This document shows positions 1 through 64,000 of a stretch of DNA of 64,000 bases, piece after piece. The translations under genes and the position numbers were made by a program. The notes under the pieces were generated by a model. The model saw nothing but the letters and a program-made list of their open reading frames with translations. It had not been told where the DNA came from and searched no databases. How positions within the stretch are numbered: position 1 is the first letter of the stretch; the number at the start of each line of letters is the position of its first letter. The stretch spans positions 1,054,001 to 1,118,000 of the forward strand of contig NZ_CP047952.1 of assembly GCF_014279875.1 (NCBI RefSeq). The letters run 5' to 3'. This stretch comes from Synechococcus sp. MEDNS5. GTDB lineage: Bacteria > Cyanobacteriota > Cyanobacteriia > PCC-6307 > Cyanobiaceae.

Positions 1-803
1 GCAAGCCAGCGGTGCCACCACCACGACGCTCCCATCAGCCATGTCATCCAGACCCCGAAGGCGATGAAAGGACCGAAGGGGAAGGGTTGCCTGGGCCCAA
101 GACGGCCCGTCCATCGGCCCAAAGTTCCAACCGCGGCACCGGAGAACACCGCTAGAGCCATGGAGATGCCGAGGCCACCCAAACCGAGCCAGGCCCCAGC
201 CATCGCAGCCAGTTTGGCGTCGCCAAGACCAAGAGCAGGTTGGCCCAGGATTCGTTCGGCAAGTGCGCTCAGGCCCTCCATCACCAGAAGTCCGGCCGCG
301 CTGGCGATCAGATGATTCAGGAGAATCGCCTCTGGTTGGTCACTGCCGCCTCCCCAGGCCAGAAACGCTGTGGCGATGACGCCGCAGATCACCCCTGCTC
401 GGCAAATCGGTTCCGGCAACCACAGGTGGTCAAGATCAATCAGAACCAGCGGCAGCAGGAGACTTACCAGCACAAGCCCCATCAGCAGCGTGATCAGCAC
501 CACGCTGTTTTCGCTGCTGCGTTGGGCAGGGATCAGGGCGCTGAGCCACAGGCAGCCACTAAAGATTTCCACGATTGGGTAACGGGCCGAGATCGCTGCT
601 GTGCAGTCGCGACATCGGCCGCGCAGAAGCAACCACCCAAGCACCGGAACGTTGTCATGCCAACGCACGGGATGACCGCAGCTCGGGCAGTGACTTCCTG
701 GCCAAATCGGAGATTCCTGCCTTGGAAGTCGCCACACCACGACGTTGGTGAAACTGCCGATGCAGGCGCCGAAGAGGGCCAGGGAGATCACCATAAGAGC
801 CAC
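1..803 (-). CDS. pilD: Prepilin peptidase, PilD type (3' end cut by window)
   Basis: Membrane aspartyl protease that cleaves and N-methylates type IV prepilins. The minus strand reads as a hydrophobic N-terminus, a cytoplasmic zinc-binding loop with two paired cysteines (CPSCG, then CRDC), several membrane segments, a D-L-D motif near the first catalytic aspartate and GLGDAKL with the second. This is the A24 peptidase layout. The C-terminus lies beyond base 1. I chose the GTG at 803 because a GGGGAG ribosome site lies about 9 bases upstream and its first base is the last base of the previous gene's stop (TAGTG). An ATG at 794 is the alternative. It implies that type IV pili or pseudopili are made; no other pilus gene is in the window. 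Confidence 0.88.
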   Translation of the reverse strand, partial: MALMVISLALFGACIGSFTNVVVWRLPRQESPIWPGSHCPSCGHPVRWHDNVPVLGWLLLRGRCRDCTAAISARYPIVEIFSGCLWLSALIPAQRSSENSVVLITLLMGLVLVSLLLPLVLIDLDHLWLPEPICRAGVICGVIATAFLAWGGGSDQPEAILLNHLIASAAGLLVMEGLSALAERILGQPALGLGDAKLAAMAGAWLGLGGLGISMALAVFSGAAVGTLGRWTGRLGPRQPFPFGPFIAFGVWMTWLMGASWWWHRWL

Positions 804-1150
804 TAAAACGAGCTCCCCTTCTGTCGATCTCTGGGGACTCTGGGGCGCTTGAGTTTGAGGCCAATCAGCTCAGCGCTGATGAACTGTTCCTCGGGCAGGA
901 GAGTCGGCATCTCAAACACCACGCGACCGTCATCGTGCTGACCATTCACCACCACACCACATGGATCGAGGGTGTAACCGTTGGTCGTTAGGTGATTGAA
1001 ATAAACCTTCCGTGCGACGGCGATCAAGCGTCGACTGTCCACTCGATCCCAACGTGGTGTCAGTCCGGCGTTACTACCGCCAGCACCTTCAATCACAAAG
1101 GATGGTGAAAACGAAGAAATGGGTTCACCTGACTGTTCAGATGAACCCAC
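803..1150 (-). CDS. Conserved hypothetical protein (115 aa)
   Basis: A small soluble protein without membrane segments or a signal peptide. I do not recognise its family. The C-terminal half contains a hydrophobic stretch ending in KLKRPRVPRDR, and the middle contains an NGQHDDGRVVFEMP stretch that looks like a beta-rich core. Its stop shares a base with the start of the prepilin peptidase gene, so the two are probably co-transcribed and translationally coupled. The prk gene lies 37 bases upstream on the same strand, so it may belong to the prk transcript. Confidence 0.6.
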   Translation of the reverse strand: MGSSEQSGEPISSFSPSFVIEGAGGSNAGLTPRWDRVDSRRLIAVARKVYFNHLTTNGYTLDPCGVVVNGQHDDGRVVFEMPTLLPEEQFISAELIGLKLKRPRVPRDRQKGSSF

Positions 1151-1186
1151 GATAGATCGATTCAGCGTGACTGGAAAAGACTGAAA

Positions 1187-2089
1187 TCAGCCCAGCTTTT
1201 TCTTTTCCTCGATCATCCTGTGAATGATTGGTGTGAGGATCAGCTCCATGGCAAAGCCCATCTTGCCACCATTCACCACAATGCTGGTGGGGCTCGACAT
1301 GAATGAATCGTGAATCATGCTCAGAAGGTAGGAGAAGTCGATCCCCCACTTTTCACGAGCTCCCTTGCGGAAGTGGATGATCACGAAGCTTTCATCTGGG
1401 GTTGGAATGTTCCTGCAGATGAAAGGGTTTGAGGTGTCCACTGTTGGCACCCTCTGGAAGTTGATATCCGTGCGGCTGAACTGCGGGCAGATGTGATTGA
1501 TGTAATCCGGCATCCTGCGCAGGATGGTGTCCACAATGGCTTCGGCGGAATAGCCCCGCTCGGCATTGTCTCGGTGGATTTTCTGAATCCACTCCAGGTT
1601 TGTGATGGGCACCACGCCAACCAGCAGGTCGGCCAGGGCAGCCACGTCGTAGTTTTCGCCCTGCACTCCGCCGTGGAGACCTTCGTAGAAGAGGAGGTCG
1701 GTTCCACTGGGGATGTCTTCCCAGGGGGTGAACTGGCCTGGGTTGAGCTCAACGCCGAGACGGGCGTTGTGTTCCGCCGCTTCTTCGGGGCTGTGCAGGT
1801 AGTAACGCTTCTGTCCACCGCCGGTTTCGCCGTAGACTCGGAAGAGTTCTTCGAGTTTGTCGAAGAGGTTGGCCTCAGGTCCGAAATGGGAGAAGTTTTC
1901 CCCATTGGAGAGGGCCTCTGCCATGGCCTTTTTCATCTCCATCCGCTCGAAGCGGTGGTAGCTGTCACCCTCAACGACAGCCGGAGTGATGCTTTCACGG
2001 GCGAAGATGTGCTCGAAAGCACGCTTCACGGTGCTGGTTCCTGCACCGGAGGAACCCGTGACAGCCACGACGGGGTGACGCTTCGACAT
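1187..2089 (-). CDS. prk: Phosphoribulokinase, class I (proteobacterial-like)
   Basis: Phosphorylates ribulose 5-phosphate to ribulose 1,5-bisphosphate in the Calvin cycle. The 300-residue protein starts MSKRHP and has the P-loop GSSGAGTS at about residues 12-19, then VEGDSYHRF, FYEGLHG and a NLEWIQKIHRDNAERGY stretch. These match the short class I enzymes of proteobacteria, not the longer class II enzymes of plants and most freshwater cyanobacteria. Class II regulatory cysteine spacing is not visible. An in-frame ATG 48 bases upstream (2137) is less likely, because alignment to the family starts at MSKRHP. leuB lies immediately upstream on the same strand. Confidence 0.93.
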   Translation of the reverse strand: MSKRHPVVAVTGSSGAGTSTVKRAFEHIFARESITPAVVEGDSYHRFERMEMKKAMAEALSNGENFSHFGPEANLFDKLEELFRVYGETGGGQKRYYLHSPEEAAEHNARLGVELNPGQFTPWEDIPSGTDLLFYEGLHGGVQGENYDVAALADLLVGVVPITNLEWIQKIHRDNAERGYSAEAIVDTILRRMPDYINHICPQFSRTDINFQRVPTVDTSNPFICRNIPTPDESFVIIHFRKGAREKWGIDFSYLLSMIHDSFMSSPTSIVVNGGKMGFAMELILTPIIHRMIEEKKKLG

Positions 2090-2164
2090 CGACGGAGGCA
2101 GATCTGGCCCGACGAGTTTGGCAGGTCGAAGGGCCAAATCCGAATTTTCATTGGCGCGACTTGT

Positions 2165-3238
2165 TTAAAGCGCCTTGCGAAGCTCCTCACCCATGGCCTG
2201 GCATCCCAGAGGTGTGCATCCTTCGGCCATCAGATCACCGGTGCGGAAACCAGAGGCAAGGACGCGGTCGACGGCCTGTTCAAGGTCGTCAGCGGCGGCT
2301 TTCTGCTTGAGGCCGATCCGGAGCATCATGGCTGCAGACAGCACCATGGCCATTGGATTGGCCTTGTCTTCTCCGGCGATATCCGGAGCAGATCCATGCA
2401 CTGGTTCAAACAATCCTGGGCCACTGCTGCCCAGGGATGCGGAAGGAAGCATGCCGATGGAGCCGGTGAGCATGGCGGCCTCATCACTAAGGATGTCGCC
2501 AAACAGGTTGCCGGTGAGCAACACATCAAACTGTCGAGGTGCGCGCACCAGTTGCATGGCTGCGTTGTCGACATACAGATGACTCACCTCCACATCCGCG
2601 TAGGAAGGGGCCATGGCGTCCACACGATCGCGCCATAGCTGGCTCACGTCCAACACATTGGCCTTGTCCACGGAGCAGAGCCGCCCCTCTCGCTCCCTGG
2701 CGAGTTCGAAGGCCACCCTGGCAATGCGATCCACCTCTGAGGCCGAATAGGTCATGGTGTTAAAGCCGCGTTCTTCACCGTCGGCTTCGACCCTTCCCTT
2801 GGGTTGGCCGAAGTAGATGCCTCCGGTGAGCTCCCGCACCACCATCAGATCCACACCGTTAATCACATCGGGCTTCAGGCTGCTGGCTTCGATCAGTGCA
2901 GACACGATCTTCACCGGGCGGAGATTGGCAAACAGGTTCAGTCCCGACCGCAACGCCAGTAGGCCGCTTTCCGGTCGTTTCTCCCGGGGAAGGCTGTCAA
3001 ACCGTGGACTGCCGATCGCAGCCATCAGCACCGCATCCGCTGAGCGGCAGGCCTCCAGGGTTGTGGCGGGGAGAGGCTCTCCGGTGGCATCGACCGCAGC
3101 CCCTCCGATTAACTGTTCATCAAAGTCCAGCTGGAAGCCGTGGCGATCGGCCACCATGTCGAGCAACTGGCGCGTTACGGCTGTGATTTCAGGGCCGATG
3201 CCATCTCCCGGAAGCAGGACGACGCGATGCTGAGTCAT
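2165..3238 (-). CDS. leuB: 3-isopropylmalate dehydrogenase
   Basis: Oxidises and decarboxylates 3-isopropylmalate in leucine biosynthesis. The 357-residue protein has the family length. It begins TQHRVVLLPGDGIGPE, carries the substrate-loop region RELTGGIYFGQP, the catalytic region with DKANVLD, and the GNLFGDILSDEA metal and substrate site followed by the NAD-binding EPVHGSAPDIAG. The ATG at 3238 is the first start giving the family N-terminus; an open frame continues upstream but does not look like this family. It sits between prk and lpxD on the same strand, with 29 bases to lpxD. Confidence 0.96.
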   Translation of the reverse strand: MTQHRVVLLPGDGIGPEITAVTRQLLDMVADRHGFQLDFDEQLIGGAAVDATGEPLPATTLEACRSADAVLMAAIGSPRFDSLPREKRPESGLLALRSGLNLFANLRPVKIVSALIEASSLKPDVINGVDLMVVRELTGGIYFGQPKGRVEADGEERGFNTMTYSASEVDRIARVAFELAREREGRLCSVDKANVLDVSQLWRDRVDAMAPSYADVEVSHLYVDNAAMQLVRAPRQFDVLLTGNLFGDILSDEAAMLTGSIGMLPSASLGSSGPGLFEPVHGSAPDIAGEDKANPMAMVLSAAMMLRIGLKQKAAADDLEQAVDRVLASGFRTGDLMAEGCTPLGCQAMGEELRKAL

Positions 3239-3267
3239 GGAGACGACCGACAACGATGGTGCTGAGA

Positions 3268-4344
3268 TTACTGATTGGCTTCGATCGATCCTCCGGTGGC
3301 TTCTGAAGAGAGTTGCTTCTTCAGTTCTCGCAACTGCTTCGCCATTTCGGGCAATTTGGCAAAGGCTGCCGAGCAGCGCAGCCAGAGCCGATTGGGAATG
3401 GCTGGATAACCGCTTACCACCTCGCCTGCGGCCACCTCCCCATGGATCCCGCTCTTGGAGCTTGCAATGGCTCGATCGCCAATCACGGCTCTGTTGGCCA
3501 CGCCCACCTGGCCAGCAAGGATGACCCCGTTGCCCAGTTGGGCACCACCGGCGATCCCCACCTGAGAGGCAAGGGCACAGCCGCGGCCCATCACCACGCC
3601 GTGACCGATCTGGACCAGGTTGTCGATTTTTGTGCCGCTGCCGATCCGGGTTTCGCCGACGGATGGACGGTCGATGGTGCTGCCGCACCCCACTTCAACG
3701 CCGTCTTCGAGCACGACAAGGCCGGTCTGCGGCATCTTGCGCCACCCCTTGGCGGTGGGCACAAAGCCGAAGCCTTCGGATCCCACAACGGCATTGGAAT
3801 GCACCACACAGTGATCACCAATCCGGCTGCCGGGATGGAGAACGGCGTTGGCATGCAGTTCGCAGCCCTCACCGATGTCCACATCCCCGTAGATCACCAC
3901 ACCCGGATGAATCACGGTCCGTGGACCGATTCGGGTGTCATCGCCGATGCACACCTGGGGGCCGATGCTGACACCGGCACCAAGTTGCACGCGATCGGCG
4001 ATCACAGCACTGGCGTGGATCCCTGCCTGGGGGGATGGCTTGGGGTGAAGTTGTTCGAGGGCTTCGGCAAAAGCCAGCCGGGGATCACGACAGATGGCCC
4101 AGGCCAGCTGATGCTGCTCGGCAAGGTCGCGCAGGTCCTGTTGATCGGGGATCAACACCGCGCCAGCGTCGCTGCTTTCGAGACTGCCAACGAGCGCGTT
4201 TCCTTTTTCTAGAAAACTGAGTTGATCCGCCGTCGCACATTCCAGTGAGGCAGCACCGCGCAGTTCGGGGTCCCGGCCTTCGGAAAGGGAGAGAACGCCT
4301 GCATCGCCGTTCTTGAGCACGGCGATCAATTGGCTGAATCGCAT
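3268..4344 (-). CDS. lpxD: UDP-3-O-acylglucosamine N-acyltransferase
   Basis: Adds the N-linked acyl chain to UDP-3-O-acylglucosamine in lipid A synthesis. The 358-residue protein has an N-terminal uridine-binding domain (about 1-100), then a long left-handed beta-helix of hexapeptide repeats (about 105-320), with the catalytic histidine in NLVQIGHGV, and a C-terminal helix rich in Lys and Glu. Length and domain order fit LpxD; LpxA and GlmU have different layouts. proB lies only 4 bases upstream on the same strand, so the two are probably one transcript. It shows that the outer membrane carries lipid A-based LPS. Confidence 0.95.
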
Positions 4345-4348
4345 GGGT

Positions 4349-5464
4349 TCAGGAGGCTGGCTGGCGGATCGTAGGTGTGATCAGCACCATGGCGTCACGG
4401 TGAATCACAACGGGGGAGCCTCCGATGGTTCGGGGCTTGGAGGCTTGGTTCAAACGAAACACAAGCTGCTCACTGTCAATGGATGTCAGCCCACGGGCGA
4501 TCTCCAGGCCATCGGGGTCGAGAACGCGCACGGCCTGATTCACGCTGAACTGACCCTCCACAGCGGTGATTCCCACCAGAAGCAGGGATGCACCACGCTG
4601 CGTCACGGCCCTGCAGGCACCGCTGTCGATGGACAGACTTCCGGTGGGTTGGAGCGCGTGAACCAGCCAGCTTTTGCGGTTGCCCAGCGGTTCGGGGTGG
4701 GGATGGAAGACCGTGCCACCTCGCCCGCCCAGAAGGATCTGACGCAGCCCCTCGGGGTTGCGTCCGTCGCCAAGATGCACGGTGATACCGCTGGCGGTGG
4801 CGATGCGTGCGGCGGCCAGTTTGGTGGTCATTCCACCGGTCCCCCAGCGGCCGCCATCACCGGCTCCCTCCTCCAGTTCGGCGATTTCAGAAGGATGCAG
4901 CACATCGGTGATTGGTGTGGCTGCGCTGTCACTGCGGGGGTCAGCTGTGTAGAGGCGGTCCACGTCGGTGAGCAGGATCAGTTCGTCGGCGCCTACGGCC
5001 GCTGCCACAAGCGCCGACAAAGTGTCGTTATCGCCGAAGCGCAGTTCCGCTGAAGACACCGTGTCGTTTTCATTCACCACCGGAAGCACACCCCACTGCA
5101 GCAATTGGTGCAGGGTTGCCGAGGCGTTGTGGTAACTCCTGCGGTCAGCCAGATCCGAGCGCGTCAGGAGCACTTGTGCCACAGGAATCGAGCGATGCGA
5201 CAGGGCTTTCTCGTACAAGCTCATCAGATGGCCCTGGCCGATGGCTGCTGCGGCTTGCAAGCCGGCGACGCTTGTGGGTCGGTGGGGCATCCCCAGGCGT
5301 TGACACCCCAGTCCGACGGCTCCAGAGGTCACAAGAACGACTCTGTCTCCGTTATGAATGCTCTTCGCCAAGCTGCTGGCCAGACGCTCAATTGCATCTG
5401 CAGTCGTGGCACCCGGACGCTCCCTGAGCAGGCTGGTTCCGACCTTCACAACTCTGAGCTTCAT
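4349..5464 (-). CDS. proB: Glutamate 5-kinase
   Basis: Phosphorylates glutamate in the first step of proline synthesis. The 371-residue protein has an N-terminal amino-acid kinase domain (about 1-255) with [36 protein letters not shown] and [10 protein letters not shown], followed by a C-terminal PUA domain (about 275-360). This is the long, proline-feedback type of the enzyme. Its ATG overlaps the stop of the upstream phosphatase gene by four bases (5461-5464), indicating translational coupling in a chain of overlapping genes that extends up to 8076. Confidence 0.96.
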
Positions 5465-5973
5465 CGGAAGGAGCTCCCCAGAAGGAGTGCCAGGCGGCGT
5501 TCCAGACGCTGAACTCGATCGTTCTGACAGGGGAATCCTTCAGCATTCGGGGGCCTGACCAGAACCGTGAACAGTCCCAGGCGATTTCCTGCCAGGACGT
5601 CGGTGAAGACCCGATCGCCAACCATGGCGATCTGCGTGGGCGGGGTGGGCAATTGGTCGATGATTCGGCTGATGGCCCGTCTGCGGGGCTTGGATGCGGC
5701 GCAGGTGAAGTCGACCCCGATCTGATCAGCAACGGCCTTCACCCGTTGCCTGGAGGGGTTGTTGCTGACCAGATGCAGATGCAGTTGTCGGGAGGCTTCA
5801 TCCAGCCACTGGCGCATGGCCGGTGGCAGCAGCACGTCCTTGCCTGGCAGGAGTGTGCGATCCACATCCAGGAGCAGCACTTTGATTCCTCGCCCAAGGA
5901 ATGGTTCCAGTGGCAGATGGGCCAGGGTGAGACCGGGGTCCCAGTCGGGCCGCAACCAGTGTCGCTGCATCAC
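5461..5973 (-). CDS. YqeG-family HAD phosphatase
   Basis: A 170-residue HAD-superfamily hydrolase of the YqeG/PGP type. The nucleophile motif is DVDRTLLPG (about 36-44), motif II is LVSNNPS, the conserved lysine is in AASKPRR, and the acidic motif is MVGDRVFTDVLAGNRLG. This class includes plant and yeast phosphatidylglycerolphosphate phosphatases as distant relatives, and a pgsA gene lies elsewhere in the window (13874). A role in phosphatidylglycerol synthesis is therefore possible but unproven. It is coupled to proB downstream and to the DUF3727 gene upstream by 4-base overlaps. Confidence 0.85.
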   Translation of the reverse strand: MMQRHWLRPDWDPGLTLAHLPLEPFLGRGIKVLLLDVDRTLLPGKDVLLPPAMRQWLDEASRQLHLHLVSNNPSRQRVKAVADQIGVDFTCAASKPRRRAISRIIDQLPTPPTQIAMVGDRVFTDVLAGNRLGLFTVLVRPPNAEGFPCQNDRVQRLERRLALLLGSSFR

Positions 5974-6512
5974 TCCGGTAGATCGCGCTCGTCGAGTTCA
6001 GCCTCGATTCTGGGCTGGATCCTGTCGAAGTCCTCTCCTTCAACGAGAACGGCACAGCCATCGTCCATGCGTGCCACCACGAAAAAGGGATCGAGGGGGA
6101 TGTAGAGCCCGTATTCCTGGTCCTCAACGAGGAAACTCACCAGCAGTTCATAGGTCTCGGACTCGTCGTCACCCTCCTCGTCGTCAGCATCTTCCGGTTC
6201 GGGTTCATCCAGTTCACCGTTCACGGTGAGGGTGACGGCCGAACGCACCAGGGTGAGGTCATGTTCCTGCAGCACCACATCAGCAACCGAGAGGATCGGC
6301 TCACTGCTCGCAATGCTGTCGATCAGCTGGGGATCCTCGCCATCGCGGAGCTTGAACAGGCACACGGGCGTGTCCACCGGAGTGAGCAGGGCAAAGTCCT
6401 GGCCATCCAGAGGGATGAGCTGCTCCAGGAAACAGAGCAGGTCGCGTCCCTCGCTGTCTTTGACGAGGACGGTGGGGACTTCACCGCTGGACGACGGGCC
6501 GCTTGAACTCAT
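5970..6512 (-). CDS. DUF3727-family protein
   Basis: A 180-residue acidic soluble protein. The N-terminal part (about 12-90) resembles DUF1292, with VLVKDSEGRDLLCFLEQ. A very acidic linker of Glu and Asp follows (about 102-120). The C-terminal part (about 121-180), with YELLVSFLVEDQEYGLYIPLDPFFVVAR shared in short pieces, matches the cyanobacterial and plastid DUF3727 domain. The biochemical function is unknown. It overlaps both neighbours by 4 bases, between the YqeG-like phosphatase and ruvX, a conserved cyanobacterial arrangement as far as I recall. Confidence 0.82.
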   Translation of the reverse strand: MSSSGPSSSGEVPTVLVKDSEGRDLLCFLEQLIPLDGQDFALLTPVDTPVCLFKLRDGEDPQLIDSIASSEPILSVADVVLQEHDLTLVRSAVTLTVNGELDEPEPEDADDEEGDDESETYELLVSFLVEDQEYGLYIPLDPFFVVARMDDGCAVLVEGEDFDRIQPRIEAELDERDLPE

Positions 6513-7015
6513 GGGGTCGTGGATGGATGTGAACAGGATCCTTCATTAGCCTCATTCCCGCCACGTTCATCGGGCGCCGCGTTGACCGGTTCGACATCCG
6601 GGCCCTCGGCTAACCACTGTTCCAGAAGCAATGCGGCGGCGGCACTGTCGAGTCGACCGCTTCGATCTCCCTGCAGTCCATGCCGATCAGCTGCAGCCCA
6701 GCTGCTGCTGTGTTCATTCACAAAGGCGAGAGGAAGACCAAGATCTCGGGCGATCCTTCGTCCATAGCGACGGCAGTGGTGCGCCTGGTCTGTGAGCTGT
6801 CCCTGATCATCCAAGGGGACGCCCACCACCAGTCCTTGCACGTTGCGCTGATGGCAAAGTGTCTGCAAGTAATGAAGATTCTGCGCATGGGCGCCACGGT
6901 GCAATGCCGGAAGGGGTGACACCGTCAGCCCCAGGCCATCGCAACCGGCGAGTCCGATGCGGCGCCGGCCGACGTCGAGACTGAGCATTGAGCGGGGGGC
7001 AGGCCTGGGATTCAA
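6509..7015 (-). CDS. ruvX: Holliday junction resolvase-like RuvX/YqgF
   Basis: An RNase H-fold nuclease of the YqgF family, linked in other bacteria to processing of the 16S rRNA precursor and to Holliday junction resolution. The 168-residue protein has the first catalytic region LSLDVGRRRIGLA (about 11-23), VVGVPLD in the middle, and FVNEHSSS, which matches the usual VDE/EH-S site. The C-terminal tail beyond about 140 is longer than in short relatives and low in complexity. The start overlaps the stop of the upstream GNAT-like gene by 4 bases. Confidence 0.9.
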   Translation of the reverse strand: MNPRPAPRSMLSLDVGRRRIGLAGCDGLGLTVSPLPALHRGAHAQNLHYLQTLCHQRNVQGLVVGVPLDDQGQLTDQAHHCRRYGRRIARDLGLPLAFVNEHSSSWAAADRHGLQGDRSGRLDSAAAALLLEQWLAEGPDVEPVNAAPDERGGNEANEGSCSHPSTTP

Positions 7016-8076
7016 CGCCTCGGTGCCAGGGTTGGGGTGGGAAGCGGAGGATGCTGCGGCTGCAGATGGCCAAGCATGGTTTCCAAAGAGCGGAGGCCTC
7101 CCGGTTCCCTCTGACTCACCCGTCTCCAGAGGCTCCGGCCCAGGAGTAGCTCTGATTTTTCGGATGTCCAGCCAAGGCTTTCCAGCTGGTTCTGCATCCT
7201 GTGATCGTCTTCATTCACGAGAAGCTCTGGGATTCGGCCTCGCACCACCCACCGGTGGACGATGTCACTGAAAGCCGAGCTGATCCGTGCATCCCAGGCG
7301 GGGCCACGCACGAATTCACAACGGGACGCATCCAGCCCCCAAGGTCGGTTGAGGAGTCCGGCGATGGCCACCGGTTCCTTGTTAACTCCCGCCATCAGCA
7401 CCAGCGAGCCTTGCCGGCGATCCAGCAAGTCAATCCAGTGCCTGTCAATGATCTGACGGTGCTGGGGACTAATGCTGCTCTGCTCAAGAGACAACAACGG
7501 CTTCACATTGCTCCGCGAGACCGCACTCCACCGGAGATCGTCGGGTAAGCCCAGGGCCTGTTCCTCTAGAGCCGATCGTTGTTTCTGCGGGGCCGTCCAG
7601 ATGCGGCGTTGAAGCAGTGGCTGAAAACCAGATTCGCGCAACACATCCAGCGTTACGCGATCCAGTGGGTCACATCGCACCAGCCAGCTGGGCGACTGAG
7701 CCACTGGATCCTTCATGGAGTCCTGAATGAGGAGTCGCAATGCCTGCGCGTGGCTGAAACGCTCAGGGCTCTGGAACTGCAGAAGATCCAAATGCCAACA
7801 GGTTGAACGGCGGTTGCCGGGGCGAAGTAGTGCCAGCGCCAGCAGTCGGTCCTGATGGGTGGAGGCTGTTTCAAGCAGAGAGAGCACCCGGGTGGTACGG
7901 GTGGTTAGCGCGGAGCGGATCAGACCACCCAAGCCGCTGACCCAGTTCTGCACCAGCAGGGTTTGGAGAGTGGTGTCAGGCAGCCCTTCGTTGCGCTCTC
8001 CGTTGAAGGGATTGCTGGCGATGTGACCCGCCTTCAGTGGTTCGATCCGAAGCCGGAATCCCGCTGACTGTCCCAC
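7012..8076 (-). CDS. Conserved cyanobacterial protein, possible GNAT fold
   Basis: A 354-residue soluble protein. The middle and C-terminal half (about 180-330) carries weak resemblance to N-acetyltransferases: a strand LVLMAGVNKEPVAIAGLL, a helix SAFSDIVHRWVVRG and a strand-turn LLVNEDDHRMQNQLESLGW, which recalls the end of a GNAT domain. I do not see a clear acetyl-CoA-binding R/Q-x-x-G-x-G/A loop, so activity is uncertain. The last 20 residues are Pro-rich. It leads the chain of 4-base-overlapping genes down to proB. Confidence 0.6.
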   Translation of the reverse strand: MGQSAGFRLRIEPLKAGHIASNPFNGERNEGLPDTTLQTLLVQNWVSGLGGLIRSALTTRTTRVLSLLETASTHQDRLLALALLRPGNRRSTCWHLDLLQFQSPERFSHAQALRLLIQDSMKDPVAQSPSWLVRCDPLDRVTLDVLRESGFQPLLQRRIWTAPQKQRSALEEQALGLPDDLRWSAVSRSNVKPLLSLEQSSISPQHRQIIDRHWIDLLDRRQGSLVLMAGVNKEPVAIAGLLNRPWGLDASRCEFVRGPAWDARISSAFSDIVHRWVVRGRIPELLVNEDDHRMQNQLESLGWTSEKSELLLGRSLWRRVSQREPGGLRSLETMLGHLQPQHPPLPTPTLAPRR

Positions 8077-8127
8077 CGCAGGCCTCCTGCCTCTTCCAAA
8101 TGTATCGCCGCCGTTCTCACTTCGTGC

Positions 8128-9294
8128 TTATGCAGGGCGCACCAACACCAGAGGCGTGCGCTCGTTGGCATTGCCGGCGGGATTCGGTTTGAGTGCGCGG
8201 TGCAGCAGTTCTTGATCACATCCACGGCTCGAGGCCAGCACCTTGACGCGTCCGAGATCGTTTACATCCACGATGGCGACCGAAACGCCAAGGGCTGCCG
8301 CTGCTTCCTCACACAGGCGTTCAGGGTGCTGGGGCCCCAGCACGATCGTTTGGTCATAGGGAGGCGTCGTTCCGGTGATGTCGTCAATCAGGCGGGCCTG
8401 TTCTCCAGCCAGGCGATAGAACCAGCCCCGCTGTCCCAATGGTTTGAGCAGGGAGCCGACCAACCAGGCCAGCAACACTCGGGTAGGCCCCACCTGGTCG
8501 ATCAGGGTCTGCAGACCGCAGGCTGTGGCCAGGCTGCTGGTGGGGTGAAACACGCGACAGAGCAGTCGAGCCAGCCATCCCGGACTGATCGTGGAGGGAT
8601 GGGCATAACGCCCCTGGATCACCGCCACTGGTGTTTCACCGATCGTGAGGATGTCGCCCTTCTGAAGCAGATCGCCGGCGTAGTGACGCAACACCTCAAT
8701 GCAGTCATCAAGAGGTCCGAGCAGGTGGGTCTTCAACGGCAGCACCGAGCATCCTTCGCCCGTTCGGAATGCAGCCTGACCGGCTGCCATCACTGCCGGT
8801 CGGCGCAGGGGCACCACCACCCCCTGGCGACGGCTCAAGCGTCCGAAGGGTCCGTAGTTCACCCACTGCACGTCCACCCAGACCGTGTCCACCCTCTCGC
8901 CAACAGGTGTGGATGCGTCACCCGTCAGCGTGATCTCCACGTGGACCTTGGTGCTTTTCTGACCCTTCACGATGTACGCGGGCCAGTAGCCATCAGCCCG
9001 TGTGTCCTCATCGGGGTGCTGCGGTGTGATCTGGATGGATGTAACGATGTCGCGCAGATCGGCACTGCCGATCAGGGTGGGGTGGACCTCAAGTTCCGGA
9101 ACCATCACCTCCATGCGCGTGTGGGGATTGCTGATCTCCAGCCACCCATTCATGACCAGAGATGCTCCCTTCTGGTTGACGGACCAGTCGCTTTGACACA
9201 GCAGTAGGGGGGAAGCGGGTCGGAGTCGATGGCGCGCTTCGATCCAGGCGATTGCCAGCCCCAGCAGCAAGAGAATCAGCAGGAGACAAGCCAT
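8128..9294 (-). CDS. CofE-like (F420-0:gamma-glutamyl ligase-related) membrane-anchored protein
   Basis: A 388-residue protein with one N-terminal membrane segment (about 1-18, very Leu-rich), an insert of about 150 residues of beta-rich sequence (about 45-165), and then a domain resembling the F420-0:gamma-glutamyl ligase family: QKGDILTIGETPVAVIQGRY, PYDQTIVLGP and VAIVDVNDLGRVKVLAS. Cyanobacteria of this group are not known to depend on coenzyme F420 made in this way, and no other cof gene is in the window, so the true substrate is unknown. It stands alone, 52 bases upstream of the GNAT-like gene. Confidence 0.75.
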   Translation of the reverse strand: MACLLLILLLLGLAIAWIEARHRLRPASPLLLCQSDWSVNQKGASLVMNGWLEISNPHTRMEVMVPELEVHPTLIGSADLRDIVTSIQITPQHPDEDTRADGYWPAYIVKGQKSTKVHVEITLTGDASTPVGERVDTVWVDVQWVNYGPFGRLSRRQGVVVPLRRPAVMAAGQAAFRTGEGCSVLPLKTHLLGPLDDCIEVLRHYAGDLLQKGDILTIGETPVAVIQGRYAHPSTISPGWLARLLCRVFHPTSSLATACGLQTLIDQVGPTRVLLAWLVGSLLKPLGQRGWFYRLAGEQARLIDDITGTTPPYDQTIVLGPQHPERLCEEAAAALGVSVAIVDVNDLGRVKVLASSRGCDQELLHRALKPNPAGNANERTPLVLVRPA

Positions 9295-9355
9295 GGAATC
9301 GCCGGTCCTGGACCGGTAGTAGTGGCGCGCAGCGTAAGGCGTCCGAGCCGAGGGC

Positions 9356-9892
9356 TCAGCGGGAGATCACCTCGGTGTTGAGCTCGTTGAAACTCAGACT
9401 TGTGCTTCCGCCTGTGGGGGCGGGGATTCCGGTCGCAGCACTGATCGCCGCATTGATCTCTTCGAGGGGCACCTGTCCCTCTGCATCAAGAATCACTGAA
9501 CCACTGCCGTCGAGCACCACCACCTGAGGAACAACCCCTTTCCAGTAGTGGGCAGGGTCGTTCTGACCCTGGTCACCGCGATTCTGCAGGGCATCGGTGG
9601 TGAGGGGAAGCAAGTCAACGCTGTTGCCCCAGACGCGCTGGAGTTCCGACACGGATGAGGAGAACACCTTGCTGGTGCTGCTGTCGTCGAGGTAGTAAAC
9701 CAAAACGCTCGTGCGGCCTGCGGCTTGCGACTCGGCCAGGGTTATGGCGGGTGGAACCAGAGATCCGTTGCCTGCGTACAGAGCGAAAATGTTTCCGTCG
9801 TAGCTGTCGGTCTCCCTGGCGGCTTGTCCAGGGAGTGCGATCAGAACCAAAGCAAGAACCATCGAAAGGGAGCGAAGCAGGAACCCAGCCAT
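9356..9892 (-). CDS. Secreted thioredoxin-fold protein, likely thylakoid
   Basis: A 178-residue protein with a signal peptide (about 1-24, cleaving after GQA). The mature part begins with a stretch SYDGNIFALYAGNGSLVPP, then VLVYYLDDSSTSKVFSS, which sits where a thioredoxin active site would be but has no cysteine, and VVPQVVVLDGSGSVILDAEG, the cis-proline end of the fold. It resembles a cyanobacterial family annotated as a thylakoid photosystem I accumulation factor; I give that name from memory only. Lack of the CxxC makes a redox role unlikely. It lies between the CofE-like gene and the DUF3685 gene. Confidence 0.68.
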   Translation of the reverse strand: MAGFLLRSLSMVLALVLIALPGQAARETDSYDGNIFALYAGNGSLVPPAITLAESQAAGRTSVLVYYLDDSSTSKVFSSSVSELQRVWGNSVDLLPLTTDALQNRGDQGQNDPAHYWKGVVPQVVVLDGSGSVILDAEGQVPLEEINAAISAATGIPAPTGGSTSLSFNELNTEVISR

Positions 9893-9951
9893 GGTTCAGC
9901 AGGAAAGACAACGCATTCTGAACCCTTCTCGCCGCACTCTCATCTCGACGC

Positions 9952-11568
9952 TCAGCTTCGCCCGAAGCTGCGCCCCATTCCCTGGGCAATGCCCCGGCCA
10001 ATGAGACCGATCGCGCGACCGACAACCTGGGTGAGAACCACCACCATCAGATCGCCGAACCGTTTCACCAGACTCTGCACCTGGGGGGCGATGGCATCGC
10101 GGGCTTCGACCAGAAGGGCGACCTGCTGTTGCCACCACTGCAGCTGTTTCAGTTCCTCATCCCTCGGTTCCGTCAGCAGCAGGGGCTCGATCTGGCCTGA
10201 TTTCAGCCTGTACAGCAGTCTGCGACTTTCGTACAGGCGGATCGGTCGTTCAATCCACTCCTGCCAACGGGACTGACTGTTGAGCTGGTTGCGCAGCCGC
10301 TCCAGTTCACGGGTGGAAATCAAGGCGTGATCAAGCAGATAACGACGCAGTTCAGGCCACTCGCCGCAGACGCCCAGTAACTCGCCCCCGATCAACTCCG
10401 CTGTGCGCACCAGCCAGTTACTGATGAGCGTCTCGAGCTGGAGCAAGGCTCTGGGATCATCGGAGGGAAGCAGCTGTCCGTCCACAAGAACGGGTTGGTC
10501 TTGCACCAACGCCGCAAGCATGGTCATGGGGTCTGGAAGTTCCTCGTCGCCTCGCAATAGATCGGTCCGCTTCAGCAGCTCGTCCGCAACCGGCTGCATG
10601 GCTTCGCCGAGAGGCAAGCGCACGTAGCTGCCCGCCACACTGCGTAGCGCTTGCTGACGGACTTCCGGTTGCAGGGCGTTCCAGCGCTTTCTCAGGTCCT
10701 GCTGGCTCAAGGGGGCTGCGGGGGCTTCTTGCCGGAGGCGCTGCAGCACGGTGTGCAGTTGTTGGAGAAGGGCCAGGAGCAGATCGCGGCGACGCTCCGG
10801 ATGCAGTCCCTCGATGGCGAGCAACTGGCCGGTGCCATTACCCAGACCTCCGCTCACGGCGGTTTGAAGTCGGTCTTGGATGGCCTCCCACACCGCCTCC
10901 GTGTTGCGATCTCTGATGCTGAGACTGATGCTTTCTTTCGGCTGCGAGAGGGCAACGGCATGATCAAGACCCACCTGAAGAGGCCCCCAGAGCCACAGCA
11001 GCAGATTGCGCGCACTCAGCAGCTCCCGCCGGCGTCCTTCCAGCAGCAAACGCAGAAGCGATTGCTCGGGTGGAGGATTCAAGAGCGCTTCGATGACCTG
11101 CAGATCTGCACTGATCTGCTGCAGACCGCTCAATAGCAGCCAACTGGCAGCGCCGACAGGCTGTACTGGATGGTCAGCCGTCGATGCGCTGGATTCGATA
11201 GCGAGCACCCGTCCCCCCTGCAAGAGGCGCTGGATGGCGGAACGCAGACCCTCAAGATCAGGATCCTGAACTACCCCCTCACAGTTCAAAGCTAGAAGCT
11301 CCCTGGGATCACGGCTGAAATCCGAGGGAAGAACGAGCAGGATTGGCGAAGGAGTCCAGCGTTGCTGGAGCTGGAGAATCTCCCGGTCGAGAAGGAGTGA
11401 CTGGCTGCGTCCCGGGAGCGCCCAGATCACCAGGTCGGGGTGGCTCTCTAACGCCTCACTGCTGCGTCGAATGCTGAGGGGATGCTCAGCGGTGGAGAGT
11501 TCAGCCGCGAGACTTTCACCGAGAAGGTCGGGAGCGAAAAGGAGAATCTCCCTGGCCTGAACGTTCAC
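9952..11568 (-). CDS. DUF3685-family protein
   Basis: A 538-residue protein. The N-terminal 120 residues look like a response-regulator receiver fold (strand EILLFAPDLLGESLA, then DLVIWALPG and ILLVLPSD) but lack a phospho-acceptor aspartate in the usual DxxLP context. The rest is helical with many Leu and Arg, ending with a Gly-rich amphipathic segment (RAIGLIGRGIAQGMGRSFGRS). This arrangement fits the cyanobacterial and plastid DUF3685 family, whose role is not known to me. It stands between the thioredoxin-fold gene and the Fur-family regulator, all on the minus strand. Confidence 0.7.
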   Translation of the reverse strand: MNVQAREILLFAPDLLGESLAAELSTAEHPLSIRRSSEALESHPDLVIWALPGRSQSLLLDREILQLQQRWTPSPILLVLPSDFSRDPRELLALNCEGVVQDPDLEGLRSAIQRLLQGGRVLAIESSASTADHPVQPVGAASWLLLSGLQQISADLQVIEALLNPPPEQSLLRLLLEGRRRELLSARNLLLWLWGPLQVGLDHAVALSQPKESISLSIRDRNTEAVWEAIQDRLQTAVSGGLGNGTGQLLAIEGLHPERRRDLLLALLQQLHTVLQRLRQEAPAAPLSQQDLRKRWNALQPEVRQQALRSVAGSYVRLPLGEAMQPVADELLKRTDLLRGDEELPDPMTMLAALVQDQPVLVDGQLLPSDDPRALLQLETLISNWLVRTAELIGGELLGVCGEWPELRRYLLDHALISTRELERLRNQLNSQSRWQEWIERPIRLYESRRLLYRLKSGQIEPLLLTEPRDEELKQLQWWQQQVALLVEARDAIAPQVQSLVKRFGDLMVVVLTQVVGRAIGLIGRGIAQGMGRSFGRS

Positions 11569-11613
11569 GGTGCTCAGCTCTATTGCTTACAGGCGTCAAG
11601 GTAACGGTCCTCT

Positions 11614-12081
11614 TCAGGATCCTCCAGTGGTCTCTGCACGACGACCACTGAGCTGAAGAGTGTAGGACTCGATCCTGTAGCCGGTGCGTTGTTCAATGTC
11701 CTGGAGTAAGGCCGCGGGGAGTTCAACGTCGAGATCTTCAATCACACCACTTTCCATGCAGGTGATGTGACTGTGGGGGTCGTTGCGGTACCCGTAGAGA
11801 CGACCACTGGCACGATCGAGACACTCGATCACACCAGCGCTCTGCAGGGCTTCGAGATTCTGATAAACCGAGGTATGGCCAATGCTCCGGCCTCTCTGAT
11901 TCAGTTTTTCAAAAATGTCTCTCGCACTGAGATGGGTTCCTTCGCTCCAGAGCAGATCCAGCACCATCCTGCGTTGCCGAATCAAGCGCATGCCGAGTGT
12001 TCGGCACTGCTCGAATGCTTGCTGAAGGCTCCTGTGTCTGCCTCCATCCTGAATGAGGGGTGACACGAGCGCAGACTCCAC
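11614..12081 (-). CDS. Fur-family transcriptional regulator
   Basis: A 155-residue metalloregulator-type repressor. The winged-helix domain (about 30-90) contains RLIRQRRMVLDLLW, SARDIFEKLNQRG and HTSVYQNLEALQSAGVIE, where the recognition helix lies. The dimerisation domain has the metal-site region HSHITCMESG. Fur and PerR usually have CxxC here and often a second CxxC near the C-terminus. This protein has only one cysteine (CMES) and no C-terminal pair, so the structural zinc site seems absent. Which metal or signal it senses (Fur, PerR or Zur class) cannot be decided. The hisA terminator ends 24 bases upstream of its start. Confidence 0.88.
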   Translation of the reverse strand: MESALVSPLIQDGGRHRSLQQAFEQCRTLGMRLIRQRRMVLDLLWSEGTHLSARDIFEKLNQRGRSIGHTSVYQNLEALQSAGVIECLDRASGRLYGYRNDPHSHITCMESGVIEDLDVELPAALLQDIEQRTGYRIESYTLQLSGRRAETTGGS

Positions 12082-12104
12082 AGCGGTAGTCGGAATAACT
12101 TCAC

Positions 12105-12127
12105 TTTAAAACCCTCCTCGGGAGGGT
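12105..12127 (-). terminator. Rho-independent terminator after hisA
   Basis: On the minus strand, eight bases after the hisA stop, a 7-base GC-rich inverted repeat (ACCCTCC / GGAGGGT, 3-base loop) is followed by TTTT and AAAG. It separates hisA from the Fur-family gene downstream, whose promoter must then lie within or just after it. Confidence 0.72.
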
Positions 12128-12134
12128 GCATGGC

Positions 12135-12905
12135 TCAGGCGAAATCCTGAAGTAGGTCCGATGGAGGGTCCTGAAGCCGGCCACTCGCCAGGGCTCTCAG
12201 CGCTTCGCCCAGATCAATCCGTCCGTCGTAGAGCGCACGACCAACGATGACGGCTTCGACTCCAAGCGGTTCCAATGTCAACAAGGCCAGAAGATCGGCC
12301 ATGCATCCCACGCCTCCAGAGGCGATCACTGGAACGGAACTGGCTTCAGCCATCTCCCGAAGGGCCTGAAGATTTGGTCCCTCCAAGGTGCCATCGGTGC
12401 TGATGTCAGTACTGATGATCGCTGCGATGGCGGAGGTACTGAAGCGGGCGGCCAGCGCGATGGCTTCGGTGTTGCTGTCCTCCAGCCATCCCTTGGTGGC
12501 CACCTTCCCGTGGCGAGCGTCGATGCCCACCACGACCCGCTCGGGATGGCGCTCGGCAAGATCGATCACCAGCTGGGGCTGCTCCAGCGCCACGGTGCCG
12601 AGGATCACCCTGTCGAGACCACAAGCAAGCAAAGTCTCTGCCCGCTCCGCAGTTCGCACACCTCCACCGAGTTGCACGGGGATCGTGAGTGCTGAAGTGA
12701 TCGCACGGATGACGCTGTCATTGGCTGGTTCCCCACTGCGGGCTCCATCCAGATCCACCAGGTGCAGTCGTTCGGCGCCCTGTTCCTGCCAGCGCATGGC
12801 CTGGGCCACGGGGTCGTCATTGAAGCGTGTGACTTTGTCGTAATCACCTTGGTGCAGACGGACGCAGCTGCCCCCCAGCAGATCGATGGCGGGAATGATC
12901 TGCAT
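12135..12905 (-). CDS. hisA: HisA, phosphoribosylformimino-AICAR phosphate isomerase
   Basis: Isomerises ProFAR to PRFAR in histidine synthesis. The 256-residue TIM barrel begins MQIIPAIDLLGGSCVRL with the first catalytic aspartate in AIDLLGG, continues with LHLVDLDGA, QLGGGVR, VVGIDARHGKVATKGW, the second catalytic aspartate in ISTDISTDGTLEG and VIASGGVG, the phosphate-binding end. The two-fold half-barrel symmetry is visible. The ATG at 12905 matches the family; an upstream in-frame ATG (12959) adds an unrelated leader. The divergent epimerase gene begins 80 bases away. Confidence 0.96.
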   Translation of the reverse strand: MQIIPAIDLLGGSCVRLHQGDYDKVTRFNDDPVAQAMRWQEQGAERLHLVDLDGARSGEPANDSVIRAITSALTIPVQLGGGVRTAERAETLLACGLDRVILGTVALEQPQLVIDLAERHPERVVVGIDARHGKVATKGWLEDSNTEAIALAARFSTSAIAAIISTDISTDGTLEGPNLQALREMAEASSVPVIASGGVGCMADLLALLTLEPLGVEAVIVGRALYDGRIDLGEALRALASGRLQDPPSDLLQDFA

Positions 12906-12984
12906 GGCCGGCTCAGGGAACAACCCCCATCCTGCATGGCTGGGTTGAGCGCGCTTCAATGGCTGCCGATCCGCTGGACTGACT

Positions 12985-13908
12985 GTGCAAATCCTGTTGA
13001 TGGGTGGGACCCGCTTTGTTGGGAAACCTCTCGTGAGCCGCCTTCTGCAGCAGGGTCATCAGCTCACCTTGTTCACCCGTGGTCGGCAACCCCTGCCCGC
13101 TGGTGTCGAGTCCTGCGTTGGTGATCGCCAGGACGACACCGCCCTGGAGCAGCTCCGTGGCCGCCGCTTCGAGGTGGTGATCGACAGCTCCGGACGGACT
13201 CTTGCTGACAGCCAAAAGGTAATTGAACGGACTGGAGCTCCCTCCCACCGATTTCTCTACGTAAGCTCTGCTGGGGTTTACGCCGCTAGTGAGAGCTGGC
13301 CTCTTGATGAGCAGAGTCCCTTGGATCCTCAGAGTCGCCATGCCGGTAAGGCTGAAACCGAAGCTTGGCTGATGCGTGAGGGGATTCCGTTCACAAGTTT
13401 CCGGCCCACCTATATCGTCGGCCCCGGCAACTACAACCCGGTAGAGCGCTGGTTCTTCGACCGCATCGTGCATGGGCGCCCGATCCCGCTTCCGGGGGAC
13501 GGAACCACGGTGACCCAGGTTGGCCATGTGGAGGATCTTGCGGAGGCCATGGCCCGCAGCCTTGAAGTGGATGCTGCCTGCAACCGCATCTACAACTGCT
13601 CATCCCATCGCGGAATCACCTTCCGTGGGTTGATTGCCGCCGCCGCCGAGGCCTGTGGCCGCGAGTGCGCGGATCTTGATCTGCGTTCATTCGACCCCAG
13701 TGGCCTGGATCCGAAAGCCCGCAAAGCGTTCCCCCTGCGGCTCAGTCACTTCCTGACCGATGTCTCAAGGGTGGAGCGCGAACTGGCCTGGATGCCCCGG
13801 TTTGATGCCGCTACCTCAATGGCTGACAGTTTTCAACGGGATTACCAGCTGAGCCCCACGCCCAATCCGGATTTCAGCGGCGACGACGCCCTGCTGTCAG
13901 CGGCGTGA
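12985..13908 (+). CDS. NAD-dependent epimerase, CSP41-like
   Basis: A 307-residue short-chain dehydrogenase of the extended type. The Rossmann motif MGGTRFVGKPLV is at residues 6-17, followed by DSSGR, YVSSAGVY and a late SFRPTYIVGPGNYNP substrate region. The catalytic YxxxK is not canonical: the position after SSAGVY is ESWPLDE and the Lys in HAGKAETE takes the place of the usual one. This is typical of the CSP41 family of plastids and cyanobacteria, whose plant members bind RNA. A sugar-nucleotide epimerase function is the alternative. Its 3' end overlaps the convergent pgsA by 35 bases. Confidence 0.83.
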   Translation: MQILLMGGTRFVGKPLVSRLLQQGHQLTLFTRGRQPLPAGVESCVGDRQDDTALEQLRGRRFEVVIDSSGRTLADSQKVIERTGAPSHRFLYVSSAGVYAASESWPLDEQSPLDPQSRHAGKAETEAWLMREGIPFTSFRPTYIVGPGNYNPVERWFFDRIVHGRPIPLPGDGTTVTQVGHVEDLAEAMARSLEVDAACNRIYNCSSHRGITFRGLIAAAAEACGRECADLDLRSFDPSGLDPKARKAFPLRLSHFLTDVSRVERELAWMPRFDAATSMADSFQRDYQLSPTPNPDFSGDDALLSAA

Positions 13909-14422
13909 TGTAGGCCAGCCCAGACCAGAGGGCCAGCCCCAGGGCTGGCCAATACAGGCTCCAGCCCAGCTGACGAAGTCCAAGGACGACTGAACCGGCC
14001 CCCCAGCTTGGAGGCCAGATCAGCAGAAACAGGCTCAGGAACTGCAGGGTGGTTTTTGTTTTGCCAATCCAGGAGGCCGGAGCCCCGCTCTGACTTGCTG
14101 ATCGCCAACCCGAAATCAATAGTTCCCTGGCCAACAGAAGCCAGACCGACCAGAGGGGGAGGACCTGCTCGCTGGCCAACCAGATCAATGGAGCGCTGAT
14201 CAGAAGCTTGTCTGCCAGGGGATCGAGCCTGGCCCCCCAGCTGCTGCCGCCATCGGCCTTGCGGGCCATCCAGCCATCAGCCCAGTCACTGAAGGCACCC
14301 AAGAGCAGCAGCAACCAAGCGGTGGAGAGCTGATCAGCGGCAAGAGCCAGCAGTACGGGGGCGCCCAGAACAGCACGGAACAGGGTGAGTCGATCCGCCC
14401 AGGATCGCCAGGGAGAGACCAA
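13874..14422 (-). CDS. pgsA: CDP-diacylglycerol-glycerol-3-phosphate 3-phosphatidyltransferase
   Basis: Makes phosphatidylglycerol phosphate, the precursor of phosphatidylglycerol in thylakoid membranes. The 182-residue membrane protein has four or five hydrophobic segments and the CDP-alcohol phosphotransferase signature DWADGWMAR, then eight residues and GARLDPLADK, giving the D-x2-DG-x2-AR-x8-G-x3-D-x3-D pattern. The C-terminus ends in four Arg. It is convergent with the epimerase gene, overlapping it by 35 bases, and diverges from the CBS-domain gene. Confidence 0.93.
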   Translation of the reverse strand: MVSPWRSWADRLTLFRAVLGAPVLLALAADQLSTAWLLLLLGAFSDWADGWMARKADGGSSWGARLDPLADKLLISAPLIWLASEQVLPLWSVWLLLARELLISGWRSASQSGAPASWIGKTKTTLQFLSLFLLIWPPSWGAGSVVLGLRQLGWSLYWPALGLALWSGLAYITPLTAGRRRR

Positions 14423-14453
14423 GGCTCAGAATGCGTGCAGTTGATCAGGTCCC

Positions 14454-14924
14454 ATGGTGCTCCAGCAGACGGTCGGGGAGGTGATGTCCGCTCCGGTGCT
14501 GACAGTCACGCCTGCCACTCCCTTAAAGGATGCCGTGACTCTGTTGAGCGACCACCACATCAGTGGAGTGCCTGTGGTCGGTGATGACGGCACGCTTGTG
14601 GGTGAACTCACCGAGCAGAACCTGATGGTGCGCGAGAGCGGGGTCGATGCGGGGCCTTACGTGATGCTTCTCGACAGCGTGATTTACCTGCGCAACCCCC
14701 TCAATTGGGACAAGCAGGTTCATCAGGTGTTGGGCAATACCGTGGCCGATCTCATGAGTCGTGATAGCCATTCCTGTGCCCAGTCTCTGCCACTGCCGAA
14801 GGCTGCCTCCATGCTCCACGAAAAAGGGACGCAGCGATTGATCGTGGTTGATGAAGAGCGCCGACCTGTTGGCATGCTCACCCGGGGTGATGTGGTGAGA
14901 GCCCTGGCGTCCGCCCAGCCCTAG
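14454..14924 (+). CDS. Tandem CBS-domain protein
   Basis: A 156-residue protein made of two CBS domains (about 1-60 and 95-155) with a short insert between them. The repeats are seen as VGEVMSAPVLTVTPATPLKDAV and VADLMSRDSHSCAQSLPLPKAA, each followed by a GVPVVGDDGTLVGELTE-like or RLIVVDEERRPVGMLTRGD-like strand pair. Such pairs bind adenine nucleotides. There is no attached catalytic domain, so it may act on a partner. An ATG at 14454 gives the family start. The stop overlaps the stop of the convergent tandem-repeat gene. Confidence 0.9.
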   Translation: MVLQQTVGEVMSAPVLTVTPATPLKDAVTLLSDHHISGVPVVGDDGTLVGELTEQNLMVRESGVDAGPYVMLLDSVIYLRNPLNWDKQVHQVLGNTVADLMSRDSHSCAQSLPLPKAASMLHEKGTQRLIVVDEERRPVGMLTRGDVVRALASAQP

Positions 14925-16117
14925 CGCTGGGCCAGGGGCTGGATGCGGATGGCAATCGGCTTGATCAGCCGGAAGTCCACCATGTCGCCCACCTTGAGAT
15001 CAGCGAACACTTCATCTTCGAGTTCAGGACGGATGTCCAATTTGTGAATCTTTCCGAGGGGGCCGCGCAGGGTGAGCTTGTGATCGGTGCGCGACAGCCG
15101 GACGACTTCGGCGGTTCCGGTCGCCATGGCCACCCGAGTGCCCGATGGCAGTGGACCGAAATCCTCTCCGAGTCGGCGATCTTCCCGTTGGAAGCTGAGC
15201 TTGGTCTGGCTCGAGGGCCTGAGATCCACCACCAGACCCTGGAGAAGCTCGATGGACACAAGATCTCCTGGTTTGAGGCCCGTTGCTGCAGGATCGATCG
15301 CACTGGTCAGCAGGCTGGTATGGCCTTGGGCGCCTTTCACCTCGATCACTTTCTGACCGGGGATGATTCGTTGAATCGTGGCCTTCAGCTGAGCCAGTTC
15401 AAAGGCTTCCAGCAGTTCACTCTTGATGGCCGCGCCGTCATCGATCACAGTGCTGACCATCGGCGCCTGTCCGTTGACCCTGTAGCTCTGCCTTGACGCT
15501 TCTGAGGCAGGGAGCCTGCGCACATCGATGGCAAGAGGCTGGATCAGCCGGAAGTCAACGGTGTCTCCGACCTTGAGGCTGTCAAAGGGATTTACCCCGG
15601 GTGTGGGGACCACATCGAGGTTGTTGATTCCGCCGAGAGGACCCAGCAGATCGATGGAGTTGTCCTCAGCATCGATGCGGATCACCCGGCCGGTCCCCGA
15701 TGCCAGGGCCACGCGCATGCCCTTCTTGAGCTTGCCCATGTCCATGGGAAGGATGATGTCTTCGCGGTTGAAGCTCAAATCAGTGCTGGAACTTGGTTCC
15801 AGTTCCACCACCAGGCCGTCAAGAATGGAGAGGCTCACTTCGTCCCCCGCTTTCAGGCCCAGGGGAGTGAGATCGATGCCCACCGTCAGGATCTCTTTGT
15901 GACCGTGGGGATCGATCACCTCGATCACTTTCTCTTCTGGCAGAGCGGTGGTCACCGTGGCTCGCATCTCGGTGACTTCAAACGCAGCCAGCTCTTCGGG
16001 TGAGAACCCAGCGGAGGCGGCGGGAGTGAGCAGTGCAGTGAGTCCAAGGCCCGCACCGATCACACCCCGCAAGGGTCCGCAGCGGAGCAGGGATCGGAGT
16101 GCGGAGGTGGGGGACAC
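14921..16117 (-). CDS. Secreted protein with two homologous halves
   Basis: A 398-residue protein with a signal peptide (about 1-36). The mature part is a duplication: about 45-200 and about 236-396 each contain AELKATV-like start, EKVIEV (or QKVIEVKGAQGH), a loop ending GLKAGDEVSLSILDGLVVELEPSS / GLKPGDLVSIELLQGLVVDLRPSS, SFNREDIILP / SFQREDRRLG, GTRVAMATGTAEVVR / GMRVALASGTGRVIR and KVGDTVDFRLIQPLAIDVRRLP / KVGDMVDFRLIKPIAIRIQPL. The halves are beta-rich and probably lie in the periplasm or lumen. I do not recognise a family or function. It is convergent with the CBS gene. Confidence 0.75.
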   Translation of the reverse strand: MSPTSALRSLLRCGPLRGVIGAGLGLTALLTPAASAGFSPEELAAFEVTEMRATVTTALPEEKVIEVIDPHGHKEILTVGIDLTPLGLKAGDEVSLSILDGLVVELEPSSSTDLSFNREDIILPMDMGKLKKGMRVALASGTGRVIRIDAEDNSIDLLGPLGGINNLDVVPTPGVNPFDSLKVGDTVDFRLIQPLAIDVRRLPASEASRQSYRVNGQAPMVSTVIDDGAAIKSELLEAFELAQLKATIQRIIPGQKVIEVKGAQGHTSLLTSAIDPAATGLKPGDLVSIELLQGLVVDLRPSSQTKLSFQREDRRLGEDFGPLPSGTRVAMATGTAEVVRLSRTDHKLTLRGPLGKIHKLDIRPELEDEVFADLKVGDMVDFRLIKPIAIRIQPLAQR

Positions 16118-16193
16118 GGGAGAGTCTGAAAGTGGAGTGACGCTAGCCCGACCCGATCTAGGTCACAATGGCCGCGCAAACGCGATTTCAGCC

Positions 16194-16667
16194 ATGCCCT
16201 TCCCTTCCTGGCGCATCGCCCTGCCGGCGGGTCTGGCTCTGTTGTGCGTGAGCTTGGTTCCGATGCAGGCTCGGGCTGAAAAAACCATCGAGATCAGCCT
16301 CAAGCAGCGATACCTCACGCTGTTTGACAACGGCAAGGTTGTGGAACGCTTCCCTGTCGCCATCGGAGCTCCGGAATCGCCGACCCCCGCAGGCAGTTAC
16401 GCGATCACGCGCAAAGAGGAAGCTCCTGTGTATCACAAGGGCGGCAAGGTCATCGCACCCGGTCCGAAGAATCCAGTTGGCGTTCGCTACATGGCTTACT
16501 TTCAGATCGGTTCCGGCGAGTACGCGATCCACGGCACAGCCTGGCCGAACTGGGTCAAGCTCCGGGCCGCCGTCAGTCTGGGATGCATCCGCATGCTTAA
16601 TAAGGACGTCGTCACGCTCTTCAAGCAGGTGGATGTCGGCACTCCTGTGGTTGTAACCACCAACTGA
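16194..16667 (+). CDS. L,D-transpeptidase (YkuD domain)
   Basis: Crosslinks peptidoglycan or attaches proteins to it, in the periplasm. The 157-residue protein has a signal peptide (about 1-28, cleaving near QARA) and then one YkuD domain: SPTPAGSYAITR, the HGTAW histidine motif and the catalytic SLGCIRM (usual form SHGCIRM; the His before Gly is Leu here). The ATG at 16194 is preceded by a region with few starts and a TAGGTCACAATG element that could hold the promoter's -10. The next small gene follows 17 bases later. Confidence 0.9.
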   Translation: MPFPSWRIALPAGLALLCVSLVPMQARAEKTIEISLKQRYLTLFDNGKVVERFPVAIGAPESPTPAGSYAITRKEEAPVYHKGGKVIAPGPKNPVGVRYMAYFQIGSGEYAIHGTAWPNWVKLRAAVSLGCIRMLNKDVVTLFKQVDVGTPVVVTTN

Positions 16668-16684
16668 ACTTCAGCAACTCAGCC

Positions 16685-16966
16685 ATGTTCAAGCGCTTGT
16701 TTCCCTTCCTATTGATCACAGGGTTTGCCTCCTTGGCCGCATCGACGACTGTGGCCTCTGCGATGAAGGAGATGCCGGAACAGAAGTTTCTCGATCAGGT
16801 CGAGGGCCCCGGTCATGTTCTGATCACTGCCCGAGGCGTGGAGGCTGTGAATGCGGAAGCGCGTCGCCAGGGTCTGAGTTTCCCTGCGATCGGCTACTGG
16901 TCACCAGAGAATGTGTGTTTCTCCAAGCCGCCAAGTGGGGACTGCAACGGCATCTTCCGCCGCTGA
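16685..16966 (+). CDS. Small secreted hypothetical protein
   Basis: A 93-residue protein with a signal peptide (about 1-26, after VASA). The mature part, about 67 residues, begins MKEMPEQKFLDQVEGPGHVLITARGVE, and ends with two cysteines (VCFSKPPSGDC) in a Gly-rich loop, so a disulfide is likely. Family unknown to me. It follows the L,D-transpeptidase gene and probably shares its transcript. Its stop is two bases from the stop of the convergent gene. Confidence 0.65.
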   Translation: MFKRLFPFLLITGFASLAASTTVASAMKEMPEQKFLDQVEGPGHVLITARGVEAVNAEARRQGLSFPAIGYWSPENVCFSKPPSGDCNGIFRR

Positions 16967-16968
16967 TT

Positions 16969-18387
16969 TCAGGGCAGGGGAGGGGGAAGAAGCGGCGGCG
17001 GTGGCGCTCCAACCATTGCATCAGCAGGATCTTGGCCGTTGTTTTCGGCAGGCGTGCCTGGAGACTCTTCTCTCAATCGGGGCTCGATCACTTCGGGTGG
17101 GGGGAGGTCTGGCGGTAGATCGGTCTCAATCGGTGGAAGCGTCGGCTCCAGCGGTGCTGCCAAATCGTCCCCAAGGGGCTGTTCGAGCAGCACCAAGGGA
17201 TCAGCGGTAATTGGCGGCTCCGGAAGAGGAGAACGGTTCCTGGTCCCCGGCGTCGTCGGTTGCGCCATATCGGACTCGCGGGACATCGGTTTCGGCGTCC
17301 AGATCATCCGGGCGATGGGTTCAACCCCCTGTTCCATCACGCGGTTAAGACCAGCCAGCGCTCGATCAGCCAGACGCGATCCAGCCATCTGAACACAATC
17401 GGCTGGGCCGTTGCAGGACGCCTGTGTCTGCAGACGCTCTGAGAGGTTGGCGACCAGTCCTCCCTGAAGCTGATTGCGTCGCTCACTCAGCCGTAGCAAG
17501 TACGGGACATGCACAAAACTGGTCGCCCCACCGCTGATCCAATTGGCGTCTTCCTCGGTGAATCCCTTCACGCCTGGAATGATCAGACGACTCTTGGAGG
17601 CATGGTCGGGCATGTAGGCCGCAACCAAGCCTCGCCGCCGTGCGAGTTCTCTGGTCTGTTCCAATGTGAGGCCGTCCTTGCTCATCAGCATTTCCAGCCG
17701 CCCGTCACTGCGCAGGCCGAAGATCATCCTGATCCGAGGCAAGTAGTAGCGGATTCTCTGCCCCATGCTGATGCTGTAAGCGCCTTTGTAGCTGTCAGGG
17801 GGCTGCTCAAGATCGTTGTAAACGCTGTGCAGTCCACCGATGAACATGTCGTAGGTCTGCTCACGTTCAGGGGTGAGTTCCCCGTAGCCGAAGTCCACGC
17901 GTCCGTCGTCACGGATTCCAACGAAGGCCCGCTGTCGGGACGCTGTGCGGTTGCGTCCCCGCCAGATGCGTTGACCGAATTTCAGATCCCCCAAAGGAAC
18001 GGTGATCTCCTGCCCACCGCTGTCGATGTGTCGCTCATACATCGGCCCGGACACGTAAGCCAGTGCTGCCGAGTCCTCAAAGGCATCCTGCTCGCGATCC
18101 CATCCCTCGAGCAGACCAAGTCTGACTTTGCGTGGGTCGAAATCAAGGGCATACACCTCATCATCAGGTTGGTACCTGAAGGTGCCAAGCGCGTCACCTT
18201 CGAGCTCTTGGTCCGTGCGTGGTGTGAGGCCTGGATCGGGTGTCCCCGGTGCAAGCGCAAGCAAACCTGCGAAGACGGCGACTGGAAATCCGAGAATCAG
18301 CCATCGTTTGCGACCGCCAAGCCGCTTCCGTCGTGGCTGACGTCTCCGACGTCCCTTGCCGGTTGCGGGCGCAGTGGTCCGTTTCAC
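16969..18387 (-). CDS. Membrane-anchored conserved hypothetical protein
   Basis: A 472-residue protein. It has a short Arg/Lys-rich N-terminus, one membrane segment (about 27-48), and a large mature domain (about 60-380) with no motif I can name, containing DPRKVRLGLLEGWDREQD, FVGIRDDGRVDFGYGEL and YKGAYSISMGQRIRYYLPRIR; a phosphodiester-glycosidase-like fold is possible, on weak grounds. The last 100 residues are Pro-rich (PPLLPPPLP at the end). I chose the GTG at 18387, which gives a 4-base GTGA overlap with the pdeM stop. An ATG 75 bases upstream is open but would overlap pdeM by 79 bases. Confidence 0.66.
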   Translation of the reverse strand: MKRTTAPATGKGRRRRQPRRKRLGGRKRWLILGFPVAVFAGLLALAPGTPDPGLTPRTDQELEGDALGTFRYQPDDEVYALDFDPRKVRLGLLEGWDREQDAFEDSAALAYVSGPMYERHIDSGGQEITVPLGDLKFGQRIWRGRNRTASRQRAFVGIRDDGRVDFGYGELTPEREQTYDMFIGGLHSVYNDLEQPPDSYKGAYSISMGQRIRYYLPRIRMIFGLRSDGRLEMLMSKDGLTLEQTRELARRRGLVAAYMPDHASKSRLIIPGVKGFTEEDANWISGGATSFVHVPYLLRLSERRNQLQGGLVANLSERLQTQASCNGPADCVQMAGSRLADRALAGLNRVMEQGVEPIARMIWTPKPMSRESDMAQPTTPGTRNRSPLPEPPITADPLVLLEQPLGDDLAAPLEPTLPPIETDLPPDLPPPEVIEPRLREESPGTPAENNGQDPADAMVGAPPPPLLPPPLP

Positions 18388-19106
18388 CGGGCTTGCCGTC
18401 GCTTTCCTGGTTGGGGTTCGGGAGTAAGCCAAGGAACGATGGCGCCCTCGGCCACCAGCCATTTGCGGTAACGGTGACCGCAGTCATGCCCTCCCGTCAA
18501 CTCTCCGAAGGCAGGAATCAGCATTCGCTGCTCGAGTTCGTCGTAGGCGAAACAAGGAAGTCGCAGGCGATCAGCACCCTGGCGCAGGGTTGCCGCTGGA
18601 TGAATATGGCCGCAAATATTGAGCAGTTCTGCCGTAGCTGGGCCGTTTTCTGGTTCGTGGCTCAGCCAGAGACTGCCCAGACGGAAGGACGATTTTCGAG
18701 GAAGCACTGGCATTCGAAGATCCCTGTCGTGATTGCCTCCAACCAGGAGAATCTGGGTTGCAAGCCGTTCAGACAACGTGGCCAGGTCGTGCATCAACCG
18801 GGGGGTGAGCCCCTGGCGACCATGGATCAGATCACCCAGGATGATGATCCTCTCGGGGCTGCAGCTGGTGCAGATCCGCTGAAGACGCCCCAGCGTTCCG
18901 CGATCCTCATCACTCGGCACGGGAATCCCAAAGGCTTGAAACACTTCGGCCTTGCCAAGGTGGAGATCGGCGACCAGAAGGTCTCGGCTCGCCTCTCTCC
19001 AGATCCCCCGATCCGGCAGAAGCACCAGCTGCTCATCCCGCCAACGCCAGATGCAGCCGCCCGTTGGAATCGCTGAATCTGCTTCTGTAGCGTCGATGGC
19101 AGCCAA
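18384..19106 (-). CDS. pdeM: Ligase-associated metallophosphoesterase PdeM
   Basis: A 240-residue calcineurin-type phosphoesterase of the family found beside ligase, exonuclease and helicase genes of the ligase-associated repair set. Metal-site motifs are in order: ADLHLGK (about 46-52), GDLIHG (about 91-96), GGNHDR (about 123-128) and GHIHPA. WRWRDEQLVLLPDRGIW at the N-terminus matches the family. Start: no ATG fits; a TTG at 19106 gives a typical length, and the upstream open frame has no such features. The partner genes are at 28828-31275, 34989-36692 and 37104-38081, all minus strand. Confidence 0.85.
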   Translation of the reverse strand: MAAIDATEADSAIPTGGCIWRWRDEQLVLLPDRGIWREASRDLLVADLHLGKAEVFQAFGIPVPSDEDRGTLGRLQRICTSCSPERIIILGDLIHGRQGLTPRLMHDLATLSERLATQILLVGGNHDRDLRMPVLPRKSSFRLGSLWLSHEPENGPATAELLNICGHIHPAATLRQGADRLRLPCFAYDELEQRMLIPAFGELTGGHDCGHRYRKWLVAEGAIVPWLTPEPQPGKRRQAR

Positions 19107-19151
19107 TGACTCTCCCGATCGTCCATTCTCAACGCATTGTGGGTCGGTCGA

Positions 19152-19340
19152 ATGGCGAGTGCTTCCCAACCCCTCGCTCCTGCGGGAGAAACTCTGTATT
19201 GGCTCCAGCGGCGGTTGATTTCCCTCGAGCGGCAAGAGCGTTTCGAATGTGCCTATGCCCTGCGGATGGAGGTTGCGGAGTGGATTCTCGGAGCTGAAGA
19301 TGGCAACCTCAGGGTTCCACGGTTTCCTGAGCCTCAATGA
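19152..19340 (+). CDS. Small protein with a UVR-like helix
   Basis: A 62-residue protein. The helical segment (about 18-46) has LERQERFECAYALRMEVAEW, which has the spacing of the UvrB/UvrC (UVR) motif. I chose the ATG at 19152; one at 19137 adds five residues. It starts 46 bases from pdeM on the other strand, and its stop overlaps the next tiny gene by four bases (ATGA), supporting that both are real. Short length keeps the confidence moderate. Confidence 0.5.
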   Translation: MASASQPLAPAGETLYWLQRRLISLERQERFECAYALRMEVAEWILGAEDGNLRVPRFPEPQ

Positions 19341-19420
19341 CACTTGCCCTGCTCTTGGCTCTGCTCGGTTCGCTGGTTGCCATGGGCTTCATCGTGAGAC
19401 GGCTTGAGCGCAACGGTTGA
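19337..19420 (+). CDS. 27-residue membrane peptide
   Basis: A single membrane segment (about 2-19, mostly Leu, Ala and Gly) followed by the charged tail VRRLERNG. The start overlaps the previous stop by 4 bases (ATGA), and the stop lies 10 bases from the start of the channel gene. It has the size of photosynthetic or transporter accessory subunits but matches none I know. It may be chance; comparison between strains is required. Confidence 0.4.
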   Translation: MTLALLLALLGSLVAMGFIVRRLERNG

Positions 19421-19430
19421 GGCGGTGAAC

Positions 19431-20495
19431 GTGAAGGCTGCACTCCTTTTGGCAGGGCTAACGGTGCTTGCCTGGCCTGGTGATGCTCTGGCCCAGACGC
19501 TTCGGGTGGGCGTGAGCGGTTCTCCTCCCTTCGTGATCGAGGATGGCGTCGCATTGCGCGGGATCAGTCTCCAGATCTGGGATGAAGCGGCTGATCGTCT
19601 CAACCGCCCTTATGACTTGATCCAGTTTCCGAATACGGAGGCGAATGTGGACGCCGTGGTGAATGGAAAGGTGGATATGGCCATCGGGCCGATCAGCATC
19701 ACCCCAGGTCGTCTGGCCAACCCCAAGATCGACTTCACCCAGCCTTATTTCAACGGCACAGAAGATCTGCTGCTGCCCCTGCGAGCACCCAGTCTTCTGG
19801 CTCGGCTTCGTCCCTTTTTTGGTTGGGCGGCCTTGTCATCAGCCGGGGGGTTGATGCTGCTGTTGTTTCTGGTTGGAAATCTGATCTGGCTGGCGGAACG
19901 CAGGCGGAATGCCGCTCAGTTCCCCCGTCATTACCTTCAGGGTGTGGGCAATGGCATGTGGTTTGCCCTGGTCACGCTCACAACCGTGGGCTATGGCGAT
20001 CGGGCTCCGCTTTCCAAAACCGGTCGCACCATTGCGGGCGTTTGGATGGTGATGTCGCTTCTGGCGCTCTCGTCCATCACGGCTGGCCTGGCCTCAGCCT
20101 TCACTGTTTCGCTCTCTCGGCTTGACCCCACGGATATCCGCGAAAGTGCAGATCTACGGGGCAAGACCGTCGCCGTTGTGGATGGCACGACCAGCGAAAC
20201 CTGGGCGAAGATCTATGGCGCACGGGCGAAGCCTGCCTCAACACTGAACAAGGCCATTGCGTTGCTCGGCAAGGGCAATGTTGATGGGGTGCTTTTCGAT
20301 GGTGCGCCCTTGCGTTTTTACCTTCAGCAAAATCCTGGGGCCCCCTACAAGATTGCGCCATTCAGCCTGGCCAATCAGACCTACGGTTTCGTTCTGCCGA
20401 TCGACAGTCCCTTGCGGACTCCGATTGATGTGGTGTTGCTCGACATGCAACGAAAGGGAGAGGTGAAAAAGATCACAGACTCTCTGTTGCAATGA
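19431..20495 (+). CDS. GluR0-like ligand-gated potassium channel
   Basis: A 354-residue prokaryotic ionotropic-receptor type channel. A signal peptide (about 1-22) is followed by the first half of a solute-binding domain (LRVGVSGSPPFVIED to DFTQPYFNGTEDLLLPL), a membrane segment (about 131-154), a pore loop with the potassium filter TVGYGD (about 185-190), a second membrane segment (about 201-226), and the second half of the binding domain (RESADLRGKTVAVVDGTTSE). The binding domain is split by the pore, as in GluR0. I use the GTG at 19431; a GTG at 19425 and a TTG at 19404 are alternatives. Confidence 0.9.
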   Translation: MKAALLLAGLTVLAWPGDALAQTLRVGVSGSPPFVIEDGVALRGISLQIWDEAADRLNRPYDLIQFPNTEANVDAVVNGKVDMAIGPISITPGRLANPKIDFTQPYFNGTEDLLLPLRAPSLLARLRPFFGWAALSSAGGLMLLLFLVGNLIWLAERRRNAAQFPRHYLQGVGNGMWFALVTLTTVGYGDRAPLSKTGRTIAGVWMVMSLLALSSITAGLASAFTVSLSRLDPTDIRESADLRGKTVAVVDGTTSETWAKIYGARAKPASTLNKAIALLGKGNVDGVLFDGAPLRFYLQQNPGAPYKIAPFSLANQTYGFVLPIDSPLRTPIDVVLLDMQRKGEVKKITDSLLQ

Positions 20496-20518
20496 CCGAG
20501 ACCGGTCCGATGCCGCCT

Positions 20519-20776
20519 TTATTGCAGGGATCCATGCCTGCGCAGGCCTTCCTCAATCAGAAAAGTGGCGAGGCTGCTGCAGCTTCTGCCTTCTGCCAGG
20601 GCCTGCTGCTTCAGTCGATTCATCACACCGGCAGGAAGGGTGACATTCACCCGTTCCGATTCAGCGGCTTCAGCGACCTGCCCGGCGCTGATCTCCGGAT
20701 GCTCTGAGCGCAGTTGTTCCTGCAGCTCATGGAGCAATGTCTGGAGGAATGACACGTAAATGTTTCGTTTGCGCAA
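20519..20776 (-). CDS. Ribbon-helix-helix (CopG-like) small protein
   Basis: An 85-residue protein. The C-terminal half (about 43-82), RVNVTLPAGVMNRLKQQALAEGRS then LATFLIEEGLRR, has the strand-helix-helix form of CopG/Arc DNA-binding proteins. The N-terminal half is a helix of about 25 residues. No toxin-like gene lies next to it: the neighbours are the channel and the DUF296-glutaredoxin gene, both on the plus strand. It may regulate itself or one of them. Confidence 0.68.
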   Translation of the reverse strand: MRKRNIYVSFLQTLLHELQEQLRSEHPEISAGQVAEAAESERVNVTLPAGVMNRLKQQALAEGRSCSSLATFLIEEGLRRHGSLQ

Positions 20777-20842
20777 CGTAATCGTACCGTAATGCCCTTT
20801 AGTTGGCTTGCTTTATTCTGTTGCGGCCTTCTCAGGGATTGC

Positions 20843-21442
20843 ATGGAGACTCTGACCCTCAAGCTGGAACCCGGTCAGGATCTTCACCAGTCCCTTCATC
20901 AACTTGCATCCGATCACCAGCTCAGCGGCTTCGTTCTGGGAGTTGTTGGCGATCTTTCAGCGGCTTGTTTTCAGTGCCCGGGTCAACCCAATCCCACCAG
21001 GATGCAAGGCATACTGGAAGTGATCACACTGAATGGCACGGTTTCTCCGCAGGGAGTTCACCTCCATCTCAGCCTCTCGGACGGAGCTTGCCAGGTTTGG
21101 GGTGGACACCTCGAACCTGGAACCATCGTGCACAGGGGCGTGCAGTTGATGGTCGGATTGAGTGAATTGCCAGGCCAGAGCTCACCAACAACCAGCAACG
21201 GACGGGTTGAGCTGGCCGTTCTCCAAGGATGTCCCTGGTGCCATCGCGCACGCCAGCTTCTCGAACGGCATGCGATTCCTCATCGCCTCATCCCCGTCGA
21301 ATCCGACAGCACATTTGAGGCCTGCCGGAAGCGCAGTGGGCTGAAGGTGTTTCCCCAGATTTTTGTTGATGGGGACTACTTCGGCGACTACACCGCCCTC
21401 CATCAGCTGCATCAGAGTGGCCAGATTGATTCGCTGCGATGA
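20843..21442 (+). CDS. DUF296 (PPC) domain fused to glutaredoxin
   Basis: A 199-residue protein of two domains. The N-terminal part (about 1-118) is the PPC/DUF296 fold: LEPGQDLHQSLHQLASDHQ, GFVLGVVGDLSAACFQ, LEVITLNGTVSPQGVHLHLSLSDGACQVWGGHL in short strands, then GTIVHRGVQLMV. The C-terminal part (about 124-197) is a glutaredoxin with active site CPWC (about 131-134), the TVxP region as KVFPQIFVDG and the final GDYTALHQL helix. DUF296 alone occurs in nucleoid-associated and plant AT-hook proteins. The start ATG at 20843 fits the family. The stop overlaps the next gene by four bases. Confidence 0.84.
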   Translation: METLTLKLEPGQDLHQSLHQLASDHQLSGFVLGVVGDLSAACFQCPGQPNPTRMQGILEVITLNGTVSPQGVHLHLSLSDGACQVWGGHLEPGTIVHRGVQLMVGLSELPGQSSPTTSNGRVELAVLQGCPWCHRARQLLERHAIPHRLIPVESDSTFEACRKRSGLKVFPQIFVDGDYFGDYTALHQLHQSGQIDSLR

Positions 21443-21651
21443 CTGAGTCGACTGACACCGATCTGTGGTCGCACAAGCCATGGTGGTGTCAGCCATGGAC
21501 GATCCTTCTCACCGGCCTGTTCGTGGTGGTTGGCAGCTGGTTGGTGCTTCACCGGCTCTGGGTCACAGGCTCTGTGGCCTTGGTTGTGGGGTGCTGGTGG
21601 TTTCTCTTCCTCGTGATTGCACCCACCGCCTATCGCAATCAGTCGCGCTGA
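21439..21651 (+). CDS. Conserved cyanobacterial two-TM protein
   Basis: A 70-residue protein with two membrane segments (about 20-37 and 44-62) and an N-terminal WSHKPWWCQPW stretch rich in Trp. The family is small and typical of cyanobacteria; role unknown to me. It overlaps the DUF296-glutaredoxin gene by 4 bases (ATGA), so they are co-translated. The last 13 bases overlap the convergent next gene. Confidence 0.7.
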   Translation: MTESTDTDLWSHKPWWCQPWTILLTGLFVVVGSWLVLHRLWVTGSVALVVGCWWFLFLVIAPTAYRNQSR

Positions 21652-21836
21652 GAAGCTCGAAAGCGATGCTTCTCCTCCAGTAATTCCCCTTCCAATTGTT
21701 CAATCAGTTGCGTGACCAGCGCCTGGAACTCAGGCTGGCAACCTCGGAATGCGGCCTTATGCCGGATCGGTTCATTGCGCGTGCGCAGATCGGTCAGCAT
21801 CAGCTGAAGAGCATCGATTCTGGCGTTGCTGTTCAA
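21639..21836 (-). CDS. Small helical protein
   Basis: A 65-residue charged protein with two helices (ARIDALQLMLTDLRTR, then EFQALVTQLIEQLEGELLEE). No family recognised. It is convergent with the two-TM gene, overlapping by 13 bases, and lies 48 bases upstream of the stop of the porin gene on the same strand. It may be real because the amino-acid pattern is regular, but the length is small. Confidence 0.5.
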   Translation of the reverse strand: MNSNARIDALQLMLTDLRTRNEPIRHKAAFRGCQPEFQALVTQLIEQLEGELLEEKHRFRASQRD

Positions 21837-21884
21837 AACGTCACGTCTCGCGCGAGGCGAGGTTATGACACCGGCCGCCGCAGA

Positions 21885-23321
21885 TCAGAATCTCAGGGTT
21901 GTTTTCAGCAAGGCGCCAAGCTGACTCAGGGATGTGCCTTGGGGCGTCTCTGCTCCCAGGGGGCGGCTGAGATAGAAGAGCGCGGGCGTGACGCTGATCG
22001 CGTCTGAAACCTGAACCATCATCCAGCCCTCCATGGCGAAACCGGCGTCGTCGGGAGTCGCCCCTCCCTTCAGAGCCGTCGCAAAGATCGGTTGGCCGAC
22101 GGCCAGCCCCATGGATGTGTCTTCAAACAGCCAATCGCTCCACTGCAAAGCCACCGTCCATGACTGGGAGATCGACACCAGCCCATCGCTCTTCACCGTT
22201 TTGCGATAGCGCGTGCTGTTCCACCCCCACCCGGCGCTGACTGATGGGACCCATCCATCATCGGGGGGTTGCCAGTACCCGCTCAAGGCCGTGCCTGTGG
22301 TGATGCCGGGTTGGTTGAAGCTGCGCAGGGTGAAAGGACTGGCGTAATCAATGATGTTGAAACCGTTCTGGATGGTCGCCAGCGCTGCGGCGATTCCCCA
22401 GGCGTCCGTGGCCCAGCCCACCTGTGCGGTGGCGCTGCTGCCTGCGTCCACCCCGAACATTCCCGATCCGGAAACACCGTTCTCACCGTTGCCGGCGATG
22501 TAGTTGAGGCTGAAGCTCAGCGGTCCTCGTTCCCACATCACACCACCACCGGCGCCGAGATTGCTGCTGTACGCCCCTGAAGCTCCTGCCTGGGTGAACA
22601 GATCCAGCACCGTGTCGTCGGGGTAGACGCTTGGCCACATCGCCAGCATCACGCTCTGGTTCACCCGGCTACCGACGGTGAACGTCCAATCTTCACCCAC
22701 TGGGAACTGATACCAGGCGCGATTGACTCCGAGGCGGTCGGAGACAGGTCCTTGCTGAAAAGCCACCTCCAATTCCGAGAGTTGGCTTGGGCCACCTCCT
22801 CCGAAGGCGTTTTGGTCTGAATCGAGATTGCCAGCTCTCAGCCGGAGATTGAGTAGATCCTTGCCCGTGAAGCTCGTGCGCAGGATCAGCTTCTCGTCGT
22901 AGCCAACGATCGAAGCTCCGAAGCTGCTGCGAATGTCGTTGCGCAGCGTGTCGGAGGTTCCTGCGAAGGCATTGCCTCCGATGATGAACGTGGTGACTCC
23001 CTTCAATCGCGTTGTCGGAGAGAACGCTGTGGCCTCAAGACTCTTGACGGTTTCATCCAGGTGATTCGCCCGATGGTTGCTCAGCTGAATCAGTTCATTT
23101 CTGAGTTCGCTGATCAATCTTTGGATTGCTTCGTGATCCGATCCATGACGCTGCAGACAGTCCTCAAGCTCTGCGGTCGCCTGGAGACGATTCAGTGCCC
23201 GTTCTGGAGCGGGTTCCACAGGTGCACAAGCAAGGGGTCCATCGGTCGTGTTCGAGCGTGCCGCGCTGGGGTTCAACACACTCAGGAGCCCATAAAGCGC
23301 TAAGGGCAACAGGCGTTTCAT
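21885..23321 (-). CDS. Outer-membrane porin (cyanobacterial iron-uptake/OprB type)
   Basis: A beta-barrel porin of 478 residues: signal peptide (about 1-22, after AARS), a helical region with a possible coiled coil (about 45-95), and a barrel (about 100-478) rich in Gly and aromatic residues, ending in a C-terminal phenylalanine (LKTTLRF). The pattern LKGVTTFIIGGNAF, LRLRAGNLDSDQNAF and GYWQPPDDGW is of the cyanobacterial porin family, but the usual N-terminal SLH domain is missing or reduced. Start: ATG at 23321 gives a classical signal; an ATG at 23351 adds ten residues and would overlap the ABC ATPase stop by 4 bases. Confidence 0.87.
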   Translation of the reverse strand: MKRLLPLALYGLLSVLNPSAARSNTTDGPLACAPVEPAPERALNRLQATAELEDCLQRHGSDHEAIQRLISELRNELIQLSNHRANHLDETVKSLEATAFSPTTRLKGVTTFIIGGNAFAGTSDTLRNDIRSSFGASIVGYDEKLILRTSFTGKDLLNLRLRAGNLDSDQNAFGGGGPSQLSELEVAFQQGPVSDRLGVNRAWYQFPVGEDWTFTVGSRVNQSVMLAMWPSVYPDDTVLDLFTQAGASGAYSSNLGAGGGVMWERGPLSFSLNYIAGNGENGVSGSGMFGVDAGSSATAQVGWATDAWGIAAALATIQNGFNIIDYASPFTLRSFNQPGITTGTALSGYWQPPDDGWVPSVSAGWGWNSTRYRKTVKSDGLVSISQSWTVALQWSDWLFEDTSMGLAVGQPIFATALKGGATPDDAGFAMEGWMMVQVSDAISVTPALFYLSRPLGAETPQGTSLSQLGALLKTTLRF

Positions 23322-23347
23322 TACCCCTTGGCTCTCTGTTGCAAGGG

Positions 23348-24157
23348 TCATGCCGGCAGCACCTGACGGTAACCACCGGCTTCTAAAACCTTCAAAGGCG
23401 TCTGGAACAGATCCGACAGCACGCGGTCGTTGAGCACCTCGACTGGTGCACCATCCACGACAACGCCACCCTTGCGCATTCCCACCACTCGGGTGATCTC
23501 AGGGATGATCGAATCGATCTGGTGGGTGATCACGATCACTGTGGTTCCCATGCGGCAGAGCTGTCTCAGCTGTGCCAGCAATCCATGCCGAGCCCGCAGG
23601 TCGAGGGCATTGGTTGGTTCGTCGAGGACCAACACCTGCGGCCGATGCACCATCGCTCTTGCTATCAGCATTCTGCGTTTCTGGCCATCGGACAGGCTCC
23701 CGAATCGGCAGGTACCCAGATCTGAAAGGTTGAACTGCTCCAACACTTCAGCGGATTGTTGAATCTGCTGAGGGGTGGGATGAAGTCCGCGTCTTAGACC
23801 GATGGCTCCGAAGAAGGCGGAGAGCATCAGCTCACGGCAGGGCATTGCCTTGGGGATGCGCTGCTGCAGTTCCGTATCCAACATTCCCAGACGCTCACGC
23901 AGGGACCAAAGATTGATGCGTTCCTCTCCGAAGAGCCGCAGGTGGGACTGCGGTTGAACCACGGGATGAAGACTGCGGCTGATGAGCTTGACGAGGGTGC
24001 TTTTGCCGGCACCGTTCGGTCCGAGAATCGCTGTGGATTCGCCAATCCAGAGCCGCAGTGACAAGCCTTCGACAATGCGTTGACCACCAGCCCAAGCTTC
24101 GATGGCTTGGAGTTCCAGCCAAGGTGCGTCTCGTCTGCTTGCGTAGTGAAGGGCCAT
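23348..24157 (-). CDS. ABC transporter ATP-binding protein
   Basis: A 269-residue ABC ATPase. Walker A is GPNGAGKST (about 45-53), the signature is SLSDGQKRR (variant of LSGGQ), Walker B is VLVLDEPTNALDL and the switch histidine is in VIVITHQID. The LSDGQ variant is shared with the YlmA/ModF-like class. No permease or binding protein lies beside it: the neighbours are a porin and a Zn-ribbon protein, so its partners are elsewhere or it works with other proteins. The ATG at 24157 is at the right distance from the first strand. Confidence 0.9.
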   Translation of the reverse strand: MALHYASRRDAPWLELQAIEAWAGGQRIVEGLSLRLWIGESTAILGPNGAGKSTLVKLISRSLHPVVQPQSHLRLFGEERINLWSLRERLGMLDTELQQRIPKAMPCRELMLSAFFGAIGLRRGLHPTPQQIQQSAEVLEQFNLSDLGTCRFGSLSDGQKRRMLIARAMVHRPQVLVLDEPTNALDLRARHGLLAQLRQLCRMGTTVIVITHQIDSIIPEITRVVGMRKGGVVVDGAPVEVLNDRVLSDLFQTPLKVLEAGGYRQVLPA

Positions 24158-24192
24158 AGGGTGATTGTGGCGGCTGAGCCGATGGGATCTCA

Positions 24193-24408
24193 ATGACCAG
24201 CCGCTGCAGCCGATGCGGATCCACCAGTTTCCGTGCCGATCGCTCCCTTGGTGGTCGTCTGGTCTGCTCCCATTGCGGAACTCCTGCCGATCAACGGGTA
24301 GGAGGGGTTCGCAGACCTGCGTTGACCACACGCAGGAAGGGACTGGCCTTCTGGTTGGTCGTCGCAGTGATCGCATTCCTGCTGGTGATCCTGATTCAGT
24401 CGCTGTGA
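24193..24408 (+). CDS. Small membrane protein with a zinc ribbon
   Basis: A 71-residue protein. Two CxxC pairs (CSRCG and CSHCG, about 20 residues apart) form a rubredoxin-like zinc ribbon, followed by a basic linker and one membrane segment (about 48-68) at the C-terminus. This is a common cyanobacterial type. It is divergent from the ABC ATPase gene, and its 3' end overlaps the convergent NUDIX gene by 13 bases. Confidence 0.72.
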   Translation: MTSRCSRCGSTSFRADRSLGGRLVCSHCGTPADQRVGGVRRPALTTRRKGLAFWLVVAVIAFLLVILIQSL

Positions 24409-24824
24409 TCGATCGCGTCGAGCTTGGCGGTCAAGAGTGTCAGCGTTGGCGCCAGCGGACGGGTTTGATTCAGCTTCGGGCTGAGAATTCGGCCAGACCG
24501 CAGTTCTTTTGCAGTGGCCAGAACCATGTCTTGGCCTTCATTCAGTTCAAGCCGGTGCAGATCTTTCTGGAGCTCACCAACGAACACATGGGCTGTGCGG
24601 ATGGCGGTGCTGTGGTTGATCCACAGCTGGAGGTTGACGGGACACCAGCCGATCTCCTCCTCCAGTTCCCGGCGCAGAGCCGTTTCAGGGGATTCTCCTG
24701 GTTCCAGATGGCCGCCGAAGAGTCCCCAGCACCCTGGTGCGGCGATGCCATCGATGTCATCGCGGAGTTGCAGCAGCCAGCGATCACGCTGCCGCAACAT
24801 GGCTAGGGCAACAGCGAATGGCAT
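24396..24824 (-). CDS. NUDIX hydrolase
   Basis: A 142-residue pyrophosphohydrolase. The NUDIX box (about 35-57) reads GHLEPGESPETALRRELEEEIGW, i.e. G-x5-E-x7-REUxEExGU. The substrate is not predictable; nucleotide or nucleotide-sugar cleaners are usual. I used the ATG at 24824, because the family begins with the strand just after it; an open frame to 24875 adds a basic leader. Confidence 0.88.
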   Translation of the reverse strand: MPFAVALAMLRQRDRWLLQLRDDIDGIAAPGCWGLFGGHLEPGESPETALRRELEEEIGWCPVNLQLWINHSTAIRTAHVFVGELQKDLHRLELNEGQDMVLATAKELRSGRILSPKLNQTRPLAPTLTLLTAKLDAIDHSD

Positions 24825-24831
24825 GGACAGC

Positions 24832-25080
24832 TCAGAAGATTCCGAGAGTCTTCTTCTTGCAGTAGCCAGCACCAATGTTCATCCAGCCCGACCGGCAAGC
24901 TTTGCCGTTGGTGGGAGCCACTTCGTAGTACACCGGTGACACGCAGGTACTGCCCAGAGTGTTCACATAACCCAGCGGACATTGGTCATGACCTGGTGCC
25001 TTGGGTATTTCCTTCTGAGCCAAGGCGGAAGGGGTGAGCATGAAGGGGGCCAATGCTGCGAGCCAGATCAAGCGCTTCAT
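24832..25080 (-). CDS. Small secreted Cys-rich protein
   Basis: An 82-residue protein with a signal peptide (about 1-21, after ALA). The mature part has four cysteines in a pattern CPLG, TCVSP, ACRSGW, YCKKK, suggesting two disulfides. Family unknown. It is followed by the NUDIX gene 8 bases later. The 168 bases upstream (25081-25248) hold no gene; they are AT-rich and contain a short inverted repeat (AACAG / CTGTT) near 25110. Confidence 0.62.
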   Translation of the reverse strand: MKRLIWLAALAPFMLTPSALAQKEIPKAPGHDQCPLGYVNTLGSTCVSPVYYEVAPTNGKACRSGWMNIGAGYCKKKTLGIF

Positions 25081-25248
25081 GAAGGGGATAACTTTGAACG
25101 TGCTGGTGAAGTTAACAGAAAACTGTTTTGTCTGTCACTGGCACACAAAAAGCCTCGTGTTGTCTGATGTTCTTCGTAGTGAGTAGGCAATGTTTGCTTG
25201 CTTGTTCGATCAGCCCAGGTTCGGTGTCTCAGTTTTTGATGATGATGT

Positions 25249-25779
25249 TTATTCAATCGACTGAAAAAATGATTCAATGTTGAGGTCATTCCGTCGCAAC
25301 AGGGCAAAGGTTGTTCCTGCATTCCCTTTGCAAATTCGCAGCTTTTCATCCAGCGCTGTGATCTCAAGCCAGGCTGGGAACGATTGATTCACTGTTTTCA
25401 TCAACGCCAAGCGGCCTCCTCCTGGCAACCCAGGCCCGATCCAGCCTCCTTTGCGAAAGCAGACTGAAACCCGGGTCGCACTCGCGATCGACAGTTCTGC
25501 CTCAACTGTGATCGCCGCCAACCCACCAAGGGGACCATTCAGCCTCAGCACATTCATGCCTCGGCTGTGAACTGGGTCCAAGACCTGCAGATTGTCCAAC
25601 CATGCCGCCTGTTTCAGCCAGGGTTGGCTGGCGCTGCTCCAGCGCAATTCCCAAACCCCACTGAGCTGTTCGCTCTGCTGATTGAGGTCCACATCAGACC
25701 CGGCTTCGGCGTCCTTGATCAACGCCGCGATCGCCGGGTCTTTGGGATGGTCTTTGAGTAAGCGGATCAGTTTCTCCAT
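25249..25779 (-). CDS. PAP/fibrillin-family lipid-associated protein
   Basis: A 176-residue protein of the plastid-lipid-associated (fibrillin) family, which in cyanobacteria binds lipids at thylakoids and helps in stress. The features are the opening LSGVWELRWSSASQPWL (the family strand), VLDPVHSRGMNVLRLNGPLGGL in the middle, and ITALDEKLRICKGNAGTTFALLR at the end, matching the family's last strands. It lies 4 bases downstream of the DUF427 gene on the same strand. Confidence 0.82.
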   Translation of the reverse strand: MEKLIRLLKDHPKDPAIAALIKDAEAGSDVDLNQQSEQLSGVWELRWSSASQPWLKQAAWLDNLQVLDPVHSRGMNVLRLNGPLGGLAAITVEAELSIASATRVSVCFRKGGWIGPGLPGGGRLALMKTVNQSFPAWLEITALDEKLRICKGNAGTTFALLRRNDLNIESFFQSIE

Positions 25780-25783
25780 CGGT

Positions 25784-26254
25784 TCAGATCAGCTCCGGAT
25801 GCATTGGATCCCCTTTGAATGGCCCCTCAACAGCTGATGTGATCCATCCACCGTAGAAACCTCCTGGCTGGGGGATCACTGGTTCAGCATTGACCCAGCA
25901 TCCCTGCATCAAACCCGGATACAGCGCAAACCACCCAGTGATGGCTTGAAACGATGGGGTGGGTGATGGATAACGCCACACAGCTCGATGAATCCTGCCC
26001 TGTGATGTCACCACATCGAAGTACTCCGCTACCCCTTTCCATTCGCAAAAACTTCGTCCTGCTGCGGGGGAGAGCAAGGCTGTGGCCATCCCCGTTGGTG
26101 GCAAGTAGTAAGTGGGAGGGTGATACGTCTCGAGCACGCGTTGGCAGCCCTTGCCATCGAAGAGCACTTCACCGCCGACTTTGATCAGAACGTGATCCTC
26201 GCTGGGCTCCAGTCGTGGTGGCCTGGGGTAGTCGGCGACCCTCTCCAATGCCAT
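25784..26254 (-). CDS. DUF427-domain protein
   Basis: A 156-residue protein. HVLIKVGGEVLFDGKGCQRVLET and PTYYLPPTGMATALL, then CEWKGVAEYFDVV, match the DUF427 domain, a small beta-barrel with a putative nucleotide-like binding pocket. The enzymatic role is unknown. It sits upstream of the fibrillin gene and diverges from the hydrolase gene, with 53 bases between. Confidence 0.86.
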   Translation of the reverse strand: MALERVADYPRPPRLEPSEDHVLIKVGGEVLFDGKGCQRVLETYHPPTYYLPPTGMATALLSPAAGRSFCEWKGVAEYFDVVTSQGRIHRAVWRYPSPTPSFQAITGWFALYPGLMQGCWVNAEPVIPQPGGFYGGWITSAVEGPFKGDPMHPELI

Positions 26255-26307
26255 GGCGTGATGATCGTCTGCTCTGATGATGGCGCTGTCTCCCCTGCAC
26301 TGGAGTG

Positions 26308-27009
26308 ATGCGACCCGTCGACCCCCATCAGCCGGTGGTGATTCTTGGTGGATTTCTGATTACCGAGGAGGCGTATCAGCCGATGGCCGAAGCCATCAGG
26401 AAATCCGGTGCTGCGGACGTGTTGGTCGTTCCGGTCAGCCGCCTCGACTGGTTGCTCACCAGCTGGGGATTCGGCTGGCGGCGCGTGCTCGATCGCGTGG
26501 CAGCAGCGGTGGAGCAGCAGCAGAACATGTCAACTAGCGGGCAGGTCACCTTGGTCGGCCACAGCTCCGGGGGGGTGATGCTGCGCCTGTATCTCAGTGA
26601 TGAGGATTTCCAGGGGCGTCGGTACGGCGGCTCTGATCGCTGCAACCGCCTGGTCACACTCGGCAGTCCCCATCAGGCCATCCGAGCGACCCCCCTGCGC
26701 GCCATGGTGGATCGCCGCTACCCGGGTTGCCATCATCCGGAAGTGGATTACGTGGCTGTTGCCGGCGAGCTTGATCTCAGTGCTGCCATGGCATCCGCGT
26801 TCAGTCGGCGCAGCGCTGCTGGCAGCTACAGGAGCATTACGGGCGACGCGTCGGTGTCAGGGGATGGTCTTGTGCCCGTTTCGTCAGCCCTCTTAAAGGA
26901 TGCCCGTCATCAGGTTCTCGCTGCCACCGCCCACGGCGGTTTATTCGGTTCGCTCTGGTATGGAAGCCCTGAGCGTGTTCACGCTTGGTGGCAGTTCGTT
27001 CAAAGCTGA
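26308..27009 (+). CDS. Alpha/beta hydrolase (lipase-like)
   Basis: A 233-residue hydrolase. The nucleophile motif GHSSGG (about 89-94), a strand VVILGGFLITEEAY and LVTLGSPHQA are typical of lipases and acyltransferases such as the PGAP1-like class. A late acidic and histidine pair (GDGLVPVSSALL, ATAHGG) completes a likely triad. ATG at 26308; a GTG one codon upstream is possible. Its stop is one base from the stop of the convergent DUF1543 gene. The substrate is unknown. Confidence 0.85.
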   Translation: MRPVDPHQPVVILGGFLITEEAYQPMAEAIRKSGAADVLVVPVSRLDWLLTSWGFGWRRVLDRVAAAVEQQQNMSTSGQVTLVGHSSGGVMLRLYLSDEDFQGRRYGGSDRCNRLVTLGSPHQAIRATPLRAMVDRRYPGCHHPEVDYVAVAGELDLSAAMASAFSRRSAAGSYRSITGDASVSGDGLVPVSSALLKDARHQVLAATAHGGLFGSLWYGSPERVHAWWQFVQS

Positions 27010-27010
27010 T

Positions 27011-27616
27011 TCAAGTGAGTGCGTCCGGTCTTGGTTTCAGTCTTCGGCCATCAATGCGCCAGTAGCCGAACCAGTCGGGACTCAGATCCATCTCCAGGGC
27101 AGAGGGCTGCTTCCGCAACGTGATGCGCCAACCATCAAGGCCATCGATCGGCAAGCAATCATCGACGTCACCAACGCAATTGATGCTGTGCAGATCATCC
27201 TTGTGAAGCTGCAGTGAGTTCCTCAACCAACGGGCTTTGGCCCGGGCCTTGGCCGCCTGCTGTGAGCCTGCCACCACAAGGCCGAAATGATGCTGTTCCT
27301 GAAGCGATTCCCGCATATAGCCACCGAGATTGACAAACCACAAGCGATTCACCGGGCCAGCCTCATCACGCTCAGAGAACTCCGCCTGGTCCACGGCTGA
27401 TGGCATCAGATGGATCGCGAAGCCATCCACCTGGGTGATGGCCTTGTAGCTGTCCACATGCAGTCCCTTCTGCAAGCCGAACCATTCGCGTCTCAGCGAT
27501 GGAATGGTGTCTTCGATGCAAGACCCCACCACCCAGCGCACATCGTGGAGTTCCACGTGGCACGTGGCTGTACGTCCTCCGAGGACGACAAGAAACAAAG
27601 TCGGTTGATCGGTCAT
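27011..27616 (-). CDS. DUF1543-family protein
   Basis: A 201-residue protein. It has two similar halves: the first begins PTLFLVVLGGRTATCHVELHDVRWVVG and has GLQKGLHVDSYKAITQVDGF; the second has NRLWFVNLGGYMRESLQEQHHFGLVVAG then LHKDDLHSINCVGDVDD. This internal duplication is the DUF1543 pattern. Function unknown. The ATG at 27616 overlaps the chrA stop by 4 bases, so it is coupled to the transporter gene upstream. Confidence 0.8.
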   Translation of the reverse strand: MTDQPTLFLVVLGGRTATCHVELHDVRWVVGSCIEDTIPSLRREWFGLQKGLHVDSYKAITQVDGFAIHLMPSAVDQAEFSERDEAGPVNRLWFVNLGGYMRESLQEQHHFGLVVAGSQQAAKARAKARWLRNSLQLHKDDLHSINCVGDVDDCLPIDGLDGWRITLRKQPSALEMDLSPDWFGYWRIDGRRLKPRPDALT

Positions 27617-28800
27617 GACGACAGGGCGAAGCCGCCTACCAAGCCGCAAACCACAACAACCCGCCAGGCCGGTTGCTTCCAACCGACCAGAAGCAGAAAG
27701 GCCACTAACGCCAAACTGAAATCGGCACTGTTCTTTATGCCGGCCAGCCAGACCGGCTGAAACAGGGCTGCCAGCAACACACCCACGACTGCAGCATTGA
27801 TGCCCTTCAGGGCGCGTCGCATCGCTTGCAATTTGCCGAGGTCAGTCCAGAACGGAAGAACGCCTCCGATCAATAGAAAAGCCGGAAGAAACAGGGCCAT
27901 CAGCGCCAGCAGCGCGCCGCCGATGCCCTGCAACCCGCCGCGCAGATCAAAACCGAGGAACGCCGCAAAGCTGAACATGGGACCAGGAACAGCCTGAGCT
28001 GCTCCATAGCCGGCCAGAAACTGATCAAGGCTGATCCACCCAGCGGGAACCAGAGACTGTTCGAGCAGAGGAAGCACGACATGACCTCCACCGAACACCA
28101 GAGATCCAGCTTGAAGAAACCCAGCCACTTGCTGGATCGCTACCGGTCGGGCCTGCGTTGTGAGCCAGGGCAGGGCCATCAGCAGGCCGATCAGCACCAG
28201 CAATAGAAGAATGGCCACGCTTCGGCGCACGGGCACCTTGAGCAGTTCATGGCTCAAGGCGCGATCGTCGGGTGGAGGCAACAGGGTCAGCCCGACGATC
28301 GCTCCGATCAGCAAGGCGAGAACCTGAACCCAGGCCAGGGGGACCAACAGTACTAACACAGCTGCAAGAGCCATCAGGCTCGCGCGGCCTCGATCAGGTG
28401 CCAGCTTGCGCTGCATGCCGAGCACGGCCTGCGCCACCACGGCAACGGCAGCCACTTTCAAGCCCTGCACCCAGCCTCCTGCCAGCCAGTCCGGATTGGC
28501 TGACAGCACTGCCGACGCAATCACCAGCAGGATCGCTGATGGAAAGGTGAATCCGATCCACGCTGCCAAGGCGCCGAGCCACCCCGCGCGCATCAAGCCG
28601 ATGCCCATCCCAACCTGGGAGCTGGCAGGGCCAGGCAGAAACTGGCAAAGGGCCACGAGGTCGGCATAGGCCGCGTCGGTGAGCCACTGCTCCCGTTGCA
28701 CGAACCGCTCACGGAAATAGCCGAGGTGGGCAACTGGACCGCCGAAAGACGAGCATCCGAGCAGCAGGAACTGGCGGAACACCTCGATCACGCGCGCCAT
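27613..28800 (-). CDS. chrA: Chromate transport protein ChrA (long form)
   Basis: A 395-residue membrane protein with about 10-12 segments in two homologous halves. The first starts EVFRQFLLLGCSSFGGPVAHLGYFRERFV; a second copy starts QVAGFLQAGSLVFGGGHVVLPLLEQSLV, each with the conserved F-GGP or F-GGGH motif of the CHR family. ChrA exports chromate, though in marine cyanobacteria the natural substrate may be another oxyanion. The ATG at 28800 follows an ATG at 28812 (four codons upstream). The DUF1543 gene follows with a 4-base overlap. Confidence 0.93.
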   Translation of the reverse strand: MARVIEVFRQFLLLGCSSFGGPVAHLGYFRERFVQREQWLTDAAYADLVALCQFLPGPASSQVGMGIGLMRAGWLGALAAWIGFTFPSAILLVIASAVLSANPDWLAGGWVQGLKVAAVAVVAQAVLGMQRKLAPDRGRASLMALAAVLVLLVPLAWVQVLALLIGAIVGLTLLPPPDDRALSHELLKVPVRRSVAILLLLVLIGLLMALPWLTTQARPVAIQQVAGFLQAGSLVFGGGHVVLPLLEQSLVPAGWISLDQFLAGYGAAQAVPGPMFSFAAFLGFDLRGGLQGIGGALLALMALFLPAFLLIGGVLPFWTDLGKLQAMRRALKGINAAVVGVLLAALFQPVWLAGIKNSADFSLALVAFLLLVGWKQPAWRVVVVCGLVGGFALSS

Positions 28801-28827
28801 GGCCAGGAACATCTGGATGATCGGAAC

Positions 28828-31275
28828 CTAGTCAGCTTCTACGCGCAATGCCTCCCGCATCATCCGTTGCACGCGCTCCTGCACGGATTCGTTGGTCATC
28901 CGATTGTTCAATCGTTCCACCAGCAGGGGGAAGGCGAGTGGGCCCGGTCGGGGTGTCGGGCAGTGCAGGGTGTCTCCCTGACGGATGCGCCTCAGAGCAG
29001 AGCGCAGTCGGGGCAGCTCAAGCTGCTCCTGCAGCACCTCGTCTCTGGCCTGGCGGAGCAGGAGGTTGTTGGGTTCGTGTTTGCTGAACACTTCCCAGAG
29101 CAGGGAGCCGCTGATCTGGAGTTGGCCGGTGGATTTGCTCTGGCCCGGGAATCCCTGCACCAGCAGCCCCGCAACCTGGGCAATGCTGCGAAACCGGCGT
29201 CGGCACAGTTCCGAGAGGTTCAGGGCCTGTTCCAGATCTTCTTCCAAGGATGTGTCATCGAGGAGCTCGTCGAGATGGTCCTCCAGCAGCTGGTCCATGG
29301 GATAGCCCCTCGGCGCAAGCAGTTCAAATCCGTAATCGTTCACCGACACGGTGATCGTTCCCCGCTGAATGCGCGTGAGGCGTGTCGCCCAGAGAAAGCC
29401 GAGCCCTTCATGCACAAACCGGCCTTCAAAGGGATAGGCGTACAGGTGCACCCCTTCCCGTGTTCGGCAGGTTTCGATCAGCAACTGATCGCTTTCGGGC
29501 AGGGTGGAGAGATCCATCTGGCGCTCAAACAACGGTTCAAGCGCCTTCAATTCCGGTGTATCGAGCTCCCCGCGCCCGGCTCGGGCTACTTCTTCGCGCA
29601 GATGATGGGTGAGTAGATCAGACAGCGACATTTGGCCGCCGGCCCAGGCCGGTACGGCAGTGCTTTTCTTGGTGGTGCTTTTTACATAAGCGGTCATCTC
29701 GCGCAGACGCACGAACTCCAGCTGACGGCCGGCAAAGAAGAACACATCCCGGGGTTTGAGCTGGCTGATGAAATTTTCTTCCACGTGACCGAGCACCGAG
29801 CCACGCACGAAGCGCACGCGAATGGATGGAGCGGAGGTGATCGTGCCGATGTTGAAGCGATGCAGCCTGGCAATGGCCTTCTCGCGGATTACGAAGCGTC
29901 CGTCGTCTGTGGCTTCCAACTTTCTGTAGCGGGGGTATGCCCCGAGGCAATCGCCCCCCTGCTCGAGAAAGCGCAGGCACCAGTCCCAGTCGCTTTTGCT
30001 GAGTTGGCTGTAGCTGGCGGTGGCACGGATGGCCTCCAGGGTTGATGTCGCACAGAAGCCTGGACCGCAGGCGAGGGTGGTGAGGTGCTGCAACAGCACA
30101 TCCAGGGGGGCACGGGGAGGGCGTCGTTCCTCCACCAAGCCGTTCTCCAGTCCGCGACGCACGGCACTGAGCTCCAGCAGTTCCAGGGCATTGGTCGGCA
30201 TGAACAACACCTTCGATGTGCCCCCTGGCAGGTGGGCCGAACGTCCGGCTCTCTGCAGCAATCGGGCCAGATTCTTGGGAGATCCGATCTGCACCACCTG
30301 CTCCACAGGCTGAAAATCAACCCCAAGATCCAGGGAACTGGTGCAGACCACCCAGAGCATGGACCCTGCTTTTACCGAGGCTTCAATCGCCTCGCGTTCG
30401 CTGCGATCCAAAGCGCTGTGATGCAGAGCCAGCAGCCCCTCCATCTCAGGGCAGGCGTAACGCAGGCACTGAAACCAGCGTTCCGCCTGGTTGCGGGTGT
30501 TGGTGAACAGCAGTGTGCTGGTGGTGGGGACCAGTGAACCAACGAGGTCCTCATACCGTCTGAGGCCGAGATGGCCCCCCCAGGGAAAGCCATCGATGCT
30601 GTCCGGAAGAATGCTGCTCACGCTCAGTCCCCGCTTCGGCGCTCCGGTGATCAGACAGGGATCGCATCGGTCTCCGAGGGCATGCCGTGCCGATTCCTCC
30701 AGATTGCCGATGGTGGCGCTGATGGCCCAGGTCTGAAGTGAGGGGCGTTGTTGTCGCAACCAACTGAGCGCCAGTTCTGCCTGAATCCCCCGCTTGCTGC
30801 CGATCAGTTCGTGCCACTCATCGAGGATGACGGTGTCGAGGGTCTGAAACAGACGCTCGCAGTGGCGGCCAGCCAGAAGCACGCAGAGCGACTCGGGCGT
30901 GGTGATCAGAATCTCCGGGGGGGTTTTGATCTGGCGTGAGCGTTCGGCCGTTGGCGTGTCTCCATTGCGGATGGCGACTCTCAGTGGCCATTGCATGGCA
31001 TCGATCGGATCCTGAATCGCCAGGGCAAGGTCGCGGCTCAGGGCCCGCAGGGGCGTGATGTAGAGGAGTCGAACGCCTCTCTGCTGCGAGGGTGACTCGA
31101 GCATGCGGGCGATTGACCCCATCACGGCGGCGTACGTTTTTCCCGAACCGGTAGGGACCTGAATCAAGCCACTGCGACCGTCCAGATGGGCCCTCCAGGT
31201 GGACCGTTGGAAGGGCATGGGTGTCCAGCCCTGAAGCGCAAACCAGCGCTCAATGGGGGTCAGGGGATGGGTCAG
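28828..31275 (-). CDS. Ligase-associated DEXH-box (Lhr-type) helicase, probable CTG start
   Basis: An 815-residue superfamily-2 helicase of the Lhr-core type linked to the bacterial ATP-dependent ligase. Motifs: QVPTGSGKT (about 40-47), ILDEWHEL (about 150-157), SATIGN, TLLFTNTRNQAE, QIGSPKNLARLLQRAGRSAH (motif VI). The family N-terminus (PIERWF...GWTPxPFQ) is encoded in frame upstream of the first ATG (31218). Only CTG at 31275 starts it suitably, overlapping the DUF350 stop by four bases (CTGA). It acts with the ligase and exonuclease genes on the same strand. Confidence 0.88.
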   Translation of the reverse strand: MTHPLTPIERWFALQGWTPMPFQRSTWRAHLDGRSGLIQVPTGSGKTYAAVMGSIARMLESPSQQRGVRLLYITPLRALSRDLALAIQDPIDAMQWPLRVAIRNGDTPTAERSRQIKTPPEILITTPESLCVLLAGRHCERLFQTLDTVILDEWHELIGSKRGIQAELALSWLRQQRPSLQTWAISATIGNLEESARHALGDRCDPCLITGAPKRGLSVSSILPDSIDGFPWGGHLGLRRYEDLVGSLVPTTSTLLFTNTRNQAERWFQCLRYACPEMEGLLALHHSALDRSEREAIEASVKAGSMLWVVCTSSLDLGVDFQPVEQVVQIGSPKNLARLLQRAGRSAHLPGGTSKVLFMPTNALELLELSAVRRGLENGLVEERRPPRAPLDVLLQHLTTLACGPGFCATSTLEAIRATASYSQLSKSDWDWCLRFLEQGGDCLGAYPRYRKLEATDDGRFVIREKAIARLHRFNIGTITSAPSIRVRFVRGSVLGHVEENFISQLKPRDVFFFAGRQLEFVRLREMTAYVKSTTKKSTAVPAWAGGQMSLSDLLTHHLREEVARAGRGELDTPELKALEPLFERQMDLSTLPESDQLLIETCRTREGVHLYAYPFEGRFVHEGLGFLWATRLTRIQRGTITVSVNDYGFELLAPRGYPMDQLLEDHLDELLDDTSLEEDLEQALNLSELCRRRFRSIAQVAGLLVQGFPGQSKSTGQLQISGSLLWEVFSKHEPNNLLLRQARDEVLQEQLELPRLRSALRRIRQGDTLHCPTPRPGPLAFPLLVERLNNRMTNESVQERVQRMMREALRVEAD

Positions 31276-31481
31276 ATCAGAATCACGGTGACGACGACCG
31301 CTGTCACGGCAAGAACAACAGCTGCGACAACGATTCCAGCTGCGATGTTGCCTTTGCGAATTTCGCCTCTGTAGTCGAGAGGCGTCAGGCGATCAAACAA
31401 CCAGATTCCCCCAACAATTAACAGCACCCCAGCAACAGTCCAGAGGAGACTCAGCAGCAGCTGGGCGATCGGTCCCGGCAT
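31272..31481 (-). CDS. DUF350-family membrane protein
   Basis: A 69-residue protein with two membrane segments (about 8-27 and 46-68) and the conserved charged loop RLTPLDYRGEIRKGN between them. This matches DUF350 (about 60-70 residues per unit). In other bacteria DUF350 often accompanies a DUF4178 protein and a membrane spermidine-synthase-like enzyme; both lie on the plus strand just across the divergent region (32804-34998). Its stop overlaps the helicase CTG start by 4 bases. Confidence 0.82.
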   Translation of the reverse strand: MPGPIAQLLLSLLWTVAGVLLIVGGIWLFDRLTPLDYRGEIRKGNIAAGIVVAAVVLAVTAVVVTVILI

Positions 31482-31539
31482 CGGTCGTGGCGAGGAAGTT
31501 GTAGTAGTAATTTAATGCGGCGCAGTCTGTGTGAATTCC

Positions 31540-32547
31540 ATGTCGCAGACAGTGCCGCAGACCTCGCCGGCTGATCCAGAGGAGAAGGCGCCAGCTTCAT
31601 CGGTGTCACGACGGCCTCTTTGGGTCTTGTTGATTCCCGTCGGGCTGCTTGTTGCAACATTTTTTGATCGTCCCTCGTCGATCACCAACCTGAGTGTGCA
31701 GGTCCCCCGCGCTGATCAGCCGGTGGAGTCGGAACCTTTCGAGCTGCCAAACATCAATGATCGTGTCACGGTCAGGTCCCGGTTTTCCGTTCCTGCAAAA
31801 ACATTTGCAAAAACATTTGTTTTTCTTTCCACAGAGTTATTAGACGACAAGGGTGTTGTTCAGTTCCAATACGACAGGGAAGGTAAAAGTCGCTCAAAAA
31901 ATGATGGATATCTCGAGTTCAGACCAAAGAAGCCCGGGCGTTTTCGCTTGCGTTTCGAGGTGTATTTGCCCAGAGATCAACAAGCGCAGCCCACTCAACT
32001 TACAGCGCCAGTTGTTGTCAACAGTGTCATCACCAAGGATCCCTTCGATTCGGGAGTGCTCGTTTATGGGTTTTTTGCGTCCCTAATCGTCAGCTTTTTA
32101 TATCTGTCTCAGGTGTATTTTCGCGGATCTCTGCAATGCTCTGGCTGGTGTGGAAGTCAATCTGAGGTGAGTCGCGCCACCCGTGGTGAGTATAAAAGTG
32201 GACTGCTCAGAGTTCGCTTCTTTGCAACCTTTGAACACTCAGGGCGATGGTATGCAAATGATTGTCAGGCTGTGAGTCTGGAGATCACAAATGGTTTGGG
32301 CCGTTCAATTTTTCAGGGAACGATTCCTTCTCGGCTCACACGCGATGGTGAAGATTCCGATACCTATACGTTGCGTGCTGAACCTCAGCTTTTTCATCTC
32401 ACGCGGGATAGCTTTTTACGTTTTGATGTGAGTCTTCCTTCGAGTCTTGCCGACATCGGCCCCGAACGCCTTGCTATCCAGATTTGTGATGAGGTCACTC
32501 TTCCCTGGACTCAAGCTCAAACGATTCGAGCCCGGTTGAATCCATGA
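31540..32547 (+). CDS. Unrecognised membrane-anchored protein, AT-richer composition
   Basis: A 335-residue protein. A short N-terminal segment is followed by a membrane segment (about 25-43), a predicted extracytoplasmic beta-rich domain (about 50-175: FELPNINDRVTVRSRF, KKPGRFRLRFEVYLP), a second membrane segment (about 178-198) and another beta-rich domain (about 210-330). I find no family. The DNA is visibly AT-richer from about 31800 to 32450 than its flanks, which suggests transfer. The start is an ATG at 31540; a GTG at 31531 is in frame. The stop overlaps the Gly-rich gene by 4 bases. Confidence 0.62.
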   Translation: MSQTVPQTSPADPEEKAPASSVSRRPLWVLLIPVGLLVATFFDRPSSITNLSVQVPRADQPVESEPFELPNINDRVTVRSRFSVPAKTFAKTFVFLSTELLDDKGVVQFQYDREGKSRSKNDGYLEFRPKKPGRFRLRFEVYLPRDQQAQPTQLTAPVVVNSVITKDPFDSGVLVYGFFASLIVSFLYLSQVYFRGSLQCSGWCGSQSEVSRATRGEYKSGLLRVRFFATFEHSGRWYANDCQAVSLEITNGLGRSIFQGTIPSRLTRDGEDSDTYTLRAEPQLFHLTRDSFLRFDVSLPSSLADIGPERLAIQICDEVTLPWTQAQTIRARLNP

Positions 32548-32819
32548 CCAAACTTCTTTTGCTTCTTCTCAATGGAGGCATCGCTGCTCTTGCAGTGAGT
32601 GCAGCGTTGACCAACGACAGTGCGAACCAATTGGGTTCGAGCCTTTTGCCAGACACCGATACCCAAGGTGCGTATCGCGGCTCCTATGTGGGTGGCCGTT
32701 GGGTCAGCCGCAGCTCCCGCTTGGAAACGAATCGACTGCTGTACTACGGAGGCAGTGGCGGCTCTGGAGGTTCGTCCTACGGCGGTGGGTATGGCGGTGG
32801 TGGATGGAGCGGCAAGTAA
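32544..32819 (+). CDS. Gly-rich secreted protein
   Basis: A 91-residue protein with a signal peptide (about 1-22, leading to SAA) and a C-terminal low-complexity tail of Gly, Ser and Tyr (YGGSGGSGGSSYGGGYGGGG), with a basic middle (SRSSRLETNRLL). No family recognised. It begins with an ATGA overlap with the previous gene, and its 3' end overlaps the next gene by 16 bases. Gly-rich tails of this kind can aggregate or bind surfaces. Confidence 0.6.
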   Translation: MTKLLLLLLNGGIAALAVSAALTNDSANQLGSSLLPDTDTQGAYRGSYVGGRWVSRSSRLETNRLLYYGGSGGSGGSSYGGGYGGGGWSGK

Positions 32820-34393
32820 CCGCCGCTGATCTCAGTCCCGTCCAGGTTCGGGTGCTGTTGGTGACCGCCATGGTGTCCTCTGCAGCTGGCCTAACGCTGG
32901 AGCTGCTGCTGGTCGCCCAGGCGAGTTACCTGATGGGTGATGCAACCCTTGCCACGGGTGTGGTGGTGGGTACGTTTCTCGCGGCCATGGGGCTGGGTGC
33001 CTGGTTGACCGAATTCATTGGCACGAAGAGGCAATCCCTGGTGCGATTGCTTCGGGCGTTGATTCTGGTGGAACTCTGCCTGTTTCCCCTCTGTTTGCTG
33101 GGACCTTTGGCCCTGTTCTGGTTGTTCTCGCGCAATGCGCCGCTCTGGTTGGCAACCGTCGTGCTCACTGTGCTTGTGGGGTTGCTTGGCGGCATGGAGC
33201 TGCCGCTGATTACGCGCATGCTCGAAACCCAGGATCAATTGCGCCGCGCCCTTGCAAGGGTTCTTGCGCTGGATTACCTGGGGTCTCTCGTCGGTGCCCT
33301 TGCTTTCCCCCTGGTGCTGCTGCCCTGGCTCGGTCTGCTTCCGTCCGCCGCGGCGTTGTCGCTCGTTCCGGTGGGGTGCAGCCTGGCCCTGGCCTCGGTT
33401 TTTCCGAGCTTGCGGCGTTGGCGCTACCCGTTGCTGGCCCTGCTCCCCCTGGCATCGGTCGCGGGTGTGCTGATCGCACCGCTGGGTGATCGCATCGAGG
33501 ATCGCTTTTATGGGGCGCGCGTGATTGAAAGGAAGCAATCGCGGTTTCAGCGCATCGTGTTGACCCGCCAGGGGGCCGACCTCAGGCTTTTCCTGGATGG
33601 AGATTTGCAGTTTTCAAGCCTTGATGAGTACCGCTATCACGAAGCGTTGGTGCATCCAGCGATGGCTTGGCACCCAGCACCGCGACGCATTCTTTTGATG
33701 GGCGCAGGTGATGGCTTGGCCCTCAGGGAAATCCTTCGTTGGCCTGACGTTGAAAACGTCGATGTGGTGGAACTCGACCCAGAGGTCGTCAACCTGGCGC
33801 GCCGTCATCCCATGCTCCGGCGTCTCAATGCTGACAGCCTCAGGGATCCAAGGGTTCGGATTCATCTCGGTGATGCCTATGCCCATCTGCGTTCCCTGCC
33901 CAACCAATACGACGTGGTGATTGCTGATTTTCCCGATCCGGATACGTTGCCCGTCGCTCGTCTCTACAGCGTGGGTTTCTATGGCACCTTGCGCCAACGG
34001 CTCAATCCAGGCGCTGTGGTTGTCACGCAGGCCAGTACACCCTTTCTCGCACCCCGCGTTCTGGCCTCGATTGAAGCTGCATTGCGGGAGGTGGGCTTGC
34101 TGACGCGTCCTTACTCAGTGGCGATTCCAAGTTTTGGACCCTGGGGGTTCGTGATGGCCCATGAGAACAACAGGTCCAATCGTTTCCGTCCGATACCGTT
34201 TGCCACTCGCTGGTTGGATGCTGATCAGCTTTCTGCATTGTTTGCTTTCCCCCGTGATTTAAGGCCTGAAGCTTCGGATACAGTTCAACCCAATCGAATG
34301 ACGCGCCCGGTTCTGCTCGACTATCTACGGAACGATCGCCGGCGCAGGCTGCAACAACCCCGTCCGCCAATTTCTACGACAACAGGTTTCTAA
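32804..34393 (+). CDS. Membrane spermidine-synthase-like protein
   Basis: A 529-residue protein. The N-terminal half (about 10-230) has seven or eight membrane segments rich in Leu and Val. The C-terminal half (about 245-505) is a spermidine-synthase-type Rossmann methyltransferase fold: YHEALVHPAM, ILLMGAGDGLALREIL (cofactor loop), VDVVELDPEVVNLAR and YDVVIADFPDPDT (active-site region of the family). This type is a membrane relative of the aminopropyltransferases; real polyamine product is unproven. The ATG at 32804 overlaps the previous stop by 16 bases and suits the first membrane segment. Confidence 0.88.
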   Translation: MERQVTAADLSPVQVRVLLVTAMVSSAAGLTLELLLVAQASYLMGDATLATGVVVGTFLAAMGLGAWLTEFIGTKRQSLVRLLRALILVELCLFPLCLLGPLALFWLFSRNAPLWLATVVLTVLVGLLGGMELPLITRMLETQDQLRRALARVLALDYLGSLVGALAFPLVLLPWLGLLPSAAALSLVPVGCSLALASVFPSLRRWRYPLLALLPLASVAGVLIAPLGDRIEDRFYGARVIERKQSRFQRIVLTRQGADLRLFLDGDLQFSSLDEYRYHEALVHPAMAWHPAPRRILLMGAGDGLALREILRWPDVENVDVVELDPEVVNLARRHPMLRRLNADSLRDPRVRIHLGDAYAHLRSLPNQYDVVIADFPDPDTLPVARLYSVGFYGTLRQRLNPGAVVVTQASTPFLAPRVLASIEAALREVGLLTRPYSVAIPSFGPWGFVMAHENNRSNRFRPIPFATRWLDADQLSALFAFPRDLRPEASDTVQPNRMTRPVLLDYLRNDRRRRLQQPRPPISTTTGF

Positions 34394-34998
34394 TGGAGTT
34401 TTTCATTTTTCTTTTTGTCGCCTTTGCTCTTCTGCTCTGGCTGTTTTCTCGTTACAGCATGTCGCGTTGGCATCGCCCTCCAGTGGGATCTATGCCTCAG
34501 CAGCGAACCTTGTTCAATCTTCGGGTGGGTGATGTTGTTCAGCGTGAATCGCGCGATTGGATTGTTGAAAATACCCTTGTTTTTGATCAGAAAGGCTTCC
34601 AGTGGCAGGAGTATTACCTGAGGGACGGCGCCGAGGGAGTTTGGCTGGTAGTTGTTGATGATGATCGGATTGAATTGTCTTGGATGCATCAGGTGCCTCC
34701 AGAAGAGGTCTCTGTTGTATTCCCTCTTCGTGATGAGCTTGTTTATCAAGGCGTCCGCTATCGATTGTCTGAAAAGGGGATCGCCAACTACCGGAAAACT
34801 TCCCGTGGCAGTCAGCAGGGAGGTCCCTGTCGTTTCCACGACTATGTCGCTCAGTCTGACAGGGTTCTCAGCGTCGAGATTTACTCCGCTTCTGAACTTC
34901 TTGCTGATGATGGTGAAATTGAACTGTGCGTTGGAGTTCGTATCACTCCAGAATCCCTCACATTGCTGCCGGGCGATGGCCGCAGCGTCTACGCCTGA
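34393..34998 (+). CDS. DUF4178-family protein
   Basis: A 201-residue protein with an N-terminal membrane segment (about 1-18) and a soluble DUF4178 domain (about 40-190): LFNLRVGDVVQRESRDWIVE, then WQEYYLRDGAEGVWLVVVDD, VPPEEVSVVFPL and SVEIYSASEL. DUF4178 accompanies DUF350 and spermidine-synthase-like proteins in many genomes. Its first base is the last base of the previous stop (TAATG). The 3' end overlaps the convergent ligase gene by 10 bases. Confidence 0.83.
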   Translation: MEFFIFLFVAFALLLWLFSRYSMSRWHRPPVGSMPQQRTLFNLRVGDVVQRESRDWIVENTLVFDQKGFQWQEYYLRDGAEGVWLVVVDDDRIELSWMHQVPPEEVSVVFPLRDELVYQGVRYRLSEKGIANYRKTSRGSQQGGPCRFHDYVAQSDRVLSVEIYSASELLADDGEIELCVGVRITPESLTLLPGDGRSVYA

Positions 34999-36692
34999 AT
35001 AGGACGCTGCTCTTCGCAAAGTTGAACGGCGTCGATGAGCGTGTTGGCACTGTCCGCTATTCGGTCATGGCGCCAGCGCAGAATCCTGGGGAATCGAACA
35101 GCCAGTCCGCACTTGTGACGTTTGGATGGCTGAATGCCCTCGAAACCGATTTCGAACACCAGATCGGGAGTAACCGATCGCGTTGGTCCGAAACGTTCCA
35201 TTGTGTGCGTTCGAATCCAACGATCGAGGTCGAGAATCTCACGATCGTTCAGTCCGGAATAGGCCTTGGCAAAGGTCACAAGCTGATGCTGATCTGGATC
35301 GGCTGAGTGGCGATCCCAAAGTGCAAAGGTGTAATCGGTGAACAGATTGGCTCGGCGCCCACGCCCTGCCTGGGCGTAGATCAGCACAGCATCCAGGGTC
35401 ATGGGATCGCGCTTGTGTTTCCACCAATGGCCGCGTTTGCGTCCACTCAGGTAGGGGGATTGCCTCTGTTTCAGCATCAGCCCCTCCGCTCCCTCGCGCA
35501 CGGCCCGCTGGCGAAGGGTGGCGAGGTCATCCCAGGTGCTGAGTTGTTCTCCAGCGCTGATGCGCAGCTGTCCCGCGGATCGAGCCTTGTCCATCGAGGC
35601 CAGGAGCGCGTTCATCGCCGCGAGGCGCTCGTCCAGGGGGCTGTTGCGACGATCCTCTCCACGGGATTCGAGCAGGTCGTAGGCAACGAAACAGGCCGGG
35701 CAGTCCTGACGGAGTTTCCGGCCCACACTCTTGCGGCCCAGACGGCGTTGCAGGTCGCTGAAGGGTCGCGGTCGTTCGTCTTCGGCACTCCAGCAGATCA
35801 CCTCACCATCGAGCACGGTGTCATCGGGCAAGGATGCCGCCATCTCAATCAGCTCAGGAAACTGTGCATTGATCAACTCCTCACCACGACTCCAGAGAAA
35901 GGTGCCGCTGTTGCGTTGGATCAGCTGTCCTCGAATCCCGTCCCATTTGTGCTCCACCCACCACTGCTGTGCCGGCGTCTCCCGCAGGGAGTCCAGGTGC
36001 AAGGGGCTGGCTAGAAAAAACGGGTAGGGCACCGGACCACGATTCGTTCGTTCCGTTGTGGGTGCTGCGGTGAGCGCATCAAACCAGCTCGGTGAAGGCT
36101 CGAGGGGGGCCATCAGCCGCTCCAGCACCAGGGCCTCCTCCAGCGAAAACCCCTTGGCAATCGCCTTCACCACCAGCCCCCTGGCAACGCCGATCCGGAA
36201 CCCTCCAGTGAGCAGTTTGTTGAATAGAAAATGCCGCTCATCAGGCAGGGTGCTCCAGATCGTCAGCAGGGCTGCACTCTGTTGTTGCGGCTCGAGTACC
36301 GCCAGTTCCGGCAGCAGCTCTTCCATCCACCAGTGCAAGGGCGGGTTGGTCTCAATGCTTCTGATCCAGGCATTCAGCCTGGCATCAATCGACTGAACCG
36401 GAACGGCTCCTTTGAGCTGCGGCCAAAGCAGAGCGAGCGTTTCGGCCGAATCACCGACATGGCTCTGACAGTCATCGAAGAGCCAGTCGGGAATTGCATC
36501 GCACGCCTGCAAAATCTCGCGAAGCCGGCGACCGGTGATCAGTCGTCGTCGCTTCTCCCCCATCAGCAGCAACACACTCCAGGCGCTGTCGTGCGCCTCG
36601 CCTGTGCAGAGTTGGTTGGCGATCAGATCGACCTTGCGCGCCGTGCCCGTGGATTGATCCAGGGCATCGATCAGCGTTGCGAAGTCATCCAT
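34989..36692 (-). CDS. ATP-dependent DNA ligase (ligase-associated repair set)
   Basis: A 567-residue nick-sealing DNA ligase of the bacterial class called cisplatin-damage-response ligase. The N-terminal domain (about 1-200) is the ATP ligase DNA-binding fold; the nucleotidyltransferase domain has the active-site lysine in KWDGIR (about 249-254), FLWSRGEELI, DGEVICW, VAYDLLE, EGLMLKQR and KHKRD; an OB-fold follows. The family is typically found with the ligase-associated exonuclease, helicase and phosphoesterase, all in this window. The 3' end overlaps the DUF4178 gene by 10 bases. Confidence 0.94.
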   Translation of the reverse strand: MDDFATLIDALDQSTGTARKVDLIANQLCTGEAHDSAWSVLLLMGEKRRRLITGRRLREILQACDAIPDWLFDDCQSHVGDSAETLALLWPQLKGAVPVQSIDARLNAWIRSIETNPPLHWWMEELLPELAVLEPQQQSAALLTIWSTLPDERHFLFNKLLTGGFRIGVARGLVVKAIAKGFSLEEALVLERLMAPLEPSPSWFDALTAAPTTERTNRGPVPYPFFLASPLHLDSLRETPAQQWWVEHKWDGIRGQLIQRNSGTFLWSRGEELINAQFPELIEMAASLPDDTVLDGEVICWSAEDERPRPFSDLQRRLGRKSVGRKLRQDCPACFVAYDLLESRGEDRRNSPLDERLAAMNALLASMDKARSAGQLRISAGEQLSTWDDLATLRQRAVREGAEGLMLKQRQSPYLSGRKRGHWWKHKRDPMTLDAVLIYAQAGRGRRANLFTDYTFALWDRHSADPDQHQLVTFAKAYSGLNDREILDLDRWIRTHTMERFGPTRSVTPDLVFEIGFEGIQPSKRHKCGLAVRFPRILRWRHDRIADSANTLIDAVQLCEEQRPIQA

Positions 36693-36718
36693 TGCAGGGC
36701 AAGGACGGTGCGATCCCG

Positions 36719-37075
36719 TCAGTAGCTCCAGCGGTTGAGATTGCTGTTCTCAGGCCCTGTGACCTGAACACTGCAGCCTGGAAGCCCTGCAGCAGCACGG
36801 TTGAAGGCCGTTACGTAGGCCTTCACATACTTGGCATCGGAGTAGCGATCAAGTGCTGACTGAAGCCGCGCCAGAGAGGTACCGATCTGATCCCTGCTGA
36901 GAACGCCGGCCTTGAGGCCTGCGCAGATGTCACGCGCAGCGGCGTTCCCATCAGCGGGAAACACCACGCTGTTGATCTGCTCGATCGTGACTGTGATGTC
37001 CTGCGCTGCGACTGGCGTCGGCAAGACAGCGATCAAGAGTCCGAAGCCCATCAGCGCAAAACGTGGGTTCAGCAT
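36719..37075 (-). CDS. Small secreted hypothetical protein
   Basis: A 118-residue protein with a signal peptide (about 1-24, after VAA). The mature domain is helical (SRDQIGTSLARLQSALDRYSDAKYVKAYVTAFNRAA) with two cysteines. No family recognised. It lies between the ligase and the exonuclease genes and probably shares their transcript, but nothing suggests it takes part in repair. Confidence 0.62.
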   Translation of the reverse strand: MLNPRFALMGFGLLIAVLPTPVAAQDITVTIEQINSVVFPADGNAAARDICAGLKAGVLSRDQIGTSLARLQSALDRYSDAKYVKAYVTAFNRAAAGLPGCSVQVTGPENSNLNRWSY

Positions 37076-37103
37076 GGGTCAACATCCGGGGCCTGACCTT
37101 AGT

Positions 37104-38081
37104 TCAGCTGAGCTGCTCGAGGGGGCGGGCGTCGAGTTCGTGCCGCTCCTTGAGGAAACGGGAGAGCACATCGTTCTGGCCGTGAGTGACGTAAATCCTT
37201 TTGGCTCCGGAATCGAGCACGGTCCGGATCAATCCCTGCCAGTCCGCATGGTCACTGAGCACAAAGCCCCGTTCGTAACCGCGACGCCGGCGCGCACCGC
37301 GAACGGTCATCCATCCGGAGGCGAAGGCTGTCTGCGGAGAGCGGAACCGTCGCATCCAGGCGGAGCGATGGGCCGATGGGGGAGCAAGGATCAACCGTCC
37401 GGCGAGGGAGTCTTTGCGCGAGAGAGCGCTCACAGGACGGCTTGGCGTCATGGCGATTCCGGCCTCTCTGTAGCTGCGGGTCACGGTTTCCACGGCGCCG
37501 TGGAGGAGCACTTCGTCTTGAACGCCGATGGCGTGCAGTTCCGCCATCAACCGTTGAGCCTTGCCAAACGAGTAGCAGAACAGCAGCGACGGGTGCTCGC
37601 GATCACCCTGCCACCAATTGCGGATCTGCTCAGCAATGCGGTGACCCGGTTCCCAGGCATAAATCGGCAGCCCAAAGGTGGCCTCTGTGATCAGCACATC
37701 GCACGGCACCACCTCGAATGGTTCACAGCTCGGATCAGCACATCGCTTGTAATCACCAGTCACCACCCACACTTCATCGTCCACACAGAGACGGATCTGG
37801 GCTGAGCCCAGCACATGCCCGGCGCTGTGAAATGACACGCAGGCCTGGTTGAGCCAGAACTGCTGGCCGTAGGGCGTGGAATGGAGGGTGATGTCACGCC
37901 CCAGGCGCTGCCTCAACACCCCTTCGGAGGACGCAACCGCCCAGTATTCATCGCAGCCGGGCCTGGCGTGATCCGCGTGGGCATGGGTGATCAGAGCGCG
38001 TCTGACAGGTCTGGATGGATCGATCCAGGCATCCGCAGCTCGGCAGTAGAGACCGCTGTCGGTGTGTTCGAGAAGCGCCAT
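37104..38081 (-). CDS. Ligase-associated DNA exonuclease
   Basis: A 325-residue metallo-beta-lactamase/beta-CASP nuclease. The first metal motif is THAHADHA (about 32-39), then FHSAGHVLGSAQI (the second), VTGDYKR (third), and the late SDHADW with THGQND at the C-terminus. The protein lacks KH or DRBM domains of RNA-processing relatives, and resembles the exonuclease of the ligase-associated set. It would trim DNA ends so that ligase can act. The small secreted gene and ligase follow on the same strand; the multicopper oxidase is divergent. Confidence 0.92.
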   Translation of the reverse strand: MALLEHTDSGLYCRAADAWIDPSRPVRRALITHAHADHARPGCDEYWAVASSEGVLRQRLGRDITLHSTPYGQQFWLNQACVSFHSAGHVLGSAQIRLCVDDEVWVVTGDYKRCADPSCEPFEVVPCDVLITEATFGLPIYAWEPGHRIAEQIRNWWQGDREHPSLLFCYSFGKAQRLMAELHAIGVQDEVLLHGAVETVTRSYREAGIAMTPSRPVSALSRKDSLAGRLILAPPSAHRSAWMRRFRSPQTAFASGWMTVRGARRRRGYERGFVLSDHADWQGLIRTVLDSGAKRIYVTHGQNDVLSRFLKERHELDARPLEQLS

Positions 38082-38162
38082 TGATCAACTGTGGCAAGAA
38101 CGACGCTGACGTTGCGGTTGTCGCTGGGCTCAGCGTAATTACGGTGAAAAAAAAGATGTGGA

Positions 38163-39761
38163 ATGGCCAGTCGACGGGATTTTCTTCGGCTTTCAGTCGT
38201 TGGGACTGGATTGACATTGCTTGGGCGTGATCTCAGAGAACGCTCCCGTGCTGCCGCCACATCCCTTTGGGACACCTTCCGAGATCGTTGGCCCTTCAAC
38301 AGCTCCCGCAATGCCGGCACCACGGTGCTGAACGTTGTGAGCAAGCCACTCACCGTGAATGGACGCACCGTGACTCGCGGATCGATCCAGCAGGCGGATG
38401 GAACATTTGGATACGTCGTCACCCGTGATCAGGGTGTGGATGTGGAGATCGTCAACACCTTGGAGGTTCCGACGACGATCCACTGGCATGGGCTTTACAT
38501 CCCGAATCTGCAGGATGGTGTTCCCTTCGTGACCCAACCGCCGATTCCTCCTGGCCAGAGCCTGCGCATTCAGTACCCACTGGTGCAGGACGGCACCTTC
38601 TGGATCCATTCCCATTACGGATTGCAGATTCAGGATTACGTGTCGGCACCGTTTCTCGTGCTCACACCTGAGCAGGAGCGCTGGGCTGATCGCGATGTGA
38701 CAGTGATGCTGCGCGATTTTTCATTCACCCCCTCCGACCAGATCCTCAAGAACCTGATTGCTGGTGAGGATGGTGGTGGCACCGCAATGTCGAAATCGCT
38801 GAGCGATTTCGACTGGAATCAGCCCAGGGATGTGCTGGTGCAGGGATGGAATCCAACCTTTCAGCGCTTCGAATGGCGCACGGATCAACAGGCGGTGAAG
38901 CAACCGGATGTCGTTTACGACGCCTTGCTGGCGAACGATCGAACCCTGGATGACCCAGAGGTGATTGAGGCCAGGCCTGGCGACACCGTGGTGTTGCGGA
39001 TGATCGCTGCCAGTGCCTTCATGAGCTGGTTTGTGGATCTTGGTGAGCTGGTTGGAACGCTTCTGCGCACGGATGCCAATCCAGTGGAGCCAATTGAGGG
39101 GTCTGTGTTTCAGCTGGCAACCGCGCAGCGCCTCGCGATTCGCGTGACACTTCCCGACGAACCTGGACTTTTTCCCGTGCTCGCCTACGGCCAGCGCAGC
39201 AACATGCGCTGTGGCGTTTTGATCCGAACGTCGCAGGCGTCGTTGCCGAAACTGGCACCTCAGACCGATCGGTGGATCGGACGCTTGTCGTTTTTGCAAG
39301 AACAAAACCTGCGCAGTCGCACGCCTCTGGCTCCTCAAGCTGTCGACAATGTGATTCCCGTTGCTTTGACCGGTCCGGCTCCTCAGTACAAATGGAGCTT
39401 GAATCACAAGGTGTATCCCTACCGCGATCCCTTTCGGGTTCGTCGCGGTGAACGGGTTGAAATCGTGTTTACGAATCCGTCACCGATGGCTCACCCCATG
39501 CATCTGCATGGCCATGAATTCGAAATTGTGGAAATCAACGGCCAGAGGCTGCAGGGAGCCACTCGCGACACGGTGATGGTGCCCAGTGGTGAAACCTGTC
39601 GCATCGCATTCGATGCCAATCAACCTGGTATCTGGGCGTTCCACTGCCACATCACCTACCACGATGCCGAAGGCATGTTCAATGTTGTGGCCTACGACGA
39701 TGCTGATCTGCGTTGGTGGCAGCCGGAGCGGGTGGATCAGGAAGACCTGCGTTTCCGCTGA
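38163..39761 (+). CDS. Multicopper oxidase, Tat-exported
   Basis: A 532-residue laccase-like protein, probably periplasmic. The N-terminus has a twin-arginine motif (SRRDFLRL) and a hydrophobic run to about residue 20. The copper-binding motifs are HWHG (107-110), HSHYG (149-153), HPMHLHGH near residue 445 and HCHITYHDAEGM near 500; together these give the type 1, 2 and 3 sites of a three-domain enzyme. Substrates could be Cu(I), Fe(II), Mn(II) or organic compounds; the sequence does not decide. It stands alone, divergent from the exonuclease. Confidence 0.92.
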   Translation: MASRRDFLRLSVVGTGLTLLGRDLRERSRAAATSLWDTFRDRWPFNSSRNAGTTVLNVVSKPLTVNGRTVTRGSIQQADGTFGYVVTRDQGVDVEIVNTLEVPTTIHWHGLYIPNLQDGVPFVTQPPIPPGQSLRIQYPLVQDGTFWIHSHYGLQIQDYVSAPFLVLTPEQERWADRDVTVMLRDFSFTPSDQILKNLIAGEDGGGTAMSKSLSDFDWNQPRDVLVQGWNPTFQRFEWRTDQQAVKQPDVVYDALLANDRTLDDPEVIEARPGDTVVLRMIAASAFMSWFVDLGELVGTLLRTDANPVEPIEGSVFQLATAQRLAIRVTLPDEPGLFPVLAYGQRSNMRCGVLIRTSQASLPKLAPQTDRWIGRLSFLQEQNLRSRTPLAPQAVDNVIPVALTGPAPQYKWSLNHKVYPYRDPFRVRRGERVEIVFTNPSPMAHPMHLHGHEFEIVEINGQRLQGATRDTVMVPSGETCRIAFDANQPGIWAFHCHITYHDAEGMFNVVAYDDADLRWWQPERVDQEDLRFR

Positions 39762-39780
39762 GCCTTCACCGAAGTTTTGT

Positions 39781-40713
39781 TCAACGACTCATTTCGAGCA
39801 TGCGGCGGATCGGAGCCTCGGCTTCAGTACGGAGGGATTCCTCCATCGCGATTTGCGGCGAGAGGTTTTCAAGACAATCGCGGAGCTTCTCCAGCGTGTT
39901 CAGTCGCATGTAAGGGCAGGCATTGCAGCTGCAGCCATCGAGCCCTGGCACATCGATCAGGGTTTTGTCAGGAACCCGCTGCTTCATCTGATGGAGAATT
40001 CCAGGCTCCGTTAACACAATGAACGTGTCGGACTGGCTTGATTGGGTGTAGTTGAGAAGTTTGCTTGTGGAGCCGATGAAATCGGCCAGATCCAGGAGAT
40101 TCTCCTGGCATTCAGGGTGGGCGATGACTTCCGCCTGGGGATTCTCAAGCTTCAGGCGTAAGACCGCCTCTTCACTGAAGGTTTCATGAACGATGCAACG
40201 CCCTGGCCAGAGGGTGAGTTCACGGCCGCTCTGGCGCTGCACCCAACGACCGAGATTCTGATCCGGAGCGAACAAGATTGGTCGGTTGGCTGGTAGCTGA
40301 TTGACCAGGTCCACAGCGTTGCTGCTGGTGCAGATCAAATCACTCTGCGCTTTCACGGCTGCGGTGCAATTGATGTAACTCACAACGAGGTGATCCGGAT
40401 GCTCGGCGCGGAATCTGGCGAATTCATCGGCTGGGCAATCATCCGCCAGGGAACATCCCGCGTCCAGGTCAGGCAGAACGACCGTTTTCTCTGGACTGAG
40501 GATTTTTGCTGTCTCAGCCATGAAATGAACACCGCAAAACACGATCACATCCGCATCGGTGCTGGCCGCTTTTCTTGAGAGCTCGAGGGAATCGCCGATG
40601 AAATCAGCGATGTCCTGAATGGCTGGCTCCTGGTAGTAGTGCGCAAGGATCACGGCGTTGCGTTCCTTGCGGAGCCGGTTGATCGCCGCAACGAGGGCGG
40701 TGTCAGCGCTCAT
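39781..40713 (-). CDS. nadA: Quinolinate synthase
   Basis: Condenses iminoaspartate and dihydroxyacetone phosphate into quinolinate for NAD synthesis. The 310-residue protein has the three [4Fe-4S] ligand cysteines: [16 protein letters not shown] and [24 protein letters not shown] and TSSNAV are substrate-binding stretches. The start [14 protein letters not shown] fits the family N-terminus. It is divergent from the phosphoesterase gene, with 43 bases between, and convergent with the multicopper oxidase. Confidence 0.95.
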
Positions 40714-40756
40714 CTGAGCCTTCTGGGGCAGGATGGACCCAGCCTAGGCAGTTGCT

Positions 40757-41617
40757 CTGACGACGCTCCGTCTTGCCATTGCCGGAGATCTGCACGGTGA
40801 CTGGGGAGACCGGGATGCCGTGTTGGCACAGCAACTTGGCGCTGATGCTCTGTTGTTCGTGGGTGATCTCAGTGATGGCGATTTGCGTCTCGTCAAGCGG
40901 ATCACCCAACTGGCCTGTCCAGTGGCCGTCATTCTTGGCAACCATGATCGGGGCAAAGACCGCAGTGGTGCTCTTCTCCAGCAGCAGTTGACCCTGCTGG
41001 GCGATCGCGATTGCTCATGGGCACTCCGTTCCTGGCAAGCCCCTGCGGTCGGCATTGTCGGAGCCCGTCCCTGCAGCGCCGGAGGAGGGTTTCATCTTTC
41101 TCAAGCGGTTCAAGCCGTGTTTGGACCTGTGACGGAAGAGGAATCAGCGCGTCGGATTGTTGAGGCCGCACGGCGTGTACCCGACGACTGGCCGCTGGTG
41201 GTGCTGGCCCATTGCGGTCCCACCGGTCTGGGGTCTGATGCCTCCAGTCCATGTGGCCGGGACTGGAAAAAGCCTGCGATTGATTGGGGTGATCGTGATC
41301 TCGCGTTGGCCTTGGATCGCATGCAGGAGCGGCGGCGTGCCGATCTCGTGGTGTTTGGGCACATGCACCACCATCTGCGCGGTGGGAAAGGCGAACGGAT
41401 CACCTTTCACCGCGACCGTCTGGGCACCCTGTATGTGAACGCTGCCTGTGTTCCACGCACGGGCGTTGATGCATCGGGGGAGCCACTCCATCACTTCACA
41501 TGGGTTGAATTCGATGGCACTCGTCCCACCCTGGTGAGCCACCGCTGGTATCGGCCGCAGGGCAATCTTATTTATGAACAGACCCTCCATCGCCTGAGCG
41601 CACGGGGACCCGACTGA
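40757..41617 (+). CDS. Cyanobacterial metallophosphoesterase, probable CTG start
   Basis: A 286-residue calcineurin-type phosphatase resembling a cyanobacterial family (TIGR04168-like). Metal motifs: GDLHGD (N-terminal), VGDLSDGD, LGNHDRG, AHCGPTG and GHMHHHL. The first motif, GDLHGD, is encoded upstream of every ATG, GTG or TTG; the frame is open only from 40748 (a TAG precedes). CTG at 40757 gives a proper N-terminus (TTLRLAIAGDLHG). ATT at 40778 is an alternative. The product precedes the glycosyltransferase-like gene, sharing one base with its start (TGATG). Confidence 0.84.
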   Translation: MTTLRLAIAGDLHGDWGDRDAVLAQQLGADALLFVGDLSDGDLRLVKRITQLACPVAVILGNHDRGKDRSGALLQQQLTLLGDRDCSWALRSWQAPAVGIVGARPCSAGGGFHLSQAVQAVFGPVTEEESARRIVEAARRVPDDWPLVVLAHCGPTGLGSDASSPCGRDWKKPAIDWGDRDLALALDRMQERRRADLVVFGHMHHHLRGGKGERITFHRDRLGTLYVNAACVPRTGVDASGEPLHHFTWVEFDGTRPTLVSHRWYRPQGNLIYEQTLHRLSARGPD

Positions 41618-42711
41618 TGTTGATCTACGTCTGCATCAGTAGTCATGGTTTCGGCCATGCAGCCCGTCAGGCCGCTCTGTTGAGGGAGCTGCACTTGCTC
41701 TGTCCCCACTGGACGCTGGTGATCAGCACGATGGTGGATCGTCGCTTCCTTGAGCTCGTTTTTCGGGATATTCCCGTGGTGCTACGCCCCGTGCGCTGGG
41801 ATGTGGGGATGCTCCAGGCTGATGCTCTCGGTGCCGATCCGGCCGCCACACTGGAGGCGTTGAAGGATCTGGAGGACGCCCTTCCCCAGCGGCTGGATCA
41901 GGAAGTGGCTTGGATTTCCAAGCAGGACATGCCAGTGCTCGTTATCGGCGATATCCCACCTGTCGCCGCCGAACTCGCCGAGCAGTTGCAAGCTCCTTTG
42001 GTTTGGATGGGCAATTTCGGGTGGGATGACATTTACGCCCCCCTTGGATCTGCCTTCGCGGCATGGGTTCGCCGCGCGCGGGATTGCTATCAACGCGGGT
42101 CCCTGCTGCTGCGTTGTCCTTTCTCCCTGGCGATGAACTGGAACCTACGGGAGATCAGTTTGACGTTGGTCGCTGCTGAACCCAGATCCATTCCCGCAGC
42201 GCTGGAGGCCAAGTTGCAGGAGTCCCCTTCTCCGAACGTGCTGGTGGGGTTCGGAGGGCTCGGTCTGGGACTGGAGCCATCACTGTTTGCCCGTTGGCCC
42301 GATCATCGTTTCCTGCTCACTCTTCCCCGGAATCCAGATCTGAAAGAGCGTCTCGCGTTGATCAGCAACGTGACCCTGCTACCCGACGGGGTTCGACCAC
42401 TGGATGTGATGCCCTACTGCAGGCGGCATCTCGGGAAACCTGGCTTCAGCAGTTTCTGTGAAGCCATGGCAGCGGATCTCGGACTTCATGTTGTGGAGCG
42501 TCAGGGATTTGCCGAGGCCTCCGTTTTGATGGAAGGCCTCAGGCAGCACGCGTCCCATCGCATTCTTCGGCGGGAGGAGCTTGAATCAGGCCGCTGGGCC
42601 TTGGATCAGCCCCTGCAGCCACCCACCCACGGCAGGCTCAGTGCCACTGGAGCGATCGAGGCGGCCAAGGCCGTGAAGAGGGTCGCAATCGATACTGTTC
42701 AGCAGGTCTGA
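41617..42711 (+). CDS. Glycosyltransferase-like protein
   Basis: A 364-residue protein of the GT-B kind. The N-terminal domain begins IYVCISSHGFGHAARQAALLREL, a pattern seen in MurG-like and macrolide glycosyltransferases and in the N-terminal half of some sugar kinases. The C-terminal half has VLVGFGGLGLGLEPSLF and MPYCRRHLGKPGFSSFCEAMAADL, matching the nucleotide-sugar site. Acceptor and donor are unknown. It follows the phosphoesterase gene directly. The 225 bases downstream (42712-42936) hold no gene and probably the next promoter. Confidence 0.75.
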   Translation: MLIYVCISSHGFGHAARQAALLRELHLLCPHWTLVISTMVDRRFLELVFRDIPVVLRPVRWDVGMLQADALGADPAATLEALKDLEDALPQRLDQEVAWISKQDMPVLVIGDIPPVAAELAEQLQAPLVWMGNFGWDDIYAPLGSAFAAWVRRARDCYQRGSLLLRCPFSLAMNWNLREISLTLVAAEPRSIPAALEAKLQESPSPNVLVGFGGLGLGLEPSLFARWPDHRFLLTLPRNPDLKERLALISNVTLLPDGVRPLDVMPYCRRHLGKPGFSSFCEAMAADLGLHVVERQGFAEASVLMEGLRQHASHRILRREELESGRWALDQPLQPPTHGRLSATGAIEAAKAVKRVAIDTVQQV

Positions 42712-42936
42712 TGGTCGCCATTGGCCTGGCTTATTGCCCTCGCGAACGCTGCGCTGGTCTGGTTCTGCTCGCAATAGAGGTTGTCGCTCAGAGGTGGGAC
42801 GATTTATGGCGTGTCACAGGGCGTCTAGGTGATCCGCTCGCTGTTCGACACAGTCAGGCCGTGTTGTTCTCAACATTGGAGTTCTGATTCTCGCTCTTAA
42901 AGCGTTCATAACTCCCTGTTCTACGGCTTCATTTGC

Positions 42937-43680
42937 ATGTCTTCACTTGCTCGTACCATCTGTCGTGTTCTTCCGGCGGTGTCAGCAAGCGTCTTGCCCC
43001 TGTTATCCCTTGCCGTTCCTGCAGAGGCCGTTCTTCCTCCGGTTGGCAGCGATCGTTCTCGTCTGGTAATGCTTCCTGAGGAAGCCCAGATGTCTGCTCT
43101 CCCCTACGTCATCACCCCAGAGCGTCGGGCGATGCTTAACACCATCCGCTTTGCAGAGGGAACCTGGAAAGGTGGCCTTGATCTGGGTTACAGGGTGATG
43201 TTCGGTGGAGGGCTGATGCGATCGATGGATCGCCACCCCAACCGGGTGATTTATTCATCCCGTTATGCCAGTGCAGCGGCAGGTGCTTATCAGTTCATGC
43301 CTTTCACCTGGGATTTAGTGAAGCGCAGCCTCGGCGTTCGTGGATTCGGTCCGGAAGTTCAGGATCAGGGAGCGCTGTTTCTGATTCAGCGCCGCAAGGC
43401 TTTGAGCCTTACCGATACAGGGGTGATGACGCCGATTCTCGCTGCCAAGCTGGCCCCCGAATGGGCATCCTTTCCCACACTGCGTGGACGCAGCTACTAC
43501 GGGCAGCCCGTGAAGCGCTTCACCAACCTCAAAGGCTTTTACAACCTGAATCTGGCTCAGCTGCGTCAGATTCGTGATGCCAGAAGAGAGTCCTTGTTGA
43601 CGGAAGCTTCTGAAATTGATTCTGGTATCCCCAAAGCTCCTGTTTGCACAGGCCCCACCATTCTTTGTGGTTTTCCCTGA
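42937..43680 (+). CDS. Secreted lambda-lysozyme-like (GH104) muramidase
   Basis: A 247-residue protein with a signal peptide (about 1-31, after AEA). The mature domain (about 60-220) resembles the lambda endolysin/GH104 fold: IRFAEGTW with the catalytic glutamate, GYRVMFGGGLM, DRHPNRVI, SSRYASAAAGAYQFMPFTWD, ALFLIQRRKAL. It would cleave or remodel peptidoglycan. The C-terminus carries two cysteines (VCTG, LCGF). It stands alone with no phage genes near. A weak hairpin at about 43669-43699 spans its stop. Confidence 0.85.
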   Translation: MSSLARTICRVLPAVSASVLPLLSLAVPAEAVLPPVGSDRSRLVMLPEEAQMSALPYVITPERRAMLNTIRFAEGTWKGGLDLGYRVMFGGGLMRSMDRHPNRVIYSSRYASAAAGAYQFMPFTWDLVKRSLGVRGFGPEVQDQGALFLIQRRKALSLTDTGVMTPILAAKLAPEWASFPTLRGRSYYGQPVKRFTNLKGFYNLNLAQLRQIRDARRESLLTEASEIDSGIPKAPVCTGPTILCGFP

Positions 43681-43712
43681 GAACGATCCCCAGGGAACCA
43701 GTCAATTCTTCG

Positions 43713-44516
43713 TTATTCATTCGACTCGCTTAAACGTCGGCCAACTGTTGCTTGTGCAATCAAGTAAGCGCCAACAGCCCCTCCGATAAATCCCATGCCG
43801 TTGCGAATCAAAGGCAGGAGATCGCTGGTGCGGGTCACGACCGGAGCGATCCCGAAGACCCCGAACAGCATGATCCAAAGAGGTGAAAGGAGCAGCAACC
43901 AGGCCCAGGCCACGCGCTCTCCTTCCTTGCGTGGGTAGGCCGCAAAGCCGGCGATCAAGCCACCGAGTACTGAGGTGCTGAGCGTCCAGAGCCATTGCTC
44001 GGTGGGGAGACCTGGAACAACCTGGCAACCACCGCGGTCGAGACACAATTCCACAGCATCAATCGCCGCGATGAGTGATCCATCCTCTCCATGGTCACGC
44101 ACGTAGTACTGATTTCCATAGCGCGTTTGCAACTCGACCCACCAGGTGCGTGGCATCAGGGCGAAGAAGGCGTCGCCCACGTTGAAATTGAGCAGGTTGC
44201 CGCCGCGGGGATCCCCCACCATCAGCAGGCTGCGTTCATCGAGCCCCCAGAATTCCTTCACCGCCAATCCTGGTGTGCGTTCGTATTGGGTCAGAACCCT
44301 GATCTTCCAGCCGCTGCGTTGCTCGAAGGCATCCAACGACATTTCTAGCGATTGCAGTTCCTTTGCACTGAAGATTCTGGCCAGATCAATCACAGGGGTC
44401 GGGTGATCCGGAAGCAGTTCAGGGTTATCGATGGCCTGCACGGGTGCTGCAAGCAGAAGCAGCAGAGGAAGGATTAGAACTGCCGCCCAGCGACAGAGTG
44501 TTCGGCGGAAGCCCAT
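43713..44516 (-). CDS. TPM-domain protein, Psb32/TLP18.3-like
   Basis: A 267-residue protein with a signal peptide (about 1-29, after VQA), a TPM domain (about 35-165: LLPDHPTPVIDLARIFSAKELQSLE, GWKIRVLTQYERTPG, SLLMVGDPRGGN), and two or three membrane segments at the C-terminus. Plant TLP18.3 and cyanobacterial Psb32 take part in photosystem II repair. I took the ATG at 44516; one at 44627 adds an odd leader. It is divergent from the methyltransferase gene. Confidence 0.87.
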   Translation of the reverse strand: MGFRRTLCRWAAVLILPLLLLLAAPVQAIDNPELLPDHPTPVIDLARIFSAKELQSLEMSLDAFEQRSGWKIRVLTQYERTPGLAVKEFWGLDERSLLMVGDPRGGNLLNFNVGDAFFALMPRTWWVELQTRYGNQYYVRDHGEDGSLIAAIDAVELCLDRGGCQVVPGLPTEQWLWTLSTSVLGGLIAGFAAYPRKEGERVAWAWLLLLSPLWIMLFGVFGIAPVVTRTSDLLPLIRNGMGFIGGAVGAYLIAQATVGRRLSESNE

Positions 44517-44551
44517 GATCGTCAACGTCTGCCCGCCATTCTCACCAACTG

Positions 44552-45784
44552 ATGGTCTCGGATGTGTGCTGCCCAGCCTGGTTGCTGGATCGACTTCGGC
44601 AATCCGGAGGAGAGGTTCCCTTCTCACTGTTCATGCACTGGGCCCTTCACGACCCCAGCCATGGGGCGTATGGATCGGGCCGTCTTGCAGTCGGGCCGGA
44701 TGGCGACTTCACAACATCGCCATCTCTGGGGGAGGACTTCGCTGAACTGCTTGTGGATCAGCTGGTGGAGTGGCTTCAAGCCCTCGGCGAGCGCCATCCC
44801 GCTGAACGCCTCTCGGTAGTGGATGTAGGCCCGGGTGAAGGCACGCTCACCGCCCAGCTCATCCCCTTGCTTCGCCGCAAGGCACCTGGATTGGTCGATC
44901 GTCTGGACTGCGTTCTTGTGGAGTGCAACCCAGGGATGGAAATGCGGCAGAAGCAGCGCCTTGGTGCTTGCCCTGCCATTCCCTGCCGCTGGAGTTCACT
45001 CGATGAATTACGCCGCAACCCCTTGGTCGGTGTTGTGGTGGCGCATGAGCTGCTGGATGCACTCTCCGTTGAGCGTTTGGTGCTCAGATCCGAAACCTTG
45101 CAACGCCAGATGGTCCGTCTCCGAGAGGAGGGCCCCTCAGCACAGATTCATCTTGCGGAGGGGCCGTTCGTTGGAGAGCTCAGGGCACGGTTCCAGCGTG
45201 AATGTGATCGCTCAGGAATGGTGATCCCACCCGTTGGAGCGGAGGATGGTTGGACCACGGAATGGCATGCATCCGTTTCCCCTTGGATGCATGACGCGGC
45301 TGCGGCAGTGCAACAGGGGGTGCTGCTGGTGGTGGACTATGCCTTTGAAGCGGATCGCTATTACGCCTGCCATCGCAGCGATGGCACGTTGCTGGCCTAT
45401 CAACAGCAGGTCGCAACCAATGATGTTCTTCGCAATGCCGGTACTCAGGACATCACAGCCCATCTCTGTGTGGACGGTGTGGTTGCCGCAGCTGAAATGA
45501 ACGGTTGGAGGTTTGAAGGACAACGCCGCCAAGGGGAGGCCCTTCTTGCTCTCGGCTTGGCCGAACGATTCAGCGCCCTTCAATCCCTTCCAGCTGCGCA
45601 ACTGGGAGAGGCACTGCGCCGTCGAGAAACCCTGTTGCGTCTGGTGGATCCTTCCTGTCTCGGTGACCTGCGCTGGATGGTGTTCCGTCGGCAGAGCACT
45701 GGACAGGATGATGTCCCAGTGCAACGCAGTCGTTTGCTGCGGGATCCCCCACAGGTCAGTGCTGGATCTCCAGACACTGCCTGA
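44552..45784 (+). CDS. MidA-family (SAM-dependent) methyltransferase
   Basis: A 410-residue methyltransferase of the MidA/NDUFAF7 family, whose eukaryotic member modifies complex I. The N-terminus has [20 protein letters not shown] and [18 protein letters not shown]; the AdoMet site is [31 protein letters not shown] and [15 protein letters not shown] follow. A link to the NDH-1 complex of thylakoids can be proposed. The last 29 bases overlap the convergent aroB. The ATG at 44552 fits. Confidence 0.9.
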
Positions 45785-46859
45785 CGTTGTCTTCGTTGAT
45801 CTGATCGCTGATCAGAACCGACCCTATGGCGTTCGGCAAGACAAACCGCAACTGACCGTGGCGGACTTTTTTGTCGGAGCGAAGAGTGTCAATGACCCGG
45901 TCGATCTCCAGACAAGGCCATTCAGTGGGAAGCCCAGCCTTACGGATCAGGGTCAACTGACGTTGCTGATCTGCCTCCGTCCACAGTCCTTTGATTACGG
46001 CCAGATGACCAACGGTCGCCATGCCGATGGCGACGGCTTCACCATGCAGCCAAGTGCCATATCCGCTGAGTGTTTCCACCACATGTCCGAAGGTATGGCC
46101 GTAATTGAGAATCGCTCGCCGCCCGCCTTCCCGTTCATCGGCAGCAACCACTGCGGCTTTGGCCTGGGCGGATCGCTCGAGGATGGTCTGAAGAAATTCC
46201 GGGCTCATGCTGCCTGGATCACTGAGATCCTCAGCCTGCTCGAGACGTTCAAACAGTTCGGAATCGCCGATCACCCCATATTTGATCACTTCCGCCATTC
46301 CGGCACGGAACTCCCTTGGTGGAAGTGTCTGCAATGTGAGGGGATCAATCATCACCAGCGACGGCTGGTGAAATGCCCCAATCAGGTTTTTCCCGCAGGC
46401 GTGGTTAACGCCGGTTTTGCCTCCGATCGAGGCATCCACCATCGCCAGAAGGGTGGTGGGAAGCTGAACAACCGGGATGCCTCGAAGCCAGCAGGCAGCG
46501 GCGAATCCGGTCATGTCCCCCACCACTCCTCCACCAAGGGCCAGCATCAGGGAGGTGCGTTCCAGGCCGTTCCGTTGTGCGGCGTCAAGAATGATCCTGA
46601 TGGTGTCGAGTGTTTTCTGCTCCTCGCCCGCATCAATCTCCAAGAGCACTGGTCTGAAGCCTGCTGTTTCGAGACTGGTGAGGCATTGCGCGGCGTAGTG
46701 ATCGGCCACTTCCGGGTTGCTCACCACAAGAATCCTGGTTCCATCTCGCACTTGCAGCGCAGAGATTGCATCACCAACACGGGTTAGCTGGCCAGCACCG
46801 ATGATGACGTCGTAGGGATTGCGTTCGAGGGCTACACGGATCCTGGCTTGTGGTTCCAT
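45756..46859 (-). CDS. aroB: 3-dehydroquinate synthase
   Basis: Second enzyme of the shikimate pathway. The 367-residue protein has [11 protein letters not shown] at the N-terminus, [22 protein letters not shown] (NAD site), [47 protein letters not shown] with the zinc histidines, and HGEAVAIGM. The ATG at 46859 is the family start. It is divergent from the ABC permease and convergent with the methyltransferase, overlapping by 29 bases. Confidence 0.96.
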
Positions 46860-46930
46860 TGCCGACGTTGTCTCTGAGGTCGTGGTCACTGACCCTATCC
46901 TCAGCACGAAACGTTTCGGGTTGGATCTTG

Positions 46931-47821
46931 ATGAAATCCGAGGTTGATCGCAGCAGAACCCTCACGGCCTGGGGCTTTCTGAGTCCTGCGCTCATCCTTC
47001 TTGGTGTTTCGGTGCTGATTCCAGCAGCGATGGCGCTGGTCATGAGCTTCACGCAGACAGGGCTTGATGTTTCCGAACCCCTGCGTTTCATCGGATTCGC
47101 CAATCTGCGGCGTCTGGCAGGTGATCCGATGTTTTACAAAGTTCTGGGAACGACTTTGATCTATCTCTTCGGAGTCGTGCCGCCGATTGTTCTCGGTGCC
47201 CTCGCTCTGGCTGTGCTTGTGAACCGGGCACTCCCTGGAATTCACATCATCAGGGCTGCTTTCTACACCCCGGTTCTTGTTTCGATTGTTGTTGCTGCGA
47301 TCGCCTTTCGATGGCTTTACGCCGAAAACGGATTGATCAATGGCTGGCTCGGCGCTCTCATCGGCTCCGGTTTTCTTCCGATCGACTTCCTCTCCAACCC
47401 GTTGCTGGCCCTTCCTTCGGTGATGCTGGTCACGCTCTGGAAAGGACTCGGTTACTACATGGTGATTTTCCTGGGCGGACTTCAAGGGATTCCCGGTGAG
47501 CTGTACGAAGCAGCCGAACTCGATGGCAGTGAAGGCTGGAGAAAGCATCTCGACATCACGCTCCCTTTATTACGTCCTTATCTCACCTTGGTGGCCGTGA
47601 TCTCAGCGATCGCTGCCACCAAGGTGTTTGAGGAGGTGTTTCTGATGACTCAGGGTGGACCTGCCGACTCCACGCGCACGCTTGTTTATTACGTCTACGA
47701 CCAAGCCTTTGCGGAGTTGGAAATCAGCTATGCATGCACTGTTGGCCTGGCTCTGTTTCTGATCGTTCTGTTGCTTACTGCTGTGCGACTGGCCTTCAGC
47801 GATGATCGTTCTCTCATTTAA
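46931..47821 (+). CDS. Sugar-type ABC transporter permease (UgpA/MalF-like)
   Basis: A 296-residue inner-membrane permease with six membrane segments. The cytoplasmic coupling loop has the EAA motif: [27 protein letters not shown]. This is the carbohydrate or glycerol-phosphate (CUT1) class. The partner permease, the binding protein and the ATPase are not in the window (the ATPase at 23348 is of another class). The ATG at 46931 is chosen since the sequence before it is not membrane-like. purK follows 73 bases later on the same strand. Confidence 0.88.
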
Positions 47822-47894
47822 GTCATGCGTTTGATGGAAGCTGCTGTCTGATCTCCGCTCGGATGGCAAGCTTCAGGTTGAGAAAGGGTCTGAC

Positions 47895-49073
47895 ATGGGG
47901 AGCGCTGACGGCGCAATCGGAGTGATCGGCGGCGGCCAGCTGGCCCGCATGTTGTCGGAGGCCGCCGCTCTTCGCGGCATTGATGTGTTGGTTCAAACCA
48001 CATCCGAGGCTGATTGCGCTGTTGCTGCATCCAGCCGATTGGTGCAGGCGTTGCCGACCGATCAGGAAGCGACGCGAGAGCTGGCCCGTGATTGCAGCGG
48101 CATCACATTCGAGAACGAGTGGGTGTCGGTGGACGCTCTCATGCCTCTGGAACGACAGGGCGTGACTTTTGTGCCATCCCTGGCCAGCCTGGTGCCTCTC
48201 GTTAACAAACTCTCCCAGCGCCGACTTCTCGACGATCTCTCCATTCCCAGCCCTCGCTGGATCTGTCTGGCTGAGATCAATCCAGGGTCACCTGCGCTGC
48301 CTCCTGGATGGACTTTCCCGGTGATGGCCAAGGCTGCGACCGGTGGGTACGACGGCAAGGGCACTCAAATCCTTGAGGATCTCCATGATCTGGCCCATCT
48401 CATGCGCAATGTGCGAGTTCAGGACTGGTTGCTCGAGAGTTGGGTGAAATTTGAGCGGGAGCTTGCTCTTGTGGTGAGTCGCGATCGACAGGGGCGTATC
48501 CGCCACTTGCCAATGGTGGAGACCCACCAGAGCAATCAAATCTGCGACTGGGTTCTCGCCCCTGCGGAAGCGGAACCCTTGCTCGAAGCAACCGCCTACA
48601 ACATTGCAGCTTCTCTGCTCACCCGTCTGGGATACGTGGGAGTGATGGCTCTGGAGTTCTTTTACGGGCCGGACGGTTTGTTTGTGAACGAAATCGCTCC
48701 CCGCACCCATAACTCGGGTCACTTTTCCATCGAAGCCTGCTCCAGCAGTCAGTTCGATCAGCAGCTCTGCATCACGGCAGGCTTACCGGTTCCTGCAACA
48801 GAGCTTGTGGTGGAAGGCGCCTTGATGGTCAATCTGCTCGGCTTGCACGATGCCGCCGCCGTTGGCAATGATCAAAACCTCAATGAACGTTTGGCCAGGC
48901 TCCGATCGATTCCGAACGCCCATGTGCATTGGTATGGCAAGCAGGAACTGCCTGGTCGCAAAGTGGGCCACGTCACCGTTGTACTGCGTGAGGAGAGAGC
49001 AGAGGCCCGTCGTCAGACGGCGATGACAGTCCTGAGCCAAATCCGGGAAGTGTGGCCAAATCCCCTAAATTGA
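47895..49073 (+). CDS. purK: 5-(carboxyamino)imidazole ribonucleotide synthase
   Basis: Carboxylates AIR with bicarbonate and ATP in purine synthesis. The 392-residue ATP-grasp protein begins GVIGGGQLARML, has FPVMAKAATGGYDGKGTQIL (the ATP loop), VKFERELALVVSRD, and FVNEIAPRTHNSGHFSIEA with the metal ligands. The start is an ATG at 47895. A probable 6S RNA follows directly after the stop, an arrangement seen in other cyanobacteria. Confidence 0.95.
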   Translation: MGSADGAIGVIGGGQLARMLSEAAALRGIDVLVQTTSEADCAVAASSRLVQALPTDQEATRELARDCSGITFENEWVSVDALMPLERQGVTFVPSLASLVPLVNKLSQRRLLDDLSIPSPRWICLAEINPGSPALPPGWTFPVMAKAATGGYDGKGTQILEDLHDLAHLMRNVRVQDWLLESWVKFERELALVVSRDRQGRIRHLPMVETHQSNQICDWVLAPAEAEPLLEATAYNIAASLLTRLGYVGVMALEFFYGPDGLFVNEIAPRTHNSGHFSIEACSSSQFDQQLCITAGLPVPATELVVEGALMVNLLGLHDAAAVGNDQNLNERLARLRSIPNAHVHWYGKQELPGRKVGHVTVVLREERAEARRQTAMTVLSQIREVWPNPLN

Positions 49074-49087
49074 TCAGTGAACTACCC

Positions 49088-49262
49088 CGTTGGTGACAGC
49101 CTTCTTCTAGTGCTCTGATCTGACTCTCTTTCGACTTGGGGCAACTGTCGTGATGGTGCCGTAGACCGGCCTTGTAGCCGGAAACGAAGCCTCACTTTGT
49201 CGCCCCTTCTGGTAACTCCAGGTCGAACACTGGGGCTTGCACGGCTGGGTGGTTCACCCCCT
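49088..49262 (+). ncRNA. ssrS: Probable 6S RNA downstream of purK
   Basis: About 175 bases that fold as a long closed rod with a central bulge. The closing stem pairs GGTGACAGCC (49092-49101) with GGCTG and TCACC (49243-49258). An inner stem pairs GACTTGGGG (49133-49141) with CTCCAGGTC (49216-49224), and a short hairpin, CCGGC to GCCGG, lies near 49165-49181. No open frame covers it. 6S RNA binds the housekeeping RNA polymerase. Cyanobacterial 6S RNA genes lie next to purK. The exact ends are estimates. Confidence 0.62.
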
Positions 49263-49264
49263 TT

Positions 49265-49564
49265 TCAGGGGCTTGAGGCTTTGATCCGTTCGCGTAATTC
49301 GTCTTTGCTCAGCGGTGTGACGACAAACACTTCCTGCGCGCTGGTGCCTCTGCGGGCCACCACCTTGAATCCTCCGGACACCGGTGTTGAAATTCGAAGT
49401 TGAAGGCCAACGCATCGGCCTCTAACTCGACTGATCACCCCGGGAGTGATCGTTTGGATGGCTGGGTCTGTGGCCAGTTTCTTGAGCCAAGGAATCAGTC
49501 CCTCGACGTAAGTGCTGTGCGTGATCACCAGGCGCCCCACGACCAGACCAGCAACATGAAACAA
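49265..49564 (-). CDS. DUF2103-family protein
   Basis: A 99-residue protein. It has GRLVITHSTYVEGLIPWLKKLA with a histidine in the usual motif, QTITPGVISRVRGRCVGLQLRISTPVSGGFKVVARRGTSAQEVFVVT (in short pieces), matching DUF2103, a predicted metal-binding family of cyanobacteria. The start ATG at 49564 is the longest; a GTG closer to GRLV is possible. Its stop is 3 bases from the 6S RNA end on the other strand. Confidence 0.8.
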   Translation of the reverse strand: MFHVAGLVVGRLVITHSTYVEGLIPWLKKLATDPAIQTITPGVISRVRGRCVGLQLRISTPVSGGFKVVARRGTSAQEVFVVTPLSKDELRERIKASSP

Positions 49565-49605
49565 GCTGGCCGAAGCTAAAGGATCTGGCTACAGAGAAGA
49601 CAGCG

Positions 49606-49845
49606 ATGCTGTCCCCCATGCTCCGATCCGTTGACAGCCTCTGTCTGCAAGTGATCGCCCCTCTCAAGGATCGCTGCGGTCCGCAAGCACGCGTCTTAAC
49701 AGCGGAGCTGCATGGAGACGAAGTCAGGGGTCTGGCTTTTTGTCCTGGGAAAGTGATGCGCTATGTGCTGGTCGCTCAGAACCAGAAACTGAAAACCACG
49801 GAACTGCTGAAGCTCACCCGCGCCAGCCGGCAGCCAGCGGCCTGA
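49606..49845 (+). CDS. Small conserved protein
   Basis: A 79-residue protein. It begins MLSPMLRSVDSLCLQVIAPLKDRCG and continues with AELHGDEVRGLAFCPGKVMRYVLV; the tail is basic. No family recognised. It is divergent from the DUF2103 gene and convergent with the BCD transporter gene. The ATG at 49618 is an alternative start. Confidence 0.58.
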   Translation: MLSPMLRSVDSLCLQVIAPLKDRCGPQARVLTAELHGDEVRGLAFCPGKVMRYVLVAQNQKLKTTELLKLTRASRQPAA

Positions 49846-49852
49846 CGTTTAA

Positions 49853-51307
49853 TCAGTCAAGTTCGCTGGTGAGAACGGAAGCCAGCGCCTGCTCAACCTT
49901 GCGCTGAAACAAGTTGGTATCGACGCGAAGCAGCATCACGCCAGCGATGAGAAGACCAATGGCTTGCACGATGAAGACGCCCGCGTAAGCACTGAAACTG
50001 TTCTGAGAGCCAGTGAACTGACCAAAGAAGCTGAGCAGAGCTCCACCTCCGATGGTGGCCAGTCCCCTGGCATAAGCCTGCGCAAGCCCCCACACACCGA
50101 TAAAGGTTCCTGCCATCAGCGGAGAGGTGAGGCCCAGCATGAGGGTGAGGCTTGCATTGGTGCTGATCCCGGCAGCAGCCCCAAAGAGAAAGAGAGCTCC
50201 CTTGAAGACAGGTTCAGAGTTCATGCCGCCTGCAACCACGATCAGAAGCACGAAAACAGCCGAAAGAAGACCTCCCAGCAGAGCTGTGCGTTGGGCGCCG
50301 AGCCGGGGCACGAACAGAAACCCCGTCGTGGCAATTCCAAGCAATGTTCCGATCCCCCAGATGGCATTTAGCCTTGTGGTGGCGCAGACATCCATCGCGA
50401 AGATCGCGCCTCCGTAGGGCTCAAGAACGGCCTCTTGCAAGAAGAGCGAAAACGTGAACAGCGATAGGACGGCAAAGAAGTAGCCCACCTGCGGAGAGGC
50501 TCGGAGAATCGTCCAGGACGCTGCCAGGGAGATTTCCTGATCATTGCTCTGGCCCTTCCCATGCCGGCTGTTGCTGGTGATTCGCGGTTCAACACCAGCG
50601 ATCGCGATCAGCACGAGGACGAAGATCACCACGGGGGCGACCAAGATCAGACGCCTCACGCCATCAATGACATCCGTGAGCTCCGCGCTTGCACAGGAGG
50701 AGCCGAGAAAGGAGCTCAGGAGAATTGCGCCGGCAACAATCCCAACCATCAGCATTGACCACACAATCGAGACCAGAACAGGTCGTTGTTTGTCGGTGCT
50801 GACATCGACCAACAGAGCGGCAAAGGGCGTTGAACTCGCTGAAATCGCCAAGCCATACAGCAAGAAAACGGCAGCCAGCAACAGCCCTCGTACGGTCACA
50901 GCTGAGGCGTCATCGAGCATGGATGCAGCAGCGATCCAAAGCACCAGCCGCCCGGCGATCCAGGTGAGCACGCAGAATGCAGCTGCTCCACCGATGATGA
51001 AAGGTGTTCGGCGCAGTCCTCTCCAGCGACAGCGATCCGACCGCTGGCCGAACCACACCCGCGTGAAGGCAACGAGCTGCTGGCAGCCAAGAGCGAGTGC
51101 CGTCAATGCGGCGGGAACGGCAAATTCTTCAATCAGAAGCCTGTTGAAGATGCCCAGGGTGAGCACTGATAGCGCTCCGAGACAGGCCTGAAAGAGACCC
51201 AGGCGAATGGCGAGTAGAAAAAACCGGGCCGAACCCACGTGGTCGATCGCAAGCCCGTGAACCTTACGCTCGTTAACAGCGTTCGATTGGCGCCATCGTG
51301 AGACCAT
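49853..51307 (-). CDS. PucC/BCD-family major facilitator protein
   Basis: A 484-residue membrane protein with 12 predicted segments. The start of the domain, RLGLFQACLGALSVLTLGIFNRLLIEEFAVP, and the GLRRTPFIIGG region are typical of the bacteriochlorophyll delivery (PucC, LhaA) family, which in cyanobacteria assists insertion of chlorophyll into photosystem proteins. Start: the ATG at 51307 overlaps clpS by 35 bases; a GTG at 51238 just after the clpS stop is the alternative. It follows clpS on the same strand. Confidence 0.86.
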   Translation of the reverse strand: MVSRWRQSNAVNERKVHGLAIDHVGSARFFLLAIRLGLFQACLGALSVLTLGIFNRLLIEEFAVPAALTALALGCQQLVAFTRVWFGQRSDRCRWRGLRRTPFIIGGAAAFCVLTWIAGRLVLWIAAASMLDDASAVTVRGLLLAAVFLLYGLAISASSTPFAALLVDVSTDKQRPVLVSIVWSMLMVGIVAGAILLSSFLGSSCASAELTDVIDGVRRLILVAPVVIFVLVLIAIAGVEPRITSNSRHGKGQSNDQEISLAASWTILRASPQVGYFFAVLSLFTFSLFLQEAVLEPYGGAIFAMDVCATTRLNAIWGIGTLLGIATTGFLFVPRLGAQRTALLGGLLSAVFVLLIVVAGGMNSEPVFKGALFLFGAAAGISTNASLTLMLGLTSPLMAGTFIGVWGLAQAYARGLATIGGGALLSFFGQFTGSQNSFSAYAGVFIVQAIGLLIAGVMLLRVDTNLFQRKVEQALASVLTSELD

Positions 51308-51569
51308 CAGCACCGAGTTGCTGGTGGTAAAGCTCTGCTTGCTCAAGAGGACCACACCAGACCTCTGCGGCACCTTCACCGTCGATTCGATGTGCCAGAG
51401 CCCAGGCTCTGTCGCTGTTCATGCCGGGAATGATCCTGCAGAGACTCTCCACAACGTGCTCAAAGGTGTTCACGTCGTCGTTAAGGACGATCACGCGAGC
51501 CTGGGGGTAGCGCAGCGCTTGCCGATCTCTTTCAAGAACGGTGGAAACGCCCGGTGATGACGAAGTCAT
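51273..51569 (-). CDS. clpS: ClpS adaptor
   Basis: Delivers N-end-rule substrates to the Clp protease. The 98-residue protein has the conserved VIVLNDDVNTFEHVVE with the DD of the substrate pocket, ending AELYHQQLGADGLTMAPIE. The N-terminal 24 residues are variable and flexible, as usual. It is divergent from petN and precedes the BCD transporter gene. The window also has clpP (54052), but no Clp ATPase. Confidence 0.93.
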   Translation of the reverse strand: MTSSSPGVSTVLERDRQALRYPQARVIVLNDDVNTFEHVVESLCRIIPGMNSDRAWALAHRIDGEGAAEVWCGPLEQAELYHQQLGADGLTMAPIERC

Positions 51570-51639
51570 GAGAGCTCGTGAACAACTGGCCTGAACCGCC
51601 CAATACCTTAGGTAAAATTTGCTGAATCACGATCAAGAC

Positions 51640-51741
51640 ATGCTGTTCACCCTGGCCTGGGCTTCTCTTGCAGCTGTTTTCAGCTTTTCGATCGCCATGG
51701 TGGTGTGGGGCCGTAACGGTGACGGCACGCTGAACTTCTGA
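51640..51741 (+). CDS. petN: Cytochrome b6f complex subunit PetN
   Basis: A 33-residue single-helix subunit of cytochrome b6f. It begins [15 protein letters not shown] and contains [11 protein letters not shown], the family's C-terminal signature. The ATG at 51640 gives the family length. A possible -10 (TAAAAT, 51613-51618) lies in the gap to clpS, which is divergent. The next gene starts one base after its stop. Confidence 0.92.
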
Positions 51742-51742
51742 G

Positions 51743-51895
51743 GTGCTCGCATCAGTTCAATCCCAGCTGCTGAATCAAGGTTTGGCGGTCACGGCCACGG
51801 CTCTGCTTGTCTTTGTCAGTGTCGCTGTGATTTATCTGTCTACCATTGAGTGGAGAGATCGTCGTCGCCGGCGTTCACCACGTGGTCGTAGCTGA
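51743..51895 (+). CDS. 50-residue single-TM protein
   Basis: A small protein started by GTG immediately after petN. It has one membrane segment (about 16-34: VTATALLVFVSVAVIYLS) and a basic tail (RDRRRRRSPRGRS). Its place next to petN suggests a thylakoid membrane role, but it matches no photosystem subunit I can name. Its stop overlaps the next gene's likely GTG start by 14 bases. Confidence 0.5.
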   Translation: MLASVQSQLLNQGLAVTATALLVFVSVAVIYLSTIEWRDRRRRRSPRGRS

Positions 51896-53297
51896 GTCCA
51901 GTCCATTCGAGCGTCAGTTCATCCTCACTGGACTCAAGGCTTTTCCTGCTACAGCACTTGGAATTCTGTTGCTCATCTTCGGGTCGATTATCGGCCTCGG
52001 GACGACGACCAGTCGCAAACTCTCGAACCGTGATTCAACCGTGCGTTCACTGGCGCGGTTGGCCGATGCATTCATCCTGATCCAGAGCTTCCAGGGTGAT
52101 CCCCGCCGGCCTGTTCCGTCACTGTGGAATGCACGCCTCGGAGTGAAACCGGCTGGTGATCTCTGGAAACGGCAGGGAGGAATGCTCTGGTGGCAGGCCT
52201 GGTCACTGGATGGCGAGGCTTATTTGATTCTTCCTGCGACATTGGCTCAGACCCAAGCGCAGCACTCCTTCGGCCAGCGGCTGGGGAATCTGGTGGTGAT
52301 CGGCACCGATCAGCTTCACCGAGAGCAGCTGATGCAACGCATCGATACGGTCAAGCCTCAATCGGAAGCGTTTGCGGAGGGTGGGTTGTTTCAGTCATGC
52401 CTCAACTCTCTTTCGCTGCGACCAAGCGTCTACTGGAGCGCCGATGCGTTGGCCTCCGTGAGCGGTACTCTCGCGCCCCTACTGCAACAGGGACGTGAGG
52501 GATGCATGCAACTGCGCCTTCAGGGCAGGACTCTGCAGTGGAGCGGCGTGATTGGACAACGTCCGCTGCGGACCAACCCTGTGAAGGCGCAACTGGTTAG
52601 GTGGAACCGTTCCAACGTTGAAGCGGGTCCAGCAGAACAATCCAGCTTGCTGCGCGTTGATGGCTCTGCGTTGCAATTGATTTTTGGAACTCTCTTGAGT
52701 CGACAGATCATCCAGGTTCCTCTCGAGCAGAACTACGGAATCAGCGAGGTGTTGCGATCTCGGATCAGCGCATCACCCTTTTCTCTGCGACTTGTGCCCA
52801 GGCCAACAGGTTTGTACCGCGCAGGGCTGCAACTGCAGATTCCTGTTCCAAACGATCAGGCTTCATGGATGAAGGTGCTCAGCACCGTCAGTGATCGGCT
52901 GAAGAGTCGTGGATTCGCTTCGCCTCAACCATCCGCAGACCCAAACGTTCAGGAACAACAGCTGTGGTTCAAAGCGGACGATCCCAAAAAAACGATCATC
53001 GGTGGCTGGCGTTGGCTCGGAGGCAAAGGCCAACCGTTGCTGAGTATCGGATTTGGCATCAAACCGGAGGAGAAACGGTTCCTCCGAGATCTGGGTGCGT
53101 CCAAAGCTGCTTCACTGATTGTTCAGGCCGATCCTTCCACACTGGCCACCATGGATCTTCTCAGTGGACGTTGGCCGAAGCCGATGACCAAGGCTTCAAC
53201 CATGACCTTTCAAGTCAAGCCATTGGATGCCAGTGGACCGACAACGTCCAGGGGGCTTTGGAGGCTGCAGGGGCAGCTGACGCTGCCTCAATCTTGA
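51882..53297 (+). CDS. Membrane-anchored conserved hypothetical protein
   Basis: A 471-residue protein with one N-terminal membrane segment (about 17-40: FPATALGILLLIFGSIIGLG) and a long soluble domain probably outside the cytoplasm, with LARLADAFILIQSF, GQRLGNLVVIGTDQL and a repeated RLVPRPTGLYRAGLQLQIP style. Family unknown. A GTG at 51882 is my choice; an upstream TTG at 51846 also fits. The 3' end overlaps the convergent thf1 by 10 bases. Confidence 0.65.
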   Translation: MVVAESSPFERQFILTGLKAFPATALGILLLIFGSIIGLGTTTSRKLSNRDSTVRSLARLADAFILIQSFQGDPRRPVPSLWNARLGVKPAGDLWKRQGGMLWWQAWSLDGEAYLILPATLAQTQAQHSFGQRLGNLVVIGTDQLHREQLMQRIDTVKPQSEAFAEGGLFQSCLNSLSLRPSVYWSADALASVSGTLAPLLQQGREGCMQLRLQGRTLQWSGVIGQRPLRTNPVKAQLVRWNRSNVEAGPAEQSSLLRVDGSALQLIFGTLLSRQIIQVPLEQNYGISEVLRSRISASPFSLRLVPRPTGLYRAGLQLQIPVPNDQASWMKVLSTVSDRLKSRGFASPQPSADPNVQEQQLWFKADDPKKTIIGGWRWLGGKGQPLLSIGFGIKPEEKRFLRDLGASKAASLIVQADPSTLATMDLLSGRWPKPMTKASTMTFQVKPLDASGPTTSRGLWRLQGQLTLPQS

Positions 53298-53992
53298 GAC
53301 TGCTTGCTTTCCGAGGCCTGGCGCTCTCGCTTCCGACGTTCTGAAGCAAGCGTCTCCTCCATCAGTTCGACCGCCTGGGCCATCTTCTCAAGGTTGGATC
53401 TGTACAAGCCGAGATCCTTCTCAAGGCGTGGCCTGGACAGGCCAATCTGCTCACCGATGCTGTGGGTTGTCTTGCAGAGGTCTTCAGGATCCTGTGATTC
53501 AACGCCTTGCGCTGAGGACAGAAGGGAGAACAGGCCAACGGCCATCAGTCTTGAGTAGTGGAACTGTTCGCCGGCAATGTCTGCGAGACCGGAGGCGAGG
53601 GGTTCAGGCGCTCCAGCTCCTTTTGTCTGCAGCCAAGCCTGAACCTCTTCCATACTGTGGCCGGCTACAGCTTTTTCTGATCCCTCCGCAACGGAATTCA
53701 GCTGTTGGGCGTTGAAACCGTTGCAGCTGCAAAGGGCATCAAACAGCTCGGAGAGGTGATCAGCAGGTCGATATCCCTTGGTGAAGGCAGTGAAGACCTG
53801 CCGGAGTCCGACTGCAAAGAGGGCATTCGTTTTGAATTGCGTCTGGTGGCTGAGCAGATGCAGTTCCACAAGCAACTCATCGGCAGTGCGTCGATAGAGA
53901 GATGGAATCACGTAGGGAAACGCTGCGTGAAACGCTCTCTTGCTGTCTGCGATCGTCCGAAGCCCTGTCAAGGTTTTCTGCAGCTGATTCAA
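53288..53992 (-). CDS. thf1: Photosystem II biogenesis protein Psb29/Thf1
   Basis: A 234-residue mostly helical protein. The start [23 protein letters not shown]-like sequence (here [18 protein letters not shown]), [22 protein letters not shown] and [22 protein letters not shown] are typical. A C-terminal coiled coil (about 190-230) is rich in Glu, Lys and Arg. In cyanobacteria Psb29 interacts with FtsH proteases and helps photosystem II repair; clpP and ftsH are next in this window. Confidence 0.93.
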
Positions 53993-54051
53993 GGCACGAC
54001 CATAGCGCTGCCGATGCCGCCGTTAGGATTGAGTCAGTGTGCAAGAGCAGC

Positions 54052-54642
54052 ATGATCCCCATCGTGATCGAGGAATCCGGGCGCGGGGAAAGAGCGTTTG
54101 ACATCTATTCCCGTTTGTTGCGGGAGCGCATCATTTTCCTTGGAGAAGCTGTCACGAGTGAGTCCGCCAACCGCATTGTTGCTCAGCTGCTGTTTTTGGA
54201 AGCTGAAGATCCGGAAAAAGATATTTTCTTGTACATCAACTCACCTGGTGGATCTGTTTACGACGGATTGGGTATTTTCGACACAATGCAGCACATCAAG
54301 CCTGATGTGCAGACTGTCTGTGTCGGCCTTGCCGCGAGCATGGGAGCATTTCTGCTTTGTGCGGGTGCCCAGGGGAAAAGGAGCAGCCTCCGTCATTCTC
54401 GGATCATGATTCACCAACCACTGGGAGGTGCTCGCGGGCAAGCAAGCGATATCAGAATTCAAGCCGACGAGATCTTGTTTCTGAAAAATCGCCTCAACCA
54501 AGAACTCGCTGAACGTACCTCTCAGCCTTTGACCAAGATTCAGGAAGATACAGATCGAGATTTCTTCATGTCACCGCAAGAAGCCGTGGAGTATGGCCTG
54601 ATTGACAGTGTGATTGACAAACGTCCCGTTCACTCTGTTTAA
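54052..54642 (+). CDS. clpP: ATP-dependent Clp protease proteolytic subunit
   Basis: A 196-residue serine protease subunit. The catalytic serine is in AASMGAF (about 98-104), the histidine in MIHQPLGG and the aspartate in [27 protein letters not shown] and [13 protein letters not shown] are the usual motifs. The ATG at 54052 gives the family start. It is divergent from thf1 and followed by a hairpin at 54653. Confidence 0.96.
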
Positions 54643-54652
54643 CTATCAATTC

Positions 54653-54680
54653 CACTTGGGTCAAATAGTTGACCCAAGTG
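54653..54680. terminator. Perfect 12-base inverted repeat between clpP and a convergent gene
   Basis: CACTTGGGTCAA and its exact complement on the other side of a 4-base loop (ATAG), 10 bases after the clpP stop and 22 bases before the stop of the convergent gene. An AT-rich stretch follows on both strands. It can end transcription from both directions, but there is no long T run. Confidence 0.6.
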
Positions 54681-54702
54681 AGATTATTCTCAAGTTTACT
54701 TA

Positions 54703-54936
54703 TTATATTGACAAATCTTTTTTGCTGGAGCGCAAATCATTCCATAGTGCTTTGATCTCTGCATATGCTTCACTTTGTTCCACTTTGCCGTTGGCTTGAA
54801 GTCCCACAATTAAACCAACCCGTTCAGCAAATTGTTCGAGATTTTGATGAAATGCTAAACGTTCCGGTGACCAGTTATCTCCTCGATAACTGCTGAAAGT
54901 CTCTAGTGGAGAATGGGTTCCATCTCCGGGTTCCAT
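54703..54936 (-). CDS. Small cyanobacterial protein (DUF7219-like)
   Basis: A 77-residue protein. It contains SYRGDNWSPERLAFHQNLEQFAERVGLIVGLQANGK (in short pieces) and SEAYAEIKALWNDLRSS, a pattern I recall from a small cyanobacterial family. Function unknown. It lies just upstream of the ftsH stop on the same strand, in AT-rich surroundings. Confidence 0.62.
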   Translation of the reverse strand: MEPGDGTHSPLETFSSYRGDNWSPERLAFHQNLEQFAERVGLIVGLQANGKVEQSEAYAEIKALWNDLRSSKKDLSI

Positions 54937-54979
54937 AAACGATTCCTAAAAACAAATCATGAAACCCGGAGGTTAAAAT

Positions 54980-56893
54980 TTAGCTAAGAACCGGGGAGAA
55001 GCGTTCTTTTTCGGGGATCTCAGTTACTTGTGCGACCATGTCTCTGAACTCATCTCCATCAAGCGTTTCCTTTTCAATTAACAATTCAACGAGATCATCC
55101 ATAACTTCTCTCTGAGCACCAACCAGTTCAAGGGTTTCTTGATAGCACTGCATCACAATATTGCGAACCTGATCATCAACTTGTTTGGAGATGGCTTCCG
55201 AAACATCACTTCGGGTCATCAGATCGCGACCAAGGAAAACCTCCTGACTCCCTCCTTCAAGGGACATGGGGCCAAGGTTGCTCATGCCAAAGCGAGTCAC
55301 CATCTGACGTGCCATCGATGCAACCTGTTGGATGTCTCCACCTGCTCCGGTGGTGACTTCGGAACGTCCGAAAACCACATCTTCGGCAGCGCGCCCACCA
55401 AGAGCTCCCATGATCCGCGCTTTGAGTTGAGCGCGAGATACAAGCATCTGTTCCTCATCCGGTGAGAACCAGGTGAGTCCTTGCGCCTGTCCCCTGGGGA
55501 TCAGGGTGACTTTCTGAACCGGGTCATGATCCTTCACCAACGTGCCCACAAGAGCGTGGCCGACTTCGTGATAAGCGATCAATCGCTTACTTCGACCATC
55601 TGTAAGAGGTTGTCCCTCCATGCCGGCAATGATTCTGTCGACGGCATCGTCGATCTCAGAGAGGCTGATTGACTCCTTACGGCGACGAGCGGTCAGAATC
55701 GCTGCTTCATTGAGAAGATTGGCCAGGTCAGCGCCTGTGAAACCAGGAGTGCGTCTGGCAATGCTGTCGAGTGAAAGCTCAGGATCGAGTTTCTTGTTTC
55801 TGGAATGAACTTCCAGAATGGAGAGTCGGCCTTTGATGTCAGGAGCGTCAACGGTGACCTGGCGATCGAATCGCCCGGGGCGCATCAGCGCTGAGTCGAG
55901 AACATCAGGGCGATTGGTTGCGGCGATGATGATGATTCCGCTGTTGCCCTCGAATCCGTCCATCTCTGTTAGCAGCTGATTGAGGGTCTGCTCACGTTCG
56001 TCATTTCCGCCACCAATACCCGCACCTCTCTGGCGACCAACGGCATCGATTTCATCAATGAAAATCAGGCAAGGGCTGTTTTCTTTGGCTCGCTTGAAGA
56101 GATCGCGAACGCGGCTGGCGCCAACACCCACAAACATCTCGACGAACTCCGATCCGGAGAGAGAGAAAAACGGAACGCCCGCTTCACCTGCGATCGCTTT
56201 GGCGAGCAGAGTCTTGCCCGTGCCCGGAGGGCCAACCAAAAGCAGCCCCTTGGGAATTTGTGCACCCACAGACGTGAACTTTTCAGGCTGCTTCAAGAAG
56301 GTGACAACCTCCTCGAGGTCTTGCTTGGCTTCATTGACGCCAGCGACATCGTCAAACATCACGCCGGTTTCAGCTTCCATCGCAAAACGGGCTTTTGTCT
56401 TTCCGAATTGCATGGCTTGGCCTGGGCCACCGGGCATGTTGTTGGAGCGTCGTGCCAGGAAAATCAGCGATCCAATCAGCAGCAAGGGAAACAGAAGATT
56501 TCCGAGCAGGCCAAGGGCCGGCGGAGCTGTTTTTGGAGGGTGAATGTCAAAGCTGATTCCTTCCTCCTTGAGTGTGTTGATCAGTTCAGGTGCAAGCCCA
56601 GGAAGATCGACTCTCAGACGCTGAACCCGATTATCAAGGTCGGGATCGACCGCTTCCACCACGGCATCCCGACCGCCGTCGTAGATGTCGACAGATGTGA
56701 CACGTCCGGCTGCAACGTAGTCAAGGAAGCGTCCGTAGCTCATGCGAGCGACCGCGGTGTTCCGCGGCGCCACGGTGGGACCTCCGGGCTTAAGGCCGTT
56801 CAATCCACCGCTGCCGAGCACTTGCCAGGCCAGCACCAGAGCAATGGTGATGGGTAGACCCCAAAGAAGGATCTGGCGCCAGCGTTGGTTCAT
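54980..56893 (-). CDS. ftsH: FtsH membrane protease
   Basis: A 637-residue AAA+ metalloprotease. Membrane segments at about 8-25 and 125-145 flank a periplasmic or lumenal domain; the ATPase has GPPGTGKT (Walker A), IFIDEID (Walker B), the SRH region RPGRFDRQV; the zinc site is HEVGH (about 437-441). Cyanobacterial FtsH forms complexes that degrade damaged D1. The start [11 protein letters not shown] is typical. Confidence 0.96.
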
Positions 56894-56956
56894 GGATCTC
56901 GTACCGATTGCGTGATCGTAAGAGCTGCCGGTGTTGAACTGCAGACGCAGATCTCA

Positions 56957-58186
56957 CTAAAGACTGCGCAATGCCGTGATCGGATCAAGTCGTGCTGCTC
57001 GCCTGGCAGGAACCACACCGAAAAACAGGCCGATGGAGCCTGACAACCCCACAGTGACCAGGACTGTGGAGGCTCCGATCGCGGCCGGTAGGGGAGTGAA
57101 CGCAGCAACCAAGGCGATGGCTCCGTATCCAGCGGCTGTTCCGATCACGCCGCCGAGGCTGGCCAGAACAAGCGACTCGACAAGAAACTGACGAAGAACA
57201 TCGGAACTCCTGGCTCCGAGTGCCTTTCTCAGACCGATCTCCTCGGTGCGCTCGCTGACTGACACCAACATGATGTTCATAATTCCGATTCCGCCGACCA
57301 AGAGCGAAACGCCACCGATCGCACCCAACATCAGTGTGAGGCCACCAGTGATGGTGCCAACGATCGTGAGGGCATCCTGTTGGGAACGCACCGCGAAATC
57401 ATCGTTGCGAAGGATCTTGTGCCGTTGGCGAAGAAGGTTGGAGATTTGGAACTTTGCAGCCCCGGTGCTCTGTTCAGAGAGGGCTTCAGCACTGATGAAA
57501 CTCAAACTGATGCCATAGGTGGGATCGCGGCCGGTCAGCCTGCTCACCATGGTGGAGAGAGGGATGTAAGCGTTTTCATCTTGATTGGAGCCGAAGACTG
57601 CTCCCTTCGGTGCCATCACCCCAATCACCGTGAAACTCTGGTCACGGATCCGCAGGCTTTGTCCGATGGAACTGCCGCTGGGAAAGAGCTTGTCACGCAG
57701 ATCAGGGCCAATCACCACAACGGTGCGCGCGGCTTTCACGTCCTGTTCTGTGATAAAACGACCTCTGGAGATCTCGAAACTTCTTACGGGAAGAAATTCC
57801 GGTGTGATCCCGAAGATCGCCGCTGTGCTGCTTCTCGCTCCAGCCTGAACAACTTCATTGGCATTGATCTGTGGTGCCACCCGCTTCACGCTCGGGACCT
57901 GCTCCGCAATCGCTTCAGCATCTTCAAGAACGAGCGTCTTCGGAAATGCCACACCTTGCCTGCGGGTGTCGTTGCTGCCGGGCACAACGAACAGCACATT
58001 GGCGCCAAGGGTGCTGAGTTGGCTCTCCGCAAGATTCTGAGCACCGCGTCCCACTCCCACGAGGGTGATCACGGACGCATTGCCGATCACGATCCCAAGC
58101 ATGGTGAGCAGGCTTCGCAGGCGATTGGCTCTCAGTGTGGTGAGAGCCATCCCGACGGTTTCGGCGATAGGCAGGTTGCTCGCCAT
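56957..58186 (-). CDS. MacB/DevC-like ABC permease
   Basis: A 409-residue permease of the MacB class. It has an N-terminal membrane segment (about 20-42), a large MacB periplasmic domain (about 45-270, starting at RGAQNLAESQLSTLGANVLFV), and three C-terminal segments with ERTEEIGLRKALGARSSDV and PARRAARLDPITALRSL, the FtsX-like signature. No ATPase of the same kind is adjacent. It lies 14 bases downstream of pyk on the same strand, so may share its transcript. Confidence 0.9.
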   Translation of the reverse strand: MASNLPIAETVGMALTTLRANRLRSLLTMLGIVIGNASVITLVGVGRGAQNLAESQLSTLGANVLFVVPGSNDTRRQGVAFPKTLVLEDAEAIAEQVPSVKRVAPQINANEVVQAGARSSTAAIFGITPEFLPVRSFEISRGRFITEQDVKAARTVVVIGPDLRDKLFPSGSSIGQSLRIRDQSFTVIGVMAPKGAVFGSNQDENAYIPLSTMVSRLTGRDPTYGISLSFISAEALSEQSTGAAKFQISNLLRQRHKILRNDDFAVRSQQDALTIVGTITGGLTLMLGAIGGVSLLVGGIGIMNIMLVSVSERTEEIGLRKALGARSSDVLRQFLVESLVLASLGGVIGTAAGYGAIALVAAFTPLPAAIGASTVLVTVGLSGSIGLFFGVVPARRAARLDPITALRSL

Positions 58187-58200
58187 TCTTCTGTTCGTGT

Positions 58201-59985
58201 TTAGAGCATCGTGTCGAGTTTCATCAGCGTGTTGCTGCCGGTGCCGCGATGCACCGCACCTTCTTTGATGTGGAGGGTCACCACCTCACCTTCTCGCAGA
58301 TCTCTGGTTGCATTGGCGACGCCGGTGATTACCGACAGACCGAGCCGACGGGCAATCACTGCAGCATGTGAATCATCACCCCCACATTCGGTGATGATCG
58401 CGGCGGCTTCACGGAACGCGTCGAGGTAGTCAGCGTTGGTGTCGCTGGCGACGAGGATGTCTCCGGGTTCCAGACGCGCGCAGTCGCTTGCGGTGAGGGC
58501 GATGCGGACCTTGCCACTGATCGAGCCGTTTCCGATTCCGGTTCCCCGGCCCAGCACAGCACTTACAATCCCCACCTTGATCAGATCCGTGGAACCGCTT
58601 ACGCCTGCAAGAGTTCCGGCCGTTTGAACGCAGAGGTCTCCGTCTTTGAGAACTCCCATTTCCTGAGCCACACCCATCGCCAAAGTGAATGTTGCTGTCG
58701 TGCTTTTCTGCGTTTCGATCAGCAAGGGTGTGACACCCCAAACCAGCTGGAGTTTGCGTGCCACTGAGACTTCGGAAGTGATCGCGAGAATTGGCGTGGA
58801 GGGTCTGAATTTGCTCACGTTGTGAGCTGTGGCCCCACTTTTGGTGAGCGGGAGGATGGCCGCCGCATTGAGTTGTCGAGCAATGCTGCTCACTGCTCCG
58901 CTGATCGCATTGGGAATGGTGCTGGGCAGATGAGTATCAATCGGACGCTGGGGATAGTCCCGTTCGATCCGCCGCGCAATCGTGGCCATCGTTTCGACCG
59001 CTTCAACGGGAAAGTCCCCGACGGCGGTTTCATTCGAGAGCATCACCGCGTCGGTTCCATCCAGGATCGCGTTGGCCACATCACTCACCTCCGCTCGGGT
59101 GGGTCTGGGGCTTGATGCCATCGAGTCGAGCATCTGGGTTGCCGTGATGATCGGGATTCCCAGGCTGTTGGCCTTGTGAATCAGATCCTTCTGAAGCAGA
59201 GGAACCTCTTCAGCTGGCATCTCGACTCCGAGATCCCCGCGGGCCACCATGACCCCGTCGCACAGTGGCAAGATCGCGTCGATCTGGTCGATCGCTTCAA
59301 ATTTCTCGATCTTCGCCACCACGGGGGTGGTGAAGCCATGCTTGCGAATGAGTTCTCGGATCTCCTGCATATCCGATGGGTTGCGCACGAAACTCAGGGC
59401 GACCCAGTCGACACCCTGCTGAAGTCCGAATGCAAGATCCTGGCGGTCTTTTTGGGTCAGAGCACGCACAGAGAGCTGCACGTCTGGGAAATTCACTCCT
59501 TTGTTATTGGAGAGCACGCCACCCACGGTGACGACGCAATGCAGGGTCTGATCAGCGAGATCGACCCTGTCAACGCGCATCTCGACGCGGCCATCGTCGA
59601 GAAGGATGCGGCTGCCTGCGGTGACCTCATCAGCAAGCCTGTCGTAAGTCACTGTGGCAACCGTCTGGTTGCAGCGCACCTGTTTTGAAGTGAGGGAGAA
59701 ATGATCACCTTTGCCAACGGTGATTGGTCCTTCCTCAAAACGGCCCAGCCTGATCTTCGGACCCTGAAGGTCTTGGAGGATGCCGATATGAACACCCAGC
59801 TCATGGGCCACCTGACGAATTGTGGCCATCCGGGCCGCATGCTCGCTGTGATCTCCGTGGGAAAAATTCAAACGGAATGTCGTGGCACCGGCCTGGATCA
59901 GCTCACGGATCCGTTCAGCGCTTTCTGTGGCTGGGCCGATCGTGGCAACGATCTTGGTTCTACGGTTCAGATCGAGCACGGCCAT
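58201..59985 (-). CDS. pyk: Pyruvate kinase with C-terminal PEP-utilising extension
   Basis: Converts PEP and ADP to pyruvate and ATP. The 594-residue protein has the catalytic barrel with TKIVATIGPA, FRLNFSHG, ILQDLQGPKIRLG, VVAKIEKFEAI, VMVARGDLGVEM and SNETAVGDFP. Beyond about 480 an extra domain resembles the phosphohistidine domain of PEP-utilising enzymes, with the ITECGGDDSHAAVIARRLGLSVITG stretch in short pieces (the usual TxH is DSHA). This longer form is typical of cyanobacteria. The ATG at 59985 begins MAVLDLNRRTK. Confidence 0.95.
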   Translation of the reverse strand: MAVLDLNRRTKIVATIGPATESAERIRELIQAGATTFRLNFSHGDHSEHAARMATIRQVAHELGVHIGILQDLQGPKIRLGRFEEGPITVGKGDHFSLTSKQVRCNQTVATVTYDRLADEVTAGSRILLDDGRVEMRVDRVDLADQTLHCVVTVGGVLSNNKGVNFPDVQLSVRALTQKDRQDLAFGLQQGVDWVALSFVRNPSDMQEIRELIRKHGFTTPVVAKIEKFEAIDQIDAILPLCDGVMVARGDLGVEMPAEEVPLLQKDLIHKANSLGIPIITATQMLDSMASSPRPTRAEVSDVANAILDGTDAVMLSNETAVGDFPVEAVETMATIARRIERDYPQRPIDTHLPSTIPNAISGAVSSIARQLNAAAILPLTKSGATAHNVSKFRPSTPILAITSEVSVARKLQLVWGVTPLLIETQKSTTATFTLAMGVAQEMGVLKDGDLCVQTAGTLAGVSGSTDLIKVGIVSAVLGRGTGIGNGSISGKVRIALTASDCARLEPGDILVASDTNADYLDAFREAAAIITECGGDDSHAAVIARRLGLSVITGVANATRDLREGEVVTLHIKEGAVHRGTGSNTLMKLDTML

Positions 59986-60041
59986 TCTTGGCGCCATAAA
60001 CCAGCGGAATCTACCGTCAAGCCCATTGGCGCCTCATCACT

Positions 60042-60371
60042 GTGCATCTCAACGATTACCAGCGGGAATCCAGAACGACAGCCCGTTACCCCGATCTTGG
60101 AAGCAATCTGATTTATCCAACGCTAGGGCTTGCAGGAGAGGCGGGAGAGGTGGCTGACAAAGTCAAGAAACTGATCCGGGATCGGAACAGCCTGGTGGAC
60201 GACAGATTCACACAAGACATCGCCCTTGAACTGGGCGATGTGCTTTGGTACATCGCCCAACTTTCCACAGAACTGGGACTGACCCTCGAAGACGTGGGGA
60301 AGATGAACCTCGAAAAACTGAACAGTCGCTCCAAACGGGGAACCCTGCACGGCGAGGGCGACCACCGCTGA
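60042..60371 (+). CDS. MazG-like nucleotide pyrophosphohydrolase
   Basis: A 109-residue all-alpha NTP pyrophosphohydrolase. The motif GLAGEAGEVADKVKK (about 29-43) is followed by ALELGDVLWYIAQL, which gives the EExxE...ExxD metal site. The start is a GTG at 60042, giving the N-terminus LNDYQRES. Substrates are probably abnormal nucleotides. It is divergent from pyk and convergent with the YggT gene. Confidence 0.87.
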   Translation: MHLNDYQRESRTTARYPDLGSNLIYPTLGLAGEAGEVADKVKKLIRDRNSLVDDRFTQDIALELGDVLWYIAQLSTELGLTLEDVGKMNLEKLNSRSKRGTLHGEGDHR

Positions 60372-60376
60372 CAGAC

Positions 60377-60679
60377 TCAGCCGAAGCTGTTGAATCCACT
60401 TGCAAACGAATAACTGGCGGAAACAAGAAGCCGCTGCATCAGGCTGAGGGCGAAGAAGGCCAGAATCGCCGAGAGGTCGAGACCACCCAGAGGAGGAATC
60501 AAGCCTCGAAAGGCGTTGAGGTAAGGATCGGTGATGGAGCTCACGGTGCTCAGCACCGGATTGCTCCAATCGATGTTGGGGAACCAGCTCAACAGCACGC
60601 GCACAATCAGCACGAGCGAATAGATCTGCAGGGTCTGCGCCAGCACCTGAAACGTGGTGGACACCAACTCGAAAGCCAT
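60377..60679 (-). CDS. YggT-family membrane protein
   Basis: A 100-residue protein with two membrane segments (about 8-32 and 66-92). The motif LLSWFPNIDWSNPVLSTVSSITDPYLNAFRGLIPP (in short pieces) is the YggT/Ycf19 signature. Cyanobacterial and plastid members act in membrane or division processes; the precise role is not certain. It is 24 bases downstream of scpB. Confidence 0.9.
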   Translation of the reverse strand: MAFELVSTTFQVLAQTLQIYSLVLIVRVLLSWFPNIDWSNPVLSTVSSITDPYLNAFRGLIPPLGGLDLSAILAFFALSLMQRLLVSASYSFASGFNSFG

Positions 60680-60703
60680 GGGAGCGGGATGACTGAGGGA
60701 ACT

Positions 60704-61204
60704 CTATGCAGCCTTGGGGGGTTCGGTGCCGCCGATTTCAGGGAGCACTGAAAAGGTTCGATGAAATTTCTCTGTCAGCGTGATCCAGTACGAGCGACCA
60801 TCACTCTGGCGCTTGCGTTCAATGAAATTCTGGGCGATCAGTTCCTTGATGTGGTCGTAGGCCCCAGAGCCGCGCAGATCGACAAGGTCCGACTGAAGGA
60901 TGCGCTTTTTCAAAGCGATTGTGGCCAATGTTCTCAGGGCAGCGGTTGACAGGTCGACAGGGAGAAGATCCCTCACCAGATCGCCTAACCCTGGTCTGAG
61001 CTGAAGACCGTAACGGCCATTGGCGTGATTGATCTCAAGGGCGGTGTCCCTTTGGGCATAACCGGCAATCAAAATCAGTAAACCCTGTTCCGCTTCGGAT
61101 GCTGAAACTCCAGAGAGTGCGGCCAGTTCCTGAAGCGTGAGGGGACGACCCTTCAGATAGAGAATCGCTTCTAAACGGGCCGGTAGGGAGAGCGCCTGTT
61201 CCAT
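60704..61204 (-). CDS. scpB: Segregation and condensation protein B
   Basis: A 166-residue winged-helix protein that binds SMC with ScpA. It shows LPARLEAILYLKGRPLTLQELAALSG, then RYGLQLRPGLGDLVRDLLP, LSTAALRTLATIALKKRILQSDLVDLRGSGAYDHIKELI in short pieces, and the FIERKRQSDGRSYWITLTEKF final wing. The ATG at 61204 is the family start. It lies 100 bases downstream of ilvA. Confidence 0.93.
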   Translation of the reverse strand: MEQALSLPARLEAILYLKGRPLTLQELAALSGVSASEAEQGLLILIAGYAQRDTALEINHANGRYGLQLRPGLGDLVRDLLPVDLSTAALRTLATIALKKRILQSDLVDLRGSGAYDHIKELIAQNFIERKRQSDGRSYWITLTEKFHRTFSVLPEIGGTEPPKAA

Positions 61205-61303
61205 CGGATGCTCATGATCCCGCTCCAGAGGCAACGTATCGTCACTCAAATCCCCACCTCTCAACCCGACAATTAAAGGTAACGTCCACACACAGAAGGG
61301 CCA

Positions 61304-62836
61304 TCAGGCTCCCAGAAAGATGCGATAGGCAGGATTGGACGTTTCCTCCCAGCTGGCATACCCAAGCTCTCTGAGCACTGCTTGCCAGTCTTGAAGTTCA
61401 TCAGGTTTGACCAGCACCCCAACCACGATGCGGCCCACGTCTGCACCATGGTTCCGGTAGTGAAAAATGCTGATCGACCAGTCAGCATGCAGGGCACTCA
61501 CGAAGCGCATCAGCGCCCCGGGCCGTTCGGGGAACTCAAAGCGGTAGAGCAATTCCTGGGGTTGCTGGGATGGTGAATCAGCGCGAATGGGCAATCGGCC
61601 ACCCACCATGTGACGGAGGTGAACCTTTGCCAGTTCATCGTCACTGAGATCGAGGCAGTCGTATCCGTGACTGCGCAGGTAAGCAAGGAGATCCGAGCGA
61701 TCTTGCAGATCAGCCACCTGGATGCCCATAAAGATATGGGCGCTTGCGCCCGCACCCATGCGGTAGCTGAATTCCGTCAGGCTGCGTTTGTGGAGAAGCT
61801 CACAAAGTTTTCTCAGGCTGCCCGGTTCTTCGGGAATTTCCACAGCCAGCATGGCCTCGCGCTCCTCACCCAATTCGGCCCGCTCCGCCACAAAACGCAG
61901 CCGATCAAAATTCATGTTGGCGCCGCAGGCGACGGCCACCAGTTCTTGATCTTTCAGTCCGCGACGTGCGACATCCGCTTTTAGGCCCGCAACCGCCAGA
62001 GCCCCCGCCGGCTCGAGAATGGACCGGGTGTCTTCAAAGACATCCTTAATCGCCGCACAAATCTCATCGGTGCTGACCGTGACGATGGCGTCGACATAAC
62101 GCCGGGCCAGTCGGAACGTGTGTTCACCGACTTCGCGCACGGCCACACCATCAGCGAACAATCCAACTTGTGGAAGTCGAATGCGTTCACCGGCCTCCAG
62201 CGACAGGGTCATGGCGGCAGCGTCATGCGGCTCAACACCAATGATCTGCACATCGGGCCATAGGGTTTTCACATAGGCCGCGATGCCTCCGATCAGGCCG
62301 CCACCCCCAATGGCGATGTAGATGGCATCTGGGGGACGTGGGCTCTGACGCAGGATTTCCATGCCCACGGTGCCTTGTCCGGCAATGACATCGGGGTCAT
62401 CGAAAGGGTGGATGAAGCAAAGGTGCTCGTTTTCACTGCGACGGAGTGCCTCGGCATAGGCCTCGTCGTAAGTTTCACCGTGGAGAACAACTTCGCCTCC
62501 CAGTTGCTTCACGGCCTCAACTTTCACGCTTGGCGTGGTGATCGGCATCACAATCACTGCTCGGCAGTGTAGATGGGAGGCACTGAGAGCGACGCCCTGA
62601 GCGTGGTTCCCAGCACTGGAGGCGATCACCCCACGGCTCAGTTCCTCTTGGGACAACTGGGCCATGCGGTTGTATGCCCCGCGAAGTTTGAACGAAAAGA
62701 CCGGTTGCAGATCCTCCCGCTTGAGTCGGATGGTGTTGGTGAGACGGCGACTGAGATTGCTGGCTACATCGAGGGGGGTTTCACGGGCGACGTCATAGAC
62801 CCGTGCACGAAGAATCCTTTGGAGATAGTCGTCCAT
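61304..62836 (-). CDS. ilvA: Threonine ammonia-lyase, biosynthetic
   Basis: First step of isoleucine synthesis: threonine to 2-oxobutanoate. The 510-residue protein has the PLP lysine in SFKLRGA (about 47-53), the SSAGNHAQGVAL loop, GGGGLIGG (phosphate site), and two C-terminal ACT domains (about 330-410 and 430-505) that give isoleucine and valine control. The start MDDYLQRILRARVYDVARETPL fits. It is divergent from dxs with 77 bases between. Confidence 0.95.
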   Translation of the reverse strand: MDDYLQRILRARVYDVARETPLDVASNLSRRLTNTIRLKREDLQPVFSFKLRGAYNRMAQLSQEELSRGVIASSAGNHAQGVALSASHLHCRAVIVMPITTPSVKVEAVKQLGGEVVLHGETYDEAYAEALRRSENEHLCFIHPFDDPDVIAGQGTVGMEILRQSPRPPDAIYIAIGGGGLIGGIAAYVKTLWPDVQIIGVEPHDAAAMTLSLEAGERIRLPQVGLFADGVAVREVGEHTFRLARRYVDAIVTVSTDEICAAIKDVFEDTRSILEPAGALAVAGLKADVARRGLKDQELVAVACGANMNFDRLRFVAERAELGEEREAMLAVEIPEEPGSLRKLCELLHKRSLTEFSYRMGAGASAHIFMGIQVADLQDRSDLLAYLRSHGYDCLDLSDDELAKVHLRHMVGGRLPIRADSPSQQPQELLYRFEFPERPGALMRFVSALHADWSISIFHYRNHGADVGRIVVGVLVKPDELQDWQAVLRELGYASWEETSNPAYRIFLGA

Positions 62837-62913
62837 CTTCCCAGTGTGACAACTCAGCGGCTGTCGCGGCTGGTAAGGAGGGCCCGTAGATTGCCTGAAT
62901 CAGAAGCGGGCCC

Positions 62914-64000
62914 ATGCACCTGAGCGACTTAGCCCATCCCAATGAGCTGCATGGCCTCTCTGTGGCAGAGCTCCAGGACGTTGCTAAACAAATCAGACAA
63001 CGCCATCTCGAGGTTGTTTCCAACAGCGGTGGACATCTCGGGCCCGGGCTGGGAGTTGTCGAGCTGACTCTTGCTCTTTATCAAACCCTTGATCTGGACA
63101 AGGACAGGGTGGTGTGGGATGTGGGCCATCAGGCTTACCCACATAAGTTGATCACAGGCCGTTATGCAGCGTTCGATTCCCTGCGTCAGCAGGGGGGTGT
63201 GGCTGGTTATCTCAAGCGCTGTGAGAGCGATTTCGATCATTTCGGTGCAGGGCACGCCAGCACATCCATTTCTGCTGCTCTCGGAATGGCGATGGCCCGC
63301 GACCGGCAGGGTCTGGACCATAAGTGCGTTGCTGTGATCGGCGATGGCGCTTTGACAGGCGGAATGGCCCTCGAGGCCATCAACCATGCCGGCCACATGC
63401 CTCACACACCCTTCCTGGTGGTGCTGAATGACAACGACATGTCGATCTCTCCCCCTGTTGGGGCGTTGTCAAGCCACCTCAACCGGATGCGACTGAGTCC
63501 TCCGATGCAGTTCCTGTCTGGAAGTGTTGAGGAAAGCATGCGCAATCTTCCTTTCATGGGCGGCGATTTGCCTCCGGAACTGAATCGTTTAAAGGAAAGC
63601 ATGCGCCGACTGGCGGTGCCCAAGGTCGGCGCCGTGTTCGAGGAACTGGGTTTCACTTACATGGGGCCGATTGATGGCCATGACATGGCCGAAATGATTC
63701 GCACGTTCCAGGCAGCCCATCGCATCGGTGGGCCCGTTCTCGTTCACGTCATCACAACGAAAGGTAAGGGCTATCCCTACGCGGAAGCTGATCAAGTTGG
63801 TTATCACGCCCAGTCGGCCTTCGACCTTGGAACCGGGAAAGCACGTCCAAGCAAAACCCCGAAACCTCCTAGTTACAGCAAGGTGTTTGGACAAACACTT
63901 GTGAAAATCTGCGAACAGAATTCAAAGGTGGTTGGCATCACTGCAGCGATGGCAACTGGAACTGGATTGGATCTGCTTCAAAAAGCAGTTCCGGATCAGT
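62914..64000 (+). CDS. dxs: 1-deoxy-D-xylulose-5-phosphate synthase (3' end cut)
   Basis: Condenses pyruvate and glyceraldehyde 3-phosphate in the first step of the MEP isoprenoid pathway. The visible 362 residues include the start [71 protein letters not shown] with the TPP site, [12 protein letters not shown], and [18 protein letters not shown]. The C-terminal half is beyond the window. It supplies precursors for carotenoid and chlorophyll side chains. Confidence 0.95.

Follow-up and report, generated by a model that had tools for sequence, protein, structure and literature searches.

A GluR0-type channel gene and its two small upstream neighbours in the marine cyanobacterium Synechococcus sp. 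MEDNS5

Introduction

The closest described system is GluR0 of Synechocystis PCC 6803 (slr1257), whose core has been solved as 1ii5, 1iit and 1iiw. PMC13099474 reports that Synechocystis GluR0 resides in the plasma membrane and exposes both its N terminus and its C terminus on the outside of the cell. It is also reported to restore K+ uptake to E. coli and to have a role in KCl upshock; Q127 and K354 are named there as dimer-interface residues. A second solved core is that of NpGluR0 from Nostoc punctiforme (2pyy). The channel described here shares its arrangement with the Group 1 prokaryotic glutamate receptor channels of Ger et al. 2010 (PMC2950845), in which the halves of the binding domain flank a pair of membrane helices and the filter is potassium-like; Synechococcus and Prochlorococcus are never mentioned in the main text of that paper. 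Eukaryotic AMPA, kainate and NMDA receptors and plant GLRs have a homologous binding domain and pore.

According to PMC8786288, proteins annotated in picocyanobacteria as homologous to the glutamate-binding protein of Synechocystis exist, and that paper treats them as uptake proteins. A search of the open-licence literature found nothing on an ionotropic glutamate receptor in marine Synechococcus. The accessible parts of open-licence papers on GluR0 and Synechococcus do not treat the gene described here as a channel, and in PMC4756276 GluR0 occurs in the reference list only. The present gene places in marine Synechococcus a relative of GluR0 that is under selection although it has been lost repeatedly, which opens an ecologically major group to tests of amino-acid-gated K+ flow.

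Layout of the locus and of the channel protein

The window is a 64,000-nucleotide stretch of the Synechococcus sp. MEDNS5 genome (2.44 Mb). We assign a probability of about 0.9 to the reading that the gene at 19431-20495 encodes a GluR0-type ligand-gated potassium channel and that the two small genes upstream of it are inherited neighbours and not subunits. The features of the locus are as follows.

18384-19118, minus strand: PdeM, ligase-associated phosphoesterase, the upstream landmark (TIGR04123, E 5.8e-57)
19152-19340, plus strand: 62-residue soluble small gene (orf62), not tied to the channel
19337-19420, plus strand: gene for a 27-residue single-helix membrane peptide, found family-wide with or without the channel
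19431-20495, plus strand: GluR0-type channel gene, 354 aa (frame read, Pfam, solved-structure matches, fold model)
19983-20000, plus strand: potassium selectivity filter TVGYGD (residues 185-190 of the channel)
20519-20776, minus strand: ribbon-helix-helix (RHH) protein, the downstream landmark (PF07878, E 1.9e-19)

The channel frame runs uninterrupted from a GTG at 19431 to 20495 on the plus strand and encodes 354 residues. GAGG lies upstream of this GTG, ending 8 nt before it, and translation could alternatively begin at the in-frame GTG at 19425. Two tiny coupled genes had been described ahead of the channel and are indeed present; orf62 and the peptide gene overlap by ATGA, and the peptide stop lies 10 nt from the channel GTG. 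A promoter and terminator scan of window positions 18900-20900, which carries little information, called no element, and Rfam gave no match over positions 18000-22000. The encoded protein is laid out in this order.

Residues ~1-22: signal-like start, read by eye
Residues ~23-120: S1 lobe
Residues ~122-156: M1 (helix limits from the predicted model)
Residues 185-190: filter TVGYGD within the pore loop
Residues ~196-229: M2 (helix limits from the predicted model)
Residues ~235-354: S2 lobe

Three Pfam families match above their curated cut-offs: SBP_bac_3, split across residues 24-350 (E 1.2e-14), Ion_trans_2 at residues 171-224 (E 2.9e-11) and Lig_chan at residues 141-243 (E 8.8e-11). Pfam, the fold model and Foldseek agree that a type-3 solute-binding domain is interrupted by a two-helix pore module. 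The first-pass annotation, made from the sequence alone, had proposed a split binding domain joined to a two-segment pore with TVGYGD, and these matches, together with the filter itself, bear this out. Hydropathy exceeds 1.6 at two places only (19-residue windows starting at 129-138 and 200-210), and the long helices of the model span residues 122-156 and 196-229. The signal-like start stays below 1.6. With only two segments above this value, nothing points to an M4. Unlike the eukaryotic receptors and plant GLRs, the channel has no M4; it also has no N-terminal domain, and it carries a K+ filter.

The protein is 88% identical to one from Synechococcus WH7803, in agreement with the earlier assignment of this DNA to a marine cyanobacterium.

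Relationship to GluR0

The channel belongs to a known kind, being a relative of Synechocystis GluR0. Among solved structures the best sequence match is the slr1257 core 1iit (E 3.5e-35), followed by the Nostoc core 2pyy (E 1.9e-20) and then by AMPA receptors and plant GLR3.4. The slr1257 core is 43% (S1) and 36% (S2) identical to the channel over the aligned pieces, and the two proteins share the S1-pore-S2 order, the K+ filter and the positions of the alpha-amino-acid contacts. At the dimer interface, GluR0 Q127 seems to correspond to Q104, whereas K354 aligns with a threonine and so seems to differ here; this mapping is inferred, naive numbering being one residue off per lobe.

A model of the channel was predicted as a monomer from eight sequences (mean pLDDT 73.9, pTM 0.54). 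Its pLDDT is higher in the lobes and falls below 50 at filter residues 186-191. A structural comparison returned the GluR0 core 1ii5 as the best match of the model in Foldseek (E 9.3e-25, as compared to E 5e-22 and weaker for AMPA receptors). The same core ranked first in VIA-align (Z 28.3, 3.3 A, 221 residues), more than 3 Z above the next row. The slr1257 core is thus the best match both by sequence and by predicted fold, and the proposed GluR0-like architecture is supported. In the case of 2pyy, VIA-align gave Z 24.9 (3.1 A, 211 residues) with 30% identity in the structural alignment, a Z on a level with those of glutamine-binding proteins (24.2 and below). By sequence, Foldseek and VIA-align, the binding domain is nearer to the solved GluR0 core (1iit/1ii5) than to the transporter binding proteins.

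The channel is placed in the GluR0 orthologue group. Two cyanobacterial genomes, G238 and G279, encode channels that share 50% identity with the MEDNS5 channel along almost the whole of its length. Their cores are 77-79% (S1) and 66% (S2) identical to slr1257, and from these close GluR0 cores we infer that both organisms are Synechocystis-like. Most other cyanobacterial matches outside the family of the window genome show about 30% identity to the window channel. A channel tree, from which L001, L002, L013, L018 and L052 were omitted, recovered genera g20 and g24 with support of 97/100 and 99/100; genus g1 received 81/0, and the backbone was without resolution.

Filter, ligand site and proposed mode of action

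Conservation was counted over 49 cyanobacterial rows (47 distinct), which include the duplicates L001 (the window) and L002 (L021) as well as the shortened L013, L018 and L052, and which exclude three relatives lacking a K+ filter (L025-L027). All six positions of TVGYGD are identical in 49/49 rows. The three excluded relatives, a Planctomycetia MAG and two uncultured-bacterium bins, have the same layout at 25-26% identity, with MNGKTN in the pore loop in place of TVGYGD.

R94 and G86 are likewise invariant (49/49), and the counts for T91, D290 and T253 are 48, 46 and 44. For T254, another candidate contact, only 33 of the 49 rows have T. In the receptor fold the alpha-carboxylate and alpha-amino groups are held by Arg, Thr and Asp, a role that we assign here to R94, T91, T253 and D290. 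An inspection of these contacts had been proposed earlier, and the four candidate residues are both present and conserved. The statement that the ligand is not readable from the sequence also stands, as these contact positions do not tell glutamate, serine, glutamine or another ligand apart.

The channel probably opens on amino acid binding outside the cell. By analogy with GluR0, the protein would lie in the plasma membrane after export, both binding-domain lobes facing the outside, and dimerization of the binding domains would be required. Four subunits may assemble around the TVGYGD filter. An extracellular alpha-amino acid would then close the two lobes, pull on the M1/M2 linkers and open the pore. 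The pore would conduct K+, as that of GluR0 does, and this flow could alter the potential across the membrane, the balance of ions and the volume of the cell.

The ligands of type-3 binding domains vary, and this leaves some room for a channel that has kept the fold with a ligand other than an alpha-amino acid, or that has lost ligand gating. The positions presumed to contact the alpha groups speak against it, the Arg, Thr and Asp being kept in 49, 48 and 46 of the 49 cyanobacterial rows, and we regard this alternative as unlikely. The preferred reading remains a channel gated by an amino acid.

The 27-residue peptide

The first-pass annotation had suggested that the 27-residue membrane peptide might be an accessory subunit. 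In its strict form this would make the peptide a dedicated part of the channel, co-translated with it and needed for its assembly or gating. Two observations favor such a role. The peptide lies directly upstream of the channel in 24/24 close family orthologues, with a gap of roughly 5-307 nt between the match end and the channel start as projected (24 class-sample family genomes, four of them with broken channels). It is also conserved: of 780 pairs 488 were usable and 292 were not, and dN was below dS in 487 of the usable ones.

The co-occurrence data point the other way. At E <= 0.01 a peptide profile gave matches in 49 genomes of the 388 in the class sample. Of these, 44 belong to the family of MEDNS5, and the five outside it are weak partial matches; 20 of the 44 family genomes have no close channel. 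Six of these 20 genomes are 1.7-1.9 Mb in size. A weak channel paralogue (27-30% identity) is found in eight of the 20, at least 35 kb off or on another contig. Conversely, none of the 10 genomes from other families whose channels are 41-52% identical gave a peptide match at E <= 0.01. G085, which also belongs to another family and encodes a more distantly related channel, has a weak and partial match to the peptide (E 0.0088), located on another contig. The peptide is intact beside the broken channels of G023, G241, G305 and G398, and it is present in G018, where the channel is missing.

The peptide as an accessory subunit is rejected on co-occurrence and gene order, since it is not lost together with the channel, and we consider such a subunit very unlikely. 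The 24/24 adjacency is best read as one inherited arrangement and not as 24 independent observations. Because the peptide stays intact beside broken or absent channels, the channel appears to come and go while the peptide is resident in the lineage. A compromise, in which the peptide is a general picocyanobacterial membrane micro-subunit with its own partner and additionally acts as a co-translated channel modulator in channel-bearing strains, is also quite improbable; if true, it would give a bacterial glutamate receptor with a one-helix auxiliary protein.

The peptide is nevertheless a real, conserved and independent gene. Over 40 loci, codon positions 1, 2 and 3 are variable at 19, 12 and 22 of 24 sites; over seven genus loci (7 of the 11 among L101-L140) the corresponding counts are 8, 1 and 21. 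It is present in 23/25 genus genomes; the two without it, G003 and G014, are incomplete. In the class-sample profile search it was not found in any of the 18 listed genomes of genus g17. The orthologues (L101-L140 and L149) are 25-27 residues long and typically read MT[IL]ALL.AL.GSL..M..IV[RK]RLE; the copy in G372 was found by reading. The window peptide matches no Pfam family at E 0.1 and has one sub-threshold NCBIfam match (small_EYxxD, 16.7 bits as compared to a cut-off of 29). Four orthologues gave no Pfam or NCBIfam match at E 10, where the HMMER filters are weak for such short queries. The tempting lead of an accessory subunit is thus removed, and an unnamed conserved micropeptide is pointed out as a by-product.

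Distribution, selection and decay of the channel gene

The channel is found in 23 of the 25 genus genomes, that of MEDNS5 included, and dN/dS is about 0.12 in comparison with WH7803 (0.068/0.574). These two figures together place its conservation beyond chance. Three close pairs gave dN 0.068-0.086 and dS 0.57-0.80, and two further pairs gave dN 0.21-0.22 and dS 1.4-1.8; in a third further pair dS was incomputable. The channel is under purifying selection. Some channel match (E <= 1e-12) occurs in 111 of the 388 class-sample genomes, and PF00060 has a match in none of 14 control genomes.

Within the genus, the gene is in two pieces in G023, has one internal stop in G005 (58% complete) and is cut by a contig end in G003. 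It is absent from G014 (63% complete), and G018 (99% complete) shows a weak pore-like match only. The G023 and G241 channels have one frame break each, in G241 at the filter, so sequencing error is possible in these two; the G398 channel has two breaks. In G305, an in-frame deletion removes the whole pore and the end of S1, and the shortened S1 runs into S2. The open frame left there (L123, about 5993-6589) undoes, in nature, the step by which the family is supposed to have arisen.

The broken genes suggest that the channel is dispensable in several relatives. That it is a decaying remnant in MEDNS5 as well, as its broken or missing state in those relatives might hint, is hardly credible given the intact frame, the kept motifs and the dN/dS of the WH7803 comparison.

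The 62-residue gene and gene order

The conservation of both small genes beside the channel had been proposed as a check on the locus. This applies to the peptide and fails for the 62-residue gene, which was detected in 4/25 genus genomes. It is found in 10 of the 40 loci, including L110 (G389), which has no close channel beside it. The window copy has no family match in Pfam or NCBIfam. More generally, a soluble gene of 58-62 residues upstream of the peptide is patchily kept.

The order PdeM, peptide, channel, RHH, PCC/glutaredoxin is seen in 16 of the 20 channel-bearing loci (L121-L140). The exceptions are L126 and L138, which have no RHH gene, and L131 and L132, which have no PdeM. In G018 (L101) the peptide lies between PdeM and RHH without a channel. 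The downstream side differs at 13 of the 20 peptide-only loci (L101-L120), where the fetched stretch contained no recognized RHH or PCC/glutaredoxin gene; these loci give no reading of an empty channel site. The peptide of six small genomes (L107, L108 and L112-L115) lies between a different landmark, g13874, and PCC/glutaredoxin, with a wider gap in L115. The PCC/glutaredoxin gene of the window (20834-21442) encodes a PCC-domain protein fused to glutaredoxin, and this protein is also present in 9/9 small-genome relatives searched.
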